From NCBI RefSeq assembly GCF_002001005.1, contig NZ_MUNX01000070.1:1-64000 (forward strand): DNA of 64,000 nt, read 5' to 3'. A program made the translations under genes and the position numbers. How positions within the stretch are numbered: the first letter of the stretch is position 1; each line of letters opens with the position of its first letter. The DNA comes from Flavobacterium sp. A45. Lineage in GTDB: Bacteria; Bacteroidota; Bacteroidia; Flavobacteriales; Flavobacteriaceae. This document shows, piece after piece, positions 1 through 64,000 of the stretch. Under the pieces are notes generated by a model. That model was not told the origin of the DNA. It did no database searches and worked only from the letters and a program-made list of their open reading frames with translations.

Positions 1-8
1 CATTTTAA

Positions 9-30
9 ATTGTATTTTTGAAAATACAAT
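9..30. promoter_or_regulatory. Perfect 22-bp inverted repeat upstream of the GH97 gene
   Basis: Two perfect 10-nt arms (ATTGTATTTT and its complement) are separated by TG. A T-rich stretch follows at 33-40. It could be an operator for the downstream glucosidase or the terminator of a gene left of the window. An octamer AAACGTTT lies just after it at 42-49, a core like those of LacI-type operators. The sequence alone does not separate these readings. Confidence 0.4.
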
Positions 31-159
31 CTACTTTTTTAAAACGTTTGAATTTTTCAAACTCTAAAGCGTATACTTTTACTTTCACGAAAACGATACA
101 TCCTTTTTACAATTAATAAATCGATTTCGTCAAAAGCTATTCAAAAAATCAATCTCTAA

Positions 160-2292
<2,133 letters not shown>

Positions 2293-2324
2293 AAGCCTCC
2301 ACAACAGACTAAGAAGGACTTTCT

Positions 2325-2381
2325 AAACACAGATTCCACAGATTTCCACAAATTATTTTGTGTGAATCTGTGGAATTTTTG
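2325..2381. repeat. Word-type inverted repeat between convergent genes, likely bidirectional terminator
   Basis: The left arm repeats the word CACAGATT/CCACAGATTT, and the right arm after 2356 is its imperfect complement (AATCTGTGG core). It lies in the 97-nt gap between the convergent GH97 and DUF5689 genes, where a two-way terminator would be expected. Each arm is made of a short repeated word, as at several other gaps in this window. Confidence 0.6.
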
Positions 2382-2389
2382 TTTTCTAT

Positions 2390-3739
2390 TTATTTTTCTC
2401 CAAAAATCTTTATGTCATCAACCATAAAAGCTCCGTTTAAGGTTTTGTCTTTTCCAGAGCCAATGTATTTGAAAGCAATGTTAATATTTCCTGAATACGA
2501 AGACAAATCAATTCCTCCGGAACTGATAAATTCACGAGTAGGGGTCGACAAGGACGCAACTTTTCCCTCTAATTTTATCCATTTTGCCGTAGATATGTTA
2601 GAACCTTCAAAATTGGTGGAGACATACACTTCCAAAGTATTGAGAGAAGAATCGATTTTCAAGTCGTGTTGTGCGCTTCTAAAAGAGAATACTACATTTT
2701 TATAATCTTTCAAATCAATTTTAGGCGAAACCAGCCAGGCTACATTCTCTGCGGCCGTGGTACTTGTAGTATTGAACTCGGCATAGCCATTGCCTCCATA
2801 GACTATGCTTCTCCATAATTTAGAGGCCTTTTCGACAACATTGCTCCACCCGGGTAACGCAAAATTCACGTTGTTTTTAACCGACTGAAAATCTTCGGTG
2901 AAAAAGGGAACACTTCTGTTTCCGCTCATTGCAATGTCTTTTTCTGATCGGACCATCAATTGATAATCGGTTCCGAATTTTGTCAAGATTCCGCGGACAG
3001 TACCACTCCCTTCAGGCACTAGATGACCTGAAAAATCAGCATAACCGCTCGTCCTGAAAATAATTTGACTCCCTGCTTTGTCTCGCAGATTCCAATTTGT
3101 TGCACCTCCGACATCATTGGTTTCTTCATAATAATGTCTTCCTAGCGCAGCTTCGGTAAACTCAACATCTTTCAATTCAATTAATGTGTTTAGTTTTGCA
3201 TCATCCAAAGCTTCCCCGACAGTAAGCTGTTTCACCAATTGGCTTTCATCGATTATTGTACAGGAAGCATTCAATACTTTTTTATAATCGTTTGGAGATA
3301 TTCGGCCAACACCACCTTCGTTATAGGCATTGACATAAATATTCCCAATTCGCATTCCTCCATAATAAATATCAGTGTATTGGTCTTTCATTTTGATATA
3401 AACCTTATTGCCTAATCTGAAATCAACATAGGTATTTGAAGCATCCACTGGAACGCTAAAACCCATCGCTGGAGTTGTAGCTGTCGCCAAAGTTTGAAAC
3501 GAAATGGTCTTAAAAAAATTTCCTTCCTCATCACTGGAAACCACATAAGCTTCGATAATATCATCATAAGTATATTGCGCAACAATGGAATTTGTAACAG
3601 CTCGAACTTCTTCAACGGTGCGGTTTACTTTAAAATCAGGCTGGTTGCAAGAGAGTTTTGGTACATCAAATTCCTCCTTGGCGCAGCTGCCAAAAGTGAT
3701 TGTAATTGCTAAAAAAACAGTATAGAATTGCAGCTTCAT
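2390..3739 (-). CDS. DUF5689 lipoprotein with C-terminal jelly-roll (choice-of-anchor J) domain
   Basis: A 449-residue lipoprotein: the signal peptide ends in a lipobox with Cys19 (FGSC), so it is membrane-anchored, probably surface-exposed as is common in Bacteroidota. Residues about 35-275 match the DUF5689 pattern as I recognise it (YDDIIEAYVVSSDEEGNFFK, later GTVRGILTKFGTDYQL). The C-terminal 165 residues (from FFTEDFQS, with AEFNTTS and AFMVDDIKIFG) look like the jelly-roll placed after DUF5689 in related lipoproteins. It starts 20 nt after the stop of the TonB receptor on the same strand, so the two are almost certainly co-transcribed and the lipoprotein probably assists substrate capture. 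The ligand is unknown. Confidence 0.8.
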   Translation of the reverse strand: MKLQFYTVFLAITITFGSCAKEEFDVPKLSCNQPDFKVNRTVEEVRAVTNSIVAQYTYDDIIEAYVVSSDEEGNFFKTISFQTLATATTPAMGFSVPVDASNTYVDFRLGNKVYIKMKDQYTDIYYGGMRIGNIYVNAYNEGGVGRISPNDYKKVLNASCTIIDESQLVKQLTVGEALDDAKLNTLIELKDVEFTEAALGRHYYEETNDVGGATNWNLRDKAGSQIIFRTSGYADFSGHLVPEGSGTVRGILTKFGTDYQLMVRSEKDIAMSGNRSVPFFTEDFQSVKNNVNFALPGWSNVVEKASKLWRSIVYGGNGYAEFNTTSTTAAENVAWLVSPKIDLKDYKNVVFSFRSAQHDLKIDSSLNTLEVYVSTNFEGSNISTAKWIKLEGKVASLSTPTREFISSGGIDLSSYSGNINIAFKYIGSGKDKTLNGAFMVDDIKIFGEK

Positions 3740-3759
3740 ATTCTTTTATTTTTAAAAAT

Positions 3760-6597
3760 TTATAAATTGATGTACAGGTTTACAAAATACGTTCTCCCAT
3801 AACCGTAAAAATATTTGTTGCCAAAATTGGGTGTTCCACTGGAAACATCCTGATTAAGCTGTCGAAAATTGGCATTTCTTGCCTGCTCATATCCTCCAGT
3901 TTTATACTTCAAATCCAAAACATTATTTACTGTTGCAAAAAGCCCGATGTTCTTCCCTTTTATTCTCCAAGATTTCCCTCCCGAAACGTTCAACAAAGTG
4001 AACGGCTCAAACTCTTCCTGTTTCAATAGCTCCCTCGCTCTTTCCTCCGAAGCTTCTGGAAAATTGAAACCGCTTTCGGGATTTTTATAAAAAGTTGCAG
4101 TTCTGGAAATAGGTGAAATATCTATAAAACTATTCGCCAGATAATTGATATTGGAACCAATCCACCAATATTTGGGATCTCTATATTCGATTCCCAAAGC
4201 AAATGCCTGCTGTGGCATTCCCGCCTGATGGTAATTTTTTAATGTAGCTGTTCCAAAGTCAAATACTGGTATTGGATTTTCGGCCGTGGCTTGTGCATCA
4301 TTAGTTATCATAACATTTGGATTGCTGTCATACGTATATTGTCCATAAGCTCCAGAAAAACTAGCCATTATTGTTGCGGTTAATTGGTATTGTAAACTGA
4401 ATTCGGCTCCTAAATTTTTCTTGTCCAAATGCGTTAATGTCTGGCTTACAAAAGCATCGGTATTGGCATATCCTGCTCCGTCATCAAATATCCCTTCGGC
4501 ATAAAAGAAAGAAGTTTGGGTCATGTTTTTTATTTTGGCATAAAAAAGTGTGAGACGGGTTTGCCATTTTGGAGTCCGGTAAAAATAACTCGCATCCAAA
4601 CTGCTTATATTTTCATTTTCGATACCATCAACAACTGAATTGTTTAAACGGGCATTTGGAAAGGTATTCCTGATCGTTGGCGCATTGGAAAGATACGCCC
4701 CGTTAAAATTAAACTGCTGTCTTCCAGAAATTTTGAAAAGCATACCGCCTTTAAAACCAAAATTCTCAAACTGTACTTTCTCACTTTTGCCAAAAGAATT
4801 GGCTGCATAAATTCCGTTTTGGTACAAACCTTCTCTTTGATAATTGGTGCTTGTGAAATTTTGTGCCAAATAAAAATCGACTTTATCATACGTGAATTTA
4901 AAATTGGTAAAAAGGTTTAAATTATTAGCCACATAATTAAAATTGTAACCATAAGTATCTCCCTCAACAACCTGCCTGTCTGGATTATTCAAATCTGATT
5001 GTGCCTGGCTGCCATTATAAAAAACATCGATATCATTAAAATATAATCCTCCCAAAAGATCTGTCAATTGCTGGTAATTGTGGGATTTTAAATGACTGTA
5101 AAAACCTCCGGCAGTCAAGTAAAGGTTATCGCTAATTTGGGTGTTATAGTTGGAAGTGGCTGTTATCGTTTGGTCGTCCGAATGATCTTCGTATAAAACA
5201 TAACTGCTTTTGGTTGGAATATATCCTGTTATTTTTCCATTTCCATCCAAAACCGGGGATTGATTCGCATAATACAAAGCGTTCCAATCGATTTGATTAT
5301 TGGCTAAAAACTGCTCTTTACTTTTCTCAGCATTCACATAATCGGGTGTGAATTCTCCCGAAAACTCTCCATTATCTGGCGCAAACATTGAACTGTAGTA
5401 GCTGGGCATTTTTCGGTAATAAGTCGGATCTGGACTATTAGCATTTTGAAAATCAATATTGCTGTTGGTTATTTTGCCAAATTGATAGGTCAAACTTGAA
5501 TTCAGCGTTGTGTAATCGTTTAGGGTGAAAAAATGATTCAGCATCAGGATAGGTTCTTCAATGGTTTTAATTCTGGCATTTCGCTTTTTACCTTCATACC
5601 AACCCCAATACGAATTATATTTCTCACTTGTTAATTCGGTAACTTCAGCTGTATTTGGTGAATTTTTGGCTCGGGAATTGGGTGTGTAGAAACCTGAGAA
5701 ATTCAAGGAATGCTGATCATTTATCTTCTTTTCCACACTAATAAAACCTGCTATTGCATTAAAATTTGTCCCTTCAAAATAGCCTTCCTCTGCCCAGCGT
5801 GTTCCAGCCGAAACCACAAATGCCCAGCCTTTATTATTCATTCCTGATGCATACGTTCCTGTCATTCGCCAAGAATAATTCGTATTAGTCCCCGAAAAGG
5901 AAAGTATAGTTCCCGGTCTGTAAATAGAAGCCCGGGTATTGATTTGCTGCGTACCCAAAATTCCTCCAAAAGCATAATCCGATGGGAAAGAACCAACAGT
6001 AAATTCCTGATTCCGAACTGCATTATTCAATCCGCTCCAATCGCCCCATTGCGGACGGCCGTCGTAGAGTTTGTTCATCGTAACGCCATTAATAGTTGTC
6101 GTGGCATATTGACTATCCAATCCCCGGATTCTAAAACGAGCTTGTCCCCAATTGAAAGCCGCAGCCTGCTGAAAAGCATCTTTGGAAGACTGCAAAAGCC
6201 CCGAAGAGCTTTCGGAACCGCTGTTGTCATCACTCAAATCACTTTCGAGAAGTGTGATTAAGCCCGTCTGCTGTTCCACCATTTGGCTATCTTCCATTGG
6301 AACAGTACCTAAATCAAGCATTTGATCTTTAGTAATTACAACTGAAAGCAGTATATCTTTAAAGCCTTGACTGTGCAAAAGCAGTAATTGACTGCCTAAT
6401 GGAACAGCATAAAAACTGAAAATTCCATCGCCAGAAGTGAGCTGCATCAATTGAGTATTTTCGAGGGTAACAACTACATTCTCTAATGGTTTTTGAGTTT
6501 TAGAGTCAATGATTTTTCCTTTAATGCCTGTTGGTTTTTGGGCTAAAGCAAAAGTTATTTTCCATAAAAAAAGTATTCCTAACAAAAATTTCTTCAT
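3760..6597 (-). CDS. TonB-dependent outer-membrane receptor
   Basis: This 945-residue outer-membrane protein has a signal peptide (cleavage near ALAQ, residue 20) and an N-terminal carboxypeptidase-regulatory-like domain (about 24-105, GIKGKIIDSKTQKPLENV). A plug domain follows (about 145-260, with RIRGLDSQYATTTINGV), then a long beta-barrel ending in an aromatic-rich strand (YFVNLYINL). It imports a bound substrate using TonB energy. The next gene downstream is a DUF5689 lipoprotein and no SusD homologue is present, so this is not a canonical SusCD pair. The promoter probably lies in the 229-nt AT-rich gap before 6826. The substrate cannot be told from sequence. Confidence 0.92.
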   Translation of the reverse strand: MKKFLLGILFLWKITFALAQKPTGIKGKIIDSKTQKPLENVVVTLENTQLMQLTSGDGIFSFYAVPLGSQLLLLHSQGFKDILLSVVITKDQMLDLGTVPMEDSQMVEQQTGLITLLESDLSDDNSGSESSSGLLQSSKDAFQQAAAFNWGQARFRIRGLDSQYATTTINGVTMNKLYDGRPQWGDWSGLNNAVRNQEFTVGSFPSDYAFGGILGTQQINTRASIYRPGTILSFSGTNTNYSWRMTGTYASGMNNKGWAFVVSAGTRWAEEGYFEGTNFNAIAGFISVEKKINDQHSLNFSGFYTPNSRAKNSPNTAEVTELTSEKYNSYWGWYEGKKRNARIKTIEEPILMLNHFFTLNDYTTLNSSLTYQFGKITNSNIDFQNANSPDPTYYRKMPSYYSSMFAPDNGEFSGEFTPDYVNAEKSKEQFLANNQIDWNALYYANQSPVLDGNGKITGYIPTKSSYVLYEDHSDDQTITATSNYNTQISDNLYLTAGGFYSHLKSHNYQQLTDLLGGLYFNDIDVFYNGSQAQSDLNNPDRQVVEGDTYGYNFNYVANNLNLFTNFKFTYDKVDFYLAQNFTSTNYQREGLYQNGIYAANSFGKSEKVQFENFGFKGGMLFKISGRQQFNFNGAYLSNAPTIRNTFPNARLNNSVVDGIENENISSLDASYFYRTPKWQTRLTLFYAKIKNMTQTSFFYAEGIFDDGAGYANTDAFVSQTLTHLDKKNLGAEFSLQYQLTATIMASFSGAYGQYTYDSNPNVMITNDAQATAENPIPVFDFGTATLKNYHQAGMPQQAFALGIEYRDPKYWWIGSNINYLANSFIDISPISRTATFYKNPESGFNFPEASEERARELLKQEEFEPFTLLNVSGGKSWRIKGKNIGLFATVNNVLDLKYKTGGYEQARNANFRQLNQDVSSGTPNFGNKYFYGYGRTYFVNLYINL

Positions 6598-6826
6598 ACT
6601 TATTTTGTAAACTAATGGAATAGGTCATGACAAAGCACAACAAATCCAAAGATTAAATTCGTTTAAAAAAGGATAAAAAAGTTTTTGAAAAAAAATAAAG
6701 GCGAAGACCGAAATCTACTGTGGTATTTTGAATATCAATCGAATAAAAAAACTTCCGATTGAAACCGAAATACAAACATAGGAAAAAAACTATTTAAAAA
6801 AAGAAGTAAATACTTGTTTTTTTTGA

Positions 6827-8041
6827 TTATTCAGTAATTGCTTTAATGCGTCCCACCATAAAAGCGATGAGAACACCAAAAATTCCAATAAAAGCAAAGG
6901 AAAACCTCAAACTAAACAATTCGGCAATATATCCAATAACAGGTGGCCCCATCAAAAAACCAAGAAAACTGACGCTCGAAACAGCTGTCAAAGCCTCGCC
7001 GGTGGGGATTGTTGGATGTTTTCCGGCAATACTGTACAAAGTAGGAACTATTGTTGAAACCCCTAGACCTATAACCATAAAAGCTATTGTGGAAGGTATT
7101 ATATAAGGAAAAATAACAGCGGTGAAGAAACCAGATGAAATCATAATCCCGCTGATTTGCATTACTTTTTTCCGCCCATATATATTGATTAACTTATCAC
7201 CAAAAAAACGGCCGCTTGCCATCATAATCATAAACGAAGTGTAACCCAAAATTATTAAAGCACCGGGAGCTTTGACAATATCTTTAAAGAATACTCCACT
7301 CCAATCAAACATGATTCCTTCGCTAGCCATACTGCAAAAACCAATAACTCCAAGTAAAACTAAAGTTTGATCTGGCTTACTGAATCCTTTTTTCTTCTCA
7401 GGTTTAACGGTTTCTTTGGCCTTAATTAAGAATTTGAAATTTAATGCAATCAGCAAAAAAGCAAGAAAAGCAACAACCAGAAAATGTGTATATGTGCTAA
7501 GTTCTAAAGCTAACATTCCCAAACCTACTAATGCACCTGTAAATCCTGCTAAACTCCACATTCCGTGAAACGAGGACATAATGGTTCTTTTAAAAAGTCC
7601 TTCGGTATAAACGCCTTGAGTGTTAACAGAGATATTAGTCAGATTGCCGAATATTCCAAAAACATATAATCCAAGAGCCAATTGCCATGCATTTTGAGCC
7701 AGACCCAAATTAGTCAGACTCACTGCATACATCAGTATAGCAAAAGGCAAAATACGATGACTTCCAAAACGGGTGACTAATTTACCCGAAAAATACATCA
7801 TCGTTAACTGACCAACAGGCAAAGCAAAAAGTATAGTACCTAATTGACCGTCACTTAAACTTAATGCCGATTTTATAGTTGGAATACGGCTTGCCCAAGT
7901 TGCAAAACACAATCCCATAGCAAAATAAAACATAGAAACCGCCAAACGAATCCTAAGTAAATAGGAAGCTTTCGCATCGCGATAATTTTTCTTGTATTTG
8001 CCTTTGGCTTTATACCAGCCTATAAAATTGAAGTACTGCAA
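6827..8041 (-). CDS. MFS transporter (YbjJ-like)
   Basis: A 404-residue inner-membrane protein with about 12 hydrophobic segments in two halves. A soluble, Lys-rich loop near residue 213-225 (KAKETVKPEKKKGF) separates the halves, as usual for the major facilitator superfamily. The motif ATWASRIPTIKSAL near the N-terminus is typical of the YbjJ/sugar-permease-like branch. A TAnnTTTG box (TAATTTTG read on the minus strand, 8075-8068) sits about 27 nt before the start codon and supports a promoter there. The N-terminal 25 residues are basic and hydrophilic, so a start further in is possible. The substrate is unknown. Confidence 0.82.
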   Translation of the reverse strand: MQYFNFIGWYKAKGKYKKNYRDAKASYLLRIRLAVSMFYFAMGLCFATWASRIPTIKSALSLSDGQLGTILFALPVGQLTMMYFSGKLVTRFGSHRILPFAILMYAVSLTNLGLAQNAWQLALGLYVFGIFGNLTNISVNTQGVYTEGLFKRTIMSSFHGMWSLAGFTGALVGLGMLALELSTYTHFLVVAFLAFLLIALNFKFLIKAKETVKPEKKKGFSKPDQTLVLLGVIGFCSMASEGIMFDWSGVFFKDIVKAPGALIILGYTSFMIMMASGRFFGDKLINIYGRKKVMQISGIMISSGFFTAVIFPYIIPSTIAFMVIGLGVSTIVPTLYSIAGKHPTIPTGEALTAVSSVSFLGFLMGPPVIGYIAELFSLRFSFAFIGIFGVLIAFMVGRIKAITE

Positions 8042-8190
8042 ACTCTTTCTGTTTAAAATTGAATGTGCAAAATTACGAAATCAATGTATTCTTCTTAACC
8101 ATTTTTTTTAAACTGCTATAATACAACGTTATTGTTTATAAGTTTAAAGTCCGATGATTATTTTTGGAGCAGAAATATTAAGCCTTTTCA

Positions 8191-8271
8191 GCAGGAATGA
8201 GTCCCGCTATCCGTTACAATCTTTGTAGGCTGAACCCCAGCCCACAAAGGATTTTCACTGCTATCGGGGCT
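8191..8271 (-). ncRNA. Putative structured repeat, short form (copy A1)
   Basis: Read on the minus strand, the element has AGCCCCGATAGCAGTG, AAAATCC, a 12-bp hairpin (CTTTGTGGGCTG / CAGCCTACAAAG, loop GGGTT, one G-U pair), then GATTGTAACGGATAGCGGGA. A second small hairpin (GCGGGA / TCCTGC) follows. The flanks match those of the copy at 31647-31713 while the hairpin sequence differs completely, as expected for a conserved RNA with a variable helix. It lies between the oxidoreductase and MFS genes, in their direction of transcription. Function unknown. Confidence 0.5.
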
Positions 8272-8333
8272 AAAAGGAGAGATTTAGCCTTTTTGCCATT
8301 ATTCAAAAAAAAAAGCATCAATTAATCTTAAAT

Positions 8334-9374
8334 TTATAACTGGATTACTTTTTTCTGCTCGTTACTTTGAATCGCGGCTTCAATAATCTGCATGACATGA
8401 GTACCCTCCTGCGCCGTTACAGGCTCAGGCAAATCATTGACAATAGACTGATAAACACTATCAAAATAATCATAATAATCCCCCTGCAGTGTTGGAACTT
8501 TCTCCTTAATTATTTCACCATCAATCTCGGTGTGCAATAACCCTTCTTGACCTGGAGCTTCAGTACCCCAAGAAGTCAGGTTTGGTTTTTTGCCTAATTT
8601 CAATTCGTCTTCCTGAACATCACCGCGAGATTTCATGAAAGATCCTTTTTTCCCGTGAATAACATACGCCGGATTGGCTTCTCTAACAAAAAAACTGGCT
8701 TTTAACCGCACTCTAAAATCGGGATAATACAGTAAAATATCAATCCAGTCATCTACCAAAGAATGCTCACGCGTTACTCTAATATCGGCAAAAACACTTT
8801 GGGGAAACCCAAATAAATACAACGTCTGATCAATTATATGAGGACCCAAATCCTTTAGAATCCCAGCACCGGAATTGACTGTTTCTTTATGGCCTTTTGG
8901 ACTCAAAATTGGATTGTAGCGGTCAAAATGAAACTCGGCTTCCACCAATTCTCCCAATGTTTTCTCAGCCAATACTTTTCGTACTGTTTTAAGGTCACTA
9001 TCCCATCTTCGGTTTTGAAATACCGAAAGCTTCAGTCCTTTTTCTTTAGCCAGACTCGTTAATTCCTGAGCTTCGGCAACAGTAGTTGTAAACGCTTTTT
9101 CTACCACAGCGTGCTTTCCGGCAAGCAACACCTGCTTTGCGTATTCAAAATGAGTTCCTACTGGCGTATTTACAATTATCAAATCAGCATCGCTTTGAAG
9201 CACTTCTTCCAGAGTGGCAAAACTTTTTACATTTGGATAATCCAATTGAATCAGCTGTTTGCTTCTTTCCCAAGAACCAAGCAATTCAAATCCTTCATGA
9301 AAATCCAAAAAAGGAGCGTGGAAAACTTTTCCGGACATTCCGTATGATAATAGTGCCGTTTTTATTTTTTGCAT
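8334..9374 (-). CDS. Gfo/Idh/MocA family NAD(P)-dependent oxidoreductase
   Basis: A cytoplasmic dehydrogenase of 346 residues from the chosen start (MQKIKTALLSYG); an in-frame extension to 9410 adds only low-complexity residues with no homologous look. The N-terminal Rossmann fold has a glycine motif (SYGMSGKVF) near residue 10, NTPVGTHFEYA near 75-85 and an EKAFT motif near 92 where family members have EKP. The C-terminal half is the mixed alpha/beta domain that holds the substrate. Family members oxidise or reduce sugars, inositols and related polyols; the substrate here is not evident. A structured repeat follows the stop codon, and an inverted repeat separates it from the gene upstream. 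Confidence 0.85.
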   Translation of the reverse strand: MQKIKTALLSYGMSGKVFHAPFLDFHEGFELLGSWERSKQLIQLDYPNVKSFATLEEVLQSDADLIIVNTPVGTHFEYAKQVLLAGKHAVVEKAFTTTVAEAQELTSLAKEKGLKLSVFQNRRWDSDLKTVRKVLAEKTLGELVEAEFHFDRYNPILSPKGHKETVNSGAGILKDLGPHIIDQTLYLFGFPQSVFADIRVTREHSLVDDWIDILLYYPDFRVRLKASFFVREANPAYVIHGKKGSFMKSRGDVQEDELKLGKKPNLTSWGTEAPGQEGLLHTEIDGEIIKEKVPTLQGDYYDYFDSVYQSIVNDLPEPVTAQEGTHVMQIIEAAIQSNEQKKVIQL

Positions 9375-9393
9375 ATTGTGTGTTTTAAAAAGA

Positions 9394-9467
9394 CTAACAC
9401 GAATTAACACAAATTATGATGCCAAAATTTTTCAAATAATTCGTGGAAATTCGTGCAATTCGTGTTT
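9394..9467. repeat. Word-type inverted repeat (TTCGTG word)
   Basis: The plus strand carries CACGAATTAACACAAATTA on the left and AATTCGTGGAAATTCGTG plus AATTCGTG on the right, so the word AATTCGTG recurs and the two arms are complementary. It fills the 91-nt gap between two minus-strand genes and overlaps the stop codon of the upstream one. Confidence 0.6.
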
Positions 9468-10533
9468 ATATTTTTGCTCGTTCGTATTGTTTCGGCCATT
9501 GAACATCAACCCCTAATTCCTGAGCAAAATCCAAACCTAAATTTGGATTCCTCAACGACTCTCTGGCAAACAAAACTAAATCAGCCTTTCCATTTGCTAC
9601 AATAGCTTCAGCTTGCTGGGAAGTAGTAATCAAACCAACGGCTCCAGTCAAAATTCCAGTTTCCTTTTTTATTTTTTCGGCAAAATGAACCTGATAATTT
9701 GGTCCCAAAGGAATTTGTTGATGAGATACCAATCCACCTGAAGAAACATCAATTAAGTCAACTCCTTTCTCTTTTAGAATTTTAGAAAGTTGCACTGATT
9801 CATCGGCATTCCAACCTCCATCAGCCCAATCAGTAGCAGAGATTCTCACCAATAACGGAAGCTCTTTAGGCCATTCTGATTGCACAGCTTTTAGCACTTC
9901 CAGAAGCAAACGGATTCGGTTTTCGAAAGACCCCCCATATTCATCTGTTCTTGAATTACTCAAAGGCGACAAAAATTGGTGCAGTAAATAACCGTGTGCG
10001 CCGTGAATTTCCATTACCTGATATCCTGCAAGAACTGCTCTTCGGGTCGCTAGTTTGAAATCGGTGATTACTTTTTGAATACCTTCTGCATCCAATGCTG
10101 TAGGAGACTGTTCATTATCGTGATAGCCAATGGCACTTGGCGCAACAGTTTCCCATCCACCTTGATTCTGAGCCAGTTTTTTATTCCCATACCAAGGTGA
10201 CGAAACACTGGCTTTTCGGCCGGCGTGCGCCAATTGTATTCCAGGAACCGAACCCTGACTGCTGATAAACTTGGTTATAGACTGCAGTTTTGTGATGTGT
10301 TCATCACTCCACAAACCCAAATCAGCTGGAGAAATTCTTCCTTCAGGAGAAACGGCTGTTGCTTCCTGAATGATTAAGCCTGCTCCTCCCGTGGCACGGC
10401 TGCCAAGATGTACTAAGTGCCAGTCATTGGCAAACCCCTCTTCGGCCGAATATTGGCACATTGGGGAAATTGCAATTCTGTTTTTGAACGTGATGTTTTT
10501 TATCTGTAGTGGAGAAAATAATTGTGAAGACAT
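9466..10533 (-). CDS. namA: NADPH dehydrogenase of the old yellow enzyme family (YqjM-like)
   Basis: A 355-residue FMN-binding TIM-barrel oxidoreductase. The N-terminal PMCQYSAEEG carries the Cys and Tyr seen in the YqjM class of ene-reductases, with HLGSRATGGAGL near 42-53, HAGRKAS near 101 and HGAHGYLLHQFLSPLSN near 178-194. FMN-phosphate contacts are expected around GAVGL and LFARESLRNPN near the C-terminus. The enzyme uses NADPH to reduce activated carbon-carbon double bonds or nitro compounds, commonly in detoxification. Length is normal for the family. The physiological substrate is not indicated by the neighbours. Confidence 0.9.
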   Translation of the reverse strand: MSSQLFSPLQIKNITFKNRIAISPMCQYSAEEGFANDWHLVHLGSRATGGAGLIIQEATAVSPEGRISPADLGLWSDEHITKLQSITKFISSQGSVPGIQLAHAGRKASVSSPWYGNKKLAQNQGGWETVAPSAIGYHDNEQSPTALDAEGIQKVITDFKLATRRAVLAGYQVMEIHGAHGYLLHQFLSPLSNSRTDEYGGSFENRIRLLLEVLKAVQSEWPKELPLLVRISATDWADGGWNADESVQLSKILKEKGVDLIDVSSGGLVSHQQIPLGPNYQVHFAEKIKKETGILTGAVGLITTSQQAEAIVANGKADLVLFARESLRNPNLGLDFAQELGVDVQWPKQYERAKI

Positions 10534-10696
10534 AAGTGCAAGTATGTTTATGTTTTAAACCAAATAGCATTAAAACAAGATTTTTATGTAGTAAAGTTAT
10601 TGCACTAACTTTAAAATAAAAATGAAAAATGCATTAATTAACAAACATTTAAAACGATCCAAAAAAATATAGCGTAAATAATAAAATAGAAAATAG

Positions 10697-10704
10697 TACT
10701 TTTG
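10697..10704 (+). promoter_or_regulatory. Minus-7 box (TACTTTTG) before rseP
   Basis: TACTTTTG fits the Bacteroidota TAnnTTTG consensus and lies 29 nt before the rseP start codon. No good TTTG partner is seen 19-21 nt upstream, so the call rests on one box. Confidence 0.45.
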
Positions 10705-10733
10705 TCCGTCATTAAAGAACCGAAAATTAAAAA

Positions 10734-12077
10734 ATGGAAATAGTTATCAAGCTTTCTCAATTTTTATTGAGCTTATCATTACTTATTATACTTCACGAAT
10801 TAGGGCATTTCATTCCTGCAAAATTATTCAAAACTAGAGTCGAGAAATTTTATTTATTTTTTGACGTAAAATATTCTCTTCTAAAAAAGAAAATTGGCGA
10901 AACTGAATACGGTATTGGCTGGTTACCACTTGGAGGTTATGTGAAAATTTCCGGTATGATTGACGAGAGTATGGACAAGGAACAAATGGCTTTACCCCCG
11001 CAACCTTGGGAATTTCGTTCTAAACCAGCTTGGCAACGTTTGATTATTATGCTGGGCGGTGTAACGGTGAACTTTATACTTGCTTTCATTATCTATATTG
11101 GTATGGCTTATGCTTATGGAGATTCCTATATTTCAAATGCCGATATGAAAGATGGTCTTTTGATCGAAAACCAAGCGATGATTAATGCCGGATTTAAATC
11201 TGGGGATAAAATTGTAGCAGTTGATGGTGAAAAAATTATCCGTTTTGACAAGGAGATTAATGGTAAAGTTATCGTAGCCAAAGAAGTAGTGATTAACAGA
11301 AATGGTGCTGAACAAACTATAAAAATGCCACATGATTTTGTGGACCAATTATCTAAAGTGGAGAAAGAGCCTTTAGCTACTATTCGAATTCCATTTGTTA
11401 TTGGTAACATCGCCGATGAATCCTTAAACCAAAATCTTAAGGCAAAAGATATTCTTTTATCCCTAAATGGTCAGACTACAAAATACCTTGACCAAGCCAA
11501 AGTAATTTTAGAAAACAACAAAAACAAAACAGTTTCAGCAGTAGTTTTAAGAAATCAAAAACAGACAACTCTTAACCTTAAAGTAAATAAAGAAGGTAAA
11601 CTGGGTGTTCAGCTTGGCGGTTTAGGCCTTGACTCTTTAGAGAAACTTGGCTATTATAAAATAACGCATCAAAAATACAGTTTCCTTGAATCGATTCCTT
11701 TTGGAATTGAAAAAGGAAAAGATCAATTGGTTGGATATGGTAAACAATTAAAAATGATTTTCAATCCTGAAACCAAAGCGTACAAACAAGTAGGTGGTTT
11801 CCATGCCATTTATAATATTTTTCCAAGTTCTTGGAGCTGGGAAGTTTTTTGGAGCATCACAGCGATTTTATCAATTATGCTTGGAGTAATGAATTTATTG
11901 CCTATTCCGGCACTCGATGGCGGTCATGTAATGTTTTTATTATTTGAAATTGTCAGCGGAAAAAAACCAAGCGACAAATTCTTAGAGAATGCTCAAATGG
12001 TTGGTTTCGTATTGCTTATCAGTCTGTTACTTTTTGCTAATGGAAACGATATTTATAAAGCGATTGTAGGCAAATAA
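10734..12077 (+). CDS. rseP: RIP zinc metalloprotease RseP (site-2 protease)
   Basis: A 447-residue inner-membrane protease that cuts transmembrane segments, typically of anti-sigma factors and signal-peptide remnants. The zinc motif HELGH is at residues 21-25 in the first membrane segment. Two PDZ-like regions lie between about 130 and 310 (GFKSGDKIVAVDGEK, then LKAKDILLSLNGQT). The second active-site motif NLLPIPALDGGH sits in the C-terminal membrane part. It is transcribed alone, 82 nt before the first tRNA-Asn, with a minus-7 box 29 nt before the start. Length and motif order are normal. Confidence 0.95.
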   Translation: MEIVIKLSQFLLSLSLLIILHELGHFIPAKLFKTRVEKFYLFFDVKYSLLKKKIGETEYGIGWLPLGGYVKISGMIDESMDKEQMALPPQPWEFRSKPAWQRLIIMLGGVTVNFILAFIIYIGMAYAYGDSYISNADMKDGLLIENQAMINAGFKSGDKIVAVDGEKIIRFDKEINGKVIVAKEVVINRNGAEQTIKMPHDFVDQLSKVEKEPLATIRIPFVIGNIADESLNQNLKAKDILLSLNGQTTKYLDQAKVILENNKNKTVSAVVLRNQKQTTLNLKVNKEGKLGVQLGGLGLDSLEKLGYYKITHQKYSFLESIPFGIEKGKDQLVGYGKQLKMIFNPETKAYKQVGGFHAIYNIFPSSWSWEVFWSITAILSIMLGVMNLLPIPALDGGHVMFLLFEIVSGKKPSDKFLENAQMVGFVLLISLLLFANGNDIYKAIVGK

Positions 12078-12104
12078 AAAAGAATGTTATTTTTGCTTTT
12101 TTTG

Positions 12105-12135
12105 TTTGCTACATTTAAATTTAATCCTATATTTG
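12105..12135 (+). promoter_or_regulatory. Promoter of the tRNA-Asn pair
   Basis: TTTG (12105-12108), exactly 19 nt, then TATATTTG (12128-12135): a complete Bacteroidota primary sigma-factor promoter. The first tRNA begins 25 nt downstream. This is the clearest promoter in the window. Confidence 0.75.
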
Positions 12136-12159
12136 CACTCGCTAAAAAGAGCAACAACT

Positions 12160-12233
12160 TCCTCCTTAGCTCAGTTGGTTAGAGCATCTGACTGTTAATC
12201 AGAGGGTCCTTGGTTCGAGCCCAAGAGGGGGAG
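12160..12233 (+). tRNA. tRNA-Asn (GTT), copy 1
   Basis: The 74-nt cloverleaf has acceptor stem TCCTCCT / AGGGGGA with discriminator G, D arm GCTC/GAGC, anticodon stem TCTGA/TCAGA around loop CTGTTAA with anticodon GTT (12194-12196), and T stem CTTGG/CCAAG with TTCGAGC. CCA is not encoded, so it must be added after transcription. It is identical in sequence to the second copy 39 nt downstream. Confidence 0.97.
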
Positions 12234-12272
12234 CAAACTTTTTTTAGCAAACATACATACCTTTAAGGTGAT

Positions 12273-12346
12273 TCCTCCTTAGCTCAGTTGGTTAGAGCAT
12301 CTGACTGTTAATCAGAGGGTCCTTGGTTCGAGCCCAAGAGGGGGAG
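12273..12346 (+). tRNA. tRNA-Asn (GTT), copy 2
   Basis: An identical 74-nt copy of the preceding tRNA-Asn, with the same stems and anticodon GTT and no encoded CCA. It is probably transcribed in the same unit from the promoter at 12105-12135 and ends at the terminator just downstream. Confidence 0.97.
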
Positions 12347-12352
12347 CTTAAT

Positions 12353-12385
12353 AAAAAGACTATCAGCAATGATGGTCTTTTTTTT
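12353..12385 (+). terminator. Rho-independent terminator of the tRNA unit
   Basis: AAAAAGACTATC pairs with GATGGTCTTTTT (one G-U pair) around loop AGCAAT, followed by a long T run. It begins 7 nt after the second tRNA. Confidence 0.8.
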
Positions 12386-12535
12386 TTGCAACAAAGTCAA
12401 GTAAACTCAATACTTTGAGAGGTGTCCGTTAGGTAAAGTAAAAAGGATCAGGTGCAAAAGTTGGGGATTAAGCAACAATTCAACGAGTATTTAGGATATT
12501 CAACGAAAATAGTATTCAATCCGTTTCTTTCAAAG

Positions 12536-12543
12536 TATATTTG
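12536..12543 (+). promoter_or_regulatory. Minus-7 box (TATATTTG) of the candidate small RNA
   Basis: TATATTTG has the same eight bases as the minus-7 box of the tRNA unit. No TTTG lies 19-21 nt upstream, so the promoter is only half supported. Confidence 0.4.
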
Positions 12544-12544
12544 A

Positions 12545-12619
12545 CTACCATAATTTTAGTAGGTTAAGTTTATGGTAGATTTGGGGCAAAAAGGGCGAAA
12601 GTAACATTTCGCCTTTTTT
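12545..12619 (+). ncRNA. Candidate small RNA with two hairpins
   Basis: Directly after the TATATTTG box comes a perfect 9-bp stem (CTACCATAA 12545-12553 with TTATGGTAG 12570-12578, 16-nt loop). It is followed by a terminator-like hairpin (GGCGAAA 12594-12600 with TTTCGCC 12607-12613, flanked by an A run and a T run). A terminator with no gene before it, plus a promoter-like box, suggests an independent transcript of about 70 nt. Start site and function are inferred. Confidence 0.4.
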
Positions 12620-12947
12620 ATTGGAACAAATGAAGTTAATCTGGTTCTAGTCAAAAGGAGAATCTTTTCAAAAGCGCTACACCTCAGTCCATCTATTTCA
12701 TTCTATTGGGTTGTTAATTATTACCTTTACTTTTTATCACGCCAATTAAATCAATACCTCAAATTGATTTTTCCTCAAATCCTTTATGTCGTCAATCATC
12801 AAAAAAACTTGACCACTAACAAATTAAAAGCTCCTTCATTTGAAATTTGCCCAATAAATCACTAAATTAGTACTCCACACTTTATAAAAAAGTGTTTCCA
12901 TATTTCTACAAATTATCAACCTTTTTTATTAACTAATGATCTTTGTA

Positions 12948-14303
12948 ATGAAAAAACTCTCCATCCCTTTTCTGTTTATAGCATTGATTTTTTCTTTAAT
13001 CTGCTGTCAAAACAACAAATCATCAAATAACGACGACAGTCAAATAGACGGTCATCCAGCTTGGATCATGCAAGGCAATATTTATGAGGTTAACGTTCGT
13101 CAATACACCCCCGAAGGGACTTTTAATGCGTTTGCGAAACACCTTGACCGATTAAAAGCGATGGGAGTGCAAACGATTTGGTTCATGCCAATTAATCCTA
13201 TCAGCAAATTGGACAGAAAAGGCTCTTTGGGGAGTTATTATGCCGTTTCAGATTATACCGCAGTTAATCCTGAATTCGGCACAATGGATGACTTTAAGAA
13301 ACTCGTAGAGACTATCCATGATAAAGGAATGAAAGTATTAATTGATTGGGTGCCAAACCACACCGGAGCAGACCATCGATGGATTACACAACATCCCGAT
13401 TTCTTTGTAAAAGACAGCTCTGGCAAACCAGCAGTTGCATTTGATTGGAACGACACAAGACAATTAAACTATAAGAATCAGGTAATGCAGGACAGCATGC
13501 TCAACGCAATGAAATACTGGATTGAAGACATTAACATAGACGGATTTCGATGCGATGTTGCCTGGAACGTTCCCGCTTCTTTTTGGCGAAAATCGATACC
13601 GGAACTAAAAAAAATGAAGGATATCTTTATGCTTGCCGAAGGAGACAGCACTTATCTCCCAAAAAGTGGTTTTGATGCGGTTTATCCTTGGCACATGTTC
13701 AAAATGATGGAAAAAGTAGCTAAAGGTGAAAAATCGGCACTTGTATTGGATAGTATCAATAAGGAAAATGAAACTTTATATCCCAAAAATACGATTCAGA
13801 TGTATTTCACCAGCAATCATGATGAAAACAGTTGGAATCATGCCGATTTCGGTACTTTTCCGGGTGTTATTCACGAGCCTTTTGCCGTTTTTACTCAAAC
13901 TATGAAAAACAGCGTTCCCTTAATTTACAGCGGACAGGAAGAACCTGTTTTAAGGGCCTTGAAATTTTTCGACAAAGACCCCATAACATTTAAAAACTTT
14001 CAAAGAGAAAAATTCTACAAGACATTGCTAAATCTAAGAAAGAACAACGAAGCGCTTTCCGCTAATGCCTCGTTCAAAAAAGTAAGCTTGGGAGACGATA
14101 AAGCTATTTATGCTTATGTAAGAGAAAAAGGGAATAAAAAGGTTTTGGTGATTCTTAATTTTTCTGCAAGCGAACAGACGGTATCCATAAAAGACGCTAC
14201 TCTGACAGGAAAAACACATAATGTCTTTAAAGAAAAAGACGAAACCTTAACTTCGAAAGAATGGAAAATGAAACCTTGGGGTTATGAAGTTTATGAGTAC
14301 TGA
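12948..14303 (+). CDS. GH13 alpha-amylase family lipoprotein
   Basis: A 451-residue glycoside hydrolase from the chosen start (MKKLSIPFLF); an ATG four codons earlier at 12936 is also possible. The signal peptide ends at two cysteines (SLICC), so it is probably a lipoprotein. The four GH13 signatures are present: DWVPNHT, GFRCDVAW with the nucleophile Asp (residue 207 counted from 12936), MLAEGD with the acid Glu (235), and FTSNHDEN with Asp (296). A C-terminal beta domain follows (from about 375). It likely hydrolyses alpha-1,4-glucans or oligosaccharides; the GH97 glucosidase at the window start may act on the products. Cleavage specificity cannot be read from the sequence. Confidence 0.92.
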   Translation: MKKLSIPFLFIALIFSLICCQNNKSSNNDDSQIDGHPAWIMQGNIYEVNVRQYTPEGTFNAFAKHLDRLKAMGVQTIWFMPINPISKLDRKGSLGSYYAVSDYTAVNPEFGTMDDFKKLVETIHDKGMKVLIDWVPNHTGADHRWITQHPDFFVKDSSGKPAVAFDWNDTRQLNYKNQVMQDSMLNAMKYWIEDINIDGFRCDVAWNVPASFWRKSIPELKKMKDIFMLAEGDSTYLPKSGFDAVYPWHMFKMMEKVAKGEKSALVLDSINKENETLYPKNTIQMYFTSNHDENSWNHADFGTFPGVIHEPFAVFTQTMKNSVPLIYSGQEEPVLRALKFFDKDPITFKNFQREKFYKTLLNLRKNNEALSANASFKKVSLGDDKAIYAYVREKGNKKVLVILNFSASEQTVSIKDATLTGKTHNVFKEKDETLTSKEWKMKPWGYEVYEY

Positions 14304-14343
14304 TTTTAAATAAAAGTAGATTCTGTTAAGAAATACAATTCTC

Positions 14344-14381
14344 AAAAAAAGACTATCACAATGAATGATAGTCTTTTTTTT
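14344..14381 (+). terminator. Terminator of the GH13 gene
   Basis: GACTATCA pairs with TGATAGTC around a 7-nt loop, extended by seven A-T pairs and a T run. It lies 40 nt after the stop codon. Its core GACTATC resembles that of the tRNA terminator. Confidence 0.85.
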
Positions 14382-14687
14382 GCTAAAAATCTTTATAACC
14401 ACTCTCTTTTTAAAACTAAAAGCATTTTAGAATCAAACTACAAAATACCCACTATTTAAATAGCGACAGTCTTAAAAACTCAATTTAGCGAATGCGAAAT
14501 CAAAAAAAAATTGAATCAAAAAAATTAGAATTGATAAAAAAAGATTGGCTAAAAAAGAAAGTCATATAAATTGTCAAATAATCACATCATTACCTATTTC
14601 AGTGATAATAATTTAATAAATTAGTTCGAAATTCAGCCTTAAAAGCTCATATTAAACTGAAATATTAATTATTTAATACTGAGAAAT
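14382..14687. other. 306-nt AT-rich gap before the ATP-grasp cluster
   Basis: No ORF or RNA is supported here. The only notable element is a 12-nt perfect palindrome (CTATTTAAATAG, 14452-14463). No TAnnTTTG box was found before the cluster start, so its promoter is not identified. Confidence 0.5.
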
Positions 14688-16124
14688 ATGATGAAATTGG
14701 TGCCACAGCTAAACCCAAAAGGGTGGGACGAGATGTTCTCAAATGAAGGCGTTAGAGATTCCTATGCTCAAGTTCTTCACACATTACAAAATCTAAATCC
14801 GGAAAGCCTAAATGACAAACAGCTTCAGGCTTCGGATTTGTTTATGAATCAAGGTATAACTTTTACAGTATATAGCGACAATAATCAAGGAATAGAAAGA
14901 ATTTTTCCGTTTGACATTATTCCCAGAATCATCACAAAAGCCGAATGGAGCGAAGTGGAAACTGGAATAAAACAACGGCTAAAAGCCCTTAACTTGTTTT
15001 TGGAAGATGTTTATAATGGACAGCACATTATAAAAGATGGTATAATCCCCGCATCATTGATAGCTTCTTGCCCGCATTACATACAAGAAGTTCACGGGAT
15101 AAAAGTGCCACATAATATTCATGTGCATATTGCCGGAATTGACTTAATTCGAGGGGCAAATGGGGAATTTTACGTGCTTGAAGATAACCTGCGATGTCCC
15201 AGCGGCGTGAGTTACATGCTGGAAAACCGTGAAATTACCAAACGAATTTTCCCGGATATGCTTACCTCCAATAAAGTAAGCATGGTAGGAAACTATCCGA
15301 TGATATTTCATAACATATTGGTGTCATTGTCCCCACGAAACGTATCCAATCCCAACGTGGTTTTACTTACACCTGGAGTCTATAATTCGGCTTATTATGA
15401 ACATACTTTTTTAGCCCGTCAAATGGGAATTCCACTTGTAGAAGGAAGAGACTTGGTGGTTAATAATAATAAAGTTTACATGAAAACCACTTCGGGATTA
15501 CAGCAAGTGGATGTTATTTACCGTCGTTTGGACGATGAATATCTTGATCCACTGGTTTTCAAACCTGAAAGCACACTCGGCGTACCAGGATTGATTAGCG
15601 CCTATCGCCACGGAAATGTGGCCTTGGTAAATGCTGTCGGCAATGGCGTTGCCGATGACAAAGCGGTCTATGCTTATGTCCCAGATATGATAAAATATTA
15701 TCTTAACGAAGAACCTATACTTAAAAATGTTCCAACATATCAAATGGAAAACAGCGAGGAAAGAGAGTTGGTATTTGCCGATATGGAAAATATGGTAATC
15801 AAAGAAACCAACGGAAGTGGTGGCTACGGAATGATTATGGGAAACAAAGCTACACAAGAAGAACTTGAAAATGGTAAAAGAGCCATTCTAGCCAATCCCA
15901 GAAACTTTATCGCACAGCCTATCATTCAACTCAGTACTGTTCCCTGCTTAATAGATGGCCAATTGAAATTACGCCATGTCGATCTAAGACCGTATGCTTT
16001 GTGTGGACCCAATGGAGTAGAAATAGTGCCTGGAGGACTAACTCGAGTCGCATTAACAGAAGGCTCATTGGTAGTAAACTCTTCTCAAGGAGGAGGAAGC
16101 AAAGACACTTGGATCATAAAGTAA
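14688..16124 (+). CDS. Circularly permuted ATP-grasp protein (DUF404/DUF407 type)
   Basis: A 478-residue cytoplasmic protein matching the circularly permuted ATP-grasp family. Signatures are NQGITFTVYSD near residue 55, FPFDIIPRII near 75, VLEDNLRCPSGVSYM near 165-180, NGSGGYGMIMG near 376-386 and RPYALCGPNGVEIVPGGLTR near 432-451. Family members are predicted carboxylate-amine ligases that form peptide-like bonds with ATP; the natural substrate is unknown. It heads a cluster with an alpha-E protein and a transglutaminase-like protein, a trio repeatedly seen together in bacteria. The start MMKLVPQ is supported by the normal position of the first motifs. Confidence 0.9.
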   Translation: MMKLVPQLNPKGWDEMFSNEGVRDSYAQVLHTLQNLNPESLNDKQLQASDLFMNQGITFTVYSDNNQGIERIFPFDIIPRIITKAEWSEVETGIKQRLKALNLFLEDVYNGQHIIKDGIIPASLIASCPHYIQEVHGIKVPHNIHVHIAGIDLIRGANGEFYVLEDNLRCPSGVSYMLENREITKRIFPDMLTSNKVSMVGNYPMIFHNILVSLSPRNVSNPNVVLLTPGVYNSAYYEHTFLARQMGIPLVEGRDLVVNNNKVYMKTTSGLQQVDVIYRRLDDEYLDPLVFKPESTLGVPGLISAYRHGNVALVNAVGNGVADDKAVYAYVPDMIKYYLNEEPILKNVPTYQMENSEERELVFADMENMVIKETNGSGGYGMIMGNKATQEELENGKRAILANPRNFIAQPIIQLSTVPCLIDGQLKLRHVDLRPYALCGPNGVEIVPGGLTRVALTEGSLVVNSSQGGGSKDTWIIK

Positions 16125-16154
16125 TTTCATTTTAAAAAATTAAAATGAATCAAA

Positions 16155-16478
16155 ATGAAAACAGCAGCCTTAAACACAGAGAAAAACGAAAGCAAAAAGT
16201 TTGCCTTTTTACCCGAAATGGTTTTAGAACATTTAAACGACGCGAAACCAACCGAAACTACAGTAGAAAATTCAAATGAACCTGAAATCAAAAAAATAAC
16301 AATAACTGCCGATCCTGAAATTCCAAATTTAGATTCAATACCATTTTCAGAAATTGTCACAAAAAAAGAAGAAATAAAGCCTATTGAAACTAAGCAAGAA
16401 GTCAAATTGGAAAAGCCAAATAGTGAAGCGGAAGAAAATTTAATCAAGCGATTTATAAATAAACTCAAAATCTATTAA
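16155..16478 (+). CDS. Small acidic/Lys-rich protein in the ATP-grasp cluster, unknown
   Basis: A 107-residue ORF starting 30 nt after the ATP-grasp stop. I do not recognise it. The N-terminus is basic and polar. The middle is rich in Glu, Thr and Pro (KPTETTVENSNEPEIKK) and looks disordered, and the C-terminus ends in a short amphipathic basic helix (NLIKRFINKLKIY). There is no signal peptide, membrane segment or cysteine. Its place inside the cluster suggests co-expression with the ligase, and a disordered, Glu/Lys-rich chain could be a substrate or adaptor, but that is inference. An overlapping ATG at 16144 opens a 44-codon ORF in another frame, which looks spurious. Confidence 0.5.
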   Translation: MKTAALNTEKNESKKFAFLPEMVLEHLNDAKPTETTVENSNEPEIKKITITADPEIPNLDSIPFSEIVTKKEEIKPIETKQEVKLEKPNSEAEENLIKRFINKLKIY

Positions 16479-16500
16479 TCTAATTTAAAATCAATTAAAA

Positions 16501-16629
16501 TGGAAACAACTATGCAAAGTAGAGTTACAAACGGGATGTTTTTACTCAACAATTATTCGGATTCTCAAGCTCCTATCATTGAGTCAATTATAGAAACCAT
16601 TGTAGAACCTATTATTTTCAAATGCTAAA
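16501..16629 (+). pseudogene. 42-codon ORF copying the start of the alpha-E gene
   Basis: The first 20 codons (METTMQSRVTNGMFLLNNYS) match the start of the alpha-E protein encoded at 16918 (MKASMLSRVADGMFWLNRYM), with clear DNA similarity that also covers about 20 nt before the ATG. After that the reading frame diverges into an unrelated Ile/Glu-rich tail ending IIFKC. It is therefore either a truncated duplicate of the 5' end of the alpha-E gene or a short peptide gene born from it. A structured repeat lies between it and the intact gene. Translation is plausible because the initiation region is duplicated too. Confidence 0.55.
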
Positions 16630-16704
16630 ATAGAGAACTATTTAGGCCACAGTTGTCAATCATTGTGAACTTGTAAGCATTACGAGGAGCCGATTTATGG
16701 GATT

Positions 16705-16817
16705 GCGTGAGGGATAGAAGCTAGCTACCGAAGTAGCGCGGATAGCCCGACCGTGTTGACCAAAGGGGCTGTCTAAGAGATGCTAAAAGTAAGCCCCTTT
16801 GCTCAACAGGGTCACGC
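16705..16817 (+). ncRNA. Putative structured repeat, long form (copy B1)
   Basis: A 113-nt element closed by GCGTGA (16705-16710) and TCACGC (16812-16817). Inside are GGGATAG, a 5-bp hairpin GCTAC-CGAA-GTAGC (16724-16737) and GGATAGCCCGACC. A long hairpin follows (16754-16770 with 16792-16808, one C-C mismatch, 21-nt loop). The copy at 49218-49330 has the same length, the same first hairpin, and different but still complementary sequences in the other two helices. It sits between the 42-codon ORF and the alpha-E gene, in the direction of the operon. Function unknown. Confidence 0.65.
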
Positions 16818-16917
16818 CCACACGAGCTTTTGCGAACTGACGCAGTAAATAATTTTGAATGAATTCAGTATATTCTGTTGTCAATAAACGCTTTTTACAA
16901 TTTATAAATCGAATCAA

Positions 16918-17871
16918 ATGAAGGCAAGTATGCTAAGTCGAGTTGCAGACGGGATGTTTTGGCTCAACAGATATATGGAAAGAACCGATGGTATGTTGCT
17001 AACTCTTAACACTAGCTACATACTATCATTCGACAAAGAAACCGATGATTGTCAAGGCTATAAGCCTTTATTAAAATACTATACCGATTTGACCTACGAT
17101 CAAATAAACGAGGTTCAATATGACACCAACTTTGTACTGAAATACATTATTTGCGACAGTTTGAACCATAATTCGGTTAAAAATCTGGTGGTAAAAGCGC
17201 GTGAAAATGCCAGAGGTTCACAAGATAAAATAACCAAAGAACTTTGGGAACACATCAATTCGCTTTATCATTTCATGAACTCCCCAGATCTTCCCAAAAA
17301 ACTAGAAACCTCCGATGCCTTAAAAATTGTAAACAAACTCAATAAAGACCTACTGCTTTACAACGGAATCTTGCATGTAACCATGCCAAGGGGATTGAGT
17401 TGGAGTTTTTCGAATATCGGAAAACTAATAGAAAGATGCCTGCAAACTATTTCGATGACGCAAGCCTATTATGCACCAATCAATTATAATCTAGACGGGA
17501 ACGAAGACGTAATGTATTGGCGAAGATTACTGCTCTCCTTATCGGGTTACGAATTATACCTTAAGAGTTATAGCAATATAAAGCACAACAGGAAAGTGGT
17601 ACAACACGTTATTTTCAATCAGGACTTTGCACATTCTGTGATCTTTACGCTAGAATTACTCAATAAATATTTGGATTGTCTGGTAAAAGATAGTGAAATA
17701 AGTGAAGCTCGAAAGCTGCATAACCAATTTGGAAGATTAAAAAGTTATATAGAATTTACTGATTATCAGCACCTGACTGACAAACAATTGGAAGAAGTTC
17801 TGGAAACCACAAAAGCACAACTAACTCAGTTTTCTGTCGATTTCTCTAAATTATTTTTCTCCTACACCTAA
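16918..17871 (+). CDS. Alpha-E domain protein (DUF403)
   Basis: A 317-residue all-alpha cytoplasmic protein. The N-terminal LSRVADGMFWLNRYMERTDGML is the family signature (usually LSRVAERIYWLGRYLERAE-like), followed by helices to the end (RRLLLSLSGYELYLK near 200-215). The biochemical role is unknown; the family almost always accompanies a permuted ATP-grasp protein and a transglutaminase-like protein and is thought to work with them in forming or processing a peptide or amide product. The next gene begins 6 nt after its stop, so the two are co-transcribed. Its 5' end is partly duplicated at 16501. Confidence 0.9.
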   Translation: MKASMLSRVADGMFWLNRYMERTDGMLLTLNTSYILSFDKETDDCQGYKPLLKYYTDLTYDQINEVQYDTNFVLKYIICDSLNHNSVKNLVVKARENARGSQDKITKELWEHINSLYHFMNSPDLPKKLETSDALKIVNKLNKDLLLYNGILHVTMPRGLSWSFSNIGKLIERCLQTISMTQAYYAPINYNLDGNEDVMYWRRLLLSLSGYELYLKSYSNIKHNRKVVQHVIFNQDFAHSVIFTLELLNKYLDCLVKDSEISEARKLHNQFGRLKSYIEFTDYQHLTDKQLEEVLETTKAQLTQFSVDFSKLFFSYT

Positions 17872-17877
17872 TAAGTT

Positions 17878-18825
17878 ATGGCAATATTCAAAATAGTTCA
17901 CATTACAAAATACCAATACAACTGGCCAATAAAAGAAAGCATAAACGAGGTGCGGCTATTTCCTCATAACTTTGACAATCAAAAAGTAATCGATTATCAA
18001 CTCTTGATTACCCATGACCCAGAAGTAGAATATTATCAAGACTATTATGGCAATCGTGTTGCTAATTTTAATAATCTTGAATCACATGAAGAAATGGTGA
18101 TTGAATCCCGAATGACGGTTCGAGTTAATCATTCTCTAAAAATACCTGAAATTGACAATACCACTATTAAAGACATAGAGAAAGAAAAAAGTAAAAACAT
18201 AACCTTATTGAGACTGAGTTATCCGGAAGTTATCGAAAAACAACGAGAGATCGAAGCTATTTTGAGAGCAATTGATGCAGCCAGCAAACCTATTATAGAA
18301 ATTGCTCAATTATGCAATCAATATATATTTGACAACTTTACCTACACCAAAGGAATTACCAATATTGAAACCACCATTGATGAAATTTTAGAACTAAAAA
18401 AAGGAGTTTGCCAAGATTTTGCACACGTGCTGTTACAACTTTTGAGAACTATCGGAATTCCATCCAGATATGTAAGTGGCTATATTTGTCCAAACGAAAG
18501 CGGGTTAAGGGGAGAAGGAGCAACTCATGCTTGGGTCGAAATTTACACGCCCACTCAAGGTTGGCTCGGTCTAGATCCCACCAATAATATATGGACGATG
18601 GACAATCATGTAAAACTGGCTGTAGGTAGGAATTTTTATGATTGCACCCCTATCAAAGGAACTTTCAAAGGATTGGCTAGACAAACACTCTCCGTATGCG
18701 TCTCGATAGGTTATGAGGACGGCAGGCATTATGAAGAAATAAATGATGTGCTACTGGAAGAAATACCACAGGAAATAAACGATCAAATAAGTTATATTGA
18801 GCAACAACATCAGCAACAACAATAA
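17878..18825 (+). CDS. Transglutaminase-like cysteine protease with N-terminal beta domain
   Basis: A 315-residue cytoplasmic protein. Residues about 1-95 form the N-terminal beta region that precedes bacterial transglutaminase-like domains (IVHITKYQYNWPIKESINEV). The catalytic triad is visible: Cys in KKGVCQDFAH, His in THAWVEIY and Asp in LGLDPTNN. Members of this group usually act as peptidases or amidases rather than crosslinkers. As the third member of the ATP-grasp/alpha-E cluster it probably trims or reverses the ligase product. An odd feature is the glutamine-rich C-terminal tail (EQQHQQQQ). It is the last gene of the operon; the next gene is convergent. Confidence 0.9.
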   Translation: MAIFKIVHITKYQYNWPIKESINEVRLFPHNFDNQKVIDYQLLITHDPEVEYYQDYYGNRVANFNNLESHEEMVIESRMTVRVNHSLKIPEIDNTTIKDIEKEKSKNITLLRLSYPEVIEKQREIEAILRAIDAASKPIIEIAQLCNQYIFDNFTYTKGITNIETTIDEILELKKGVCQDFAHVLLQLLRTIGIPSRYVSGYICPNESGLRGEGATHAWVEIYTPTQGWLGLDPTNNIWTMDNHVKLAVGRNFYDCTPIKGTFKGLARQTLSVCVSIGYEDGRHYEEINDVLLEEIPQEINDQISYIEQQHQQQQ

Positions 18826-18841
18826 TATTCATGGCTAAAAG

Positions 18842-19357
18842 TTAAGCTGCCTCTTCAAATGCGATGAAATTTACCAGATCTCCTTTTTTATTAAAAATGG
18901 GGAAACCCTCAATATTACAATAATAGAGTTCTCCATTTTTTTTGTAATTCAAAACTTGTTTGACAAATGGCTTTTTTAATGCAATAGCTTCCCTAATTTC
19001 ACTGGAAGTATGAACAGAGGTTTCTTTACCTTGGAACATTTTTGGCGTTTTGCCAAGAACTTCGTTTTCCAGATAACCATTCATTTTATGCATATTATGA
19101 GAGGCAAAAACAATATTCAATTTAGTATCAGTAATGAGTATTATCTTTTTTTCTAACTTGTTTCTAAAATCCCAATCTGCATTTTTCCATTTTTTACCAT
19201 GGGCAAGATTTGATATTCTATGGGTATCTGAAACAATGCCTTTTATTTCCGCTTGAAAAGTCGCACTTAACCCCCAAGAAATTAATGGAATTGTATTCAC
19301 TTTTAAAGAGTCAAAATACTTTGCTTTCGAATTATTGCCTTCCTTTAGAATTGCCAT
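18842..19357 (-). CDS. PAS domain protein, LOV-like without the photoactive cysteine
   Basis: A 171-residue cytoplasmic protein with one PAS domain from about residue 70 to the end (IILITDTKLNIVFASHNMHK, later LYYCNIEGFPIFNKKGDLV). The helix after GYLENEVLGK reads TPKMFQGKETS, which resembles the LOV photoreceptor motif NCRFLQG but has Pro in place of the flavin-reactive Cys, so blue-light adduct chemistry is not expected. The N-terminal 65 residues are of unknown fold. There is no output domain, so it would act through a partner. The gene is alone and convergent with the transglutaminase gene. Confidence 0.8.
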   Translation of the reverse strand: MAILKEGNNSKAKYFDSLKVNTIPLISWGLSATFQAEIKGIVSDTHRISNLAHGKKWKNADWDFRNKLEKKIILITDTKLNIVFASHNMHKMNGYLENEVLGKTPKMFQGKETSVHTSSEIREAIALKKPFVKQVLNYKKNGELYYCNIEGFPIFNKKGDLVNFIAFEEAA

Positions 19358-19452
19358 TGTACTGATTTTTAGAATTCAAAGATAAAAACAATTCAAATAA
19401 AATTCTTTTGTTTGTAGGTATTTAACTATTGTTGAACTTGATATTTAAAAAA

Positions 19453-20535
19453 TTAAAAGTCAAATTTAAGCTGTACCACTATAGTTTTTTTAATTTCTGT
19501 ATTTAAATTACTCAAAGAAATTCCAAGCAACCGCACCGAATCTTTCATTTTTTCTTGATATAATAACTCCTTTACCGTTTCCAGAATTAGTGCTTTATCA
19601 GATATAAAATACGGCATTGTTTTACTTCTCGTTTGTTGGGTAAAATCGCTATATTTTATTTTAAGAGTAATCGTTTTGCCCGAAATCTGATGTTTTTTTA
19701 GACGGCGTTCCAATTCTAAAGCAATTTTTTCGAGCTTTTCCAACATAAATATTTCAGAGGAAAGATTAATGTCAAAAGTATGTTCGGCCGCTACCGATTT
19801 AGTAATTCTATTGGATTTCACTTCACTGTTGTGAATTCCACGAACTACATTATAATAAAAACTACCCGACTTTCCGAAATGCTTTTCCAAAAATTCAACT
19901 GGTTTGCTTTTTAGGTCTAAACCAGTAAAAATTCCAAGTTGAAACATTTTTTCGGCGGTAACCTTCCCCACTCCATAGAATTTTTGAATCGGTAATTGCT
20001 CCAAAAAAGAAATAACTTCATCCGGATTGACCGTTTTTTGACCGTTAGGTTTATTATAATCACTGGCAATTTTGGCAACAAATTTATTGATCGAAATCCC
20101 CGCCGAAGCTGTTAATCCAACTTCATTAAATATCCTTGCTCGAATTTCTTGTGCCAATAAACTGGCGCTGGGATTTCCTTTTTTATTTTTGGTAACATCA
20201 AGATAAGCTTCGTCAAGTGAAAGAGGCTCTATCAAATCCGTATAATCACGGAATATTTTATGAATCTTTTTTGAGATTTCTTTGTAGCGATCAAAACGTG
20301 GTCTAACAAAAATAAGTTCCGGGCAATTTTTTTTTGCCAAAACACCACTTATGGCAGAACGAACACCGAATTTTCTAGCCTCATAACTGGCTGCCGAAAC
20401 GACGCCCCGATTTTCGGCACCACCAACCGCAATGGGTTTTCCACGTAACTCAGGATTATCCATTTGCTCCACTGAGGCATAGAAAGCATCCATGTCGATG
20501 TGTATGATTTTTCTATGTGGTAGTGGTTCTGACAT
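19453..20535 (-). CDS. dinB: DNA polymerase IV (Y family)
   Basis: A 360-residue translesion DNA polymerase. The metal-binding acidic residues are visible: Asp14 in HIDMDAFYASVEQ and Asp108-Glu109 in PLSLDEAYLDVT. The thumb contains the helix-hairpin-helix region (LPIQKFYGVGKVTAEKM). The C-terminal little-finger domain (VAAEHTFDINLSS onward) contacts DNA and, in the family, the sliding clamp through a C-terminal motif. The protein copies past damaged bases with low fidelity. It is transcribed alone and divergently from the CYTH gene; AAACGTTT lies just upstream (20548-20555), but this octamer is expected by chance in such AT-rich DNA. Confidence 0.95.
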   Translation of the reverse strand: MSEPLPHRKIIHIDMDAFYASVEQMDNPELRGKPIAVGGAENRGVVSAASYEARKFGVRSAISGVLAKKNCPELIFVRPRFDRYKEISKKIHKIFRDYTDLIEPLSLDEAYLDVTKNKKGNPSASLLAQEIRARIFNEVGLTASAGISINKFVAKIASDYNKPNGQKTVNPDEVISFLEQLPIQKFYGVGKVTAEKMFQLGIFTGLDLKSKPVEFLEKHFGKSGSFYYNVVRGIHNSEVKSNRITKSVAAEHTFDINLSSEIFMLEKLEKIALELERRLKKHQISGKTITLKIKYSDFTQQTRSKTMPYFISDKALILETVKELLYQEKMKDSVRLLGISLSNLNTEIKKTIVVQLKFDF

Positions 20536-20641
20536 GTTACAAATTTAAAACGTTTTGAAAAAAATGGAACGCCGGAACTGTTAAAAAATAAATGAATATC
20601 TTTGATGAACGCAACTAGCACAGATAGGAACGGCAATACAA

Positions 20642-20674
20642 TTTTAGATTTTAGATTGCAGATTTCAGATTTAT
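20642..20674. repeat. Direct word repeat (TTTTAGATT / CAGATTT)
   Basis: Four imperfect copies of the word (C/T)AGATTT run head to tail before the CYTH gene. A similar run (TAGATTGCAGATTTTAGATTG) occurs at 62424-62444 after gpsA. Unlike the other word repeats in this window it has no inverted partner. Confidence 0.5.
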
Positions 20675-20687
20675 AAAATTTAAGGAA

Positions 20688-21155
20688 ATGGTAGAAATAG
20701 AAAGAAAATTTCTGGTTACTTCGGACGCATTCAAACAAGAATCTTTTGCCCAAAACAGAATAAAGCAAGGCTATTTAAGTTCGGTTCCTGAAAGAACCGT
20801 AAGAGTACGCGTAAAAGGGAATAAAGGTTTTTTGACCATAAAAGGACTCTCGAGCGAATCGGGTATGTCGCGTTTTGAATGGGAAAAGGAAATTCCTATT
20901 GACGAAGCCGAAAAAATATTGCTTTTATGTGAATCCGGTGTAATTGACAAAACCCGATTTGAAGTCAAAACGGGTCGTCATATTATTGAAATTGATGAGT
21001 TTTATGGCGAGAATGATGGACTGATTATGGCCGAAATCGAATTGCAATCTGAAGCAGATTACTTTGAAAAACCAATCTGGCTTGGTGAAGAAGTTACGAA
21101 TGACAAAAGATATTACAATGCCTACTTGAGCAACAATCCTTTTAAAAGTTGGTGA
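20688..21155 (+). CDS. CYTH domain protein (triphosphate tunnel enzyme)
   Basis: A 155-residue cytoplasmic protein of the CYTH superfamily. The signature ExExK appears at the N-terminus (EIERKFLV), followed by basic strands (RTVRVRVKGNKGFLTIKG), KTRFEV and an acidic strand (IIEIDEFYGENDGLIMAEIELQSE) that line the tunnel. Family members hydrolyse inorganic triphosphate or thiamine triphosphate, or act as class IV adenylate cyclases; in bacteria the small single-domain form is most often a tripolyphosphatase. The substrate here is not determined. It is divergent from dinB and convergent with the RlpA-like gene 15 nt away. Confidence 0.88.
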   Translation: MVEIERKFLVTSDAFKQESFAQNRIKQGYLSSVPERTVRVRVKGNKGFLTIKGLSSESGMSRFEWEKEIPIDEAEKILLLCESGVIDKTRFEVKTGRHIIEIDEFYGENDGLIMAEIELQSEADYFEKPIWLGEEVTNDKRYYNAYLSNNPFKSW

Positions 21156-21170
21156 TTAATTAATAAGCTA

Positions 21171-21665
21171 TCACTTTCTTAATTCCTCAATTTTTACAAT
21201 TACTGCACCACTCCTTTTGTTGGATGTAATATCCATAAAAGCTTTTTTACTTAAATCGATTTCTCTTCCTCTTGCAAATGGACCGCGATCAGTAACTTCA
21301 ACTACTACCGATTTCCCATTGGCTTCATTGGTTATTCTGAGTCTAGTCCCAAAAGGAAATTTTCTATGGGCTGCAGTTAATTTTTGATTGTCAAATCTTT
21401 TTCCGCTTGCTGTTCTTTTTCCATTAAACTTGTCATGATAATAAGAAGCATGGGCATTTTTTTTGAATAATACAAACTTTCCGATTTCAACAATTATAGT
21501 ATCGCGGGGAATAGTAACAGGAACCAATTCTTTTTCGACAACCTTATTTGGTTTTTTTACAGTGTCTTTATTTATGGAAAATTTTTTGCTGTTTATAATG
21601 GAACTTTGACTACTTACCAAACCAATATTGGCCAGTAAAAATAAAAGTGTGATTATTTTTTTCAT
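21171..21665 (-). CDS. RlpA-like double-psi beta-barrel protein
   Basis: A 164-residue secreted protein with a signal peptide (cleavage near LVSSQ, residue 19-20). The C-terminal half is the double-psi beta-barrel of the septal ring lytic transglycosylase RlpA family: ASYYHDKFNGKRTASGKRF, FPFGTRLRITN and VEVTDRGPFARGREIDLSKK. RlpA cleaves naked peptidoglycan glycan strands; the catalytic Asp is probably the one in TDRGP. There is no SPOR domain. The linker between the signal peptide and barrel is rich in Lys, Val and Pro. It probably acts on the cell wall in the periplasm. Confidence 0.87.
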   Translation of the reverse strand: MKKIITLLFLLANIGLVSSQSSIINSKKFSINKDTVKKPNKVVEKELVPVTIPRDTIIVEIGKFVLFKKNAHASYYHDKFNGKRTASGKRFDNQKLTAAHRKFPFGTRLRITNEANGKSVVVEVTDRGPFARGREIDLSKKAFMDITSNKRSGAVIVKIEELRK

Positions 21666-21711
21666 TTATAGTTTATTAGGTGAAACTTTGAATTGCAAAA
21701 AAAATTATGGG

Positions 21712-21740
21712 TAAAAAAAAGTCCCTTTCAGGACTTTTTA
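21712..21740 (-). terminator. Terminator of the small membrane protein gene
   Basis: AAAGTCC pairs with GGACTTT around CTTTC, with an A run on the plus-strand left side giving a T run on the minus strand. It lies just past the stop at 21749 and is T-flanked on both sides. Confidence 0.75.
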
Positions 21741-21748
21741 CAATGGTT

Positions 21749-22171
21749 TTAAAACCACAATGACCAAGGGATTCTGCTTAAAATAAGTACTAATCCTAAT
21801 CCGTAAAATATTGAGAAGGTTTTGAATTTTGATTCGCTACTTGTTAATTTTTTATGTTTTGACCAACCAATCGTAATTAAAACGATAGCAATTAGATTGA
21901 TTAATGGATGTTCCAGTGAAGTTAAACGCAAAGCTTTATCTGACATTTGACCAAAAGAGGCTAATCCTAGAGGAGAAACAAAATACAAGATTATACCAAC
22001 CAACAATTGAACGTGTATTCCAATTAATCCAAACAAAGCAATTTTTCTATCTTTTGGAGTAAATTCTTTTTTTGAAGACATTCCAATTATCGCATTAATA
22101 ACAGCAATAAAGAGAACTAACAATGCAATATAAGCCCAACCTGAGTGAAATTTTTGTAAAATAGTGTACAT
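21749..22171 (-). CDS. Small four-segment membrane protein with conserved-looking histidines
   Basis: A 140-residue integral membrane protein with four hydrophobic segments (about 13-31, 46-66, 88-102 and 121-136). Histidines sit at the start of segment 1 (LQKFHSGWAYIALL), in segment 2 (GLIGIHVQLLVGIIL) and before segment 3 (LEHPLINLIAI), a pattern that would suit heme or quinone binding as in small cytochrome-b-like proteins. I do not recognise the family with certainty, so the heme idea is inference. The gene is flanked by terminators on both sides and is transcribed alone. Confidence 0.7.
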   Translation of the reverse strand: MYTILQKFHSGWAYIALLVLFIAVINAIIGMSSKKEFTPKDRKIALFGLIGIHVQLLVGIILYFVSPLGLASFGQMSDKALRLTSLEHPLINLIAIVLITIGWSKHKKLTSSESKFKTFSIFYGLGLVLILSRIPWSLWF

Positions 22172-22216
22172 AAATAAATTTTTATTTTAAACAAATATAA
22201 GCAAAAAAGTCATAAA

Positions 22217-22248
22217 AAAACCCCAATACACTAAAAAGCGATTGGGGT
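22217..22248 (-). terminator. Terminator of the second TonB receptor
   Basis: On the minus strand AACCCCAAT pairs with ATTGGGGTT across a 13-nt loop and runs into T7. It starts about 27 nt after the receptor stop codon. Confidence 0.85.
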
Positions 22249-22274
22249 TTTGAGAACTGTATTTGATTCTTTTT

Positions 22275-25118
22275 TTAGAAATCGTAACGTAAACTAAAGT
22301 TCCAAGTTCTTCCAAATCCGAAGAAAACTTCATTTTTAATTGCTACACCATTGTAAAGTAAATTGTTTGAAGCGTATGTCCCTTTACTTGGGTCTGCTGG
22401 AATTGTGGAACCATTACCAGGAGAAACCAAATCATCAGCAAAGATGTTTGTTCTCGACTCCGCGATATAAGTTTCATCTAATACGTTGTTCACATTTATT
22501 CTGAAATTTACAGATTTGTCTTTTTTAGCTCCAACAAGCATTTTATAAGAAAAACCAGCATCCATCAATCCATAAGAAGGCAATTCTAAAGATCCTTTAT
22601 TATCTGCTTTAGAGAAGCTTCCTGGAGAAATTGCTGCATATAAATTATCGAAATAATTGTAATTAGCATCTAAAAACACTCTTGTCAAAACTTCATAAGA
22701 AGCCCCTACTGCAGCAGTCATTTGCGCCGCATCTCCAACTTTTATTCCGTCTAAATAAAGAGTGGTTGCAGTACCTCCTCCAATAGGATTGTTAGCAGCA
22801 TCATATCTAGTACTTGTACTGTTCCCCTTGTACTCCCAATTTCCATAAGAGAACATTGCATTCATTTTGAATTTATCTGTAATTCTTGCATTTCCTTCAA
22901 ATTCTACACCAGTATGATTTTGCGTAACACCTTGGAAATCATAATAACCGCCTGGATTCAAAACATCAGCATCATTTGATCTTTGGTATCTGTCAGCCCA
23001 ATTTGTATAATACAAATTCACATTAGCAGTAAAAATTGATGAACGGAAACCGTATCCTGCTTCAAAACCAGTGATCTTTTCGTTTGTTAAATTTCCATTT
23101 ACTTTAGATGCATTGTTTGGGTAAACAGCATTAAAGAATGGCTGTTTTGAATAATATCCTGCATTTGCAAAAACATTATGCTGTTCATTGATGTTGTAGT
23201 TAACACCTCCTTTAACGTTGCCTCCAAGAATATTTTCAAATTCTGAAACAGAAAGTTCATCAGTACTCAAATATTTGAAATAATCCACTCTTTGAAAACC
23301 TTGCTGAGAAACTGATCCTTGAATAAATGCTGTCAAATTATCTTTAGAATATTCTAATTGAGTAAAAGCACCATACCAATTAACATTCCCGTCATTGTTG
23401 AAATTAATTTTGTCTCCTTTAGTAGCATTTGAAAAAGGATTTCCTGATGGGCTCACAGTATAAGTACTAGTCAAAACTCTAGATGGATTATTCACATCAG
23501 TATTATCAAAATACTCAGTACCACCCAACATACTATTCAAATTTTGGTAATGAATACCTGTATACGTTCTTGCATCAACACCTATATCCCAAGTTATGTT
23601 GTCTGTGAATTTTTTATTGAAATTTACTACCCCACCGTACCAGTCATGAGAATTGATAGAAGAAATTCTGGATATACCTGAAGATGAAGGTCCTGTTCCA
23701 GCTGGTGATCCTGCAGGAAGTGGTCTAGTAGCAGATGGTGTATATCCATCATAAGCACTGTTTTGATAATCACCGCCTACTTGTGTTCTAGTTCTAGCCA
23801 CACCATTAATCATAACTGTCTGACCAGAGTTGTAAGCTTGAATTTTTTCAAAATCAACTAAACCGTCAGCAGTTCTGAAAGCAGCATTTAAGTAATTCAA
23901 TCCTCTGATACCTCCAGCTCCTCTAGCTCCTCCTCCACGACCCCAAGAGCCATAAATTACTGTAGATAATTTTGAAGTCTCGTTGATTTTGTAATCCCAG
24001 TTAACAGAACCAATTGGTTTGTGGAAAAAGTTTCTTCTCATGTTAAACTCTTCACCATTCAAATAACCCCAATCAGAATTGTATCTTGTATTTGGATCTT
24101 CTTTGGTGCCATATTTTTGATACGTTTCAATAGTAATACTTGAACTTCTTTGGTTGTGCCATTGTGGAGCTCCCGTAAAAGTAAATTGAAAGTCATGTTT
24201 ATTATCTTTAGTGGCATAACCTAATGCAATAAAATAATTATCACCCACAAATTTAGTACCATCAATATAACCATCTCCCATAGTATGACTGTATAATACT
24301 GACGCAGAAAGACCATTTTCTAATCTTCCTGTAGAATAAGACGCCTGAGTTTTTAGATAATTTGCGTTCCCAAAAGAAGATCCAACAGAACCTCCCTCTT
24401 TACGATCTGAAGATTTTGTAAGTATATTAATTGTTCCTCCAACAGAAGATATAGCCAGCTTTGAAGAACCAAGTCCTCTTTGTACCTGCATTGCAGAAGT
24501 TACATCAGACAAACCAGCCCAGTTACTCCAATATACAGCACTGTTCTCCATGTCATTTACAGGCATACCGTTTATCATAACTGCAATATTTTCCTGAGCA
24601 AATCCACGAATAGTAATTCTTGAATCTCCAAAACCTCCACCCGTTTTTGTAGCATATACAGAAGGTGTGCTTTTCAAAATTTCCGGAAATTCCTGAGTTC
24701 CTAATTTTTCCTGAATTTCTGCAGCTCTAATTGTAGAAACAGCAACAGGCGTTTTTCTATCCTTTGCAACGTCCACAACAGATGATTTAACAACTATCTC
24801 ACTCAATTCGTTAGAATTGGAAACCAATATGATGTCTCCTAAATTGGCAGTTCCGTTTGAAATTGTAAAATTAACAGTTTGGTTTGCAAAACCAATATAC
24901 GAAATAATCAATTGCCCAGAGTTCGTATTAGAATCAATGGTGAATTTACCATCAAAACCAGTTGAAGCACTAGCTGATGTTCCTTTAACAGCAATATTTG
25001 CTCCAGGTAAAGGACTTTGTCCGTCTGTAATAGTTCCAGTAATTTTTCCTTGTGAAAATACGGTCGAAACCATCAAAAACAGTAATCCAGAGAGTAACCA
25101 ATTTTTCATTGTCTTCAT
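22275..25118 (-). CDS. TonB-dependent outer-membrane receptor
   Basis: About 947 residues from the chosen start (MKTMKNWLLSG); the in-frame extension to 25145 would spoil the signal peptide. The signal peptide ends near VFSQG, followed by a carboxypeptidase-regulatory-like domain (GKITGTITDGQSPLPGANIA, about 25-105). The plug domain comes next (TPVAVSTIRAAEIQEKLG, with VMINGMPVNDMENS), then a barrel ending in the typical final strand (NFSLRYDF). It imports a substrate across the outer membrane with TonB energy. No SusD-like or lipoprotein partner is adjacent, so it works alone or with a distant partner. The last strand ends in Phe, as needed for barrel assembly. Substrate unknown. Confidence 0.92.
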   Translation of the reverse strand: MKTMKNWLLSGLLFLMVSTVFSQGKITGTITDGQSPLPGANIAVKGTSASASTGFDGKFTIDSNTNSGQLIISYIGFANQTVNFTISNGTANLGDIILVSNSNELSEIVVKSSVVDVAKDRKTPVAVSTIRAAEIQEKLGTQEFPEILKSTPSVYATKTGGGFGDSRITIRGFAQENIAVMINGMPVNDMENSAVYWSNWAGLSDVTSAMQVQRGLGSSKLAISSVGGTINILTKSSDRKEGGSVGSSFGNANYLKTQASYSTGRLENGLSASVLYSHTMGDGYIDGTKFVGDNYFIALGYATKDNKHDFQFTFTGAPQWHNQRSSSITIETYQKYGTKEDPNTRYNSDWGYLNGEEFNMRRNFFHKPIGSVNWDYKINETSKLSTVIYGSWGRGGGARGAGGIRGLNYLNAAFRTADGLVDFEKIQAYNSGQTVMINGVARTRTQVGGDYQNSAYDGYTPSATRPLPAGSPAGTGPSSSGISRISSINSHDWYGGVVNFNKKFTDNITWDIGVDARTYTGIHYQNLNSMLGGTEYFDNTDVNNPSRVLTSTYTVSPSGNPFSNATKGDKINFNNDGNVNWYGAFTQLEYSKDNLTAFIQGSVSQQGFQRVDYFKYLSTDELSVSEFENILGGNVKGGVNYNINEQHNVFANAGYYSKQPFFNAVYPNNASKVNGNLTNEKITGFEAGYGFRSSIFTANVNLYYTNWADRYQRSNDADVLNPGGYYDFQGVTQNHTGVEFEGNARITDKFKMNAMFSYGNWEYKGNSTSTRYDAANNPIGGGTATTLYLDGIKVGDAAQMTAAVGASYEVLTRVFLDANYNYFDNLYAAISPGSFSKADNKGSLELPSYGLMDAGFSYKMLVGAKKDKSVNFRINVNNVLDETYIAESRTNIFADDLVSPGNGSTIPADPSKGTYASNNLLYNGVAIKNEVFFGFGRTWNFSLRYDF

Positions 25119-25361
25119 TCTTGTTAGTTTAAATATTTTTGGCAAAATTATAACATTTGAACGAATTAATGTTAAGAAAGCTTTAATAAATTGCGCATTT
25201 AATAACTTTTAAATTCAAAAGAAGCATATTATAACTTTATTGTTAATATTTTAACCAATTATTCATTTTTAATTCCAAATAATAAGAATTTAATATCTAT
25301 TTTTCAGCCTACTATTACTTTTTATTTGGGTAGGACATACTAATTTCAATTTTTATTCAAT

Positions 25362-25392
25362 AAAAAAAGCTCTGATTATAAAAATCAGAGCC
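25362..25392 (-). terminator. Terminator of pgi
   Basis: GCTCTGAT pairs with ATCAGAGC around a 7-nt loop, with a T run on the minus strand. It lies about 25 nt after the pgi stop. Confidence 0.85.
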
Positions 25393-25415
25393 TTAAATTT
25401 ACTGCAGAAGCAAAT

Positions 25416-27059
25416 CTATTTGTTTTCTAAAAAATGATTCAATAAAAATTTTGTAGAACTATCGTGATTCTTAACTTGTTTGGTATGAATCTCCTCTAAT
25501 ATCGAATTGGCCAATTGTTTTCCAAGTTCAACTCCCCATTGATCAAAACTAAAGATATTCCAAATAATTCCCTGTACAAAGATTTTATGCTCATACATCG
25601 CAATCAAGGAACCTAATGATTTTGGTGTTAATTTTTGAATCAAAATTGTATTGGTCGGTTTGTTTCCCGTAAACACTTTAAACGGCAACAGAACACTTGC
25701 TTGGTCAGCACTTAACCCTTGCTTATCGAATTCTGCTTGAACCTGCTCCTGTGATTTCCCATTCATCAAAGCCTCTGTCTGAGCAAAAAAGTTCGACATC
25801 AATTTATCATGATGATCTTCATCTCCATATAAAGGTTTTACAAATCCAATAAAATCAGAAGGAATCAATTTGGTTCCTTGGTGAATTAATTGAAAAAAGG
25901 CATGCTGTGCATTCGTCCCTGGCTCTCCCCAAATGATAGTTCCTGTTTCATAGTTTACCGGTTTTCCATCACGACCTACACTCTTACCATTACTTTCCAT
26001 AGTTCCTTGTTGCAAATAAGGAGCCAGTTTTTGCAAATATTGTGTGTATGGAATCAAAGCTTCACTTTCTGCACCAAAGAAATTATTATACCAAACACTT
26101 AGTAATGCAAGTGTTACCGGGATATTCTTGTCAAAATCAGCTGTTTTGAAATGCTCATCCATTTCATTGGCACCGCTTAACAAATCGTTGAAATTATCGA
26201 AACCAACCGCCAAACTTATAGAAAGTCCTACGGCACTCCATAAAGAAAAACGTCCTCCAACCCAGTCCCACATTGGGAATACATTATCGGGATTGATTCC
26301 AAACTCAGTTACTTTTTGAATATTGGTTGAAACAGCCACGAAATGTTTGGCAACATCTTCTTGTTTAGCCGATTTTAAAAACCACGCTTTAATAGTTTCA
26401 GAATTGGTTAAAGTCTCTTGAGTTGTAAATGTTTTGGAAACAATAACGAATAAGGTCGTTTCTGGATTTAGCTTTTTGATAATTTCATTTACGTGATCCC
26501 CATCAACATTGGATGCAAAATGCACATTTAAATGATTTTTATAATATTGTAAAGCTTCAACAGCCATAACAGGTCCTAAATCGGAACCACCAATACCTAT
26601 ATTAACAATATCTGTAAATGGTTTTCCTGTGTATCCTGTTCTTTGTCCTGAGGTTATCTCGTTTGTAAAGGATTTTACTTTGTTTTTTACCGCATATACT
26701 TCCGGCATAACATTGATTCCATCTACATTAATTACAGCTGATTCTTTGGCACGCAAAGCAGTATGCAAAACAGCTCTATTTTCTGTTTGATTTATGATTG
26801 CTCCGCCAAAATAATCAGCAATAGCATTTTTCAAACCTGTTTCGTTTGCTAACTCAAGTAACAAATCAATTGTTTCCTGATTAATTCTGTTTTTGGAATA
26901 ATCAACTAAAAAATCATTCCATTTCAAATGGAATTTTTCGGTTCTTTCAGCATCGGCTTGAAACATTGCTGTCATCGAAGCCTTTTGTATTTCATTATAG
27001 TGTGCCTGAAGTTTTTTCCAAGCAGAAGTTTCAGTTGGGTTTATTGTATTTAAAGCCAT
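25416..27059 (-). CDS. pgi: Glucose-6-phosphate isomerase
   Basis: A 547-residue cytoplasmic isomerase that interconverts glucose-6-phosphate and fructose-6-phosphate in glycolysis and gluconeogenesis. Motifs of the long form are present: [14 protein letters not shown] near 150-165, [12 protein letters not shown] near 209-220, [12 protein letters not shown] near 269-280 and the catalytic base region MESNGKSV near 354-361. [20 protein letters not shown] is near 378-397 and the C-terminal Lys region [15 protein letters not shown] near 504-518. Length is normal. A TAAATTTG box (minus strand 27093-27086) lies 27 nt before the start. A terminator follows, so it forms a single-gene unit. Confidence 0.96.
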
Positions 27060-27198
27060 TTTAATTCTAGTTTTTTATAATTGTGCAAATTTACTGAAAT
27101 AAGTTTGATTGGACTAAAATCAACACATTATATAACAATTAAATTCAAATTAAAAAAATAAATTAACTTGGTTTAAATAAGCTTAAAAATCATGTTTT

Positions 27199-28416
27199 CT
27201 ATAAATTAGAAACACTATCCAATTCAAATTTCAATGGCTCGATTTTCTTTAAAAAACGCTCTTTGTTTTTGGAGTTCATAGGTTCACCGTTTGGCAATTT
27301 CAATCTCAATGCATCGACTTGCACTCCATTTTTCCAAAAACGATAACATACATGCGGTCCACTAGCCAATCCTGTACTTCCAACCAATCCTATAGTTTGA
27401 CCTTGACTAACATGCTGTCCTCGTCTTACTAATATTCGGGACATGTGTAAATACTGGGTGGAGTATGTTTTATTGTGCTTTACTTTTACAAAATTTCCGT
27501 TTCCGGCAGTGTAACCTGTTTGCTCGACTGTTCCAGCGGCTGTAGCGGAAATCGGTGTCCCATAAGGCGCCGCATAATCAGTTCCTTTATGCGCTTTCCA
27601 TATTTGTTGTACGGGATGAAAACGATTGGAGGTAAAACGGGAAGTAATTCGGCTAAATTTAATTGGTGTCTTAAGGAAAAAATTCTTCAGCGTTTTCCCA
27701 TCCTCATCATAGTAATCCATTTTACCCGAACCTGGATTTTGCTCAAAAGGAAAAGCATAAATAATTTTTCCTTTGTATTCAAAAAATGCTGCCTCAAGAC
27801 TATCAACACCATCATAAATGGAATCATTGATATATCTTTCGGTAAATGTCAATCCAAATCGGTCTCCTTTTTTCACTTTAAAAAAATCTATAGACCAAGC
27901 AAAAATCTTTGAAATTCTGGTTGCCAAAGCTCCTTCTACGTTCGCTGACTCCAAAGTTTCAGATAGTGATCCTTTCAGGACTCCGCCGATAGTTCGACGT
28001 TTTAATGTTAAAGGTTTGGTCTTTTTATACACTTTTGCGATCGAATCCCTCAAATCAACCACATAAAAATTTAAAGCATCAGGTTGATATATGAAAACAT
28101 TCAGCGAGTTGGTTTTATTCTTGGAACGAAGAAGCGTGTAGTGTTTATTAATTCTAATAGTACGAACATCGAAAGTATCCTTCACTTGAGCTACAATATC
28201 AAAAATTTTTTTGTCACCGATATTTTGTCTTTGCAAAATACTTCCAAAAGTATCACCAGATTTTACAGAATCCTGAACAACATTAAAGTCAGAAAAATTA
28301 AAACCAAAATCATTCTTTTTGGACTTTGGAATTACTTGATTTTTCACAACATCCTCGCTCCTATTACAGGATATCAAGGAAAACAGTACTACTAAAATTA
28401 CAATTACCTGCTTCAA
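27199..28416 (-). CDS. M23 family metallopeptidase lipoprotein
   Basis: A 405-residue lipoprotein (lipobox LISC, Cys17). An opacity-associated/LysM-like region lies near residues 50-130 (VKSGDTFGSILQRQNIGDKK). The C-terminal M23 domain has the zinc ligands in HKGTDYAAPYGTP, YLHMS and GPHVCYRFW. Such enzymes cut peptide crosslinks in peptidoglycan during growth or division. It is the third gene of a minus-strand operon with the DUF3108 protein and tryptophan dioxygenase (gap 18 nt). The pairing of a wall hydrolase with DUF3108 suggests envelope maintenance; the dioxygenase between them looks functionally unrelated. Confidence 0.9.
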   Translation of the reverse strand: MKQVIVILVVLFSLISCNRSEDVVKNQVIPKSKKNDFGFNFSDFNVVQDSVKSGDTFGSILQRQNIGDKKIFDIVAQVKDTFDVRTIRINKHYTLLRSKNKTNSLNVFIYQPDALNFYVVDLRDSIAKVYKKTKPLTLKRRTIGGVLKGSLSETLESANVEGALATRISKIFAWSIDFFKVKKGDRFGLTFTERYINDSIYDGVDSLEAAFFEYKGKIIYAFPFEQNPGSGKMDYYDEDGKTLKNFFLKTPIKFSRITSRFTSNRFHPVQQIWKAHKGTDYAAPYGTPISATAAGTVEQTGYTAGNGNFVKVKHNKTYSTQYLHMSRILVRRGQHVSQGQTIGLVGSTGLASGPHVCYRFWKNGVQVDALRLKLPNGEPMNSKNKERFLKKIEPLKFELDSVSNL

Positions 28417-28434
28417 GTTATCTCTTTTTAATCT

Positions 28435-29367
28435 TTAGTTTTCTACTCCCCAATTAGCCAATTCCTCTTCACTCCATAATTCCGGGAAGAAAATTCTTCT
28501 TTGGTATCTTGGGTGCATGTATTTCTTCCAATCACTTCCTCCTGTTGCCTCACCATCACCTTTACCGTTATCAATATATTTTCTGGCGGCATTTAGATGT
28601 CCCATTACCCAAGTAATATTAACCGTGTGATCATAATGACGCATGGCTTTCACCAATTCCGGATTTTCACGGTCTGATTCCGGTAATTGCTTAAATTTCT
28701 GCCAAAGATTTATCGTATTGTACTCCTGCATTTGTGTCAAAAATGCCGCTTTATATTTGCGTTCAAACTCTAATAACAAATAAGATTTCTCACCTGTTTG
28801 ATGATCTTTTCCGGCTGCTTGCCAATACATGTGATCTAAGGCATGTTCATAAGGTGTATTTCGGTCAATAGTTGCACGAAAACGGTAATCAATAAGATTG
28901 ATTAAATCAGTCGACGCTATTTCAATCATTCTATATTGTGCACTTTGAAAGCCACTTGCTGGAGTTAGCGTATTTCTAAATTTCATATACTGTTCTACCT
29001 CCATACCGTCTCCCATTATATCAAATGAAGTGGTAAGCATATCAAAGTAACGACTAATTCTCATTAATCGCTCGGTAAAAAAATCAGTTGTCAATTTTTC
29101 TGCATAAGAAATTTGATGCATTTCCCAAAGTATCATTTTAAAAAGCAATTCATTGACTTGATGATACATGATAAAAACCATTTCATCCGGAAGCGTCGTT
29201 CTTTGAATCTGCAAGTTCAATAATGCATCAGTTTGTATGTAATCCCAATATGTTATTGGTTTTGACCAAAGCAGTCCCTCAAGGTGTGTCTCCGTTTTTT
29301 GGTTTATTTTTTGAAATTTTTGATCAATTTCATCCAAAATTGATGCAGTGGTATCATTTATTGTCAT
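28435..29367 (-). CDS. kynA: Tryptophan 2,3-dioxygenase
   Basis: A 310-residue cytosolic heme enzyme that opens the indole ring of tryptophan to N-formylkynurenine, the first step of the kynurenine pathway. Signatures are TYWDYIQTDALLNLQ near residue 38-52, MVFIMYHQVNELLFKMILWE near 63-82 with the substrate-site His, SGFQSAQYRMIE near 138-149, and TWVMGHLNAARKYI near 258-271, whose His should bind heme iron. The start codon overlaps the stop of the DUF3108 gene by 4 nt, so translation is coupled. The genes for tyrosine catabolism follow upstream on the same strand, which makes this an aromatic amino-acid degradation region. Confidence 0.9.
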   Translation of the reverse strand: MTINDTTASILDEIDQKFQKINQKTETHLEGLLWSKPITYWDYIQTDALLNLQIQRTTLPDEMVFIMYHQVNELLFKMILWEMHQISYAEKLTTDFFTERLMRISRYFDMLTTSFDIMGDGMEVEQYMKFRNTLTPASGFQSAQYRMIEIASTDLINLIDYRFRATIDRNTPYEHALDHMYWQAAGKDHQTGEKSYLLLEFERKYKAAFLTQMQEYNTINLWQKFKQLPESDRENPELVKAMRHYDHTVNITWVMGHLNAARKYIDNGKGDGEATGGSDWKKYMHPRYQRRIFFPELWSEEELANWGVEN

Positions 29368-30137
29368 TTTGCTTTTAATTTAAACGGATTATTCAATCCT
29401 TTGTACTCTTCCAAATCGGCTTTGATCGACCCTACTAAAAGTGTTGCTTTTATTCGAATTGGAATTTTATTGTAGTCATCTGAAATCCAAATTGTTAAAC
29501 TTTCCTGTTCCTTAAATACACGTCCAGATTGTACTAACGGCTTAAAAATCATGGCTGAAACAACGCCAAATTTAGTTTTAATATCCTCTCTACCTATAAA
29601 TTTTAACTTAAATTTTGTAGTCTCATTGTCAAAAAACATATCGATCATTACCGATTCTCCTGCTTTGATTTTATTGATATTGGGGTAATTCCGTAAATAA
29701 TAAAAAGAAGACAGTATATCTTGTGTGTTTTTAGGAAAATCGAAGGTTTTTTCAGTTTTGTGTTTGTAATCTTTCACCAAGATTTTATTGGTCTTCTGAT
29801 TGAAGAAGCCTTCTTGATTTTTGGTATAACCTCCTTCGTTAATTTTTCGAACAAATTTATAGGGATTCCTGGTATCCGTATCGATATAACTTTCATAAAC
29901 ATCTTCTACATTAAAGAAGAATTTGGTCATCCCGGTAGAAAAACCTTTGCCAATCACACGATAAACAGATTGATTATTATAGGTAGCGTCTTTAACTTCG
30001 ATTGTAGCATAACCAGCGTTTATAATTCCGTAATGAACTCTAAACTTTAGATATTCGCCTCCAGAAAAAGCTTCCTCTTTTTGTGTGTCGAAACCTAAAG
30101 TGATAATCACTAACAAGAAAATTACAATTTTTTTCAT
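29364..30137 (-). CDS. DUF3108 protein, secreted
   Basis: A 257-residue protein from the chosen start (MKKIVIFLLV); the longer in-frame start at 30194 lies upstream of the probable transcription start. A signal peptide covers residues 1-20, so it acts in the envelope. The rest matches the DUF3108 family: FSGGEYLKFRVHYGIINAGYA near the mature N-terminus, FPKNTQDILSSFYYLRNY in the middle and LTIWISDDYNKIPIRIKATL near the end. The role is unknown. It leads an operon with tryptophan dioxygenase (4-nt overlap) and an M23 peptidase. A promoter is seen at 30164-30195. Confidence 0.82.
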   Translation of the reverse strand: MKKIVIFLLVIITLGFDTQKEEAFSGGEYLKFRVHYGIINAGYATIEVKDATYNNQSVYRVIGKGFSTGMTKFFFNVEDVYESYIDTDTRNPYKFVRKINEGGYTKNQEGFFNQKTNKILVKDYKHKTEKTFDFPKNTQDILSSFYYLRNYPNINKIKAGESVMIDMFFDNETTKFKLKFIGREDIKTKFGVVSAMIFKPLVQSGRVFKEQESLTIWISDDYNKIPIRIKATLLVGSIKADLEEYKGLNNPFKLKAK

Positions 30138-30163
30138 AGGATCGATTATTGCAAAAACAGTAC

Positions 30164-30195
30164 CAAATGTATTAAAACAAAAAAACTCAGTCAAA
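30164..30195 (-). promoter_or_regulatory. Promoter of the DUF3108-kynA-M23 operon
   Basis: On the minus strand TTTG (30195-30192), 20 nt, then TACATTTG (30171-30164) gives a full Bacteroidota promoter. The expected transcription start is about 20 nt before the ATG at 30137. The minus-33 box falls within the terminator hairpin of the RNA candidate upstream. Confidence 0.65.
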
Positions 30196-30214
30196 TTAAT
30201 GACTGAGTTTTTAT
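30178..30214 (-). terminator. Perfect hairpin terminator upstream of the DUF3108 operon
   Basis: AAAAACTCAGTCA and TGACTGAGTTTTT form a perfect 13-bp stem around AATTAA, with T-rich ends both ways. It can end a transcript on the minus strand that starts near 30297. Confidence 0.7.
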
Positions 30215-30305
30215 GCTATTAACTAACCAAAAAACTATAAATTATGAAAATTTATATGAAACTAAGAAGGAAACCACCCCTTCCTGATTTGCGAGTGCAA
30301 AGGTA
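30178..30305 (-). ncRNA. Candidate small RNA between HPPD and DUF3108 genes
   Basis: A minus-7-like box TACCTTTG (30305-30298) is followed by CACTCGC, the same seven bases that follow the tRNA promoter box. About 85-120 nt on lies a perfect terminator. The start of the would-be RNA can fold (GAAGG / CCTTC). No minus-strand ORF of note lies between. On the plus strand the same DNA encodes a 42-codon ORF (30244-30372, start MKIYMKLRRKPPLPDLR), so a basic peptide on the other strand is the alternative. The TTTG partner box is 24 nt away, a little far. Confidence 0.4.
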
Positions 30306-30414
30306 TGGTATCAATCTACGTTTTTTTAGCAAAAAGTCAAGTTTAACACAACATTTGCAATTTTATGATTAGATTAACTGTTATTTTTTTTGATAATGCA
30401 ATAAAAATCAAATT

Positions 30415-31575
30415 TTACAGCGTTCCTCGCAATTCCTGTTCGCGCTCTATCGACTCAAAAAGCGCTTTAAAGTTCCCCGCTCCAAATCCTTTGGCACCCA
30501 TTCTTTGTATAATTTCAAAAAACAAAGTTGGACGATCCTGAACCGGTTTGGTGAAAATTTGCAATAAATAACCATCTTCATCAGCATCGACCATAATGGC
30601 TAGTTTTTCTATTTCGCTCAAATCTTCTTTCATCATATCCATGTGCACTCCCAATCTTTCTGGAATAGCCTCATAATAGGTATGCGGTGGTGCCGATAAA
30701 AATTCCACACCTCTTGCTTTTAATTCTGAAACTGTTTTTATGATATCATCGGTGGCGATGGCGATATGCTGAATTCCAGGTCCACCATAGAAATCCAAAT
30801 ACTCTTCGATTTGTGATTTTTTCTTTCCTTCGGCTGGTTCATTGATTGGAAATTTGATTCTTCCGTTTCCGTTGGACATTACTTTACTCATCAAAGCCGA
30901 ATATTCAGTGTTGATTTGTTTGTCATCAAAAGAAAGGAAATTTACAAATCCCATAACATCTTCGTAGAATTTTACCCAAGTATTCATTTCATTCCAACCC
31001 ACATTTCCAACCATGTGGTCAATGTATTTTAACCCCGTTGGTTCGGGATTATAATCGGATTTCCATTCTTTGTATCCAGGCAAGAAAATACCGTTGTAAT
31101 TTTTTCTTTCGACAAAAATATGAACCGTTTCTCCATAAGTATAGATACCTGAACGCACTACTTCTCCAAACTCATCTTTCTCAACTGTTGGCTCCATAAA
31201 GGAACGAGCACCACGTTTCATGGTTTCTTCATAGGCGCTTCTTGCATCTTCTACCCAAAGTGCGGCTACTTTTACCCCGTCACCATGTTTTTTTAAATGA
31301 TCGTGAAGAGGAGAATCCTGAGTTAATGGAGTGGTTAAAACAATTCGGATTTTGTCTTGTTTTAATACATAAGAAGCTCTGTCTTTCACTCCTGTTTCCA
31401 ATCCGGCATACGCCAATGATTGATAACCAAAAGCGGTTTTATAATAATGTGCCGATTGTTTTGCGTTGCCTACGTAGAATTCGACATAATCGGTTCCTAA
31501 AAGCGGAAGGAAATCTTGTGCTCCTTCGAATATTTTCTCTAATCCGTATTCTACTGATTTTACTTCTTTTGCCAT
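30415..31575 (-). CDS. hppD: 4-hydroxyphenylpyruvate dioxygenase
   Basis: A 386-residue non-heme iron dioxygenase that converts 4-hydroxyphenylpyruvate to homogentisate in tyrosine breakdown. Two vicinal-oxygen-chelate halves are visible (DYVEFYVGNAKQSAHYYK near 28; YIDHMVGNVGWNEMNTWVKF near 185). The iron ligands are expected at His in IDHMVG, His in GIQHIAIATDDI and Glu in LFFEIIQRMGAKGFGAG near the C-terminus. It lies downstream of homogentisate dioxygenase on the same strand, 182 nt away, so the two consecutive pathway steps are neighbours. A structured repeat on the opposite strand occupies the gap. Confidence 0.95.
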   Translation of the reverse strand: MAKEVKSVEYGLEKIFEGAQDFLPLLGTDYVEFYVGNAKQSAHYYKTAFGYQSLAYAGLETGVKDRASYVLKQDKIRIVLTTPLTQDSPLHDHLKKHGDGVKVAALWVEDARSAYEETMKRGARSFMEPTVEKDEFGEVVRSGIYTYGETVHIFVERKNYNGIFLPGYKEWKSDYNPEPTGLKYIDHMVGNVGWNEMNTWVKFYEDVMGFVNFLSFDDKQINTEYSALMSKVMSNGNGRIKFPINEPAEGKKKSQIEEYLDFYGGPGIQHIAIATDDIIKTVSELKARGVEFLSAPPHTYYEAIPERLGVHMDMMKEDLSEIEKLAIMVDADEDGYLLQIFTKPVQDRPTLFFEIIQRMGAKGFGAGNFKALFESIEREQELRGTL

Positions 31576-31646
31576 GATGTTTATTTGTTTAGTCGGTTAA
31601 TCGCTAAATTGATTCACCAAAATGTTGTTGATTATCCTAAAGCCCT

Positions 31647-31713
31647 AGCCCTGATAGTAGTGGAAATCCCACGCTTTTGGGCGTGGATTGCAACGAATAG
31701 CAGGAATAGCTCC
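31647..31713 (+). ncRNA. Putative structured repeat, short form (copy A2)
   Basis: The plus strand reads GCCCTGATAGTAGTGGAAATCC in outline, then a perfect 6-bp hairpin (CCACGC 31669-31674, loop TTTTGG, GCGTGG 31681-31686), then GATTGCAACGAATAGCAGGA and a small AGGA/TCCT hairpin. The parts outside the hairpin match the copy at 8191-8271, while the helix differs. It lies between hmgA and hppD but on the strand opposite to them. Confidence 0.5.
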
Positions 31714-31757
31714 TAATTAATTTATTAAATGTGATTTAATTCGTTCTTAGCAATGAC

Positions 31758-32915
31758 CTACTCTATCCAAGATTTATAGTATTGTCCATCGTCTATCCCC
31801 ATGGCTTCCTCGGTTACCATAAGCGGACGGAAAGTATCGACCATTACAGCCAATTCCTGCGTTTCTGTATGCCCAATACTTCGTTCCATAGCTCCTGGAG
31901 CGGGGCCGTGAGGAATTCCTTTTGGGTGCAATGTGATGTGTCCTTGCTCGATATTGTTGCGGCTCATGAAATCGCCATCTACATAATACAATACCTCGTC
32001 GCTATCAATATTACTGTGATTGTATGGCGCCGGAATGGCTTTTGGATGGTAATCGTACAGTCTTGGCACGAAAGAACAAACTACAAAAGTGCCTGTCTCG
32101 AATGTTTGGTGTACCGGTGGCGGTTGATGCACACGCCCCGTTATAGGTTCAAAATTGTGAATTGAAAATCCATAAGGAAAATTGTAACCATCCCAACCCA
32201 CAACGTCAAAAGGGTGTGTTGCATAAACTACTTCATGCATCATTCCTTCTTTTTTCATTTTGATGACAAAATCACCTTTTTCGTCATGCGATTCCAATTC
32301 GTTTGGTAAAATAAAATCACGTTCACAAAATGGCGAATGTTCTAAGTGTTGTCCTGATTCGTTTTTATAACGTTTTGGAGTGTAAAACGGAGAATAGGAT
32401 TCTACATAAAACAAACGATTGTCTTCGGTTTCAAACTCGATTTGATAAATGATTCCGCGTGGAATAATCAAATAATCTCCATACTCAAAAGGAATATTCC
32501 CAAGCATGGTTCTAAGTTTTCCTTTGCCTTTGTGTATAAAAATCATTTCATCGGCATCGGCATTTTTATAGAAATAAGATGTCAATGATTTTCTTGGCGC
32601 TGCCAATCCTATGATGCAGTCTTTATTAACCAACATAGCTTTTCGGCTGTCTAAGAAATCGTCTTCGGGTTTCAATTCGAAACCTTTCAATAATAATGAT
32701 TTTATGTTTTTCCCAATCGCGATTTTGGGCTCAACCGAATACGATTTTAGTATTTCTTTGACCTGAGTCGGTCGATGAATGTGATAAGACAATGAGGAGT
32801 GACCATGAAATCCCTCTGTACCAAATAGTTGCTCGTAATACAAACCTCCATTTGGTTTTTCAAATTGGGTGTGTCTTTTAGGAGGAATATTTCCTAGTTT
32901 ATGATATATTGGCAT
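31758..32915 (-). CDS. hmgA: Homogentisate 1,2-dioxygenase
   Basis: A 385-residue iron-dependent ring-cleaving dioxygenase turning homogentisate into maleylacetoacetate. The cupin fold is visible: FIHKGKGKLRTMLGNIPFEYG near 125-145, PRGIIYQIEFE near 151-161, VVGWDGYNFPYGFSIHNFEPI near 237-257, and the C-terminal iron-binding part LHPKGIPHGPAPGAMERS with HTETQELAVMVDT. It is shorter than the animal enzyme but within the bacterial range. It probably forms a transcription unit with hppD downstream. The next enzyme, fumarylacetoacetase, is not in the window. Confidence 0.92.
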   Translation of the reverse strand: MPIYHKLGNIPPKRHTQFEKPNGGLYYEQLFGTEGFHGHSSLSYHIHRPTQVKEILKSYSVEPKIAIGKNIKSLLLKGFELKPEDDFLDSRKAMLVNKDCIIGLAAPRKSLTSYFYKNADADEMIFIHKGKGKLRTMLGNIPFEYGDYLIIPRGIIYQIEFETEDNRLFYVESYSPFYTPKRYKNESGQHLEHSPFCERDFILPNELESHDEKGDFVIKMKKEGMMHEVVYATHPFDVVGWDGYNFPYGFSIHNFEPITGRVHQPPPVHQTFETGTFVVCSFVPRLYDYHPKAIPAPYNHSNIDSDEVLYYVDGDFMSRNNIEQGHITLHPKGIPHGPAPGAMERSIGHTETQELAVMVDTFRPLMVTEEAMGIDDGQYYKSWIE

Positions 32916-33120
32916 AACAATTTAAATTAGATAGTAAACAATTCTTAAAAATCGTAGCGTCAAATAGTTTCTCTTTTTTAAGCAAAACTTTGATATACAC
33001 AATCAAGTATTCAATTCTTTGACAATACTAATAGGGCTAAATGCTCCTATAAAATCACTCTGGATTTCTTTTGATCAAGAATTGAAGATACTCTAATAAA
33101 CCTGTCCAATTTGTTTTCAT

Positions 33121-33139
33121 AATTACAAATGTCGTAATT
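33121..33139. promoter_or_regulatory. Inverted repeat AATTAC-N7-GTAATT upstream of hmgA
   Basis: A 6-nt perfect inverted repeat with 7-nt spacing lies about 205 nt before hmgA and 22 nt past the patatin gene's stop. It has the form of a small dimeric regulator site, but AT-rich DNA makes such repeats common, and no regulator gene is adjacent. Confidence 0.2.
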
Positions 33140-33160
33140 TTATTTAATAAAAAATAGAAA

Positions 33161-35356
33161 TTAAAAAATAAATCCAACAGTAAACCAAAGGTAGGAATTT
33201 GAAGTTTCCGGAGACCAGGAATATTTTACTTCGACTGGACCAATAACGGTTTCCAATCCATAACCCAAAGCATATCCCGAATACTTTGGCAATGAAATCC
33301 AATCTAACGAATCATAGAGATTGTCATCTAAATTGGCATAATTGGCCGAAAAGTTAAGATGATTCTTTTTGAAAATTTCGTAATCAAACGTAATTGTACT
33401 TTCCAAATAACTATTGCCCGCAAGACTTAAATAATCGTAACCATAAAAATACTTAAAATTATTGGTATTGTTAAACCCATAACCTCCCAAAATAAAATCA
33501 AAATATGGCAAACTTTTATTTCCGATTGAGGTTCCGGCTTCGGTCTGAAGTTTTATTGTTGCATTCTTAAAAATTGTTCTTGCAATACCCGCTTCGGCAC
33601 TTAAGATAGAAAACGGTTCAAAATTTGCGGATTTTTCTGATGAAAACATATAAAACTGTGGGTTACCCGAAAAAAACCACCCTTTTTTAGGAAAATGCTT
33701 ATTGTCGTAAGAATCGTATTTTATATAGCCAAAAATACTGGAATAGGTACTTCTGGTAATGACTTCATTCAATTCTAATGTTTCGGAGGTAATATCGAGA
33801 TATTCAAATTCGACTCCTACACCAATAAGAAATTTTTGAGCAAATACAGATTGGATATACAGCTGATTGGACAAATCAAGATAATCAATATTTATAGAAT
33901 TCGTTGCTTCACTATTATACGTTATCACACTCACCGGAATGTTTTTATTAAACCGGTTCAATTGGGACTTAAAACCATAACTCAATTGGAATCCATTATC
34001 AATATAGTAGTCAAAATAGTAACGTACATTATCTCCCAAAACCAAATCGGCAGATAAAAAATCATTTTTAAAAAACGTCTTTTTATTGGTCACATTGGCC
34101 AGAATCGCGCTTTTGTACAAGCCGTCATAATGCAATCCAAATTTCAAATTTGTTTTTACAGGACTTTCGGTTAACGTGAGAATCAAATCGTCATACTCTC
34201 CATTTTTCTCAAAATAATAACTAACGGCTCTGAAATTTTGAGTGGCATTAAGGTTATTAATTCCGGTTTCCAAGTTTCTAAAACTTATTTTGGATCCTGG
34301 TTTAAAGTTTAATTTACCTATTATATAATCTCTTGAATAATTTTGCAGTTCATTTGTTTTGATATCCACTATGGTCAAACTATCCGTTTCCACTTTTAAT
34401 TTGGGCTTGTGGTATGGATTTGCTTTATCTACTAAAAGTTCAATTTTTTCATAAATTGCAAAAGTAGCGTCTTCTCCTTTTTTTATAATTTCAGCAGCTT
34501 TATCAAAGGTTACTACTCCGTAATCTTTTACGTCAGGTTTGATATAAACTTCCGTAAGATTGGCATTTACTTTCATTCTTTCGATCATTTGCAAATTGGT
34601 AATCTGAAAGAAAATTCTTGATGCACTTCTTAATTCTTCTTTATTGAGCAAGCCAGATTGCACATCAACTCCGATTATAATATCGGCTCCCATTTTTCGA
34701 ACTTCTTCAATAGGATAATTATTGATTACTCCTCCATCAACAATGAGGTTATTATCGATTACAACTGGTGAAAATATGGAAGGCAATGAAGAGCTTCCGG
34801 TAATTGCCTGAGCCAAAATACCTTTATCAAAAACCACTTGTTCTCCAAGTGCAATATTAGTTCCTACACACAAAAAAGGAATCGACAGTTCATTAAAATT
34901 GCGAACATGTCTTACGGGCAAAGTCAATCGGCTTAATAAATTGAAGTTGTACATCCCTTTAGACAATGCTTCGGGTGCACCAATACTAAACTTATTAAAC
35001 GGAAGTGTCAAGGCATACAATTCATCGTTTCTCTTTTCATAAAAATTCTTGGAAGATCGGGGAATATAATCGTTCAAAACATTACTAAAGTTTGTCACAT
35101 CGATAATAGAGTCGATTTGTTTGGCATTGTACCCCATCGCATAAAGCCCACCTATAACGGCTCCCATACTGGTTCCACCGATATAATCTATCTTTATTCC
35201 AGCGTCTTCTAATACATTTAGAACACCAATATGAGCAAACCCTTTGGCTCCACCTCCGCTCAACACCAAACCAATTTTAGGTTTTTTGAGTGTATCTTGT
35301 GAAAATGAATTCAAACAGGTAAAAAACAAAAGAATAAAAATCAGTATTCTATTCAT
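33161..35356 (-). CDS. Patatin-like phospholipase fused to an outer-membrane beta-barrel
   Basis: A 731-residue protein with a signal peptide (cleavage near NSFSQD, residue 20). The patatin domain (about 27-300) has the oxyanion motif SGGGAKGFAHIGVL, the nucleophile in GGTSMGAVIGG and the catalytic Asp in DGGVINNYP. A POTRA-like segment follows (about 325-405), then a BamA/surface-antigen type beta-barrel to the C-terminal Phe (YLWFTVGFIF). This is the architecture of PlpD-type type V autotransported lipases, so the lipase domain is probably presented at the outer membrane. It is 9 nt downstream of uvrC and likely co-transcribed. Lipid substrate unknown. Confidence 0.9.
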   Translation of the reverse strand: MNRILIFILLFFTCLNSFSQDTLKKPKIGLVLSGGGAKGFAHIGVLNVLEDAGIKIDYIGGTSMGAVIGGLYAMGYNAKQIDSIIDVTNFSNVLNDYIPRSSKNFYEKRNDELYALTLPFNKFSIGAPEALSKGMYNFNLLSRLTLPVRHVRNFNELSIPFLCVGTNIALGEQVVFDKGILAQAITGSSSLPSIFSPVVIDNNLIVDGGVINNYPIEEVRKMGADIIIGVDVQSGLLNKEELRSASRIFFQITNLQMIERMKVNANLTEVYIKPDVKDYGVVTFDKAAEIIKKGEDATFAIYEKIELLVDKANPYHKPKLKVETDSLTIVDIKTNELQNYSRDYIIGKLNFKPGSKISFRNLETGINNLNATQNFRAVSYYFEKNGEYDDLILTLTESPVKTNLKFGLHYDGLYKSAILANVTNKKTFFKNDFLSADLVLGDNVRYYFDYYIDNGFQLSYGFKSQLNRFNKNIPVSVITYNSEATNSINIDYLDLSNQLYIQSVFAQKFLIGVGVEFEYLDITSETLELNEVITRSTYSSIFGYIKYDSYDNKHFPKKGWFFSGNPQFYMFSSEKSANFEPFSILSAEAGIARTIFKNATIKLQTEAGTSIGNKSLPYFDFILGGYGFNNTNNFKYFYGYDYLSLAGNSYLESTITFDYEIFKKNHLNFSANYANLDDNLYDSLDWISLPKYSGYALGYGLETVIGPVEVKYSWSPETSNSYLWFTVGFIF

Positions 35357-35365
35357 AAGGGCAAA

Positions 35366-37159
35366 TTAGTTTGTTTTGTAAAAGTCGGTAATTTTTTTGG
35401 CTTTTGACATACCTATAACGTCAGAAATTTCTTTTTCGGTTGCCAGCTTCAATCTTTTAACACTTTTGAAATGTTGAATTAATGTTAGCATCGTTTTTTC
35501 ACCAATTCCCGGAATACTTTCTATAGAAGAATTCAGTGCTGCTTTACTTCTTTTATCACGGTGAAAAGTAATTCCAAAACGGTGTGCCTCATTTCGCAAC
35601 TGCTGAATAACCTTCAACGTTTCTGACTTTTTATCCAAATATAAAGGGATTGAGTCCCCCGGATAAAACAATTCCTCCAGCCTTTTGGCAATTCCTATAA
35701 TGGCAATTTTACCTCGTAATCCCAAAGCATCAATACTTTTTAAAGCCGATGACAATTGCCCTTTTCCTCCGTCAATGATAATTAAATTGGGCAAGGGTTC
35801 GTTCTCATCCAATAATCGTCTGTAACGGCGATACACTATTTCTTCCATCGAAGCAAAATCGTCAGGACCAACAACTGTTTTAACATTAAAATGGCGGTAA
35901 TCTTTTTTACTGGCTTTTCCATCCTTGAACACCACGCAAGCGGCAACAGGATTTGTTCCTTGTATGTTCGAATTATCAAAACACTCTATATGTCTTGGTT
36001 CTACCGGCAATCGCAAATCACTTTTCATCTGAGCCATAATTCTGTTGGTATGACGATCCGGATCCACTATTTGCAGTTGTTTGAGTTGTTCTATTCTGTA
36101 AAACTTGGCATTGCGAATTGACAAATCCAATATCTGTTTTTTGTCTCCCAATTGTGGCACCGTAATTTTTATCGTTGGTCCCAAATCCACTTCAAAAGGG
36201 ACAATCACTTCCTTGGACAGTAACTGAAACCGCTCACGCAATTCTATTATGGCCAATTCCAGTAGTTCTTCATCGGTTTCTTCAAGCTTCTTTTTGATTT
36301 CCATGGTGTGCGAACGGATAATCGATCCGTGAGAAATTTGTAGAAAATTAATATAAGCCGCACTTTCATCAGAAACAATTGAGAAAACATCGATGTTGGT
36401 AATCTTTGGGTTTACAATCGTAGAACGCGATTGGTAATTTTCAAGAATTTCAATCTTTTCTTTTATTTTTTGAGCTTCTTCAAAATGCATATCTTGTGCC
36501 AAACTAGTCATCAGTCGCTTAAAATCTTTCATGCTTTCTTTGAAATTCCCTTTCAGGATTTCCCGGATGGCATCTACTTGTTTTTGGTAATGTTCTAAGG
36601 TTTCAAATCCTTCGCATGGCCCTTTGCAATTACCAATATGATATTCCAAACATACTTTGAATTTACCACTTTCGATATTGGTTTGATTCAAATCGTAGTT
36701 ACAGGTTCGCAACGGATACAGCTCTTTTATTAAATCCAAAATCGTATGAACCGTCTTGAAATTAGTATACGGTCCAAAATATTCAGATCCGTCTTTGACC
36801 ATTCTGCGTGTTGCAAAAATGCGGGAAAAAGGTTCTTTCTTAATACAAAGCCAAGGATAGCTTTTATCGTCACGCAATAATACATTATATCTGGGCTGAA
36901 GCGTTTTTATCAGATTGTTTTCCAGCAAAAGGGCATCTGTTTCGGTGGGAACAACAATGTGTTTAATGGTTACAATTTTCTTAACCAGCACATTCGTTTT
37001 AGCAGTATCGTGAATTTTATTGAAATAAGATGAGACTCTTTTTTTAAGATTCTTGGCTTTACCAACATATAAAATTTTCCCTTCCTTGTCGTAATATTGG
37101 TACACACCAGGATCATCGGGCAGGGTTTGTATTTGCAGGGCTAAATTTGGCTTGGTCAT
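35366..37159 (-). CDS. uvrC: Excinuclease ABC subunit C
   Basis: A 597-residue endonuclease that makes both cuts in nucleotide excision repair with UvrB. In order: the GIY-YIG nuclease (GVYQYYDKEGKILYVGKAK, residues about 17-35), the four-Cys-like region CNYDL...CLEYHIGNCKGPCEG (about 155-185), and the UVR motif (FEEAQKIKEKIEILENYQ-like, about 223-245). The RNase H-like nuclease follows (ECFDNSNIQGTNPVAACVVF and IIDGGKGQLSSAL), then helix-hairpin-helix motifs at the C-terminus (IPGIGEKTMLTLIQHF). Length is normal. The patatin gene follows 9 nt later. Confidence 0.96.
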   Translation of the reverse strand: MTKPNLALQIQTLPDDPGVYQYYDKEGKILYVGKAKNLKKRVSSYFNKIHDTAKTNVLVKKIVTIKHIVVPTETDALLLENNLIKTLQPRYNVLLRDDKSYPWLCIKKEPFSRIFATRRMVKDGSEYFGPYTNFKTVHTILDLIKELYPLRTCNYDLNQTNIESGKFKVCLEYHIGNCKGPCEGFETLEHYQKQVDAIREILKGNFKESMKDFKRLMTSLAQDMHFEEAQKIKEKIEILENYQSRSTIVNPKITNIDVFSIVSDESAAYINFLQISHGSIIRSHTMEIKKKLEETDEELLELAIIELRERFQLLSKEVIVPFEVDLGPTIKITVPQLGDKKQILDLSIRNAKFYRIEQLKQLQIVDPDRHTNRIMAQMKSDLRLPVEPRHIECFDNSNIQGTNPVAACVVFKDGKASKKDYRHFNVKTVVGPDDFASMEEIVYRRYRRLLDENEPLPNLIIIDGGKGQLSSALKSIDALGLRGKIAIIGIAKRLEELFYPGDSIPLYLDKKSETLKVIQQLRNEAHRFGITFHRDKRSKAALNSSIESIPGIGEKTMLTLIQHFKSVKRLKLATEKEISDVIGMSKAKKITDFYKTN

Positions 37160-37309
37160 TTTAAAAAAATCTACTGAAAATTAGTCGATTGCAACAAATA
37201 AATCCTAATTGTTCATTTTTTCAAATTTACAAATAACATTTATGCAAACCAATACGATTTTATCGTTACCAAATAAATAATTTCTATATTTAGGTTTTTA
37301 TTTTAAAGC

Positions 37310-38287
37310 ATGAAAGACTCAAAACCATTAGTGATTTTTGGCGAAAGTGTTTTGCCTGGAGAAAGTAAAACAATCCAACTGGAAATTGCCCGATTGCATA
37401 CCACCACCAAACTGACAATTCCAATTATTGTAAGACGTTCCAAAATTGAAGGCCCAGTTGTGCTCTTTTCTGGAGGAATTCATGGAGATGAATTTAACGG
37501 CATTGAAATCGTAAGACAACTCATCAGCAAAAAAATAAACAAACCCAAAAAAGGCACTATCATTTGTATTCCCATTATAAATATTTATGGATTTATAAAT
37601 AGATCCCGAGATTTTCCAGATGGGAGAGATTTGAATCGGGTATTTCCGGGAAGCAGAAAAGGATCGTTGGCCAGCCGATTTGCCTATCATATCACCACAG
37701 ATATCATCCCTCTTGTTGATTATGCAGTCGATTTCCATGCGGGTGGGGCCAGCAGATTTAATGCTCCACAAATCAGACTTACGCCAAATAACCCAGATAC
37801 AAAACTGCTAGCCAATGTTTTTAATGCCCCTTTTACTTTATACTCAAAAAATATAGCAGGCTCTTTTAGAAGCACCAGTGAAAAATTAAATGTAAAAATG
37901 CTGCTGTTTGAAGGCGGAAAATCCTTGGATATTAATCACGAAGTCGCTCAGGAAGGTATCAATGGGGTCAAACGCCTTTTGAAATATTTGGATATGCTAG
38001 ACCCAAAGCATTATGCTCCTACACAAAAGAAACCTACAATTTATATTGAAAAATCGGGTTGGTTACGTGCCAAATGCTCCGGCTTATTAATTGACAATAA
38101 TCTAGTTGGACAGTTTGTAAAAAAAGGAACAACATTAGGAATGATAACAGATCCTTTTGGAAAATTTGAACGAAAAATAAAAGCTCCAAATGACGGTTAT
38201 GTCCTCAACGCCAATCACTCTCCCATTGTGTATCAAGGAGATGCCATTTATCATCTTTCGAATACGGCAGAAGAAGACAACGAGTAA
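37310..38287 (+). CDS. Succinylglutamate desuccinylase/aspartoacylase family protein
   Basis: A 325-residue zinc-dependent hydrolase. The first two zinc ligands are in GGIHGDEFNGIEIVR (His, Glu; about 55-69), RDFPDGRDLNRVFPG follows near 104-118, and the third ligand is in VDFHAGG (about 142-148). The C-terminal beta domain (GWLRAKCSGLL onward) is typical of the AstE/AspA group. Such enzymes remove acyl groups from N-acyl amino acids; the substrate is not known. The gene starts divergently from uvrC and is followed 65 nt later by a PLP decarboxylase on the same strand, with which it may share an amino-acid-related role. Confidence 0.87.
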   Translation: MKDSKPLVIFGESVLPGESKTIQLEIARLHTTTKLTIPIIVRRSKIEGPVVLFSGGIHGDEFNGIEIVRQLISKKINKPKKGTIICIPIINIYGFINRSRDFPDGRDLNRVFPGSRKGSLASRFAYHITTDIIPLVDYAVDFHAGGASRFNAPQIRLTPNNPDTKLLANVFNAPFTLYSKNIAGSFRSTSEKLNVKMLLFEGGKSLDINHEVAQEGINGVKRLLKYLDMLDPKHYAPTQKKPTIYIEKSGWLRAKCSGLLIDNNLVGQFVKKGTTLGMITDPFGKFERKIKAPNDGYVLNANHSPIVYQGDAIYHLSNTAEEDNE

Positions 38288-38326
38288 AACCTAACAATTA
38301 TCATATTTTTTCCTAGTCGATACTCT

Positions 38327-38334
38327 TATTTTTG
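38327..38334 (+). promoter_or_regulatory. Minus-7 box (TATTTTTG) before the decarboxylase
   Basis: TATTTTTG fits TAnnTTTG and lies 18 nt before the ATG at 38353. Its last bases form the TTG that would open a longer reading frame, which argues for the ATG start. No TTTG partner is evident. Confidence 0.4.
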
Positions 38335-38352
38335 AATAAAAATAATGAGATT

Positions 38353-39615
38353 ATGTTGTACTGGAAAAAGTTATCCCAAAAAGAAAGACAGGCCCGCATT
38401 GAAAAGGCTTTGGAGGAAAATGTCAATTTTACTCTTGACTCTTCTTTAGGCTATCCTGCATCAAAACTGGACAGCAAAGTGTATTATGAGGATGCCTCCT
38501 TCTTGGCAGATGCTCCCACTTTGAAAACTTATGTTGCCAATCCCAACCATATTGGCTGCCATACTTTGGGCACTTCCGAGAAAGCATTTAAAGGTACTCA
38601 AGAAATGGAACGTGAAGTTCTGGATGTACTGGCAGTCGACATTTTCAAAGCACAACCCAAATCATACGACGGATATATTTCTCCAGGAGGAACTGAGGCC
38701 AACATTCAAGCCATTTGGATGTATCGTAATTATTTCAGTTATAAACTGGGTGCCAATCCTTATGAAATCGCCATTTTAGCTTCTGAAGACACCCATTATT
38801 CTATCCCAAAAGCCGCCAATATCCTAATGCTCGATTGGCTGAAAACACCTGTTGACTTTCATACCCGCGAAATAGACACTTTCCAATTGGAAAACATCAT
38901 TATTAAAGCCAAGGAAAAAGGTAAAAAATATTTTATTGTAATCTCCAATATGGGAACAACCATGTTTGGGGCTATTGACAACCCTAATGACTATATACAG
39001 GTTTTAGAAAAGCATCATTTGATTTATAAAATACATATTGATGGTGCTTACGGTGGTTTTATCTATCCGCTTAGCAATAAAGAATCTGAACTGAATTTTG
39101 AGAATCCAAAAATCAGTTCCATAACCATAGATGCCCATAAAATGCTGCAAGCTCCTTATGGCACGGGAATTTTTCTTTGTAGAAAAGGATTAATCGAAAA
39201 CGTTTTGACCACAGAAGCCGAATATATAGAAGGAATGGATCTAACCCTTTGCGGTAGCCGATCCGGTTCCAATGCCGTGGCCGTTTGGATGATTTTATTC
39301 ACTTATGGGCCTTTTGGTTGGTGCGAAAAAGTGCGTGTTTTACAAATGAGAACTCAGTGGCTATGCGACCAACTGGACGAATTGAAAGTAGCCTATTTTA
39401 GGGAACCGTTTATGAATATTGTTACCATTCAAGCTCAATATATTAAAGAAACATTGGTTAAAAAATTTGATTTGGTACCCCAAAAACACAATGGTGATAA
39501 TTCATGGTATAAAATTGTGATTATGGATCATGTAGAAGTAGATCATTTGAGTACTTTTATAACCGATCTAAAAGAATCACTTTATGTTGAAAAAGGAATT
39601 AAGACAGAAGTATAA
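38353..39615 (+). CDS. Pyridoxal-phosphate-dependent decarboxylase (group II)
   Basis: A 420-residue cytoplasmic PLP enzyme. Signatures are HTLGTSEKAF near 70, YISPGGTEANIQAIWMYRN near 108-126, HIDGAYGGFIYPL near 228-240 and the PLP lysine in TIDAHKM (Lys263). Group II decarboxylases remove the carboxyl group from amino acids such as aspartate, glutamate, histidine, tyrosine or tryptophan; the sequence does not decide which. I chose the ATG at 38353 because the longer TTG start overlaps a promoter-like box. The last 32 nt overlap the folate gene in another frame, so the two are translationally linked. Confidence 0.85.
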   Translation: MLYWKKLSQKERQARIEKALEENVNFTLDSSLGYPASKLDSKVYYEDASFLADAPTLKTYVANPNHIGCHTLGTSEKAFKGTQEMEREVLDVLAVDIFKAQPKSYDGYISPGGTEANIQAIWMYRNYFSYKLGANPYEIAILASEDTHYSIPKAANILMLDWLKTPVDFHTREIDTFQLENIIIKAKEKGKKYFIVISNMGTTMFGAIDNPNDYIQVLEKHHLIYKIHIDGAYGGFIYPLSNKESELNFENPKISSITIDAHKMLQAPYGTGIFLCRKGLIENVLTTEAEYIEGMDLTLCGSRSGSNAVAVWMILFTYGPFGWCEKVRVLQMRTQWLCDQLDELKVAYFREPFMNIVTIQAQYIKETLVKKFDLVPQKHNGDNSWYKIVIMDHVEVDHLSTFITDLKESLYVEKGIKTEV

Positions 39616-40147
39616 AGTATTAAGACAAAATATTACTACTACTGAAATTGAGACTCTAAGTCTGGCTATTGCCAATGAAATTCTAAAACTTCCTATTTGG
39701 AACAAAACCTATTTCCATGTTTTTCTGCCAATTGAAGAGCAAAAGGAAGTCAATACCGAATTCATACTGCACCTCCTGTCTGGAAAAGATAAAGAAATTG
39801 TGATTTCGAAAAGCGATTTTGCAACTAGAGAAATGACCCATTTTCTTTTGACCGACAATACCCGAATACAAAAAAACGAATACAATATCCCCGAACCTGT
39901 TGATGGCCTTGAAGTTCCCGCCAAAAAAATCGACGTGGTTTTTGTTCCTCTTTTGGCTTATGACCAAAAAGGAAACCGCGTGGGCTATGGCAAAGGATTT
40001 TATGATAAATTCCTATCGCAATGCAAACCCGAAACTATTAAAATTGGCCTGTCCTTCTTTGAACCCGAAGAGATGATTGAGGATGTTTTTGAGAGTGATG
40101 TGTTGTTGGATTATTGCGTTTGTCCAAATGAAGTTTATGAATTCTAG
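39584..40147 (+). CDS. 5-formyltetrahydrofolate cyclo-ligase
   Basis: A 187-residue cytoplasmic enzyme converting 5-formyl-THF to 5,10-methenyl-THF with ATP, which salvages folate. The N-terminus (LKKELRQKYKVLRQNI) carries the basic ATP-contacting region. The C-terminal signature is complete: VFVPLLAYDQKGNRVGYGKGFYDKFL in outline, then KIGLSFFEPE. Length is normal for the YgfA/MTHFS family. Its start lies inside the end of the PLP decarboxylase gene (32-nt overlap). Confidence 0.93.
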   Translation: MLKKELRQKYKVLRQNITTTEIETLSLAIANEILKLPIWNKTYFHVFLPIEEQKEVNTEFILHLLSGKDKEIVISKSDFATREMTHFLLTDNTRIQKNEYNIPEPVDGLEVPAKKIDVVFVPLLAYDQKGNRVGYGKGFYDKFLSQCKPETIKIGLSFFEPEEMIEDVFESDVLLDYCVCPNEVYEF

Positions 40148-40198
40148 TTTAGATGTAGTATTTTTGCTTTTATAAAAACCTACAATTAAATTATAAAA

Positions 40199-40387
40199 AT
40201 GTTTAAAACCCCAAGATTCGTTGCCCAAATTCTGATTCTATTATTTGCCTTTACATTGACAAACTGCAGTGTTATGGTTGGACCAAATCATAGTCATGCC
40301 AAAACAAAACAGGTTCCCCCTGGACAAGCCAAAAAAATGTCAGGCCAAAAAAGTGCCAAAAACCATGCTCCAGGTCATAATAAATAA
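40199..40387 (+). CDS. Tiny lipoprotein with PPGQAKK motif
   Basis: A 62-residue lipoprotein: a hydrophobic signal peptide ends in TNC (Cys23), leaving a 40-residue mature part that is basic and rich in Lys, His, Pro and Gly. The motif VPPGQAKKMSGQKSAK followed by HAPGHNK is recognisable from small Bacteroidota proteins of unknown function that carry PPGQAKK and APGQ/H repeats. It probably sits on a membrane and could bind anions or metals through its His and Lys, but no function is established. It is followed at once by a strong terminator. Confidence 0.72.
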   Translation: MFKTPRFVAQILILLFAFTLTNCSVMVGPNHSHAKTKQVPPGQAKKMSGQKSAKNHAPGHNK

Positions 40388-40429
40388 ACGAAAAGAGGCT
40401 GCCCGTAAGGTCAGCCTCTTTTCGTTTAT
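40384..40429. terminator. Bidirectional terminator with perfect 18-bp stem
   Basis: Two perfect 18-nt arms (40384-40401 and 40412-40429, core GAAAAGAGGCTG) enclose the loop CCCGTAAGGT. It lies between the convergent lipoprotein gene and lspA and ends both. Confidence 0.9.
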
Positions 40430-40440
40430 CAAAAAAAATA

Positions 40441-41043
40441 TTAATCTTTATGAAATGCTTTTTTGTTGAATACAATCAAAATTCCAACTCCTGTTGAAAT
40501 GGCCACATCCGCAACATTGAAAATAGCATTAAAAAAAGTAAAATTACGTCCACCGAAATAAGGAACCCATTCTGGCATTGGATAATCTTTTATAAAAGGG
40601 AAATAAAACATATCCACCACTTGCCCGTTTAGCCAAGTTCCATAGGGGTTGTCTGTAAATATTGTAGCCAATTGTTGGTGACTATCGTCAAAAATAACGC
40701 CGTAAAAAACCGAGTCGATAATATTTCCAACAGCACCTGCCAAAATCAAAGAGATGGCTACTATCAAATAATTAGAGCTTTGTTTCCTTTCTACAGAATC
40801 CCATAGCCAATAACCAATTCCAGTTACAGCAAATAGCCTAAAAACTGTCAGGATTAATTTTCCGTACTCTCCAGGAATTTTAGTTCCCCAAGCCATTCCT
40901 TCATTTTCAATAAAATGAATTTGAAACCAATTGAACACATGAACTTCTTCACCTAAAATAAAATTTGTTTTTACATAGATTTTAGAAACCTGATCGACCA
41001 ATAATATAAGTGTAATGAGAAAATAAGCTTTGACTAATGACAT
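40441..41043 (-). CDS. lspA: Lipoprotein signal peptidase II
   Basis: A 200-residue inner-membrane aspartyl protease that removes the signal peptide of prolipoproteins after lipidation. Four hydrophobic segments are visible. The catalytic motifs are GNIIDSVFYG (first Asp) and FNVADVAISTG (second Asp), with the upstream NEGMAWG matching the family's N-x-G-x-A-F/W-G motif. It has an insertion between the aspartates (about 115-150, DDSHQQLATIF... WLNGQVVDMFYFP), common in Bacteroidota. It is third in the ileS / DksA-like / lspA order. Many lipoproteins in this window depend on it. Confidence 0.95.
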   Translation of the reverse strand: MSLVKAYFLITLILLVDQVSKIYVKTNFILGEEVHVFNWFQIHFIENEGMAWGTKIPGEYGKLILTVFRLFAVTGIGYWLWDSVERKQSSNYLIVAISLILAGAVGNIIDSVFYGVIFDDSHQQLATIFTDNPYGTWLNGQVVDMFYFPFIKDYPMPEWVPYFGGRNFTFFNAIFNVADVAISTGVGILIVFNKKAFHKD

Positions 41044-41081
41044 TTTTGAATTTTTAAAGGCGTAAAAATAGTAAATTAACC

Positions 41082-41107
41082 AAAAAAAACGCTCCCAAAG
41101 GAGCGTT
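41082..41107 (-). terminator. Terminator after the DksA-like gene
   Basis: ACGCTCC pairs with GGAGCGT around CAAA, with an A run on the plus strand giving T8 on the minus strand. It lies between the DksA-like gene and lspA, so lspA may get only read-through or have its own promoter. Confidence 0.8.
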
Positions 41108-41129
41108 AATTATTGAATGATAAGACTTT

Positions 41130-41510
41130 TTATCTTTGTAAATTTTTTGCCTCGATGCTCATAGTGGCATGAGGAACAATTTTTAGTCTTTCTTTTCCGA
41201 TTAATTTTCCTGTGATTCTACAAACACCATATGTTTTGTTTTCTACACGGAATAATGCATTCTTTAAATCTCGTATAAACTTTTCTTGACGAATTGCAAG
41301 TTGTGAGTTCGCTTCTTTAGACATGATTTCGCTGCCTTCTTCAAATGCTTTAAACGTGGGAGATGTATCATCTGTACCGTTGTTAAGGTCATTCATGTAG
41401 GCGCTTTTAATCAAATCTAAATCGGCTTGAGCCTTTACGATTTTAATCTGAATGATTTCCTTAAACTCTGCTAAATCAGCGTCAGAGTATCTTGCAACTT
41501 CATCTACCAT
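41130..41510 (-). CDS. TraR/DksA family protein with degenerate zinc finger
   Basis: A 126-residue cytoplasmic protein. The first 80 residues form a coiled-coil hairpin (DADLAEFKEIIQIKIVKAQ onward), and the C-terminus has the family's globular part (NKTYGVCRITGKLIGKERLKIVPHAT in outline). DksA proteins enter the RNA polymerase secondary channel and modulate initiation with ppGpp. Only one of the four zinc-binding cysteines remains (in GVCR); the second is Thr and the last two are lost, so it should not bind zinc in the usual way. It begins 4 nt after the ileS stop, so they are co-transcribed. Confidence 0.85.
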   Translation of the reverse strand: MVDEVARYSDADLAEFKEIIQIKIVKAQADLDLIKSAYMNDLNNGTDDTSPTFKAFEEGSEIMSKEANSQLAIRQEKFIRDLKNALFRVENKTYGVCRITGKLIGKERLKIVPHATMSIEAKNLQR

Positions 41511-41514
41511 AATA

Positions 41515-44500
41515 CTAATTTTTTGTAATTGTTATTTTTGTTGTTATTCCATCAAAGTCAATTTCCGTGCCATTCTCTATAATTTCCTCAAAAACAAGCA
41601 CTTCTGTCAGTGTTTCCGATTTTATATAGTCCTCATTGGCCTTAACTGCTGTTTCCAAAGTATCATTATTTTGCAAATGAACTTTAATTTTATCAGTCAC
41701 TTCAAATCCAGTATCTTTTCGGATATTTTGAATTCTGTTCACCAATTCTCTTGCAATTCCTTCTTGTTTCAACTCGGGTGATATTGTAATATCCAGCGCT
41801 ACTGTTATTCCGTTTGAATTGGCAACCAGCCATCCTTCAATATCTTGTGACGATATTTCTACATCTTCCAGTGATAAAATTACACTATTTCCAGCAATTA
41901 CAACCGATAGCGTGCCTTCCTTGTCAAATTGTGAGATTTGTTCTGCAGATAGATTTTGTATCTCTTTGGAAATCAATCCCATATCTTTTCCGAAGCGAGG
42001 TCCTAAAGCTTTGAAATTCGGTTTAATTTGTTTAATCAAAATACCCGAAGCATCATCCAAAAGTACGATTTCTTTCACATTTACCTCAGCTTTTATCAGG
42101 TCTGAAACCGCTTCAATTTCGAGTCTTTGATTCTCGTCAAGTACCGGAATCATTACCTTTTGTAACGGCTGACGCACCTTTATCATCTCCTTTTTTCTTA
42201 GTGATAAAACAAGAGAAGAGATGGTCTGCGCTTTCTGCATTTTGCTCTCTAACATTTTATTAACATACTTTTCAACTGAAACAGGGAATTGAGCCAAATG
42301 TACAGACTCAAATTTTTCTGTTTGTGTTGCTTTCGTTAAGTCTCTGTAAAGTGCATCCATAAAGAAAGGAGCAATAGGCGCACTTAATTTACTGATAGTC
42401 AACAAACAGGTATAAAGTGTTTGATAAGCAGCGATTTTATCTTGTGCATATTCTCCTTTCCAGAAACGACGACGACATAGACGAACGTACCAGTTACTTA
42501 AATTTTCCTGTACAAATTCGGATATCGCACGAGCCGCTTTTGTAGGCTCATAATCGTCATAATATCCATCAACCTCAGCAATTAAAGTATTCAATTCTGA
42601 AATAATCCATTGGTCGATTTCAGGTCTTTCGTTTATCGGAATTTCAGCTTCAGCATATTTAAAACCATCGATATTCGCATATAAACTAAAGAATGAATAC
42701 GTATTGTATAATGTTCCAAAGAACTTGCGTCGCACCTCAGCAATTCCTTCTAAATCGAATTTTAAGTTATCCCAAGGATTCGCATTGGAAATCATATACC
42801 AACGCGTAGCATCCGGACCGTATTCTTTTAAAGTTTCAAAAGGATCGGCAGCGTTACCCAAACGTTTGGACATCTTTTGCCCATTTTTGTCTAGAACTAA
42901 TCCGTTTGAGACTACATTTTTGTAGGCTATTTTATCAAAAACCAAAGTTCCAATAGCGTGTAAAGTATAGAACCAACCACGGGTTTGATCCACTCCTTCA
43001 GCAATAAAATTGGCAGGATAATCTTTGTTTTCGTCTATTTTATCTTTGTTTTCAAAAGGATAATGCCATTGGGCATAAGGCATCGCTCCTGAATCAAACC
43101 AAACGTCTATCAAATCGGCCTCACGCTTCATCGCTTTCCCTGAAGCAGAAACTAACGTAATTTGATCGACTACATTTTTATGCAAATCAATCAAATCATA
43201 ATTCTCTTCAGACATGTTTCCAATCTCAAATCCTTTAAATGGATTTTCACTTTGAACGCCTGCTTGAACTGCTTTTTCAATTTCATTGTATAACTCCTCA
43301 ACAGACCCTATTAACATTTCTTCGGTTCCATCTTCACTTCTCCAAATAGGTAACGGAATCCCCCAAAAACGAGAGCGTGATAGATTCCAGTCGTTGGCAT
43401 TTTTCAACCAATTTCCAAAACGTCCTTCACCTGTAGCTTTTGGCTTCCAGTTGATGGTTTCATTCAAGTCAAACATACGGTCTCTAACCTCAGTAATTTT
43501 TATAAACCAAGAATCCAATGGGTAGTATAAAATTGGTGTGTCCGTTCTCCAGCAATGTGGATAACTGTGCACGTATTTCTCTACTTTGAAAGCTTTATTT
43601 TCTTCTTTTAATCGAATGGCAATCTCTACATCGATAGAACGCTCTGGAGCAACTCCGTCTGCAGCTGTATAATATTCGTTTTTAACATATTTACCACCAA
43701 ATTCCCCCATGTGAGAGGTAAATTTTCCTTGTAAATCTACCAAAGGAACTGGATTTTCATTTTCATCCAACACCAACATTGGCGGAACTTCAGGCGTAGC
43801 TTCTTTAGCTACTTTAGCATCATCAGCACCAAAAGTTGGGGCAGTGTGCACAATTCCTGTACCGTCTTCCGTAGTTACAAAATCACCTGAAATTACTCTA
43901 AAAGCGTTTTCCGGATTTTGGTATGGTAGTGCATATTGCATCAATTGTTCGTAACGAATACCAACTAAATCGGCACCTTTACATTCAGCAAGTATGTGAA
44001 ATGGTATTTTTTTGTCTCCTTCTTTGAAATTTTCAAAATCAGACGGATCGGTACTTTCAAAAAATCCTTTGCCAAATTGTTTCCCAACCAAGTTTTTTGC
44101 CAAAATCACATTGGATGGACGGAAAGTATATTGGTTGAAAGTTTTTACCAAAACATATTCAATTCTTGGTCCAACTGTCAATGCAGTATTACTTGGCAAA
44201 GTCCAAGGTGTCGTCGTCCAAGCCAAGAAATGGATTTCATCCAAGTCTAATCTCTCAAACTTATAATGTTTTAAATTATTGGAACTGATGTAATTATAAA
44301 AAGTATTGAAAACCAATTCTTTTTGATCTTCAAGCACTTTAAATTGTGCGACAACAGTTGTATCAGTAACGTCTCTATAACTTCCCGGTTGATTCACTTC
44401 ATGCGAACTCAAACCTGTTCCCGCTTTTGGAGAATATGGCTGAATGGTGTACCCCTTGTACATCAAATCCTTATTGTAGATTTGCTTCAACAACCACCAA

Positions 44501-44982
44501 ACCGATTCCATGTATTTGGATTTATAAGTCACGTATGGATCTTCCATATCAACCCAATATCCCATTTTTTCGGTTAGATCATTCCACACATCGGTATAAC
44601 GCATTACAGTTTTCTTGCACGCTTCGTTATACTCCTCTACGGTTATTTTTTTTCCAATATCTTCTTTGGTGATTCCAAGTTCTTTTTCTGTACCCAATTC
44701 CACAGGTAATCCGTGGGTATCCCAACCAGCTTTACGCTTTACTTGAAATCCTTTTTGGGTTTTATATCTGCAAAAAATATCTTTAATCGCACGCGCCATT
44801 ACGTGGTGAATTCCAGGCAATCCATTAGCCGAAGGTGGTCCTTCAAAAAATACGAAAGGCTCATTTCCTTCGCGAGTGGTTACACTTTTCTCAAAAATGT
44901 TTTTTTCCTTCCAAAAATCCAGCACTTCTGATGCCACTGTAGGCAAGTCAAGTCCTTTGTATTCAGTAAATTTTGTACTCAT
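41515..44982 (-). CDS. ileS: Isoleucyl-tRNA synthetase, long type with GxHH signature
   Basis: A 1155-residue class I synthetase that charges tRNA-Ile, of the long, eukaryote-like type 2 branch. The first signature, normally HIGH, reads G57-I-H-H60 inside PPSANGLPGIHHVMARAIKD, a swapped GxHH form. The KMSKS loop is KMSKRLGN (near residue 690). The editing domain lies between about 200 and 480 (FLAWTTTPWTLPSNTAL, GTGIVHTAPTFGADD). The anticodon-binding part follows (from about 780), with a C-terminal extension to the end. Downstream are the DksA-like and lspA genes in the same direction. Type 2 enzymes tolerate mupirocin, and the GxHH form has been linked to very high tolerance. Confidence 0.96.
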   Translation of the reverse strand: MSTKFTEYKGLDLPTVASEVLDFWKEKNIFEKSVTTREGNEPFVFFEGPPSANGLPGIHHVMARAIKDIFCRYKTQKGFQVKRKAGWDTHGLPVELGTEKELGITKEDIGKKITVEEYNEACKKTVMRYTDVWNDLTEKMGYWVDMEDPYVTYKSKYMESVWWLLKQIYNKDLMYKGYTIQPYSPKAGTGLSSHEVNQPGSYRDVTDTTVVAQFKVLEDQKELVFNTFYNYISSNNLKHYKFERLDLDEIHFLAWTTTPWTLPSNTALTVGPRIEYVLVKTFNQYTFRPSNVILAKNLVGKQFGKGFFESTDPSDFENFKEGDKKIPFHILAECKGADLVGIRYEQLMQYALPYQNPENAFRVISGDFVTTEDGTGIVHTAPTFGADDAKVAKEATPEVPPMLVLDENENPVPLVDLQGKFTSHMGEFGGKYVKNEYYTAADGVAPERSIDVEIAIRLKEENKAFKVEKYVHSYPHCWRTDTPILYYPLDSWFIKITEVRDRMFDLNETINWKPKATGEGRFGNWLKNANDWNLSRSRFWGIPLPIWRSEDGTEEMLIGSVEELYNEIEKAVQAGVQSENPFKGFEIGNMSEENYDLIDLHKNVVDQITLVSASGKAMKREADLIDVWFDSGAMPYAQWHYPFENKDKIDENKDYPANFIAEGVDQTRGWFYTLHAIGTLVFDKIAYKNVVSNGLVLDKNGQKMSKRLGNAADPFETLKEYGPDATRWYMISNANPWDNLKFDLEGIAEVRRKFFGTLYNTYSFFSLYANIDGFKYAEAEIPINERPEIDQWIISELNTLIAEVDGYYDDYEPTKAARAISEFVQENLSNWYVRLCRRRFWKGEYAQDKIAAYQTLYTCLLTISKLSAPIAPFFMDALYRDLTKATQTEKFESVHLAQFPVSVEKYVNKMLESKMQKAQTISSLVLSLRKKEMIKVRQPLQKVMIPVLDENQRLEIEAVSDLIKAEVNVKEIVLLDDASGILIKQIKPNFKALGPRFGKDMGLISKEIQNLSAEQISQFDKEGTLSVVIAGNSVILSLEDVEISSQDIEGWLVANSNGITVALDITISPELKQEGIARELVNRIQNIRKDTGFEVTDKIKVHLQNNDTLETAVKANEDYIKSETLTEVLVFEEIIENGTEIDFDGITTKITITKN

Positions 44983-45020
44983 TTTATCCTTTTCTTAATC
45001 GTGGTGCGAAAGTAATAAAT

Positions 45021-45051
45021 AGTTATGAATTATGAGTTATGAGTATATGAG
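45021..45051. repeat. Direct word repeat (TTATGAG)
   Basis: The word TTATGA(A/G) is repeated three to four times head to tail between recO and ileS, upstream of ileS. No inverted partner is close. Confidence 0.5.
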
Positions 45052-45161
45052 TTTTTGCGCATGAGGAATTGTAGTCGCATTCTTTCATGGAGTGGAGAAG
45101 AAATAAAGGATATAAAAGAAAGCTTGACCCGAAGTTTTTAATATGGGTCACTCATAAATTT

Positions 45162-45875
45162 TTAAGAAAAAACCTCTTTCAAAACATCCAAAGATTTTGG
45201 TCTTTTGAATCCGTCGAGATGAAAGCTGTAATAATCAATTAGAATTTTCAAAAGCAATTGTCTTTCAATGACATGAAACGTTTTTTGGTCGTTATCAAAT
45301 TTCAATTGAATTAATTTTTTAAACAACTGTGTTTCGTGTTCTGTAAGGGAACTAATAGCGTGAAAGGGAGTAAAAACACCTTCAATCATTTCGAAAAAAG
45401 GCATGTCTATATCCGAAGTATCTGGATAAAACCCGAGGTATTTTGTGGTTTCCAACATTAAAATCAAGTGGAAATTGGAAATTTCATCGTGTTGGTCCAG
45501 CCAATGCAAAGCCGTTTCTAAAAAGGTAAACAACGATTCGTTTTTTTCTTCTTCGTGTATTGAATGATGCAGAATTTCGGAAAGAAACAACACCATTGTA
45601 CTTTTGAAAATATCTGAATGTATCGAATGAAAAGGAGACGAAATTTTTACTTCTTTAAAATTTTCCAAGGTCCCTTTATTTTTATGGACAGCTTCAATTT
45701 CTATTATCGTCAAAGGTTGAAAATAAGCCATTTTTTGACTCGCTTTCCGAGACGAAAAAGCATCCCGAACAAAGTACGACTTCAATCCGCTGGATAGCGT
45801 AAAACATTTCACAATCAAGCTTTTCTCTTGAAATTTTAATGTTGAAATTACGATGGCTTTGGTTTTGACTAGCAA
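45162..45875 (-). CDS. recO: DNA repair protein RecO
   Basis: A 237-residue protein that loads RecA with RecR and anneals single strands in recombinational repair. The N-terminal OB-fold is recognisable (KTKAIVISTLKFQEKSLIVKCFT, YFVRDAF, then YFQPLTIIEIE), followed by an all-helical C-terminal part (LFLSEILHHSIHEEEKNESLF near 95-115). No zinc-finger cysteines are visible, as in many Bacteroidota RecO proteins. It follows porZ by 55 nt on the same strand and may be in its operon. Confidence 0.88.
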   Translation of the reverse strand: MLVKTKAIVISTLKFQEKSLIVKCFTLSSGLKSYFVRDAFSSRKASQKMAYFQPLTIIEIEAVHKNKGTLENFKEVKISSPFHSIHSDIFKSTMVLFLSEILHHSIHEEEKNESLFTFLETALHWLDQHDEISNFHLILMLETTKYLGFYPDTSDIDMPFFEMIEGVFTPFHAISSLTEHETQLFKKLIQLKFDNDQKTFHVIERQLLLKILIDYYSFHLDGFKRPKSLDVLKEVFS

Positions 45876-45930
45876 AATTGGATTGTTAGATTGTTGGACT
45901 TCTTAGAATTTAATATTTTTAGACTTTCGA

Positions 45931-48225
45931 CTATCTAATTATCATTACTTTTTTGACTTTGGTTTCACCTCCGTCTTGAGCCGATACAAAAATCATATAC
46001 ACACCCGATGCCACTCTGTATTTCCCGAAAGCGGTCGTGTCCCATTCTAGAGTTCCACCTTCGGATATGGCTTCGTAAACCAGATTACCGGCAACGTCAG
46101 TAATCTTCACATTTGCTTTGTTGAGCAGTCCGTTAATTTTCACCGTCCCTTGATATTCTGGGCGAACAGGGTTTGGATATACATATACATTACCTAAGTT
46201 TTTACTTGCCGACGTCGCAATTCCTTTGAAAGAAATCAATCCTTTGGATGTCGCGATAAAAACCTCCCCGCTACTGCTGTTGATACTGATGTCGTTTATC
46301 ACATTACTCGGTAATGGCGAATTATCTGTTGTAAAATGATACTTGGTTTCCTGACCATTTGGCGACACCATAAATACACCGGCATCAGCAGTACCAATCC
46401 ATTTATTGTTGGCACCGTCTACTTCAATATCACTTATAAATTGCTCATAAAGTAATTCCTGTGCTAAATTATCCTCCAAAATAATAATACTTTCTGTGGT
46501 CAATTGGCTCTCCGTTTGAAAATTGTTAACATTTGACAAAACCCTCAATCCTTTAGTTGTTCCTATCCAAAGTTGATTCTTGGTATCTACAGCAACTGTT
46601 CTAACATCTTGAATAGGTAAATTCCCCTGATCTGCGCCAAAAGTGATTTTTTTGAATGTATTACTACTTTCGTTAAATCCTATAACCCCGTTTTTATTCG
46701 TTGCGATCCACTTGGTTCCATACTTATCGATAACCATAGTAGCAAAATCATTACTGTTATAATCTGACAGAATTTTATCCATAGCATAACTTTTCCATTG
46801 TCCACTGGAACTTAACACTTTTAAGCCATTTGCAACCCTACAATTGGTTACCCAAAAATTGCCTGATTTATCAAATGCAGTTCCGTTGATTCTTACATCA
46901 ATATAGTTGGGATCTGGCGGATTAATCTTTAGTGATTCCAAACCGCTATTGGTTTGATCGTACAAAATAGTTGGAATATCCTCTTCAATTTTTAACAAGC
47001 CTGAAAAAAAAGAACTGGCATAAACTTCATTTTCATTGGTTGGATTAACTGCAATTCGGGACATCGATTTGGCACCAAAAACTTTATCATAAGAAATATT
47101 CAACCATCCCGATGTCGTGAATTTACTTATGCCAAAATCATCCAACGGATACGGATTGTAAAAAGTATCATAATCCCCATAGACAGCCCAAAGCTGCGTT
47201 GGAGTAACTTGCATGGAAAAGATATTGTTTCGGGAAGGCCCTATGGGTGTAATGTTTTCATAAGTTGAACTAGGCGAAAGTGAAGTACTAATCAATCCGT
47301 TTTCGGTTGTACCAATATAAACTACAGCACTTATCACGGTAGCACAGCTAAAAGTTGAATTTATCTCTAGAACTTCATTCCTGTTTATTTGACGTTGCAA
47401 TACCAGCTGTTTATTGTAAATAAAAACGGTATTGGCTGTCGTTATAATGAAATAATCTGTGGTGGAACGAAAATTTTTGGTTGGTTCCGATAATGGCAAA
47501 AACCCATTAAATGTATTGGAACCTGAATCGTATTTGTGAACGTAGCCTGCTGTATTTACTGCATATAATTCGGTGCCAAATGTCGTTATTCCTGACCAAT
47601 CACCAGCGTTAATCACTTGCCATTGTTTGAAATCGATTAAATTGGGATTGGCAGTATCTCCTTTTCTAATTCCGCTTGAAGTGGATGCATAAATAAATCC
47701 GTTAAAAATTGCGGTTTGAGACACTCTGATTTCGGCACCATTATCGCCTATAAAATAAGTATCACCAAACTTGGAAGTGGCCAGATTGAATTGAACAATC
47801 CCAAAGTCGGTTGAGACATATGCAATTCCGCCAAATTCCATGAAATTATTAATTCGTTTAATGCTACTTGGCAAATTTTTATTAATAATATCGACCACTT
47901 TGAGCATTGATCCATCGGCTTCATTAATAACGATTAATAAGCCGTTTTGATAGCCAACAATAGTTTTATTGAAAGTTGGACTGTAATAAAGTGCCGTAAT
48001 GGTTTCGCCCGAAAGTCCATCAATTGTGGTAGTGGTTTTTATAATGTTTGTATTGCTGTTTTTTGAAAACAGAGCATTTTCGGAAGCGGCATAAATAGTC
48101 GTTGGTGATTCGGAAACAGCTTTGATTTGGGTGTACGAGAAATAGCCTTGCCAAGACAAATTGGTTTGGGCAAAAGTGATTTGTAGCACAAATAAAAAAA
48201 ATAGATATAAAAGCCTTTTTTGCAT
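45931..48225 (-). CDS. porZ: Type IX secretion system protein PorZ
   Basis: A 764-residue secreted protein with a signal peptide (cleavage near TFAQ, residue 20). The N-terminal signature (WQGYFSYTQIKAVSES, IYAASENALF, TIDGLSGETITALYYSP, VGYQNGLLIVI) matches PorZ. Two seven-bladed propellers with two-component-regulator-like repeats follow (e.g. DKYGTKWIATNKNGVIGF, DTKNQLWIGTTKGLRVL), and then a C-terminal type A sorting domain (VYVYPNPVRPEYQG to the end). PorZ is a surface component of the attachment complex that helps deliver the sugar anchor to type IX secreted cargo. Its presence shows that the organism has this secretion system. recO follows. Confidence 0.9.
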   Translation of the reverse strand: MQKRLLYLFFLFVLQITFAQTNLSWQGYFSYTQIKAVSESPTTIYAASENALFSKNSNTNIIKTTTTIDGLSGETITALYYSPTFNKTIVGYQNGLLIVINEADGSMLKVVDIINKNLPSSIKRINNFMEFGGIAYVSTDFGIVQFNLATSKFGDTYFIGDNGAEIRVSQTAIFNGFIYASTSSGIRKGDTANPNLIDFKQWQVINAGDWSGITTFGTELYAVNTAGYVHKYDSGSNTFNGFLPLSEPTKNFRSTTDYFIITTANTVFIYNKQLVLQRQINRNEVLEINSTFSCATVISAVVYIGTTENGLISTSLSPSSTYENITPIGPSRNNIFSMQVTPTQLWAVYGDYDTFYNPYPLDDFGISKFTTSGWLNISYDKVFGAKSMSRIAVNPTNENEVYASSFFSGLLKIEEDIPTILYDQTNSGLESLKINPPDPNYIDVRINGTAFDKSGNFWVTNCRVANGLKVLSSSGQWKSYAMDKILSDYNSNDFATMVIDKYGTKWIATNKNGVIGFNESSNTFKKITFGADQGNLPIQDVRTVAVDTKNQLWIGTTKGLRVLSNVNNFQTESQLTTESIIILEDNLAQELLYEQFISDIEVDGANNKWIGTADAGVFMVSPNGQETKYHFTTDNSPLPSNVINDISINSSSGEVFIATSKGLISFKGIATSASKNLGNVYVYPNPVRPEYQGTVKINGLLNKANVKITDVAGNLVYEAISEGGTLEWDTTAFGKYRVASGVYMIFVSAQDGGETKVKKVMIIR

Positions 48226-48269
48226 TGAATCGGTATTGATTCACAAATATAACAGCTTTTAATTTTAAA

Positions 48270-48423
48270 CATATAAGTCATGTAAGTTATAAATGAAAGT
48301 AGTCTGTCAAATTTGTGATAAAAGGGAATATATGTTAAAAGCGTTCTTTAAAAGGCTATGAAACTTTGCTTAAATAAGCTATTGCTTTTACTTGATCGTA
48401 TTAAAAACTTATATGACTTATCT
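48270..48423. repeat. Word-type inverted repeat with distant arms
   Basis: ATAAGTCATGTAAG (48273-48286) is answered by CTTATATGACTTAT (48408-48421), 13 of 14 positions complementary, about 120 nt apart. The left arm itself repeats the word (A/G)TAAGT. It lies upstream of porZ. Confidence 0.5.
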
Positions 48424-48464
48424 GTTTAAAAATTTATTAGACAAAATGATGTTTTTTTTTAGAA

Positions 48465-48983
48465 TTAAGCTGATTTTTGTAGCACTTTCTCATATGCTTT
48501 TCTTTGTCCTCCTCTGAAATACACATGACCACAGAAAGTGTAGCCCAATTTTTCAAAAACTTTCATCATTGCAATATTATCAAAATTCGTGTCTGCTTTT
48601 ACACTGTATATGTTGTTCTGAATTGCAAAATCTTCTATACAGCCAATCATTTTTTGAGCACACCCTTTTCCCAAATACTTTTCGGAAATGGCCACACGGT
48701 GGAAAACGACAAAATCATCATTGGTTAACCACTTCCCTTCAATTTTTGCATATTCAGGTTCGTCATTGATCAATATTGCACAATACCCAACTATTGTTTC
48801 TCCATCGGTCAAAACAAATCCTGCCTCTTTTTCAATGTCTTTTTGCACGACATCTGGGTTTGGATAGCCATCTTGCCATTGGTCACTTCCTTCTTCTTTT
48901 CTCCTTATTATAGCCAATTGTAGAATATCCCATATTTGAGGGATTTCAGAAATTGTAGCTTTTCTAAAGTGATAGTCTGTCAT
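48465..48983 (-). CDS. GNAT family N-acetyltransferase
   Basis: A 172-residue cytoplasmic acetyltransferase. The acetyl-CoA fold is visible: FRKATISEIPQIWDIL at the start, FVLTDGETIVGYCAIL near 55-70, FHRVAISEKYLGKGCAQKMI near 93-112 with the pyrophosphate-binding loop (KYLGKGCAQKM), and NIAMMKVFEKLGYTFCGHVYF near 135-155. The acceptor, a small molecule or protein amine, is unknown. The N-terminal REEGSDQWQDGYPN segment is common to a subgroup of stand-alone GNATs. It is transcribed alone. Confidence 0.85.
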   Translation of the reverse strand: MTDYHFRKATISEIPQIWDILQLAIIRRKEEGSDQWQDGYPNPDVVQKDIEKEAGFVLTDGETIVGYCAILINDEPEYAKIEGKWLTNDDFVVFHRVAISEKYLGKGCAQKMIGCIEDFAIQNNIYSVKADTNFDNIAMMKVFEKLGYTFCGHVYFRGGQRKAYEKVLQKSA

Positions 48984-49217
48984 TGTGATTTATTCTTTTT
49001 ATATAATTGTAGTAACTTTATAATATTACAAGAAGTTTGGGTTTAATTAAGTCCAACCAAAACTGGATGAACACAAACCAATCAATATCCTTTTTGTATT
49101 ATTCCCAAATATATTGAATAATAAATACAATTCCCCAAGAGTTTTTTTGAATATGAGATTTTGCTTTAGGTCTTGAAAGAACATAAATCTCTCGTTTTCC
49201 TTGAAGTTATTGTGTTT
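48984..49217. other. 234-nt intergenic sequence before structured repeat B2
   Basis: AT-rich sequence upstream of the GNAT gene with no ORF or hairpin of note. Further right the gap (to 49629) holds the structured repeat B2, a word-type inverted repeat and the gdhA terminator, so the whole 646-nt gap is non-coding. Confidence 0.5.
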
Positions 49218-49330
49218 GCGAAAGGGATAGGAACTAGCTACCGAAGTAGCGTGGATAGCCCGACCGCATTATAGAAAGTGGGCAAATAAACGGCATCTAA
49301 AGTAGCCCACTTACTATAATGGGGTTTCGC
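49218..49330 (+). ncRNA. Putative structured repeat, long form (copy B2)
   Basis: A 113-nt element, equal in length to copy B1 at 16705-16817. The outer helix is GCGAAA / TTTCGC (49218-49223, 49325-49330). GGGATAG, hairpin GCTAC-CGAA-GTAGC and GGATAGCCCGACCG are shared with B1. The long hairpin uses different bases (CATTATAG, A-A mismatch, AAGTGGGC with GCCCACTT, CTATAATG; 49267-49283 with 49305-49321), again with a 21-nt loop. It stands in a gap between two minus-strand genes, on the opposite strand to both. Confidence 0.65.
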
Positions 49331-49403
49331 CCAAGTAATTTTAGAATTTAGATTACAGACAAGAGCGATAGCGCAATGTCACTAAGTTAGGATTTGTTTG
49401 TTT

Positions 49404-49465
49404 TCGCAAAGGCGCTAAGTCGCAAAGTTTAGAGTCGATTCCTTTGCGTCTTCGCGCCTTTGCGA
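49404..49465. repeat. Word-type inverted repeat (CGCAAAG word)
   Basis: CGCAAAGGCGCTAAGTCGCAAAG on the left in outline (49405-49427) and CTTTGCGTCTTCGCGCCTTTGCG on the right (49442-49464 in outline) are complementary over most positions. The word CGCAAAG occurs twice in each arm. Confidence 0.6.
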
Positions 49466-49572
49466 GAGTTATATTTAGAAAAAACTAGCGAGAAATCCTT
49501 AGCTTAATGATATTGAGCGATAGCAAACTGGCGAAACATTTTAGATTTTTTGAATTCCGTTCTATAGGCACA

Positions 49573-49611
49573 AAAAAATGCCTTTAATCTTTACAGAAAA
49601 AAGGCATTTTT
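49573..49611 (-). terminator. Terminator of gdhA
   Basis: AAAATGCCTTT pairs with AAAGGCATTTT across a 14-nt loop; T-rich on both strands. It lies about 20 nt after the gdhA stop. Confidence 0.85.
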
Positions 49612-49629
49612 AATAGTATTAAAAGAATG

Positions 49630-50973
49630 TTATACCACTCCTTGAGCAAGCATAGCATCGGCAACTTTTACAAATCCTGCAATGTTAGCTCCTCTTACGT
49701 AGTCAACATAACCAGATGCATCGCTACCATATTTCACACATGAAGCGTGAATGTCTTTCATAATCATTTTTAATCTTTCGTCCACTTCTTCTGAAGTCCA
49801 GCTTAAACGCAATGAGTTTTGTGACATTTCAAGTCCTGAAGTCGCTACTCCTCCAGCATTTGATGCTTTTCCTGGAGCGAACAAAATTTTAGCTTTTTGG
49901 AAAACGTGAACAGCTTCTGGTGTAGAAGGCATGTTTGCTCCTTCGGCAACACAGATACATCCGTTGGCAACAAGTAATTTGGCTTCGTCTTCGTTCAATT
50001 CGTTTTGAGTTGCACAAGGCAAAGCTACATCACATTTTACTTCCCATGGACGTTTACCAGCCACGTATTTTGCATTTGGATATTTTGCAACATAATCGCT
50101 GATTCTTCCTCTCAACTCATTTTTGATTTCCATTACATGAGCTAATTTCTCAGCTGTAATTCCTTCTGCATCGTAGATATAACCCGCAGAATCAGACATA
50201 GTCACTACTTTACCTCCTAATTGAATTACTTTTTCGGCAGCATATTGCGCTACGTTTCCAGATCCAGAGATTACTACAGTTTTTCCAGTGAAGCTTTCTC
50301 CTTTGGTAGCCAACATACTTTGTGCAAAATATACATCTCCATATCCAGTTGCTTCCGGACGGATTAATGAACCTCCGAAAGAAATTCCTTTACCTGTTAA
50401 AACTCCTGTAAATTCGTTTACTAATCTTTTGTATTGACCAAACATGTATCCAACTTCTCTTCCACCAACACCAATATCTCCAGCAGGTACATCTGTATCA
50501 GCACCAATATGTTTCGATAATTCAGTCATGAAGGCTTGACAAAAACGCATTACTTCGTTGTCTGATTTTCCTTTTGGATCAAAATCGGCTCCACCTTTTC
50601 CACCACCCATTGGCAATGTAGTCAAACTGTTTTTGAAAGTTTGTTCAAAAGCCAAGAACTTCAAAATACTTAAATTTACTGAAGGATGGAAACGAATTCC
50701 TCCTTTATATGGTCCGATAGCCGAATTCATTTGAATACGATATCCTCTATTTACCTGTGTATCACCTTTGTCATCTACCCAAACTACTCGGAACATAATG
50801 ATACGATCAGACTCGACCATTCTTTCCAAAATCATTTTATTTTGGTATTTTTTGTTTTGTTCGATGAAAGGGATTACTGTCTCAGCAACTTCTGTTACAG
50901 CTTGCATAAATTCCGGCTCGTTCGGATTTTTTTTGGCAACCAATTCGATAAAATCTGTAATACTTTGTGACAT
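49630..50973 (-). CDS. gdhA: Glutamate dehydrogenase, hexameric type
   Basis: A 447-residue enzyme from the chosen start (MSQSITDFIE; an ATG two codons earlier at 50979 is also possible). It makes glutamate from 2-oxoglutarate and ammonia, usually with NADPH. Motifs: YRIQMNSAIGPYKGGIRFHP near residue 80-100, PMGGGKGGADFDPKGKSDNE with the catalytic Lys near 120-140, GDIGVGGREVGYMFGQYK near 166-183, the Rossmann stretch VVISGSGNVAQYA near 235-247 and VAEGANMPSTPEA near 345-357. A TATCTTTG box is at 51026-51019, and two AAACGTTT palindromes lie between it and the start. Confidence 0.95.
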   Translation of the reverse strand: MSQSITDFIELVAKKNPNEPEFMQAVTEVAETVIPFIEQNKKYQNKMILERMVESDRIIMFRVVWVDDKGDTQVNRGYRIQMNSAIGPYKGGIRFHPSVNLSILKFLAFEQTFKNSLTTLPMGGGKGGADFDPKGKSDNEVMRFCQAFMTELSKHIGADTDVPAGDIGVGGREVGYMFGQYKRLVNEFTGVLTGKGISFGGSLIRPEATGYGDVYFAQSMLATKGESFTGKTVVISGSGNVAQYAAEKVIQLGGKVVTMSDSAGYIYDAEGITAEKLAHVMEIKNELRGRISDYVAKYPNAKYVAGKRPWEVKCDVALPCATQNELNEDEAKLLVANGCICVAEGANMPSTPEAVHVFQKAKILFAPGKASNAGGVATSGLEMSQNSLRLSWTSEEVDERLKMIMKDIHASCVKYGSDASGYVDYVRGANIAGFVKVADAMLAQGVV

Positions 50974-50987
50974 GATCATAAAATTAT

Positions 50988-51005
50988 AAACGTTTCAAAA
51001 ACGTT
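50988..51005. promoter_or_regulatory. Tandem AAACGTTT palindromes in the gdhA leader
   Basis: Two AAACGTTT octamers (50988-50995 and 50998-51005) are exactly 10 bp apart, one DNA turn, placed between the gdhA minus-7 box and start codon. This is a likely place for a repressor to act. The regulator is unknown. Confidence 0.4.
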
Positions 51006-51018
51006 TCCGTTAGTTTTG

Positions 51019-51026
51019 CAAAGATA
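51019..51026 (-). promoter_or_regulatory. Minus-7 box (TATCTTTG) of gdhA
   Basis: On the minus strand TATCTTTG is followed by CAAAAC, about 46 nt before the start codon. No strong TTTG partner is seen at the usual distance. Confidence 0.45.
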
Positions 51027-51216
51027 CATCTTCTTCAAATATTTTAACTTTTTTTATACCATATTATAATAAAATTATCTTTTTATTAATCATTTATAAA
51101 AAAGTCAATACATGACATATCGTTTTTACGAAATCGATATAGTTTTCGTAAAAAATAGAATAATATCCACTTATTTTTTATTTTGACATTATTAATATCT
51201 GTTCTGGTAGTTTTTA

Positions 51217-51224
51217 TATCTTTG
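51217..51224 (+). promoter_or_regulatory. Minus-7 box (TATCTTTG) of the outer-membrane-protein-like gene
   Basis: TATCTTTG lies 26 nt before the ATG at 51251. No clear TTTG partner 19-21 nt upstream was found. Confidence 0.45.
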
Positions 51225-51250
51225 CTCCGTTTAGAATATACCACATCCCC

Positions 51251-52036
51251 ATGATTAAAATTAAAATATTTGTATTATTTCTAGTAATAGGTCTGTCTCA
51301 AAATTCCTATTCCCAATTTGGTGTGGCACATGAAATTGGAGTTATAGCTGGTCGAATTGAATTACGATCCGACTATGGACAACGAGATAACACCAAAAAC
51401 AATTTAGAAAATCAAGGATTTGGAATTGCCGTTGTTGACTATATGAACTTCTCGTATACTGACAACGTGAATGACTATTTCAAAGAGCATTTTAAAGTAC
51501 GATCTGAACTTTCGTACAACAAAGCCAGTTTGAAGCACTATGGTGAATGGGTTGAACGAAATACCCCAGGATCTCAACGTCTCGCAGCAATGAGAGGTTC
51601 TACTCAATTAATCAACCTAGGAATGCAACTTGAGTATAATTTTAAACATATCCACGATTTTGAAAATACGATAGGCAGTTTTGGACCCTACATCAGTTTG
51701 GGGCCACAAATCAGCTACTATACCGCTACTGCTACTTCTACTTTGGGAGACATGGGCGATCCTAGCGTTACTCCAGTAAAATATTTAGTCCCATCAGACG
51801 GCCGTCCTCATGGATATTCTAATGAAAGTAAAGCTGTATTTTCTGCAACCATCAATATTGGAACTCGTTACAAATTAACATCTATGTCTGATCTTATTTT
51901 TGACATGAGAGCGCAATATTTTAGCTCGGATTGGGTTGATGGACTTAATCCTAACAAAGATTTGTTTACCGAAAACAAGCAAAATGATTGGCTTACTTTT
52001 GTTGGCTTAGGTTATATTCTTTATTTAGAACATTAA
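51251..52036 (+). CDS. Secreted beta-strand-rich protein (THC0290_0291-like), role unknown
   Basis: A 261-residue protein with a signal peptide (cleavage near SYSQF, residue 21-22). The mature start FGVAHEIGVIAGRIELRSDYGQR and the alternating strands to the C-terminus (NDWLTFVGLGYILYLEH) suggest a small outer-membrane barrel, and match a Bacteroidota family I know under the name THC0290_0291. Homologues are sometimes labelled glutamate dehydrogenase in databases; nothing in this sequence supports that, and the label may come from neighbours such as gdhA, which is divergent here. Function unknown. Confidence 0.72.
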   Translation: MIKIKIFVLFLVIGLSQNSYSQFGVAHEIGVIAGRIELRSDYGQRDNTKNNLENQGFGIAVVDYMNFSYTDNVNDYFKEHFKVRSELSYNKASLKHYGEWVERNTPGSQRLAAMRGSTQLINLGMQLEYNFKHIHDFENTIGSFGPYISLGPQISYYTATATSTLGDMGDPSVTPVKYLVPSDGRPHGYSNESKAVFSATINIGTRYKLTSMSDLIFDMRAQYFSSDWVDGLNPNKDLFTENKQNDWLTFVGLGYILYLEH

Positions 52037-52051
52037 AAAAAGTATTCAAAA

Positions 52052-52091
52052 AAAAATCCCAACTTTTAGTTATTATAAAGTTGGGATTTTT
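52052..52091. terminator. Bidirectional terminator
   Basis: AAAAATCCCAACTTT and AAAGTTGGGATTTTT form a perfect 15-bp stem with a 10-nt loop between the convergent outer-membrane-protein-like gene and the PLP lyase gene. Confidence 0.9.
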
Positions 52092-52095
52092 CTTT

Positions 52096-53241
52096 TTATG
52101 CCAATGCCTGCTGTAAGTCGGCTATTAAGTCCTCTGCGTCTTCAATACCTACACTCAAACGAACCAAATCATCTGTAATTCCAACTTCTTTTCGTTTGTC
52201 TTCAGGAATAGATGCGTGCGTCATTAATGCCGGATGATTGGCTAATGATTCTACACCTCCCAGAGATTCTGCCAGCGTAAACACTTTTAGCTTTTCAAGA
52301 AAATCTATCGCCTCTTCTTTTTTGCCAGATGCAAATGTAAAAGAAACCATTCCTCCAAAACCGCTCATTTGTTTTTTGGCAATTTCGTGATACGGATGGC
52401 TCGGTAATCCAGGATAATAAACGGTTTTTATTTTTGGATGATTGCTCAAAAATTCAACAACTTTGGTTCCATTTTCACAATGTCTTTGTACTCTCAAATG
52501 CAGGGTTTTTATTCCTCTTAGCACCAAGAAACTATCCATTGGCCCAAGTGTTGCTCCAGTAGCAAATTGTTGAAAATGCAATTGATTACCCAACGCTTCG
52601 TCTTTAACAATTAAAGCTCCAGCGATTACGTCCGAGTGACCTCCCAAATATTTGGTAGCCGAGTGCATAACAACATCAGCTCCTAAATCCAATGGTTTTT
52701 GTAAATAAGGTGTCGCAAAAGTATTATCAACCGCAAAAAGGATATTATTAGCTTTAGTTATTTTGGCAATTTCTTGAATGTCTGCCAATTTCATCAAAGG
52801 ATTGGTTGGTGTTTCTACCCAAACTAATTTAGTGTTTTCATTAATCAAAGACTTGAATTTATCCAAATCATTCATGTCCACAAAATGAAACACAATTCCG
52901 CTGTCTTTATAAATACGGGTAAACATGCGATAAGTTCCGCCATAAAGATCATCCATCGCGATGATTTCATCACCTGCCTTAAACGATCTTAAAAGACAAT
53001 CCGTAGCTGCCAGTCCTGATGAAAAAGCCAATCCACGAGTTCCGTTTTCAATACTGGCCAATGCCATTTCCAAAGCAGTTCGTGTTGGGTTTGCAGCTCT
53101 ACTGTATTCGTAATCCGGATTTAAAGGTTTTCCCGGACTTGTTTGCACAAAGGTTGACGTTTGATATACTGGAGGCATTACAGCTCCTGTACTAGGGTCA
53201 TGATGTTGTCCACCATGAATCACTTTGGTATTGAATTTCAT
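52096..53241 (-). CDS. Cystathionine gamma-synthase/lyase family PLP enzyme
   Basis: A 381-residue PLP enzyme of cysteine-methionine metabolism. Motifs: YEYSRAANPTRTALEMALA near residue 43-61, AFSSGLAATDCLLRSF near 72-87, WVETPTNPLMKLADI near 148-162, VDNTFATPYLQKPLDLGADV near 179-198 and the PLP lysine in HSATKYLGGHSDVIAGAL near 202-219. Family members do gamma-replacement, gamma-elimination or beta-elimination on cystathionine or homoserine derivatives. The Tyr-rich N-terminus and SLGGVESL near the end fit gamma-synthase/lyase, but synthase and lyase cannot be told apart by eye. Confidence 0.9.
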   Translation of the reverse strand: MKFNTKVIHGGQHHDPSTGAVMPPVYQTSTFVQTSPGKPLNPDYEYSRAANPTRTALEMALASIENGTRGLAFSSGLAATDCLLRSFKAGDEIIAMDDLYGGTYRMFTRIYKDSGIVFHFVDMNDLDKFKSLINENTKLVWVETPTNPLMKLADIQEIAKITKANNILFAVDNTFATPYLQKPLDLGADVVMHSATKYLGGHSDVIAGALIVKDEALGNQLHFQQFATGATLGPMDSFLVLRGIKTLHLRVQRHCENGTKVVEFLSNHPKIKTVYYPGLPSHPYHEIAKKQMSGFGGMVSFTFASGKKEEAIDFLEKLKVFTLAESLGGVESLANHPALMTHASIPEDKRKEVGITDDLVRLSVGIEDAEDLIADLQQALA

Positions 53242-53312
53242 TTTATCTTTTTTAGATTCTTTCTCTTAATGTCTAGAGTAACTTCTTTGTTGTATTAAAC
53301 TAATAAACAAAA

Positions 53313-53768
53313 TTATACAAACTTTCTAATGCTCATCATTATTCCGATATGCAAGCCTTCATGAAAGTTATTGAATTCAATAGCTCCTACAGCACTTTTC
53401 AAAATATATCCAGTAGATGTTGGATATTCTTGATAATTGGCGAAAATCCCATTGTTATAATCTGCTTCTAATTTATGTAAAGTATCAAACAACAATTCTT
53501 GTATTTCATCTGCCTCTGCTTGTGTAACATCTTGTTCTGGCTTAGTTCCTTTTCTATATTTTTCTACCATTGCCTCCGAAACCATCATCGGCAATCCTGA
53601 TAACTTATAAACTAATAATTGCTGTGTCACAACAATGTGACCTATATTCCAAATTAAATTATTACTGAATCCTTCTGGGACTTTATTCAATTGTTCTAAT
53701 GTGTAATTTTCAAAATAAGCATTTAGCATTTTTCTGCTAGTGCTGTTAACTTCAAATGTATCTTTCAT
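53313..53768 (-). CDS. DinB family (four-helix-bundle) protein
   Basis: A 151-residue cytoplasmic protein of the DinB/YfiT-like superfamily, unrelated to DNA polymerase IV. It shows the four-helix pattern with the metal-site histidines: LIWNIGHIVVTQQLLVYKL (His near residue 43) and NFHEGLHIGIMMSIRK (two His near residue 135-139). Members bind a metal and some act as thiol-dependent transferases; others have no known activity. It is transcribed alone, divergent from the ArsC-like gene 75 nt away. Confidence 0.85.
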   Translation of the reverse strand: MKDTFEVNSTSRKMLNAYFENYTLEQLNKVPEGFSNNLIWNIGHIVVTQQLLVYKLSGLPMMVSEAMVEKYRKGTKPEQDVTQAEADEIQELLFDTLHKLEADYNNGIFANYQEYPTSTGYILKSAVGAIEFNNFHEGLHIGIMMSIRKFV

Positions 53769-53843
53769 ATTTTTAATTTTTGCATAAAATTAAACATTTT
53801 AAATGTCAAATGTTTTCCTTTGCATTTAGAAAATAGAAAAATA

Positions 53844-54194
53844 ATGAACAAAATATACTATCTCGCTTCTTGTGACACTTGTCGAAAAATAATAAAATCA
53901 CTTCCAAAAGACCATGATTTGGTTTTTCATGACATCAAACAAAATCCAATCACTGTTGAAGAATTGGAGGAAATGTATCTCCTTTCCGGAAGTTACGAAT
54001 CGCTGTTCAGCAAAAAGGCACAATTGTATAAATCGATGGATTTAAAAAATAAATCCCTTACCGAGGAAGATTATAAAAAATACATTTTGGAACATTATAC
54101 TTTCTTGAGCCGTCCTGTTTTTATCATTAATGACAAAATATACATTGGCAATACGCAACAAAATATTCTTCAAGTAATGAAAGCGTTGGGTTAA
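53844..54194 (+). CDS. ArsC/Spx family thioredoxin-fold protein
   Basis: A 116-residue protein from the chosen start (MNKIYYLASCDTC); a TTG eight codons earlier lacks support. The N-terminal CxxC (SCDTCRK, near residues 10-13) is the usual redox centre, followed by the ArsC-like fold (VFHDIKQNPITVEELEEM, LSRPVFIINDKIYIGN near the end with the cis-Pro region RPVF). Family members include arsenate reductases and Spx-type RNA polymerase regulators; the CxxC and lack of the ArsC arginine triad that I can see argue against a simple arsenate reductase. Its stop overlaps the start of the EamA gene (TAATG). Confidence 0.8.
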   Translation: MNKIYYLASCDTCRKIIKSLPKDHDLVFHDIKQNPITVEELEEMYLLSGSYESLFSKKAQLYKSMDLKNKSLTEEDYKKYILEHYTFLSRPVFIINDKIYIGNTQQNILQVMKALG

Positions 54195-55075
54195 TGTCAA
54201 AAAGAAATCTAGCCTTAATTGGCGCAACCATTGTTTCTATAATTTACGGTGTTACTTTTACCATTGCCAAAGATGTCATGCCAAAATACATCAATGCTTA
54301 TGGATTCATCCTTTTGCGCGCTGGTGGATCCATGCTTTTGTTTTGGTTCGTTTGGCTTTTCATGCCCAAAGAAAAAATTACACTCAACGATTTTCCCAGA
54401 ATAATAGCAGCTGCTTTTTTTGGCGTAGCATTCAATATGCTGACTTTTTTTAAAGGTCTGAGTCTGACCTCACCTATTTCGGCGGCGGTAATTATGGTTT
54501 CGACTCCTATGATTGTGCTGGTTCTTTCGGCCATTATCATGAAAGAGCGAATGAAAAAAAGGATGGTATTAGGAATTATTCTGGGTTTGATTGGAACAGC
54601 TTCCTTAATCCTTTACGGAAAATCCATTGGCGACAGCACCCAATCCGGACTGGGTAATTTTCTGGTTTTGGTCAACGCCATTTCCTATGGATTTTACCTG
54701 ATTATCGTCAAGAAATTAATGAACAAATACAATGCTTTTACATTTGTGAAATGGATTTATTTGTTTGGATTTATAATGGTTTTACCTTTTGGGTGGAGTG
54801 AATTTTCAGCTACTGATTGGAGTATTCTTCCAACGGCTATTTACTGGAAAATAAGTTTTGTGGTCGTGATTTCGACTTTCCTGACCTATTTGTTGAACTT
54901 GCTTTCGATGAAGGAATTGAAACCAACCACTGTAGCCGTTTTTATTTACCTACAACCCTTATTTGCTTCTGTTTTTGCGATAAGTTTAGGAAAAGACACT
55001 TTGAGTTTGCCTAAAGTTGGTTCGGCTTTATTAATATTTTCCGGAGTCTATTTGGTTACTATGAAGAAGCATTAA
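54194..55075 (+). CDS. EamA/DMT family transporter
   Basis: A 293-residue inner-membrane protein with ten hydrophobic segments in two EamA repeats (about 5-135 and 155-288). Typical features are GVTFTIAKDVMPKYINAYGF near 19-38, PISAAVIMVSTPMIVLVLSAII near 97-118 and the mirrored KPTTVAVFIYLQPLFASVFA in the second half. Members export or import small metabolites, amino acids or drugs; substrate unknown. The start codon overlaps the previous stop (TAATG), so translation is coupled to the ArsC-like gene. Confidence 0.88.
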   Translation: MSKRNLALIGATIVSIIYGVTFTIAKDVMPKYINAYGFILLRAGGSMLLFWFVWLFMPKEKITLNDFPRIIAAAFFGVAFNMLTFFKGLSLTSPISAAVIMVSTPMIVLVLSAIIMKERMKKRMVLGIILGLIGTASLILYGKSIGDSTQSGLGNFLVLVNAISYGFYLIIVKKLMNKYNAFTFVKWIYLFGFIMVLPFGWSEFSATDWSILPTAIYWKISFVVVISTFLTYLLNLLSMKELKPTTVAVFIYLQPLFASVFAISLGKDTLSLPKVGSALLIFSGVYLVTMKKH

Positions 55076-55151
55076 TTACAATTTTACTACATCATTTTAA
55101 GCCATTAAAACAGCCATTTATTTTTATTACATTTACATAAATTTAGGGAAT

Positions 55152-55823
55152 ATGGATAAACTCAAGGATTTTCTCTACCTCAATAAATATGAGATTTTGC
55201 TGTTCGGATTGATCCAACATTTATTTATTGGCATCTTATTTTCAGATTTATCAGGAGCTCTCAAATTCGTTTGGATCTTGAATATCGTTGTCCTTGGTTT
55301 TGCAACAATTGGAATTTTTATTCAAAAAGGAAAAAGGAAAAATCAAATCCGGAATTTACTTTTGTTTTTAGTGCTATTGATTACATTGGGAATCCCATTC
55401 AACAATAAAAATTTATTTTTTTTAATTGTAGCGAATGTAATTTATGTAGTTTTTTTTATTTTTATTTTTTGGGAAGTCTTAAAATTTTTGATAAGTCCTA
55501 ACTATATTAATAAAGATGTTATTTCTGCCGCTGCTTGTGGTTATTTTTTACTGATTGAAATTAGTGTTTTTATCATGCAAACCCATTTTTATCAAAACCC
55601 CAATTCCTTTAAAGGAATAGATACTTCCACACCTTATACGTCCTTCACTGATTTGATTTATTTTTGTTGCATCACTTTTTCGAGTATTGGCTTTGGAGAT
55701 ATTACCCCAAACAGTCAACAAACAAAATTATTCACTTCTCTGTTGGGTATTATTGGACAGTTTTATTCTGTGGTGCTAGTTGGAATTCTGATTAGTAAAT
55801 TTTCCTCGGATAAAAAAAAATAA
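55152..55823 (+). CDS. Potassium-channel-like membrane protein
   Basis: A 223-residue inner-membrane protein. Six hydrophobic segments are visible: about 15-30, 38-55, 67-80, 88-112, 128-142 and 185-210. The last pair encloses a pore loop with the filter-like motif FSSIGFGDITP (near 180-190), like the T-x-G-Y/F-G-D filter of potassium channels. No cytosolic ligand-binding domain is attached, so gating is unknown. It follows the transporter gene by 76 nt on the same strand but probably has its own promoter. Confidence 0.82.
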   Translation: MDKLKDFLYLNKYEILLFGLIQHLFIGILFSDLSGALKFVWILNIVVLGFATIGIFIQKGKRKNQIRNLLLFLVLLITLGIPFNNKNLFFLIVANVIYVVFFIFIFWEVLKFLISPNYINKDVISAAACGYFLLIEISVFIMQTHFYQNPNSFKGIDTSTPYTSFTDLIYFCCITFSSIGFGDITPNSQQTKLFTSLLGIIGQFYSVVLVGILISKFSSDKKK

Positions 55824-55922
55824 ATTATACTTTTCAAATAAATTGAAGAATACTGTCACTCACTATAGAATAAAAGCTACTGAAAACTTTTTCCTTATCT
55901 TTGAACACTTTTAGAAAAATAT

Positions 55923-56783
55923 ATGATACAATCGATGACTGGTTTTGGTAAAGCGACTTTGCAATTACCATCCAAAAAAATTACAGTAGAAGTAAAATCT
56001 TTAAACAGCAAAGGTTTAGATTTAAATGTACGAATGCCTTCTCTTTATCGCGAAATGGAATTGGGTTTACGCAACCAAATCGCTCTAAAACTTGAAAGAG
56101 GTAAAGTGGATTTTTCTATTTTTATCGAAAGTACCGCAGAACAGACTTCTACCAAAGTCAATGTGCCTATCGTAAAAGCATACATCAAACAATTGAGAGA
56201 AGTGTATGCCGATGCCGATGAAACCGAATTGATGAAAATGGCCGTGCGCATGCCCGACACCATGAAAATAGAGCGAGACGAAATTGACGAAAATGACTGG
56301 GTACAAATCCAGACCGTTATCGAAGAAGCGTTACAAAATATTCTGAATTTCAGAAAAGACGAAGGGCAATCATTGGAAAATGAATTTCAATTGCGTATCG
56401 GAAATATTCGTCAATATATGAATGATGCTTTGGCACTAGATCTAGAACGCGTTCAGGCGATAAAAGACCGCTTACAGACTGCCATTTCTGAATTGAAAGT
56501 AAATGTAGATGAAAATCGTTTTGAGCAGGAATTGATTTATTACCTAGAGAAATTGGACATTACCGAAGAGAAAGTGCGTTTGACCAACCACTTGGATTAT
56601 TTCCTAGAAACCATCAACGGAACAGAAGCCAACGGAAGAAAACTAGGCTTCATTACCCAAGAAATGGGACGTGAAATCAACACTATGGGTTCCAAAGCGA
56701 ATCATGCGCAAATGCAAAAATTAGTGGTTCAGATGAAAGACGAATTGGAAAAAATTAAGGAGCAGGTGTTGAATGTGTTGTAA
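55923..56783 (+). CDS. YicC family endoribonuclease-like protein
   Basis: A 286-residue cytoplasmic protein with both parts of the family: the N-terminal YicC domain (MIQSMTGFGKATLQL, KSLNSKGLDLNVRMP, RGKVDFSIFIE) and the C-terminal DUF1732 region (EQELIYYLEKLDITEEKVRL, then RKLGFITQEMGREINTMGSKA). YicC of E. coli is reported to be an endoribonuclease that can act on small RNAs. The following gmk and nadD are a conserved neighbourhood in this phylum. A word-type inverted repeat separates it from gmk. Confidence 0.9.
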   Translation: MIQSMTGFGKATLQLPSKKITVEVKSLNSKGLDLNVRMPSLYREMELGLRNQIALKLERGKVDFSIFIESTAEQTSTKVNVPIVKAYIKQLREVYADADETELMKMAVRMPDTMKIERDEIDENDWVQIQTVIEEALQNILNFRKDEGQSLENEFQLRIGNIRQYMNDALALDLERVQAIKDRLQTAISELKVNVDENRFEQELIYYLEKLDITEEKVRLTNHLDYFLETINGTEANGRKLGFITQEMGREINTMGSKANHAQMQKLVVQMKDELEKIKEQVLNVL

Positions 56784-56788
56784 AAGTA

Positions 56789-56852
56789 ATTAGTCCTTAG
56801 TGATTAGTCCCTAGAAACTCCAGAGACTAATCACTAAGGACTAAGGACTAAT
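56789..56852. repeat. Word-type inverted repeat (AGTCCTTAGTGATTAGTC)
   Basis: The left arm ATTAGTCCTTAGTGATTAGTC and the right arm GACTAATCACTAAGGACTAA are complementary over about 20 nt, with a 10-nt centre. Each arm holds copies of the word (C)TTAGT(CC). It fills the 80-nt gap between the YicC gene and gmk. Confidence 0.65.
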
Positions 56853-56863
56853 CTTTTAAAAAA

Positions 56864-57436
56864 ATGAAAAAAGGAAAATTAATTGTATTCTCGGCGCCAT
56901 CGGGATCTGGGAAAACCACTATAGTTAGACATTTATTAGGAAAAAAAGATTTGAATCTGGAATTTTCCATATCCGCAGCTACGCGTGAAGCACGTGGTGA
57001 AGAAGTAAGCGGAAAAGATTATTATTTCATGTCTTTGAAAGATTTTAAAAATCACATAAAAGCAGAGGATTTTGTGGAATGGGAAGAAGTCTATCGCGAC
57101 AATTTCTATGGTACGCTAAAAAGTGAAGTGGAACGCATTTGGGCACTAGGCAAAAACGTGATTTTTGACATTGATGTTGCTGGAGGGTTACGAATTAAAT
57201 CGAAATTTCCAGAGGAAACATTGGCTGTTTTTGTTAAACCTCCAAGCGTAGACGAACTCAAAAGAAGATTGAAAGAACGCTCCACCGAAAGTGAAGACAA
57301 AATCAATATGCGAATTGCTAAAGCTTCGGTAGAACTGGCTACTGCACCACAATTTGACGTGATTATAAAAAACTATGATTTGCCTGTAGCATTAGAAGAA
57401 GCGTATCAATTGGTTAAGGATTTTGTACAGGAGTAA
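56864..57436 (+). CDS. gmk: Guanylate kinase
   Basis: A 190-residue cytoplasmic kinase that phosphorylates GMP to GDP with ATP. The P-loop is near the N-terminus (FSAPSGSGKTTIVRHLL), the GMP-binding motifs are SISAATREARGEEVSGKDYYF in outline near residues 35-55, and the catalytic region FDIDVAGGLRIKSKFP is near 100-115. The lid RRLKERSTESEDKINMRIAKA is near 134-154. Length is normal. It sits in the yicC-gmk-nadD order, each separated by an inverted repeat. Confidence 0.96.
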   Translation: MKKGKLIVFSAPSGSGKTTIVRHLLGKKDLNLEFSISAATREARGEEVSGKDYYFMSLKDFKNHIKAEDFVEWEEVYRDNFYGTLKSEVERIWALGKNVIFDIDVAGGLRIKSKFPEETLAVFVKPPSVDELKRRLKERSTESEDKINMRIAKASVELATAPQFDVIIKNYDLPVALEEAYQLVKDFVQE

Positions 57437-57445
57437 AAATTATTA

Positions 57446-57535
57446 CACAAAGATTCGCAAAGAAAAAAAGATTCGCAAAACATTTATTAATTCTTTGTGA
57501 ATCTTCGCGATTCCTCTGTGAGAACCTTTGCGAAA
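57446..57535. repeat. Word-type inverted repeat (GATTCGCAAAG word)
   Basis: The left arm contains CACAAAGATTCGCAAAG and a second AGATTCGCAAAA; the right arm has CTTTGTGAATCTTCGCGATT and CTTTGCGAAAC. The arms are complementary apart from small insertions. It fills the gap between gmk and nadD. Confidence 0.6.
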
Positions 57536-57544
57536 CAATATTAT

Positions 57545-58126
57545 ATGAAAATCGGACTTTATTTCGGAACGTTTAATCCCATTCACGTTGGGCATCTTAT
57601 CATTGCCAATCACATGGCGGAACATGCCGATTTGGATCAGGTTTGGATGGTCGTTACGCCACACAATCCGCTCAAAAAGAAAGCGACTTTACTTGATGAT
57701 TATCACCGTTTGCAAATGGTCTATCTAGCAACCGAGGATTTTGCCAAAATAAAACCTTCTGATATTGAATTCAAATTATCTCAACCCAATTATACGGTAA
57801 ATACGTTAGTTCATTTACAAGAAAAATTTCCTGATCATGAGTTCTCTTTGATTATGGGTGAAGACAACTTAAAATCGTTACATAAATGGAAAAATTATGA
57901 AGTGATTTTAGAACACCATGACATTTATGTCTATCCTCGCATTTCATCGGAAGGAGAAAATTTGGAGCTGAAAAACCATCCAAAAATCCATTTGATTGAT
58001 GCTCCCGTTGTTGAAATATCATCGACCGACATTCGTCACAATATCAAAAAAGGGAAAAATGTTCAGCCTTTATTGCCTCATAAAGTTTGGGATTATATTG
58101 ACCATAATAATTTTTACAGGAAATAA
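57545..58126 (+). CDS. nadD: Nicotinate-nucleotide adenylyltransferase
   Basis: A 193-residue enzyme, from the chosen start (MKIGLYFGTFNPIHVGH), that adenylates nicotinate mononucleotide to deamido-NAD in NAD synthesis. The longer in-frame start at 57497 lies inside the upstream repeat. The nucleotidyltransferase motifs are GTFNPIHVGHLIIAN (GxFNPxHxGH) near the start, TPHNPLKKK near 39-47, LIMGEDNLKSLHKWKNYE near 104-121 and ISSTDIRHNIKKG near 161-173. The stop codon abuts the end of the convergent LysR gene with no spacer. Confidence 0.95.
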   Translation: MKIGLYFGTFNPIHVGHLIIANHMAEHADLDQVWMVVTPHNPLKKKATLLDDYHRLQMVYLATEDFAKIKPSDIEFKLSQPNYTVNTLVHLQEKFPDHEFSLIMGEDNLKSLHKWKNYEVILEHHDIYVYPRISSEGENLELKNHPKIHLIDAPVVEISSTDIRHNIKKGKNVQPLLPHKVWDYIDHNNFYRK

Positions 58127-59023
58127 TTAACTCAAAACCCCCTTTAATTCCATTTCTATATCCTGAAAAACAGAACTTAAATTATTATTTTTACCTGATA
58201 ATAAAAAAACTTCAGTACTTGGCATTTCTTTGCTGTTCCATATCAATTTCAGTTTCTTTTCTCCAAGCAAATTTTTAGCATTGACATTCCAAGTAATTGC
58301 GACTCCATTATTTTTACTAAGGATTTCCAACATTTCATATTCTGACGGAATGATATAATTGGCCACAATCGAAGGCCTTTTTTTAGCAAAAACATGAAGC
58401 CAAAATAATTTTATATGTGGAATTCCAGCATCATGGCTGTACCATTTTTGCTCATTCATCCAATTTTCGATACCTAAAAAATCTTTGTTTTTAATTTTTG
58501 TTTTTAAAACCGAAATATCAATATCCGTTGATCCCACAATAACTTGCTTGATATCACCCACTTTTTTCTGAATCGTATCAAAAGTGTCGAACTTCTTGGT
58601 TCCTATAGCAAAATCTAGTTTTTTGGAATTCACCAAATCAAAGAGCGCATCATTTGTATGGAACGTAAAATCAATAAAATCAAATTTCGAAATCAATGAA
58701 CTTCCTATACTACTCATCAAATGCCTAGAAATCCCGACAGTAAGCAATCGATTAGCATTAAAAGCTTTGGCACGAAATCCGTTCTCCACATTTTCCAAAC
58801 GGTCTAAGGCATCAATAATTAAATTATTGAGTAACTTAGCATATTCTGTCGGTTCAACCCCTTTGGACTTTCGATTAAAAAGCTTGTAGCCTACATGTGC
58901 CTCCAACATGACTATCTGCTGACTAACAGCTGGTTGACTGATAAATAATTCTTTGGCCGCTAAAGAGAAATTTCCGTTTTTATAAACAGATTTAAACGTT
59001 CGGTACCATTCCAGATTAACCAT
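58127..59023 (-). CDS. LysR family transcriptional regulator
   Basis: A 298-residue DNA-binding regulator. The winged helix-turn-helix is at residues 1-60 (YKNGNFSLAAKELFISQPAVSQQI, then LFNRKSKGVEPTEYA). The effector-binding domain follows from about 90, but is short on the usual motifs. It is divergently transcribed from the DJ-1-like gene 90 nt away, the usual layout when a LysR protein controls its neighbour. The effector is unknown. Its 3' end touches nadD directly with no room for a terminator, so the two convergent transcripts must overlap. Confidence 0.9.
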   Translation of the reverse strand: MVNLEWYRTFKSVYKNGNFSLAAKELFISQPAVSQQIVMLEAHVGYKLFNRKSKGVEPTEYAKLLNNLIIDALDRLENVENGFRAKAFNANRLLTVGISRHLMSSIGSSLISKFDFIDFTFHTNDALFDLVNSKKLDFAIGTKKFDTFDTIQKKVGDIKQVIVGSTDIDISVLKTKIKNKDFLGIENWMNEQKWYSHDAGIPHIKLFWLHVFAKKRPSIVANYIIPSEYEMLEILSKNNGVAITWNVNAKNLLGEKKLKLIWNSKEMPSTEVFLLSGKNNNLSSVFQDIEMELKGVLS

Positions 59024-59112
59024 GATATAAATATATTTATCACAAACATAATTTAAATTATTTTTACTAATATCATATTCGCCATAAATTTGCTGTACTA
59101 AAAAATTACATC

Positions 59113-59883
59113 ATGAAAAAATTTACAGTCTTAACTATTCTAGCATTAACCGTGAGTTGCTTTATGGCAACTGCACAAAAACAAAATAATAAAAAGATGA
59201 AAAAAGTATTATTCGTAGTTACCAGCCACGATCAATTGGGTAACACAGGAGAAAAAACAGGATTTTGGACAGAAGAATTAGCGGCTCCATATTATGCATT
59301 GCTTGATCAAGGCGTGATTATTGACATCGCTACGCCAAAAGGAGGACAACCTCCAATTGATCCAAAAAGTGCCGATCCGTCATCAGCAACCGAAGACACA
59401 AAACGTTTTGATGCCGATACCGTTTTATTGGAAAAACTAAAAAATACCAAAAAACTAGCTGACGTGAATCAAGCTGATTATGACGCCGTTTTTTACCCAG
59501 GAGGTCACGGTCCACTTTGGGATTTGGTTGAAGATAAAAATTCCATTACACTGATTGAGTCTTTTTATTCACACAAAAAACCTGTTGCTTTTGTATGTCA
59601 CGCTCCTGCCGTTTTAAAAAATGTAAAAGTGAATGGGCAATTTTTGGTAAAAGGAAAAAAAGTAACTGGATTTGCCAATACCGAAGAAGAAGCAGTTGGG
59701 TTAAGTAAAATCGTTCCTTTTTTATTGGAAGATGCACTAAAGGCAAATGGTGCAGTATATTCCAAAGGAGCAGATTGGAATCCTTATGCTGTAGAAGACG
59801 GTTTACTAATTACCGGTCAAAATCCAGCTTCGTCCAAACTAGTTGCTGAAAAATTGTTAGTACAATTGAATTCAAAAAAATAA
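59113..59883 (+). CDS. DJ-1/PfpI family protein, exported (Hsp31-like)
   Basis: A 256-residue protein with an N-terminal signal peptide (cleavage near ATAQ, residue 21-22; a lipobox-like SC at residue 15-16 is an alternative), so this member is exported. The catalytic Cys162 lies in the nucleophile elbow FVCHAPA, preceded by FYPGGHGPLWDL with the conserved Gly-Gly-His; a Glu in the N-terminal part (GFWTEELAAPYYAL) completes the usual site. Such proteins are class I glutamine amidotransferase-like hydrolases with glyoxalase III or chaperone activity. It faces a LysR gene and precedes an alcohol dehydrogenase, so reactive aldehydes are a plausible target. Confidence 0.88.
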   Translation: MKKFTVLTILALTVSCFMATAQKQNNKKMKKVLFVVTSHDQLGNTGEKTGFWTEELAAPYYALLDQGVIIDIATPKGGQPPIDPKSADPSSATEDTKRFDADTVLLEKLKNTKKLADVNQADYDAVFYPGGHGPLWDLVEDKNSITLIESFYSHKKPVAFVCHAPAVLKNVKVNGQFLVKGKKVTGFANTEEEAVGLSKIVPFLLEDALKANGAVYSKGADWNPYAVEDGLLITGQNPASSKLVAEKLLVQLNSKK

Positions 59884-59889
59884 GAAGAA

Positions 59890-59967
59890 AGTCTCTAAGA
59901 TTCTGAGATGCTAAGTTACTAAGTTTCAAAAATTAGAATCTTAGTTTCTCAGCAACTTAGTTTCTCT
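59890..59967. repeat. Word-type inverted repeat (CTAAGTT word)
   Basis: The left arm (59890-59925) has AGTCTCTAAGATTCTGAG and CTAAGTTACTAAGTT. The right arm (59937-59967) has AATCTTAGTTTCTCAG and AACTTAGTTTCTCT, its imperfect complement. It lies between the DJ-1-like and alcohol dehydrogenase genes. Confidence 0.6.
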
Positions 59968-59980
59968 AAAAAAACTCACT

Positions 59981-61138
59981 ATGTTAAATTTCGAATTATA
60001 CAATCCTACCAAATTGATTTTTGGTAAAGGACAAATAGAAAAATTACCGACGTTAATTCCTGCAGGTGCCAAAATTCTTCTTGCCTATGGCGGAGGAAGT
60101 ATTTTTAAAAATGGTGTTCATGAGCAAGCTCGAAAAAGTCTCGAAGGATACAATATTGTAGAATTTGGAGGAATTGAAGCCAATCCACATTTTGAAACTT
60201 TGATGAAAGCAGTTGCGATTATCAAGGAGGAAAATATCGATTTTATTCTTGCTGTAGGTGGCGGAAGCGTTATTGACGGAGTAAAATTTATTTCGGCAGC
60301 AGTACATTTTGATGGAAATCCAATTGATATTCTTCAAAAACACATTTTGATTAAAGAAAATGCAATGCCTTTTGGAACAATTTTAACGTTGCCTGCTACT
60401 GGAAGTGAAATGAACTCTGGTTCTGTCGTGACAATTGCAGCTACCCAAGAAAAATTGGCTTTTGGAGGCTCAGCACTATTTCCGCAATTTTCAATATGCG
60501 ATCCAACCGTTATTCAATCATTACCAAAAAGACAATTACAGAACGGAGTTGTAGATGCCTACACACACGTGCTGGAGCAATACCTAACTTATGTGCACGA
60601 AGGATTTTTACAAGACCGAATTGCAGAAAGCATTTTGCAAACTTTAATCCAAATTGGCCCTAATGTTATTGAAAAACCAACTGATTATGCTTTGGCTTCC
60701 AACTTTATGTGGAGCTGCACTATGGCTTTGAACGGACTGATTCAAAAAGGAGTTCCAAGTGATTGGGCAACTCACATGATTGGCCATGAACTGACAGCGC
60801 TGTATGGAATTGACCATGCCAGAACACTCGCAATCATTGGCCCAAATCTATATAAAGTTATGTTTGAAACCAAAAAAGAAAAATTGGCTCAATACGGAAA
60901 ACGCGTCTTTAATTTAACAGGTTCCGAAGAAGAAATTGCTAGAGAAGCTATTGAAAAAACTGTTGCCTTCTTTCACAGCATGGGAATGAAAACTGCACTC
61001 TCTGAAAATGCAGAAAATATTGAGAAAACTGCTGATTTCATTGTCGACCGTTTTGAAAAAAGAGGTTGGAAAGGATTGGGAGAAAAACAAAATATCACTT
61101 TAGAAAAAGTAAAAGAAATTGTTTTAGCAAGTTATTAA
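59981..61138 (+). CDS. Iron-containing alcohol dehydrogenase
   Basis: A 385-residue group III alcohol dehydrogenase, YqhD/butanol dehydrogenase type. The nucleotide-binding half has LIFGKGQIEKLP near 13-24, LAYGGGSIFKNG near 34-45 and LAVGGGSVIDGVKF near 90-103. The metal-binding half has LPATGSEMNSGSVVT near 136-150 and the His motifs HMIGHELTALYGIDHARTLAI near 266-286. It reduces aldehydes to alcohols with NADPH, or the reverse. Placed after the DJ-1-like gene on the same strand, it may belong to an aldehyde-detoxification group controlled by the LysR protein. Confidence 0.92.
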   Translation: MLNFELYNPTKLIFGKGQIEKLPTLIPAGAKILLAYGGGSIFKNGVHEQARKSLEGYNIVEFGGIEANPHFETLMKAVAIIKEENIDFILAVGGGSVIDGVKFISAAVHFDGNPIDILQKHILIKENAMPFGTILTLPATGSEMNSGSVVTIAATQEKLAFGGSALFPQFSICDPTVIQSLPKRQLQNGVVDAYTHVLEQYLTYVHEGFLQDRIAESILQTLIQIGPNVIEKPTDYALASNFMWSCTMALNGLIQKGVPSDWATHMIGHELTALYGIDHARTLAIIGPNLYKVMFETKKEKLAQYGKRVFNLTGSEEEIAREAIEKTVAFFHSMGMKTALSENAENIEKTADFIVDRFEKRGWKGLGEKQNITLEKVKEIVLASY

Positions 61139-61157
61139 GTCTGTATCAAATGGACAT

Positions 61158-61197
61158 AAAAAAAGGCGTTCATCTAACCAATAAGAACGCCTTTTAA
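61158..61197 (+). terminator. Terminator of the alcohol dehydrogenase gene
   Basis: AAAAGGCGTTC pairs with GAACGCCTTTT across a 13-nt loop, with an A run before and a T-rich end. It starts about 20 nt after the stop codon. Confidence 0.85.
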
Positions 61198-61377
61198 AAT
61201 ACTAAAACAAAACTAACTCAATCCTTATATTTAAATTCTAAACAATTTATTTATAATGACTTACAACGCAAGTGTTGTGTTTATATTGTATAAAATCAAA
61301 AAAAAATATAAATAATCTATTTTTTTAGCAAAAACTTTATAAAGCTCCATAAATTCAAGGCTTATCATTAAAATTAA

Positions 61378-61410
61378 TTTGTGTTATTGGTATATTTTTA
61401 AGTACTTTTG
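61378..61410 (+). promoter_or_regulatory. Promoter of gpsA
   Basis: TTTG (61378-61381), 21 nt, then TACTTTTG (61403-61410). The box lies directly on the upstream in-frame ATG region (61411), so the transcript should start near 61417 and the first usable ATG is 61429. Confidence 0.65.
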
Positions 61411-61428
61411 ATGAAATTTAATAAAAAA

Positions 61429-62424
61429 ATGGCCGATAATTTAAAATTTGCAGTGATTGGTGGCGGAAGCTGGGCTACTGCCATTGCTAAAATGTTGTGT
61501 GTAAATCTTCCCGAGATTTCATGGTATATGCGTAATGATGCTGCCATAGAACACATTAAAAACCACAAGCACAATCCTAATTATTTAAGCTCTGTAGAGT
61601 TTGACAATACAAAACTAAAACTTACCAACGATATCAATGAAGCTGTTGCTTATGCCGATTATATCATATTTGCAATTCCTTCCGCTTTTTTAAACAGCGA
61701 GCTGGAAAAACTAACAGTTTCCCTGAAAGACAAAATAATTTTTTCTGCCATAAAAGGGATTGTTCCCGAAACCAGTTTAATCGTTGGAGAACATTTTCAT
61801 TACAAATATGATATTCCTTATTACAATATTGGCGTAATTACAGGGCCTTGCCACGCTGAGGAAGTAGCGCTGGAAAGACTTTCGTACTTAACCATTGCCT
61901 GTGGTGATCCTGACAAAGCAGGTATTGTTGCCAAAAATTTATCCGGAAACTATATCAAAGCCAAAATATCCGATGATATCATAGGAACGGAATATGCAGC
62001 AATGCTAAAAAATATTTATTCTATTGCTGCAGGTATTGCACATGGATTGGGTTATGGCGATAATTTCCAATCGGTTATTATGAGTAATGCCATTCGTGAG
62101 ATGAAAAAATTCATCAAGAAAGTGCATAAAATGAAACGTAACATTAATGATTCGGCCTATTTGGGCGATTTATTGGTTACGGGATATTCCGTTTTTTCGA
62201 GAAATAGAATGTTCGGGAATATGATTGGAAAAGGCTATACCGTAAAATCAGCACAAATGGAAATGAGCATGGTTGCCGAAGGTTATTATGCCGTAAAAAG
62301 TGCCTATAAACTAAACCAAGGCTATGGCGCCAAAACCCCTATTATTGATGCTGTCTATGCTATTTTGTACGAAGGAAAAGAAGCCAAAGCCGTGTTTAAA
62401 AAATTGACAGAGGAACTTGACTAG
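61429..62424 (+). CDS. gpsA: Glycerol-3-phosphate dehydrogenase (NAD(P)+)
   Basis: A 331-residue cytoplasmic enzyme making sn-glycerol-3-phosphate from dihydroxyacetone phosphate for phospholipid synthesis. The Rossmann motif is FAVIGGGSWATAIAKML at the N-terminus. FAIPSAFLNSEL is near 75-86, the lysine site FSAIKGIVPETS near 104-115, and VITGPCHAEEVALERL near 136-151. The substrate region TEYAAMLKNIYSIAAGIAHGLGYGDN lies near 184-209, again close to GDLLVTGYSVFSRNR. I chose the start MADNLKFAV because an ATG at 61411 lies on the promoter box. A strong terminator follows. Confidence 0.95.
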   Translation: MADNLKFAVIGGGSWATAIAKMLCVNLPEISWYMRNDAAIEHIKNHKHNPNYLSSVEFDNTKLKLTNDINEAVAYADYIIFAIPSAFLNSELEKLTVSLKDKIIFSAIKGIVPETSLIVGEHFHYKYDIPYYNIGVITGPCHAEEVALERLSYLTIACGDPDKAGIVAKNLSGNYIKAKISDDIIGTEYAAMLKNIYSIAAGIAHGLGYGDNFQSVIMSNAIREMKKFIKKVHKMKRNINDSAYLGDLLVTGYSVFSRNRMFGNMIGKGYTVKSAQMEMSMVAEGYYAVKSAYKLNQGYGAKTPIIDAVYAILYEGKEAKAVFKKLTEELD

Positions 62425-62444
62425 ATTGCAGATTTTAGATTGAA
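62424..62444. repeat. Direct word repeat (TAGATT / CAGATTTT)
   Basis: A short run of the word (T/C)AGATT directly after the gpsA stop; similar to 20642-20674. Confidence 0.45.
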
Positions 62445-62446
62445 AA

Positions 62447-62490
62447 AACAAAAAAGGCATTTTCTAATTTATGAAAATGCCTTTTTTGTT
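62447..62490 (+). terminator. Terminator of gpsA with perfect 18-bp stem
   Basis: Two perfect arms of 18 nt (62447-62464, 62473-62490; core AGGCATTTTC) enclose an 8-nt loop and end in a T-rich stretch. It lies between the convergent gpsA and a small minus-strand gene and can serve both. Confidence 0.9.
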
Positions 62491-62532
62491 TGATTTCCTC
62501 AGCTAATCATCGGACACTAAAAAACTGAATAC

Positions 62533-62940
62533 TTATTTCACCATCACTCCATCAACAAACAAAAGCGGCACTTCTTCCACATTAGTTTCATTGATGCTGT
62601 TGGCTTTGAAAATAAACTTTTTGTCGTATAATGTGCTTCCGATGAAATAGGTCACCATAAACTCATTGTTTAGTGCCAATACACTTTTTTCCATCATTTC
62701 GATTTTAACCACTGAAACGGCTGGAACTTCCATAAAAGCGTGACGCAAAAGAGAAGTTTTCTTCATTTCTCCGTCGATGGTTCCAAAAGCTTTGGAAACT
62801 ACCATAACACTGTCAAGTTGAAAATCGCTATCGTTTATTAAATACGCATACCACACTTTTTCCATAAAATCGTCGCTCCATTCTTGAACGGCAGCAAGGA
62901 ATACGTTTTCTACTTCGGGGATGTTAATGTCTTTTTTCAT
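62533..62940 (-). CDS. Conserved-looking small protein upstream of gpsA terminator, unknown
   Basis: A 135-residue cytoplasmic protein from the chosen start (MKKDINIPEV; a start three codons earlier is also possible). I do not recognise a named family. It is acidic, with no signal peptide or membrane segment. Visible features are an N-terminal helix with Trp (VQEWSDDFMEKVWYAYLINDS), then strands (SDFQLDSVMVVSKAF, SVVKIEMMEKSVLALNNEF). It lies 76 nt downstream of pheS on the same strand and is probably co-transcribed, but the gap holds a strong inverted repeat. Its role cannot be stated. Confidence 0.7.
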   Translation of the reverse strand: MKKDINIPEVENVFLAAVQEWSDDFMEKVWYAYLINDSDFQLDSVMVVSKAFGTIDGEMKKTSLLRHAFMEVPAVSVVKIEMMEKSVLALNNEFMVTYFIGSTLYDKKFIFKANSINETNVEEVPLLFVDGVMVK

Positions 62941-62943
62941 TGT

Positions 62944-63011
62944 TGTCAAAAGTTATAAAGCCGAAAGTCGAAAGTCCCAAACATTGAAACTTTCGACTTT
63001 CGGCTTTTGAC
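62944..63011. repeat. Word-type inverted repeat (CGAAAGT word)
   Basis: GCCGAAAGTCGAAAGT (62960-62975) and ACTTTCGACTTTCGGC (62989-63004) are perfect complements. The outer GTCAAAAG (62944-62951) pairs with CTTTTGAC (63004-63011) after an 8-nt bulge on the left. The word CGAAAGT occurs twice per arm. It fills the pheS downstream gap. Confidence 0.7.
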
Positions 63012-63016
63012 TTAAA

Positions 63017-64000
63017 TTATATGCTTGATTTAAATTGTTCTAAGAAACGCACGTCATTTTCATAAAACATACGGATGTCACCAATTTGGTATAGTAACAT
63101 CGCGATACGCTCGATTCCCATTCCGAATGCAAAACCATTATATTCGTCTGGATTAATGCCACAGTTTTTAAGAACATTTGGATCTACCATTCCACAGCCC
63201 ATAATTTCTAACCAGCCGGTTCCTTTGGTGATACGGTAATCGGTTTCAGTTTTTAAACCCCAATAAATATCAACCTCGGCGCTTGGTTCAGTAAACGGAA
63301 AATAAGAAGGTCTCAATCGGATTTTTGATTTTCCGAACATCTCTTTCGTGAAATACAAAAGGGTTTGTTTCAAGTCGGCAAACGATACGTCTTTGTCAAT
63401 GTACAATCCTTCTACCTGGTGAAAAATACAGTGTGAACGAGACGAAACAGCCTCATTACGGAAAACTCTCCCCGGAGAAATGGTACGAATAGGCGGTTTG
63501 TTGTTCTCCATATAGCGCACTTGCACTGATGATGTGTGCGTACGCAACAAAATATCAGGATTGGTCTGAATAAAAAATGTGTCCTGCATATCACGTGCCG
63601 GATGGTATTCCGGTAAATTCAATGCGGTGAAATTATGCCAATCGTCCTCAATTTCCGGACCTTCTGAAACGTTAAATCCGATGTTTGAAAAGACATCTAT
63701 AATTTGGTTTTTTACCAATGAAATAGGGTGACGTGAACCAATAATTGTCGGTTCGGCCGTACGGGTCAAATCTCCGTAAATTCCTTTGAACTCTTCTTTG
63801 TCAGCCAAAGCTTCCTGAATGGATTTTACTTTGTCTTCAGCAGAAGTTTTAAGTAAATTGATTACTTGTCCAAATTCCTTTTTTTGGTCATTGGGTACGT
63901 TTTTGAATTCAGCAAAAAGATCTTTCAACAAACCTTTGGTTCCAAGAAATTTTATTCTAAATGCTTCTAATTCTGCTGTGTTTTCTGTGGAGAACGCCTG
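63017..64000 (-). CDS. pheS: Phenylalanyl-tRNA synthetase alpha chain (partial at window edge)
   Basis: The frame runs open to the window end, giving 327 visible residues; comparison with the usual 339-345 suggests about 12-18 N-terminal residues are missing. The protein joins with PheT to charge tRNA-Phe. The N-terminal coiled coil begins [19 protein letters not shown] in outline. Class II motif 1 is in the region around [19 protein letters not shown]. Motif 2 is near [22 protein letters not shown] and motif 3 is [22 protein letters not shown] in outline. The downstream neighbour is a small unknown gene. Confidence 0.96.

Follow-up and report, generated by a model that had tools for sequence, protein, structure and literature searches.

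Two scattered, structured elements of Flavobacterium are B-type relatives of the Flavo-1 family

The window, a stretch of 64,000 nucleotides of a Flavobacterium sp. A45 contig, contains two elements of equal length that differ in sequence but share the same architecture. This raises two questions: what these elements are, and on which molecule the selection for their shape acts.

Structure and copies of the two elements

The initial annotation placed the elements, B1 and B2, at positions 16705-16817 and 49218-49330, and the helices it described were found in both when the sequence was read. The single mismatch that was said to interrupt the long helix of each is also present, at column 56 in B1 and column 58 in B2 (numbering of the alignment A2, see below). 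The predicted folds have a minimum free energy of -50.9 kcal/mol for B1 (z -5.54) and -42.5 kcal/mol for B2 (z -5.40), and in both cases none of 200 dinucleotide shuffles was as good. Since a conserved CC directly follows both 113-nt pieces, a length of 115 nt describes the element better (16705-16819 and 49218-49332, plus strand).

B1 starts with the 5' strand of the outer helix P1 (GCGTGA, 16705-16710), which pairs with 16812-16817, followed by the short helix P2 (GGG, 16711-16713), which pairs with CCC at 16746-16748. P2 leads into a 6x6 internal loop as found in Flavo-1, with AUWGNA on the 5' side (16714-16719) and GNAWAG opposite (16740-16745), and the loop carries an exchangeable 5' hairpin of the TACC..GTA type (16720-16739), in place of which hybrid copies have other hairpins. 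The exchangeable arm P3 (16751-16811) ends in a 21-nt apical loop (16771-16791); all of these parts lie on the plus strand.

A repeat tail common to other copies in the host and its relatives adjoins B1 on the same strand (16820-16856), and BLAST matches in the genomes G241, G178, G204 and G259 continue beyond the element up to about query base 1057. This tail of about 36 nt (ACACGAGCTTTTGCGAACTGACGCAGT...) recurs behind other B copies in the host and relatives and looks like an insertion between CCCA and AAATNATTTT. A small open frame 5' of B1 (16500-16628) looks like an incomplete second copy of the beginning of the Alpha-E gene at 16918 (ATGCAAAGTAGAGTTACAAACGGGATGTTTTTACTCAAC compared with ATGCTAAGTCGAGTTGCAGACGGGATGTTTTGGCTCAAC within 16918-17000). 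Two identical tRNA genes stand in tandem elsewhere in the window (12160-12233 and 12273-12346).

An Rfam scan, which the initial annotation had proposed, gave no match at gathering score for B1 or B2 (Rfam 15); under permissive settings B1 had five weak rows, all with E of at least 0.49 and far below gathering, and B2 had none. The genome search proposed alongside it revealed many further copies with compensatory pairs, the opposite of the outcome that would have refuted the initial reading. The word GGATAGCCCGACC occurs 11 times in the host genome and not once in a reversed control; a full B element lies at ten of these places and a hybrid (L007) at the remaining one. A covariance model, R1, was built from ten host copies, in which B1 (132.5 bits, E 2.0e-26 in the host genome) and B2 (121.5 bits, E 6.3e-24) are training rows, so that their scores are not independent and, as for all training copies, high by construction. 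R1 returned 58 host rows at E<=0.1, among them 31 full-length copies of 113-116 nt with at least 83.9 bits and three shorter copies with 53-67 bits; the weaker rows include antisense shadows of the same copies. Twelve of the weaker places were read, six of which proved to be the frame with another hairpin; the rest are decayed copies or a fragment.

Covariation and the nature of the acting strand

Ten host copies were aligned with MAFFT (A2; the hybrid L007 was left out), and 97.1% of the cells pair, with both-sided changes at 18 of the 35 pairs. None of 500 shuffles reached any of five measures, and sliding the partner by one to three columns brought pairing down to 37-46%. In a larger set of 82 copies (79 distinct), which was fitted to the model and thus leans towards the structure (A3), 31 of 35 pairs covary and 96.1% of the cells pair. 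A MAFFT alignment in which each genus code of the family sample is represented by a single short copy (A4; 25 copies, without L059, L061 and L068) yielded 14 covarying pairs out of 22, with 95.4% of the cells paired.

The changes are spread over the helices. P1 has both-sided changes at three of six pairs in A2 and five of six in A3, P2 is invariant in A2 and covaries at two of three pairs in A3, and covarying pairs rise from 3/7 to 6/7 in the 5' hairpin and from 12/19 to 18/19 in the arm. Two pairs of A3 are weak: the inner P1 pair is unpaired in 33 of 79 copies (A-G) and the third arm pair in 31 of 78. Selection on the folded strand is well supported by these data.

The paired changes had been read at the outset as evidence of selection on RNA structure. 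The part of this claim that concerns a folded strand under selection stands; RNA as the selected molecule, however, does not follow, as wobble pairs are nearly absent in the short copies. In the arm of A3, G-U occurs in 68 cells and A-C in 5, with 38 of the 68 G-U cells at two neighbouring pairs, and A2 as a whole contains 10 G-U and one A-C. By this excess of G-U over A-C, one strand, the described one, seems to function in single-stranded form. The short copies of A4, whose pairs belong mostly to the core helices, comprise 498 cells with 4 G-U, 2 A-C, 471 Watson-Crick and 21 other combinations, and the corresponding numbers for Flavo-1 of the host are 10, 3, 583 and 12. So little wobble is low for an RNA, and a folded single-stranded DNA, or correction between copies, could therefore also account for it; the acting molecule is RNA, or possibly single-stranded DNA.

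Relationship to Flavo-1

Flavo-1 (RF01705) had been named as the family to compare. As a classification by score this was rejected: B1 and B2 are absent from the Flavo-1 matches both at the gathering score (42 bits) and at E 10. The kinship itself, however, was borne out by the common internal loop and by hybrids that join the two families. The 6x6 loop AUWGNA/GNAWAG lies between two helices in B as well as in Flavo-1. Its U-A pair is found in 25 of 25 B copies of A4 and in 29 of 29 host Flavo-1 copies, and the adjoining pair varies in both, with 19 U-A, 3 A-U, one C-G and 2 other in B and 17 A-U, 5 U-A, 5 G-C and 2 C-G in Flavo-1. Both families also share the GGAWAGC motif and are interspersed in the same genome, where Flavo-1 accounts for 111 rows at E<=0.01, 101 of them above the cut-off. 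Compared with Flavo-1, B has another hairpin and, in addition, an outer helix and a second arm; the inner hairpin of Flavo-1 (GGAAAUCC..GAUUG or GGCAUCC..GAUAU) was not found in B1 or B2, which carry TACC..GTA instead.

The Flavo-1 hairpin does occur inside the B frame in hybrid copies such as L007, L360, L364 and L387, and the place of L007 also passes the Flavo-1 cut-off (55.4 bits). Copies that combine the frame with another hairpin make up the six host stretches mentioned above (L385, L386, L387, L389, L391 and L392) and are also found outside the host (L357-L361, L363 and L364); further hairpins within the frame start with GGAGCTC or GGTAGCCC. What stays constant is the outer helix, the internal loop, GACC...GG and the CCCWAA end. 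The arm ranges from a few bases in other genera, where the element is often only 61-92 nt long, to a nearly constant long form in Flavobacterium (112-116 nt in total). The hairpin and the arm behave as modules: their sequences differ between copies, and so do their lengths except in the long type of Flavobacterium, yet both remain paired. Because copies with the outer frame of B hold a Flavo-1 hairpin, B and Flavo-1 appear to form one modular superfamily, in which the frame is constant and both the 5' hairpin and the arm can be exchanged. Siblings that have the same loop and exchangeable hairpins or arms narrow the recognised part down to the frame and the loop.

Flavo-1 was listed in 2010, with no role given in the table concerned (PMC2864571), and none is assigned to it in the available portions of PMC9723704 or in its table entry in PMC9029176. 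The B element is not described in the available parts of PMC2864571, PMC9723704, PMC9029176, PMC12306157 and PMC6414381. Among the open-access papers listed for Flavo-1, for Flavobacterium repeats and for the core word, no report of it was found either, at the level of title and beginning of the abstract for the core-word papers, which include some on Candidatus Ornithobacterium hominis, a member of the Flavobacteriaceae. The B type is a scattered relative of the known, unexplained Flavo-1 family that matches no family of Rfam 15 at gathering score, and through it the function and spread of a common repeat of the Bacteroidota become directly testable.

Distribution, fixed sites and possible modes of spread

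Of 121 genus genomes, 78 have R1 matches (E<=1e-4), one to at least 30 each with up to 30 candidates scored per genome, and 61 of 149 genomes of a family sample have them at E<=0.01. Across the phylum, the model R2 matched 51 of 395 genomes (E<=0.001), of which 32 belong to the own family, 3 to the order, 13 to the class and 3 to the phylum; two far matches among those read (L357 and L358) have other hairpins in the frame. Among the matches listed, the exact pattern is present in named genomes of Flavobacterium, Aquimarina, Tenacibaculum, Arenibacter, Seonamhaeicola, Flaviramulus, Sediminicola, Mesonia, Acidiluteibacter and [Flexibacter] and in some bins; the Flavobacterium johnsoniae strain CI04 is one of the carriers.

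Annotated phage records had no B match, and the only match in plasmid records was weak and partial (42 nt, E 0.3, Roseburia) and was taken as chance. Five IMG/VR contigs match; the neighbour genes of four of them cluster together and look terminase-like by eye, and three of these four are identical in sequence around the element. On the four contigs (L333, L335, L336 and L337), a short B element lies 3' of the terminase-like frame on the other strand, 1 nt from its end in three contigs and 10 nt in one.

The behaviour of the element was followed at orthologous sites of related species. B1, B2 and two further sites are common to the host contig C125, G241 and G178; at one of the common sites the arm differs in G241, and two of them have a decayed 5' domain in one or two of the species. 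At a fifth site, the host has one of the two Flavo-1 copies of the window (8196-8275, minus strand, Rfam 77.5 bits), and the gap that is orthologous by synteny holds B in G241 and G178; the other Flavo-1 copy is located at 31643-31711 (plus strand, 58 bits). In G259, no B lies in the B1 gap, and one is present at a position where its three relatives are without it. At the place of one B copy of G178, G241 carries a decayed Flavo-1 in the opposite orientation, and G259 also has Flavo-1. Two gaps in all hold B in one species and Flavo-1 in another. Most testable B sites are common to the host (G000), G241 and G178, so movement must be slow. A crisp empty site was not found in five aligned cases, in which whole intergenic blocks differ.

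Three sites, named exbD/tonB, corA and sialate-esterase after genes read from the sequences, were compared in seven to ten aligned Flavobacterium loci each. The mean identity of the 5' domain is 0.94-0.96, and the lowest identity of the arm is 0.74, 0.61 and 0.58, respectively. The mean identity of the 5' flank (0.61, 0.68 and 0.60; shuffled 0.59, 0.58 and 0.58) is at the shuffled level in two sets and somewhat above it in one. Even where orthologous arms are as unlike as 0.58 and 0.61, at least 20 pairs are predicted in every arm; the arm can change wholesale and is still paired, while the 5' domain is about 95% identical at matching sites. The four loci of a thrA set are too close in sequence to tell. 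What is directly demonstrated is the large number of copies, the paired change, the occurrence of different modules at the same site, and the presence of the element in one species and its absence in another.

A further site precedes a haaO-like gene, which was found in 120 of 149 genomes of the family. Among the 30 best loci, 13 have an R2 match before haaO, in the same orientation and about 13 nt away, and 17 have none; by eye, five of the hairpins are of the TACC type, six of the Flavo-1 type and two of a third type. On a quick protein tree, in which the place of the mistranslated L424 is worthless, L420 and L421 had only one protein and a remnant seen by eye in L413 was scored as none, the types require 11 changes compared to a shuffled mean of 12.2, and 35 of 200 shuffles were as low. 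The hairpin types do not follow the protein tree, which favours the view that the element at this position before haaO has repeatedly been exchanged, lost or re-inserted. In L401 and L405, where the B type is absent upstream of haaO, other repeat-like sequence (TCATTCCGTACTTGATACGGAATC or alike) fills the gap. Fixed sites such as haaO, corA and exbD/tonB are natural swap experiments.

The main rival explanation of these fixed sites is a cis-acting mRNA element, intercistronic or 3', which would act on its neighbours through mRNA stability, processing or read-through, and whose place would be kept by selection. Such a role is a possibility to be taken seriously, albeit not the favoured one. It agrees with the recurrence of the element at the same place in several genera (before haaO, at a sucA-like/E2 site, and at the exbD/tonB, corA and sialate-esterase sites), with its far better conservation compared to the 5' flank and with the excess of G-U over A-C in the arm. 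The sucA-like site was seen in three loci, between what we take, from the sequences, to be a sucA-like gene and the gene of its E2 partner. On the other hand, more than half of the haaO loci have no R2 match, decayed copies remain in place, and the recurrent neighbour families have no visible common function.

Orientation also argues against a cis-acting role. The 30 host copies examined occur in both orientations relative to their neighbours. Among 149 copies from two mixed collections, in which some loci are duplicate sequences (e.g., L079 and L240), the downstream gene lies on the opposite strand in 104 cases, on the same strand in 41 and was not found in 4. De-replicated by gene family, the bias shrinks to 44 opposite and 26 same (p 0.04), which is too weak for a sharp orientation rule, and the upstream gene shows none (36 and 37); tandem neighbours of the host Flavo-1 show no bias either (10 and 10). 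These copies come from 158 pattern matches, 149 of which have a partner end within 110 nt; the end was defined as the exact 4-base partner and the other nine were left out, eight of which have an end by eye and one of which runs off its locus. Some Flavobacterium copies were assigned too early an end (77-79 nt), and single distances there may be wrong. No coding version exists among the 158 matches. A role as an intrinsic terminator was rejected, as terminator-like signals within 100 nt were present in 11, 0, 4 and 2 of 140 copies for four placements. The T-rich 3' flank of the Flavobacterium copies is, by eye, mostly absent in other genera.

The elements could also be independent genes of trans-acting small RNAs. 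Rfam types Flavo-1 as sRNA, and a pyrimidine directly precedes the element in all 68 copies from the genus and in 137 of 140 copies of the wider set, so that the constant 5' start could be a start site. An own promoter is not clearly enriched, however: the Bacteroidota motif TAnnTTTG, as given in the available part of PMC9723704, occurs in the last 30 nt before 7 of 140 elements, with 3.45 expected from mononucleotide shuffles. According to the same portion of that paper, Flavo-1 matches lie sense and antisense to transcripts, and many lie outside them. Small RNA genes are an improbable explanation.

The reading we favour, and consider somewhat probable, is that B1 and B2 belong to a modular, non-coding repeat of the Flavo-1 superfamily, whose interspersed, REP-like copies are multiplied or homogenised via their folded frame. 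One strand would fold into the outer helix, a short helix with the conserved purine-rich 6x6 loop ending in a hairpin, and the second arm. Machinery that recognises this folded frame, as is thought for REP sequences, may drive multiplication or homogenisation by copying, conversion or template switching, and the copies would come to lie in intergenic gaps and at the ends of genes, where the host tolerates or uses them. The conservation of the 5' domain over near-shuffled flanks, however, also fits a function kept in place, and the repeat reading and a cis-acting role can both be true at different sites.

A classical DDE-type MITE is a very unlikely form of such a repeat. The many copies and the short inverted ends (GCGTGA/TCACGC) resemble one; however, the ends form a covarying helix and are not the same in all copies, and no target-site duplication was found in 140 copies, whose flank agreement is within the shuffled range. 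No transposase gene framed by B ends was present in the loci read.

More tentatively, the repeat may be a protein-less modular mobile element of the Bacteroidota, whose folded frame would be recognised by host machinery that recopies it and swaps hairpin cassettes at fixed sites; what is passed on would then be the structure rather than the sequence. Integron attC sites are also folded single strands with a variable terminal arm, and B is like them in these features but differs in being scattered and three-branched.

REP sequences are interspersed extragenic folded repeats, and it was considered whether B is one that a RAYT (Y1) transposase mobilises. Hairpins dispersed in the gaps between genes would fit, Y1_Tnp matches are present in 86 of 121 genus genomes, and Flavo-1 lies within the flank of two of the 20 Y1 loci scanned for it. 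However, PF01797 is absent from the host with its 31 full-length copies and from G178 with at least 30 matches, none of 30 Y1 loci has an R1 match even at E 5, and B differs from REP/RAYT systems in being three-branched, 61-116 nt long and without a link to Y1 genes. A RAYT link for B was therefore rejected as highly improbable, and no mobilising enzyme was identified with the Y1 transposase family as the one tested. The Y1 flanks display other, shorter repeats by eye: many Y1 genes of the genus (L190-L213) are flanked by short hairpin repeats of their own, which often end in GGTAG.
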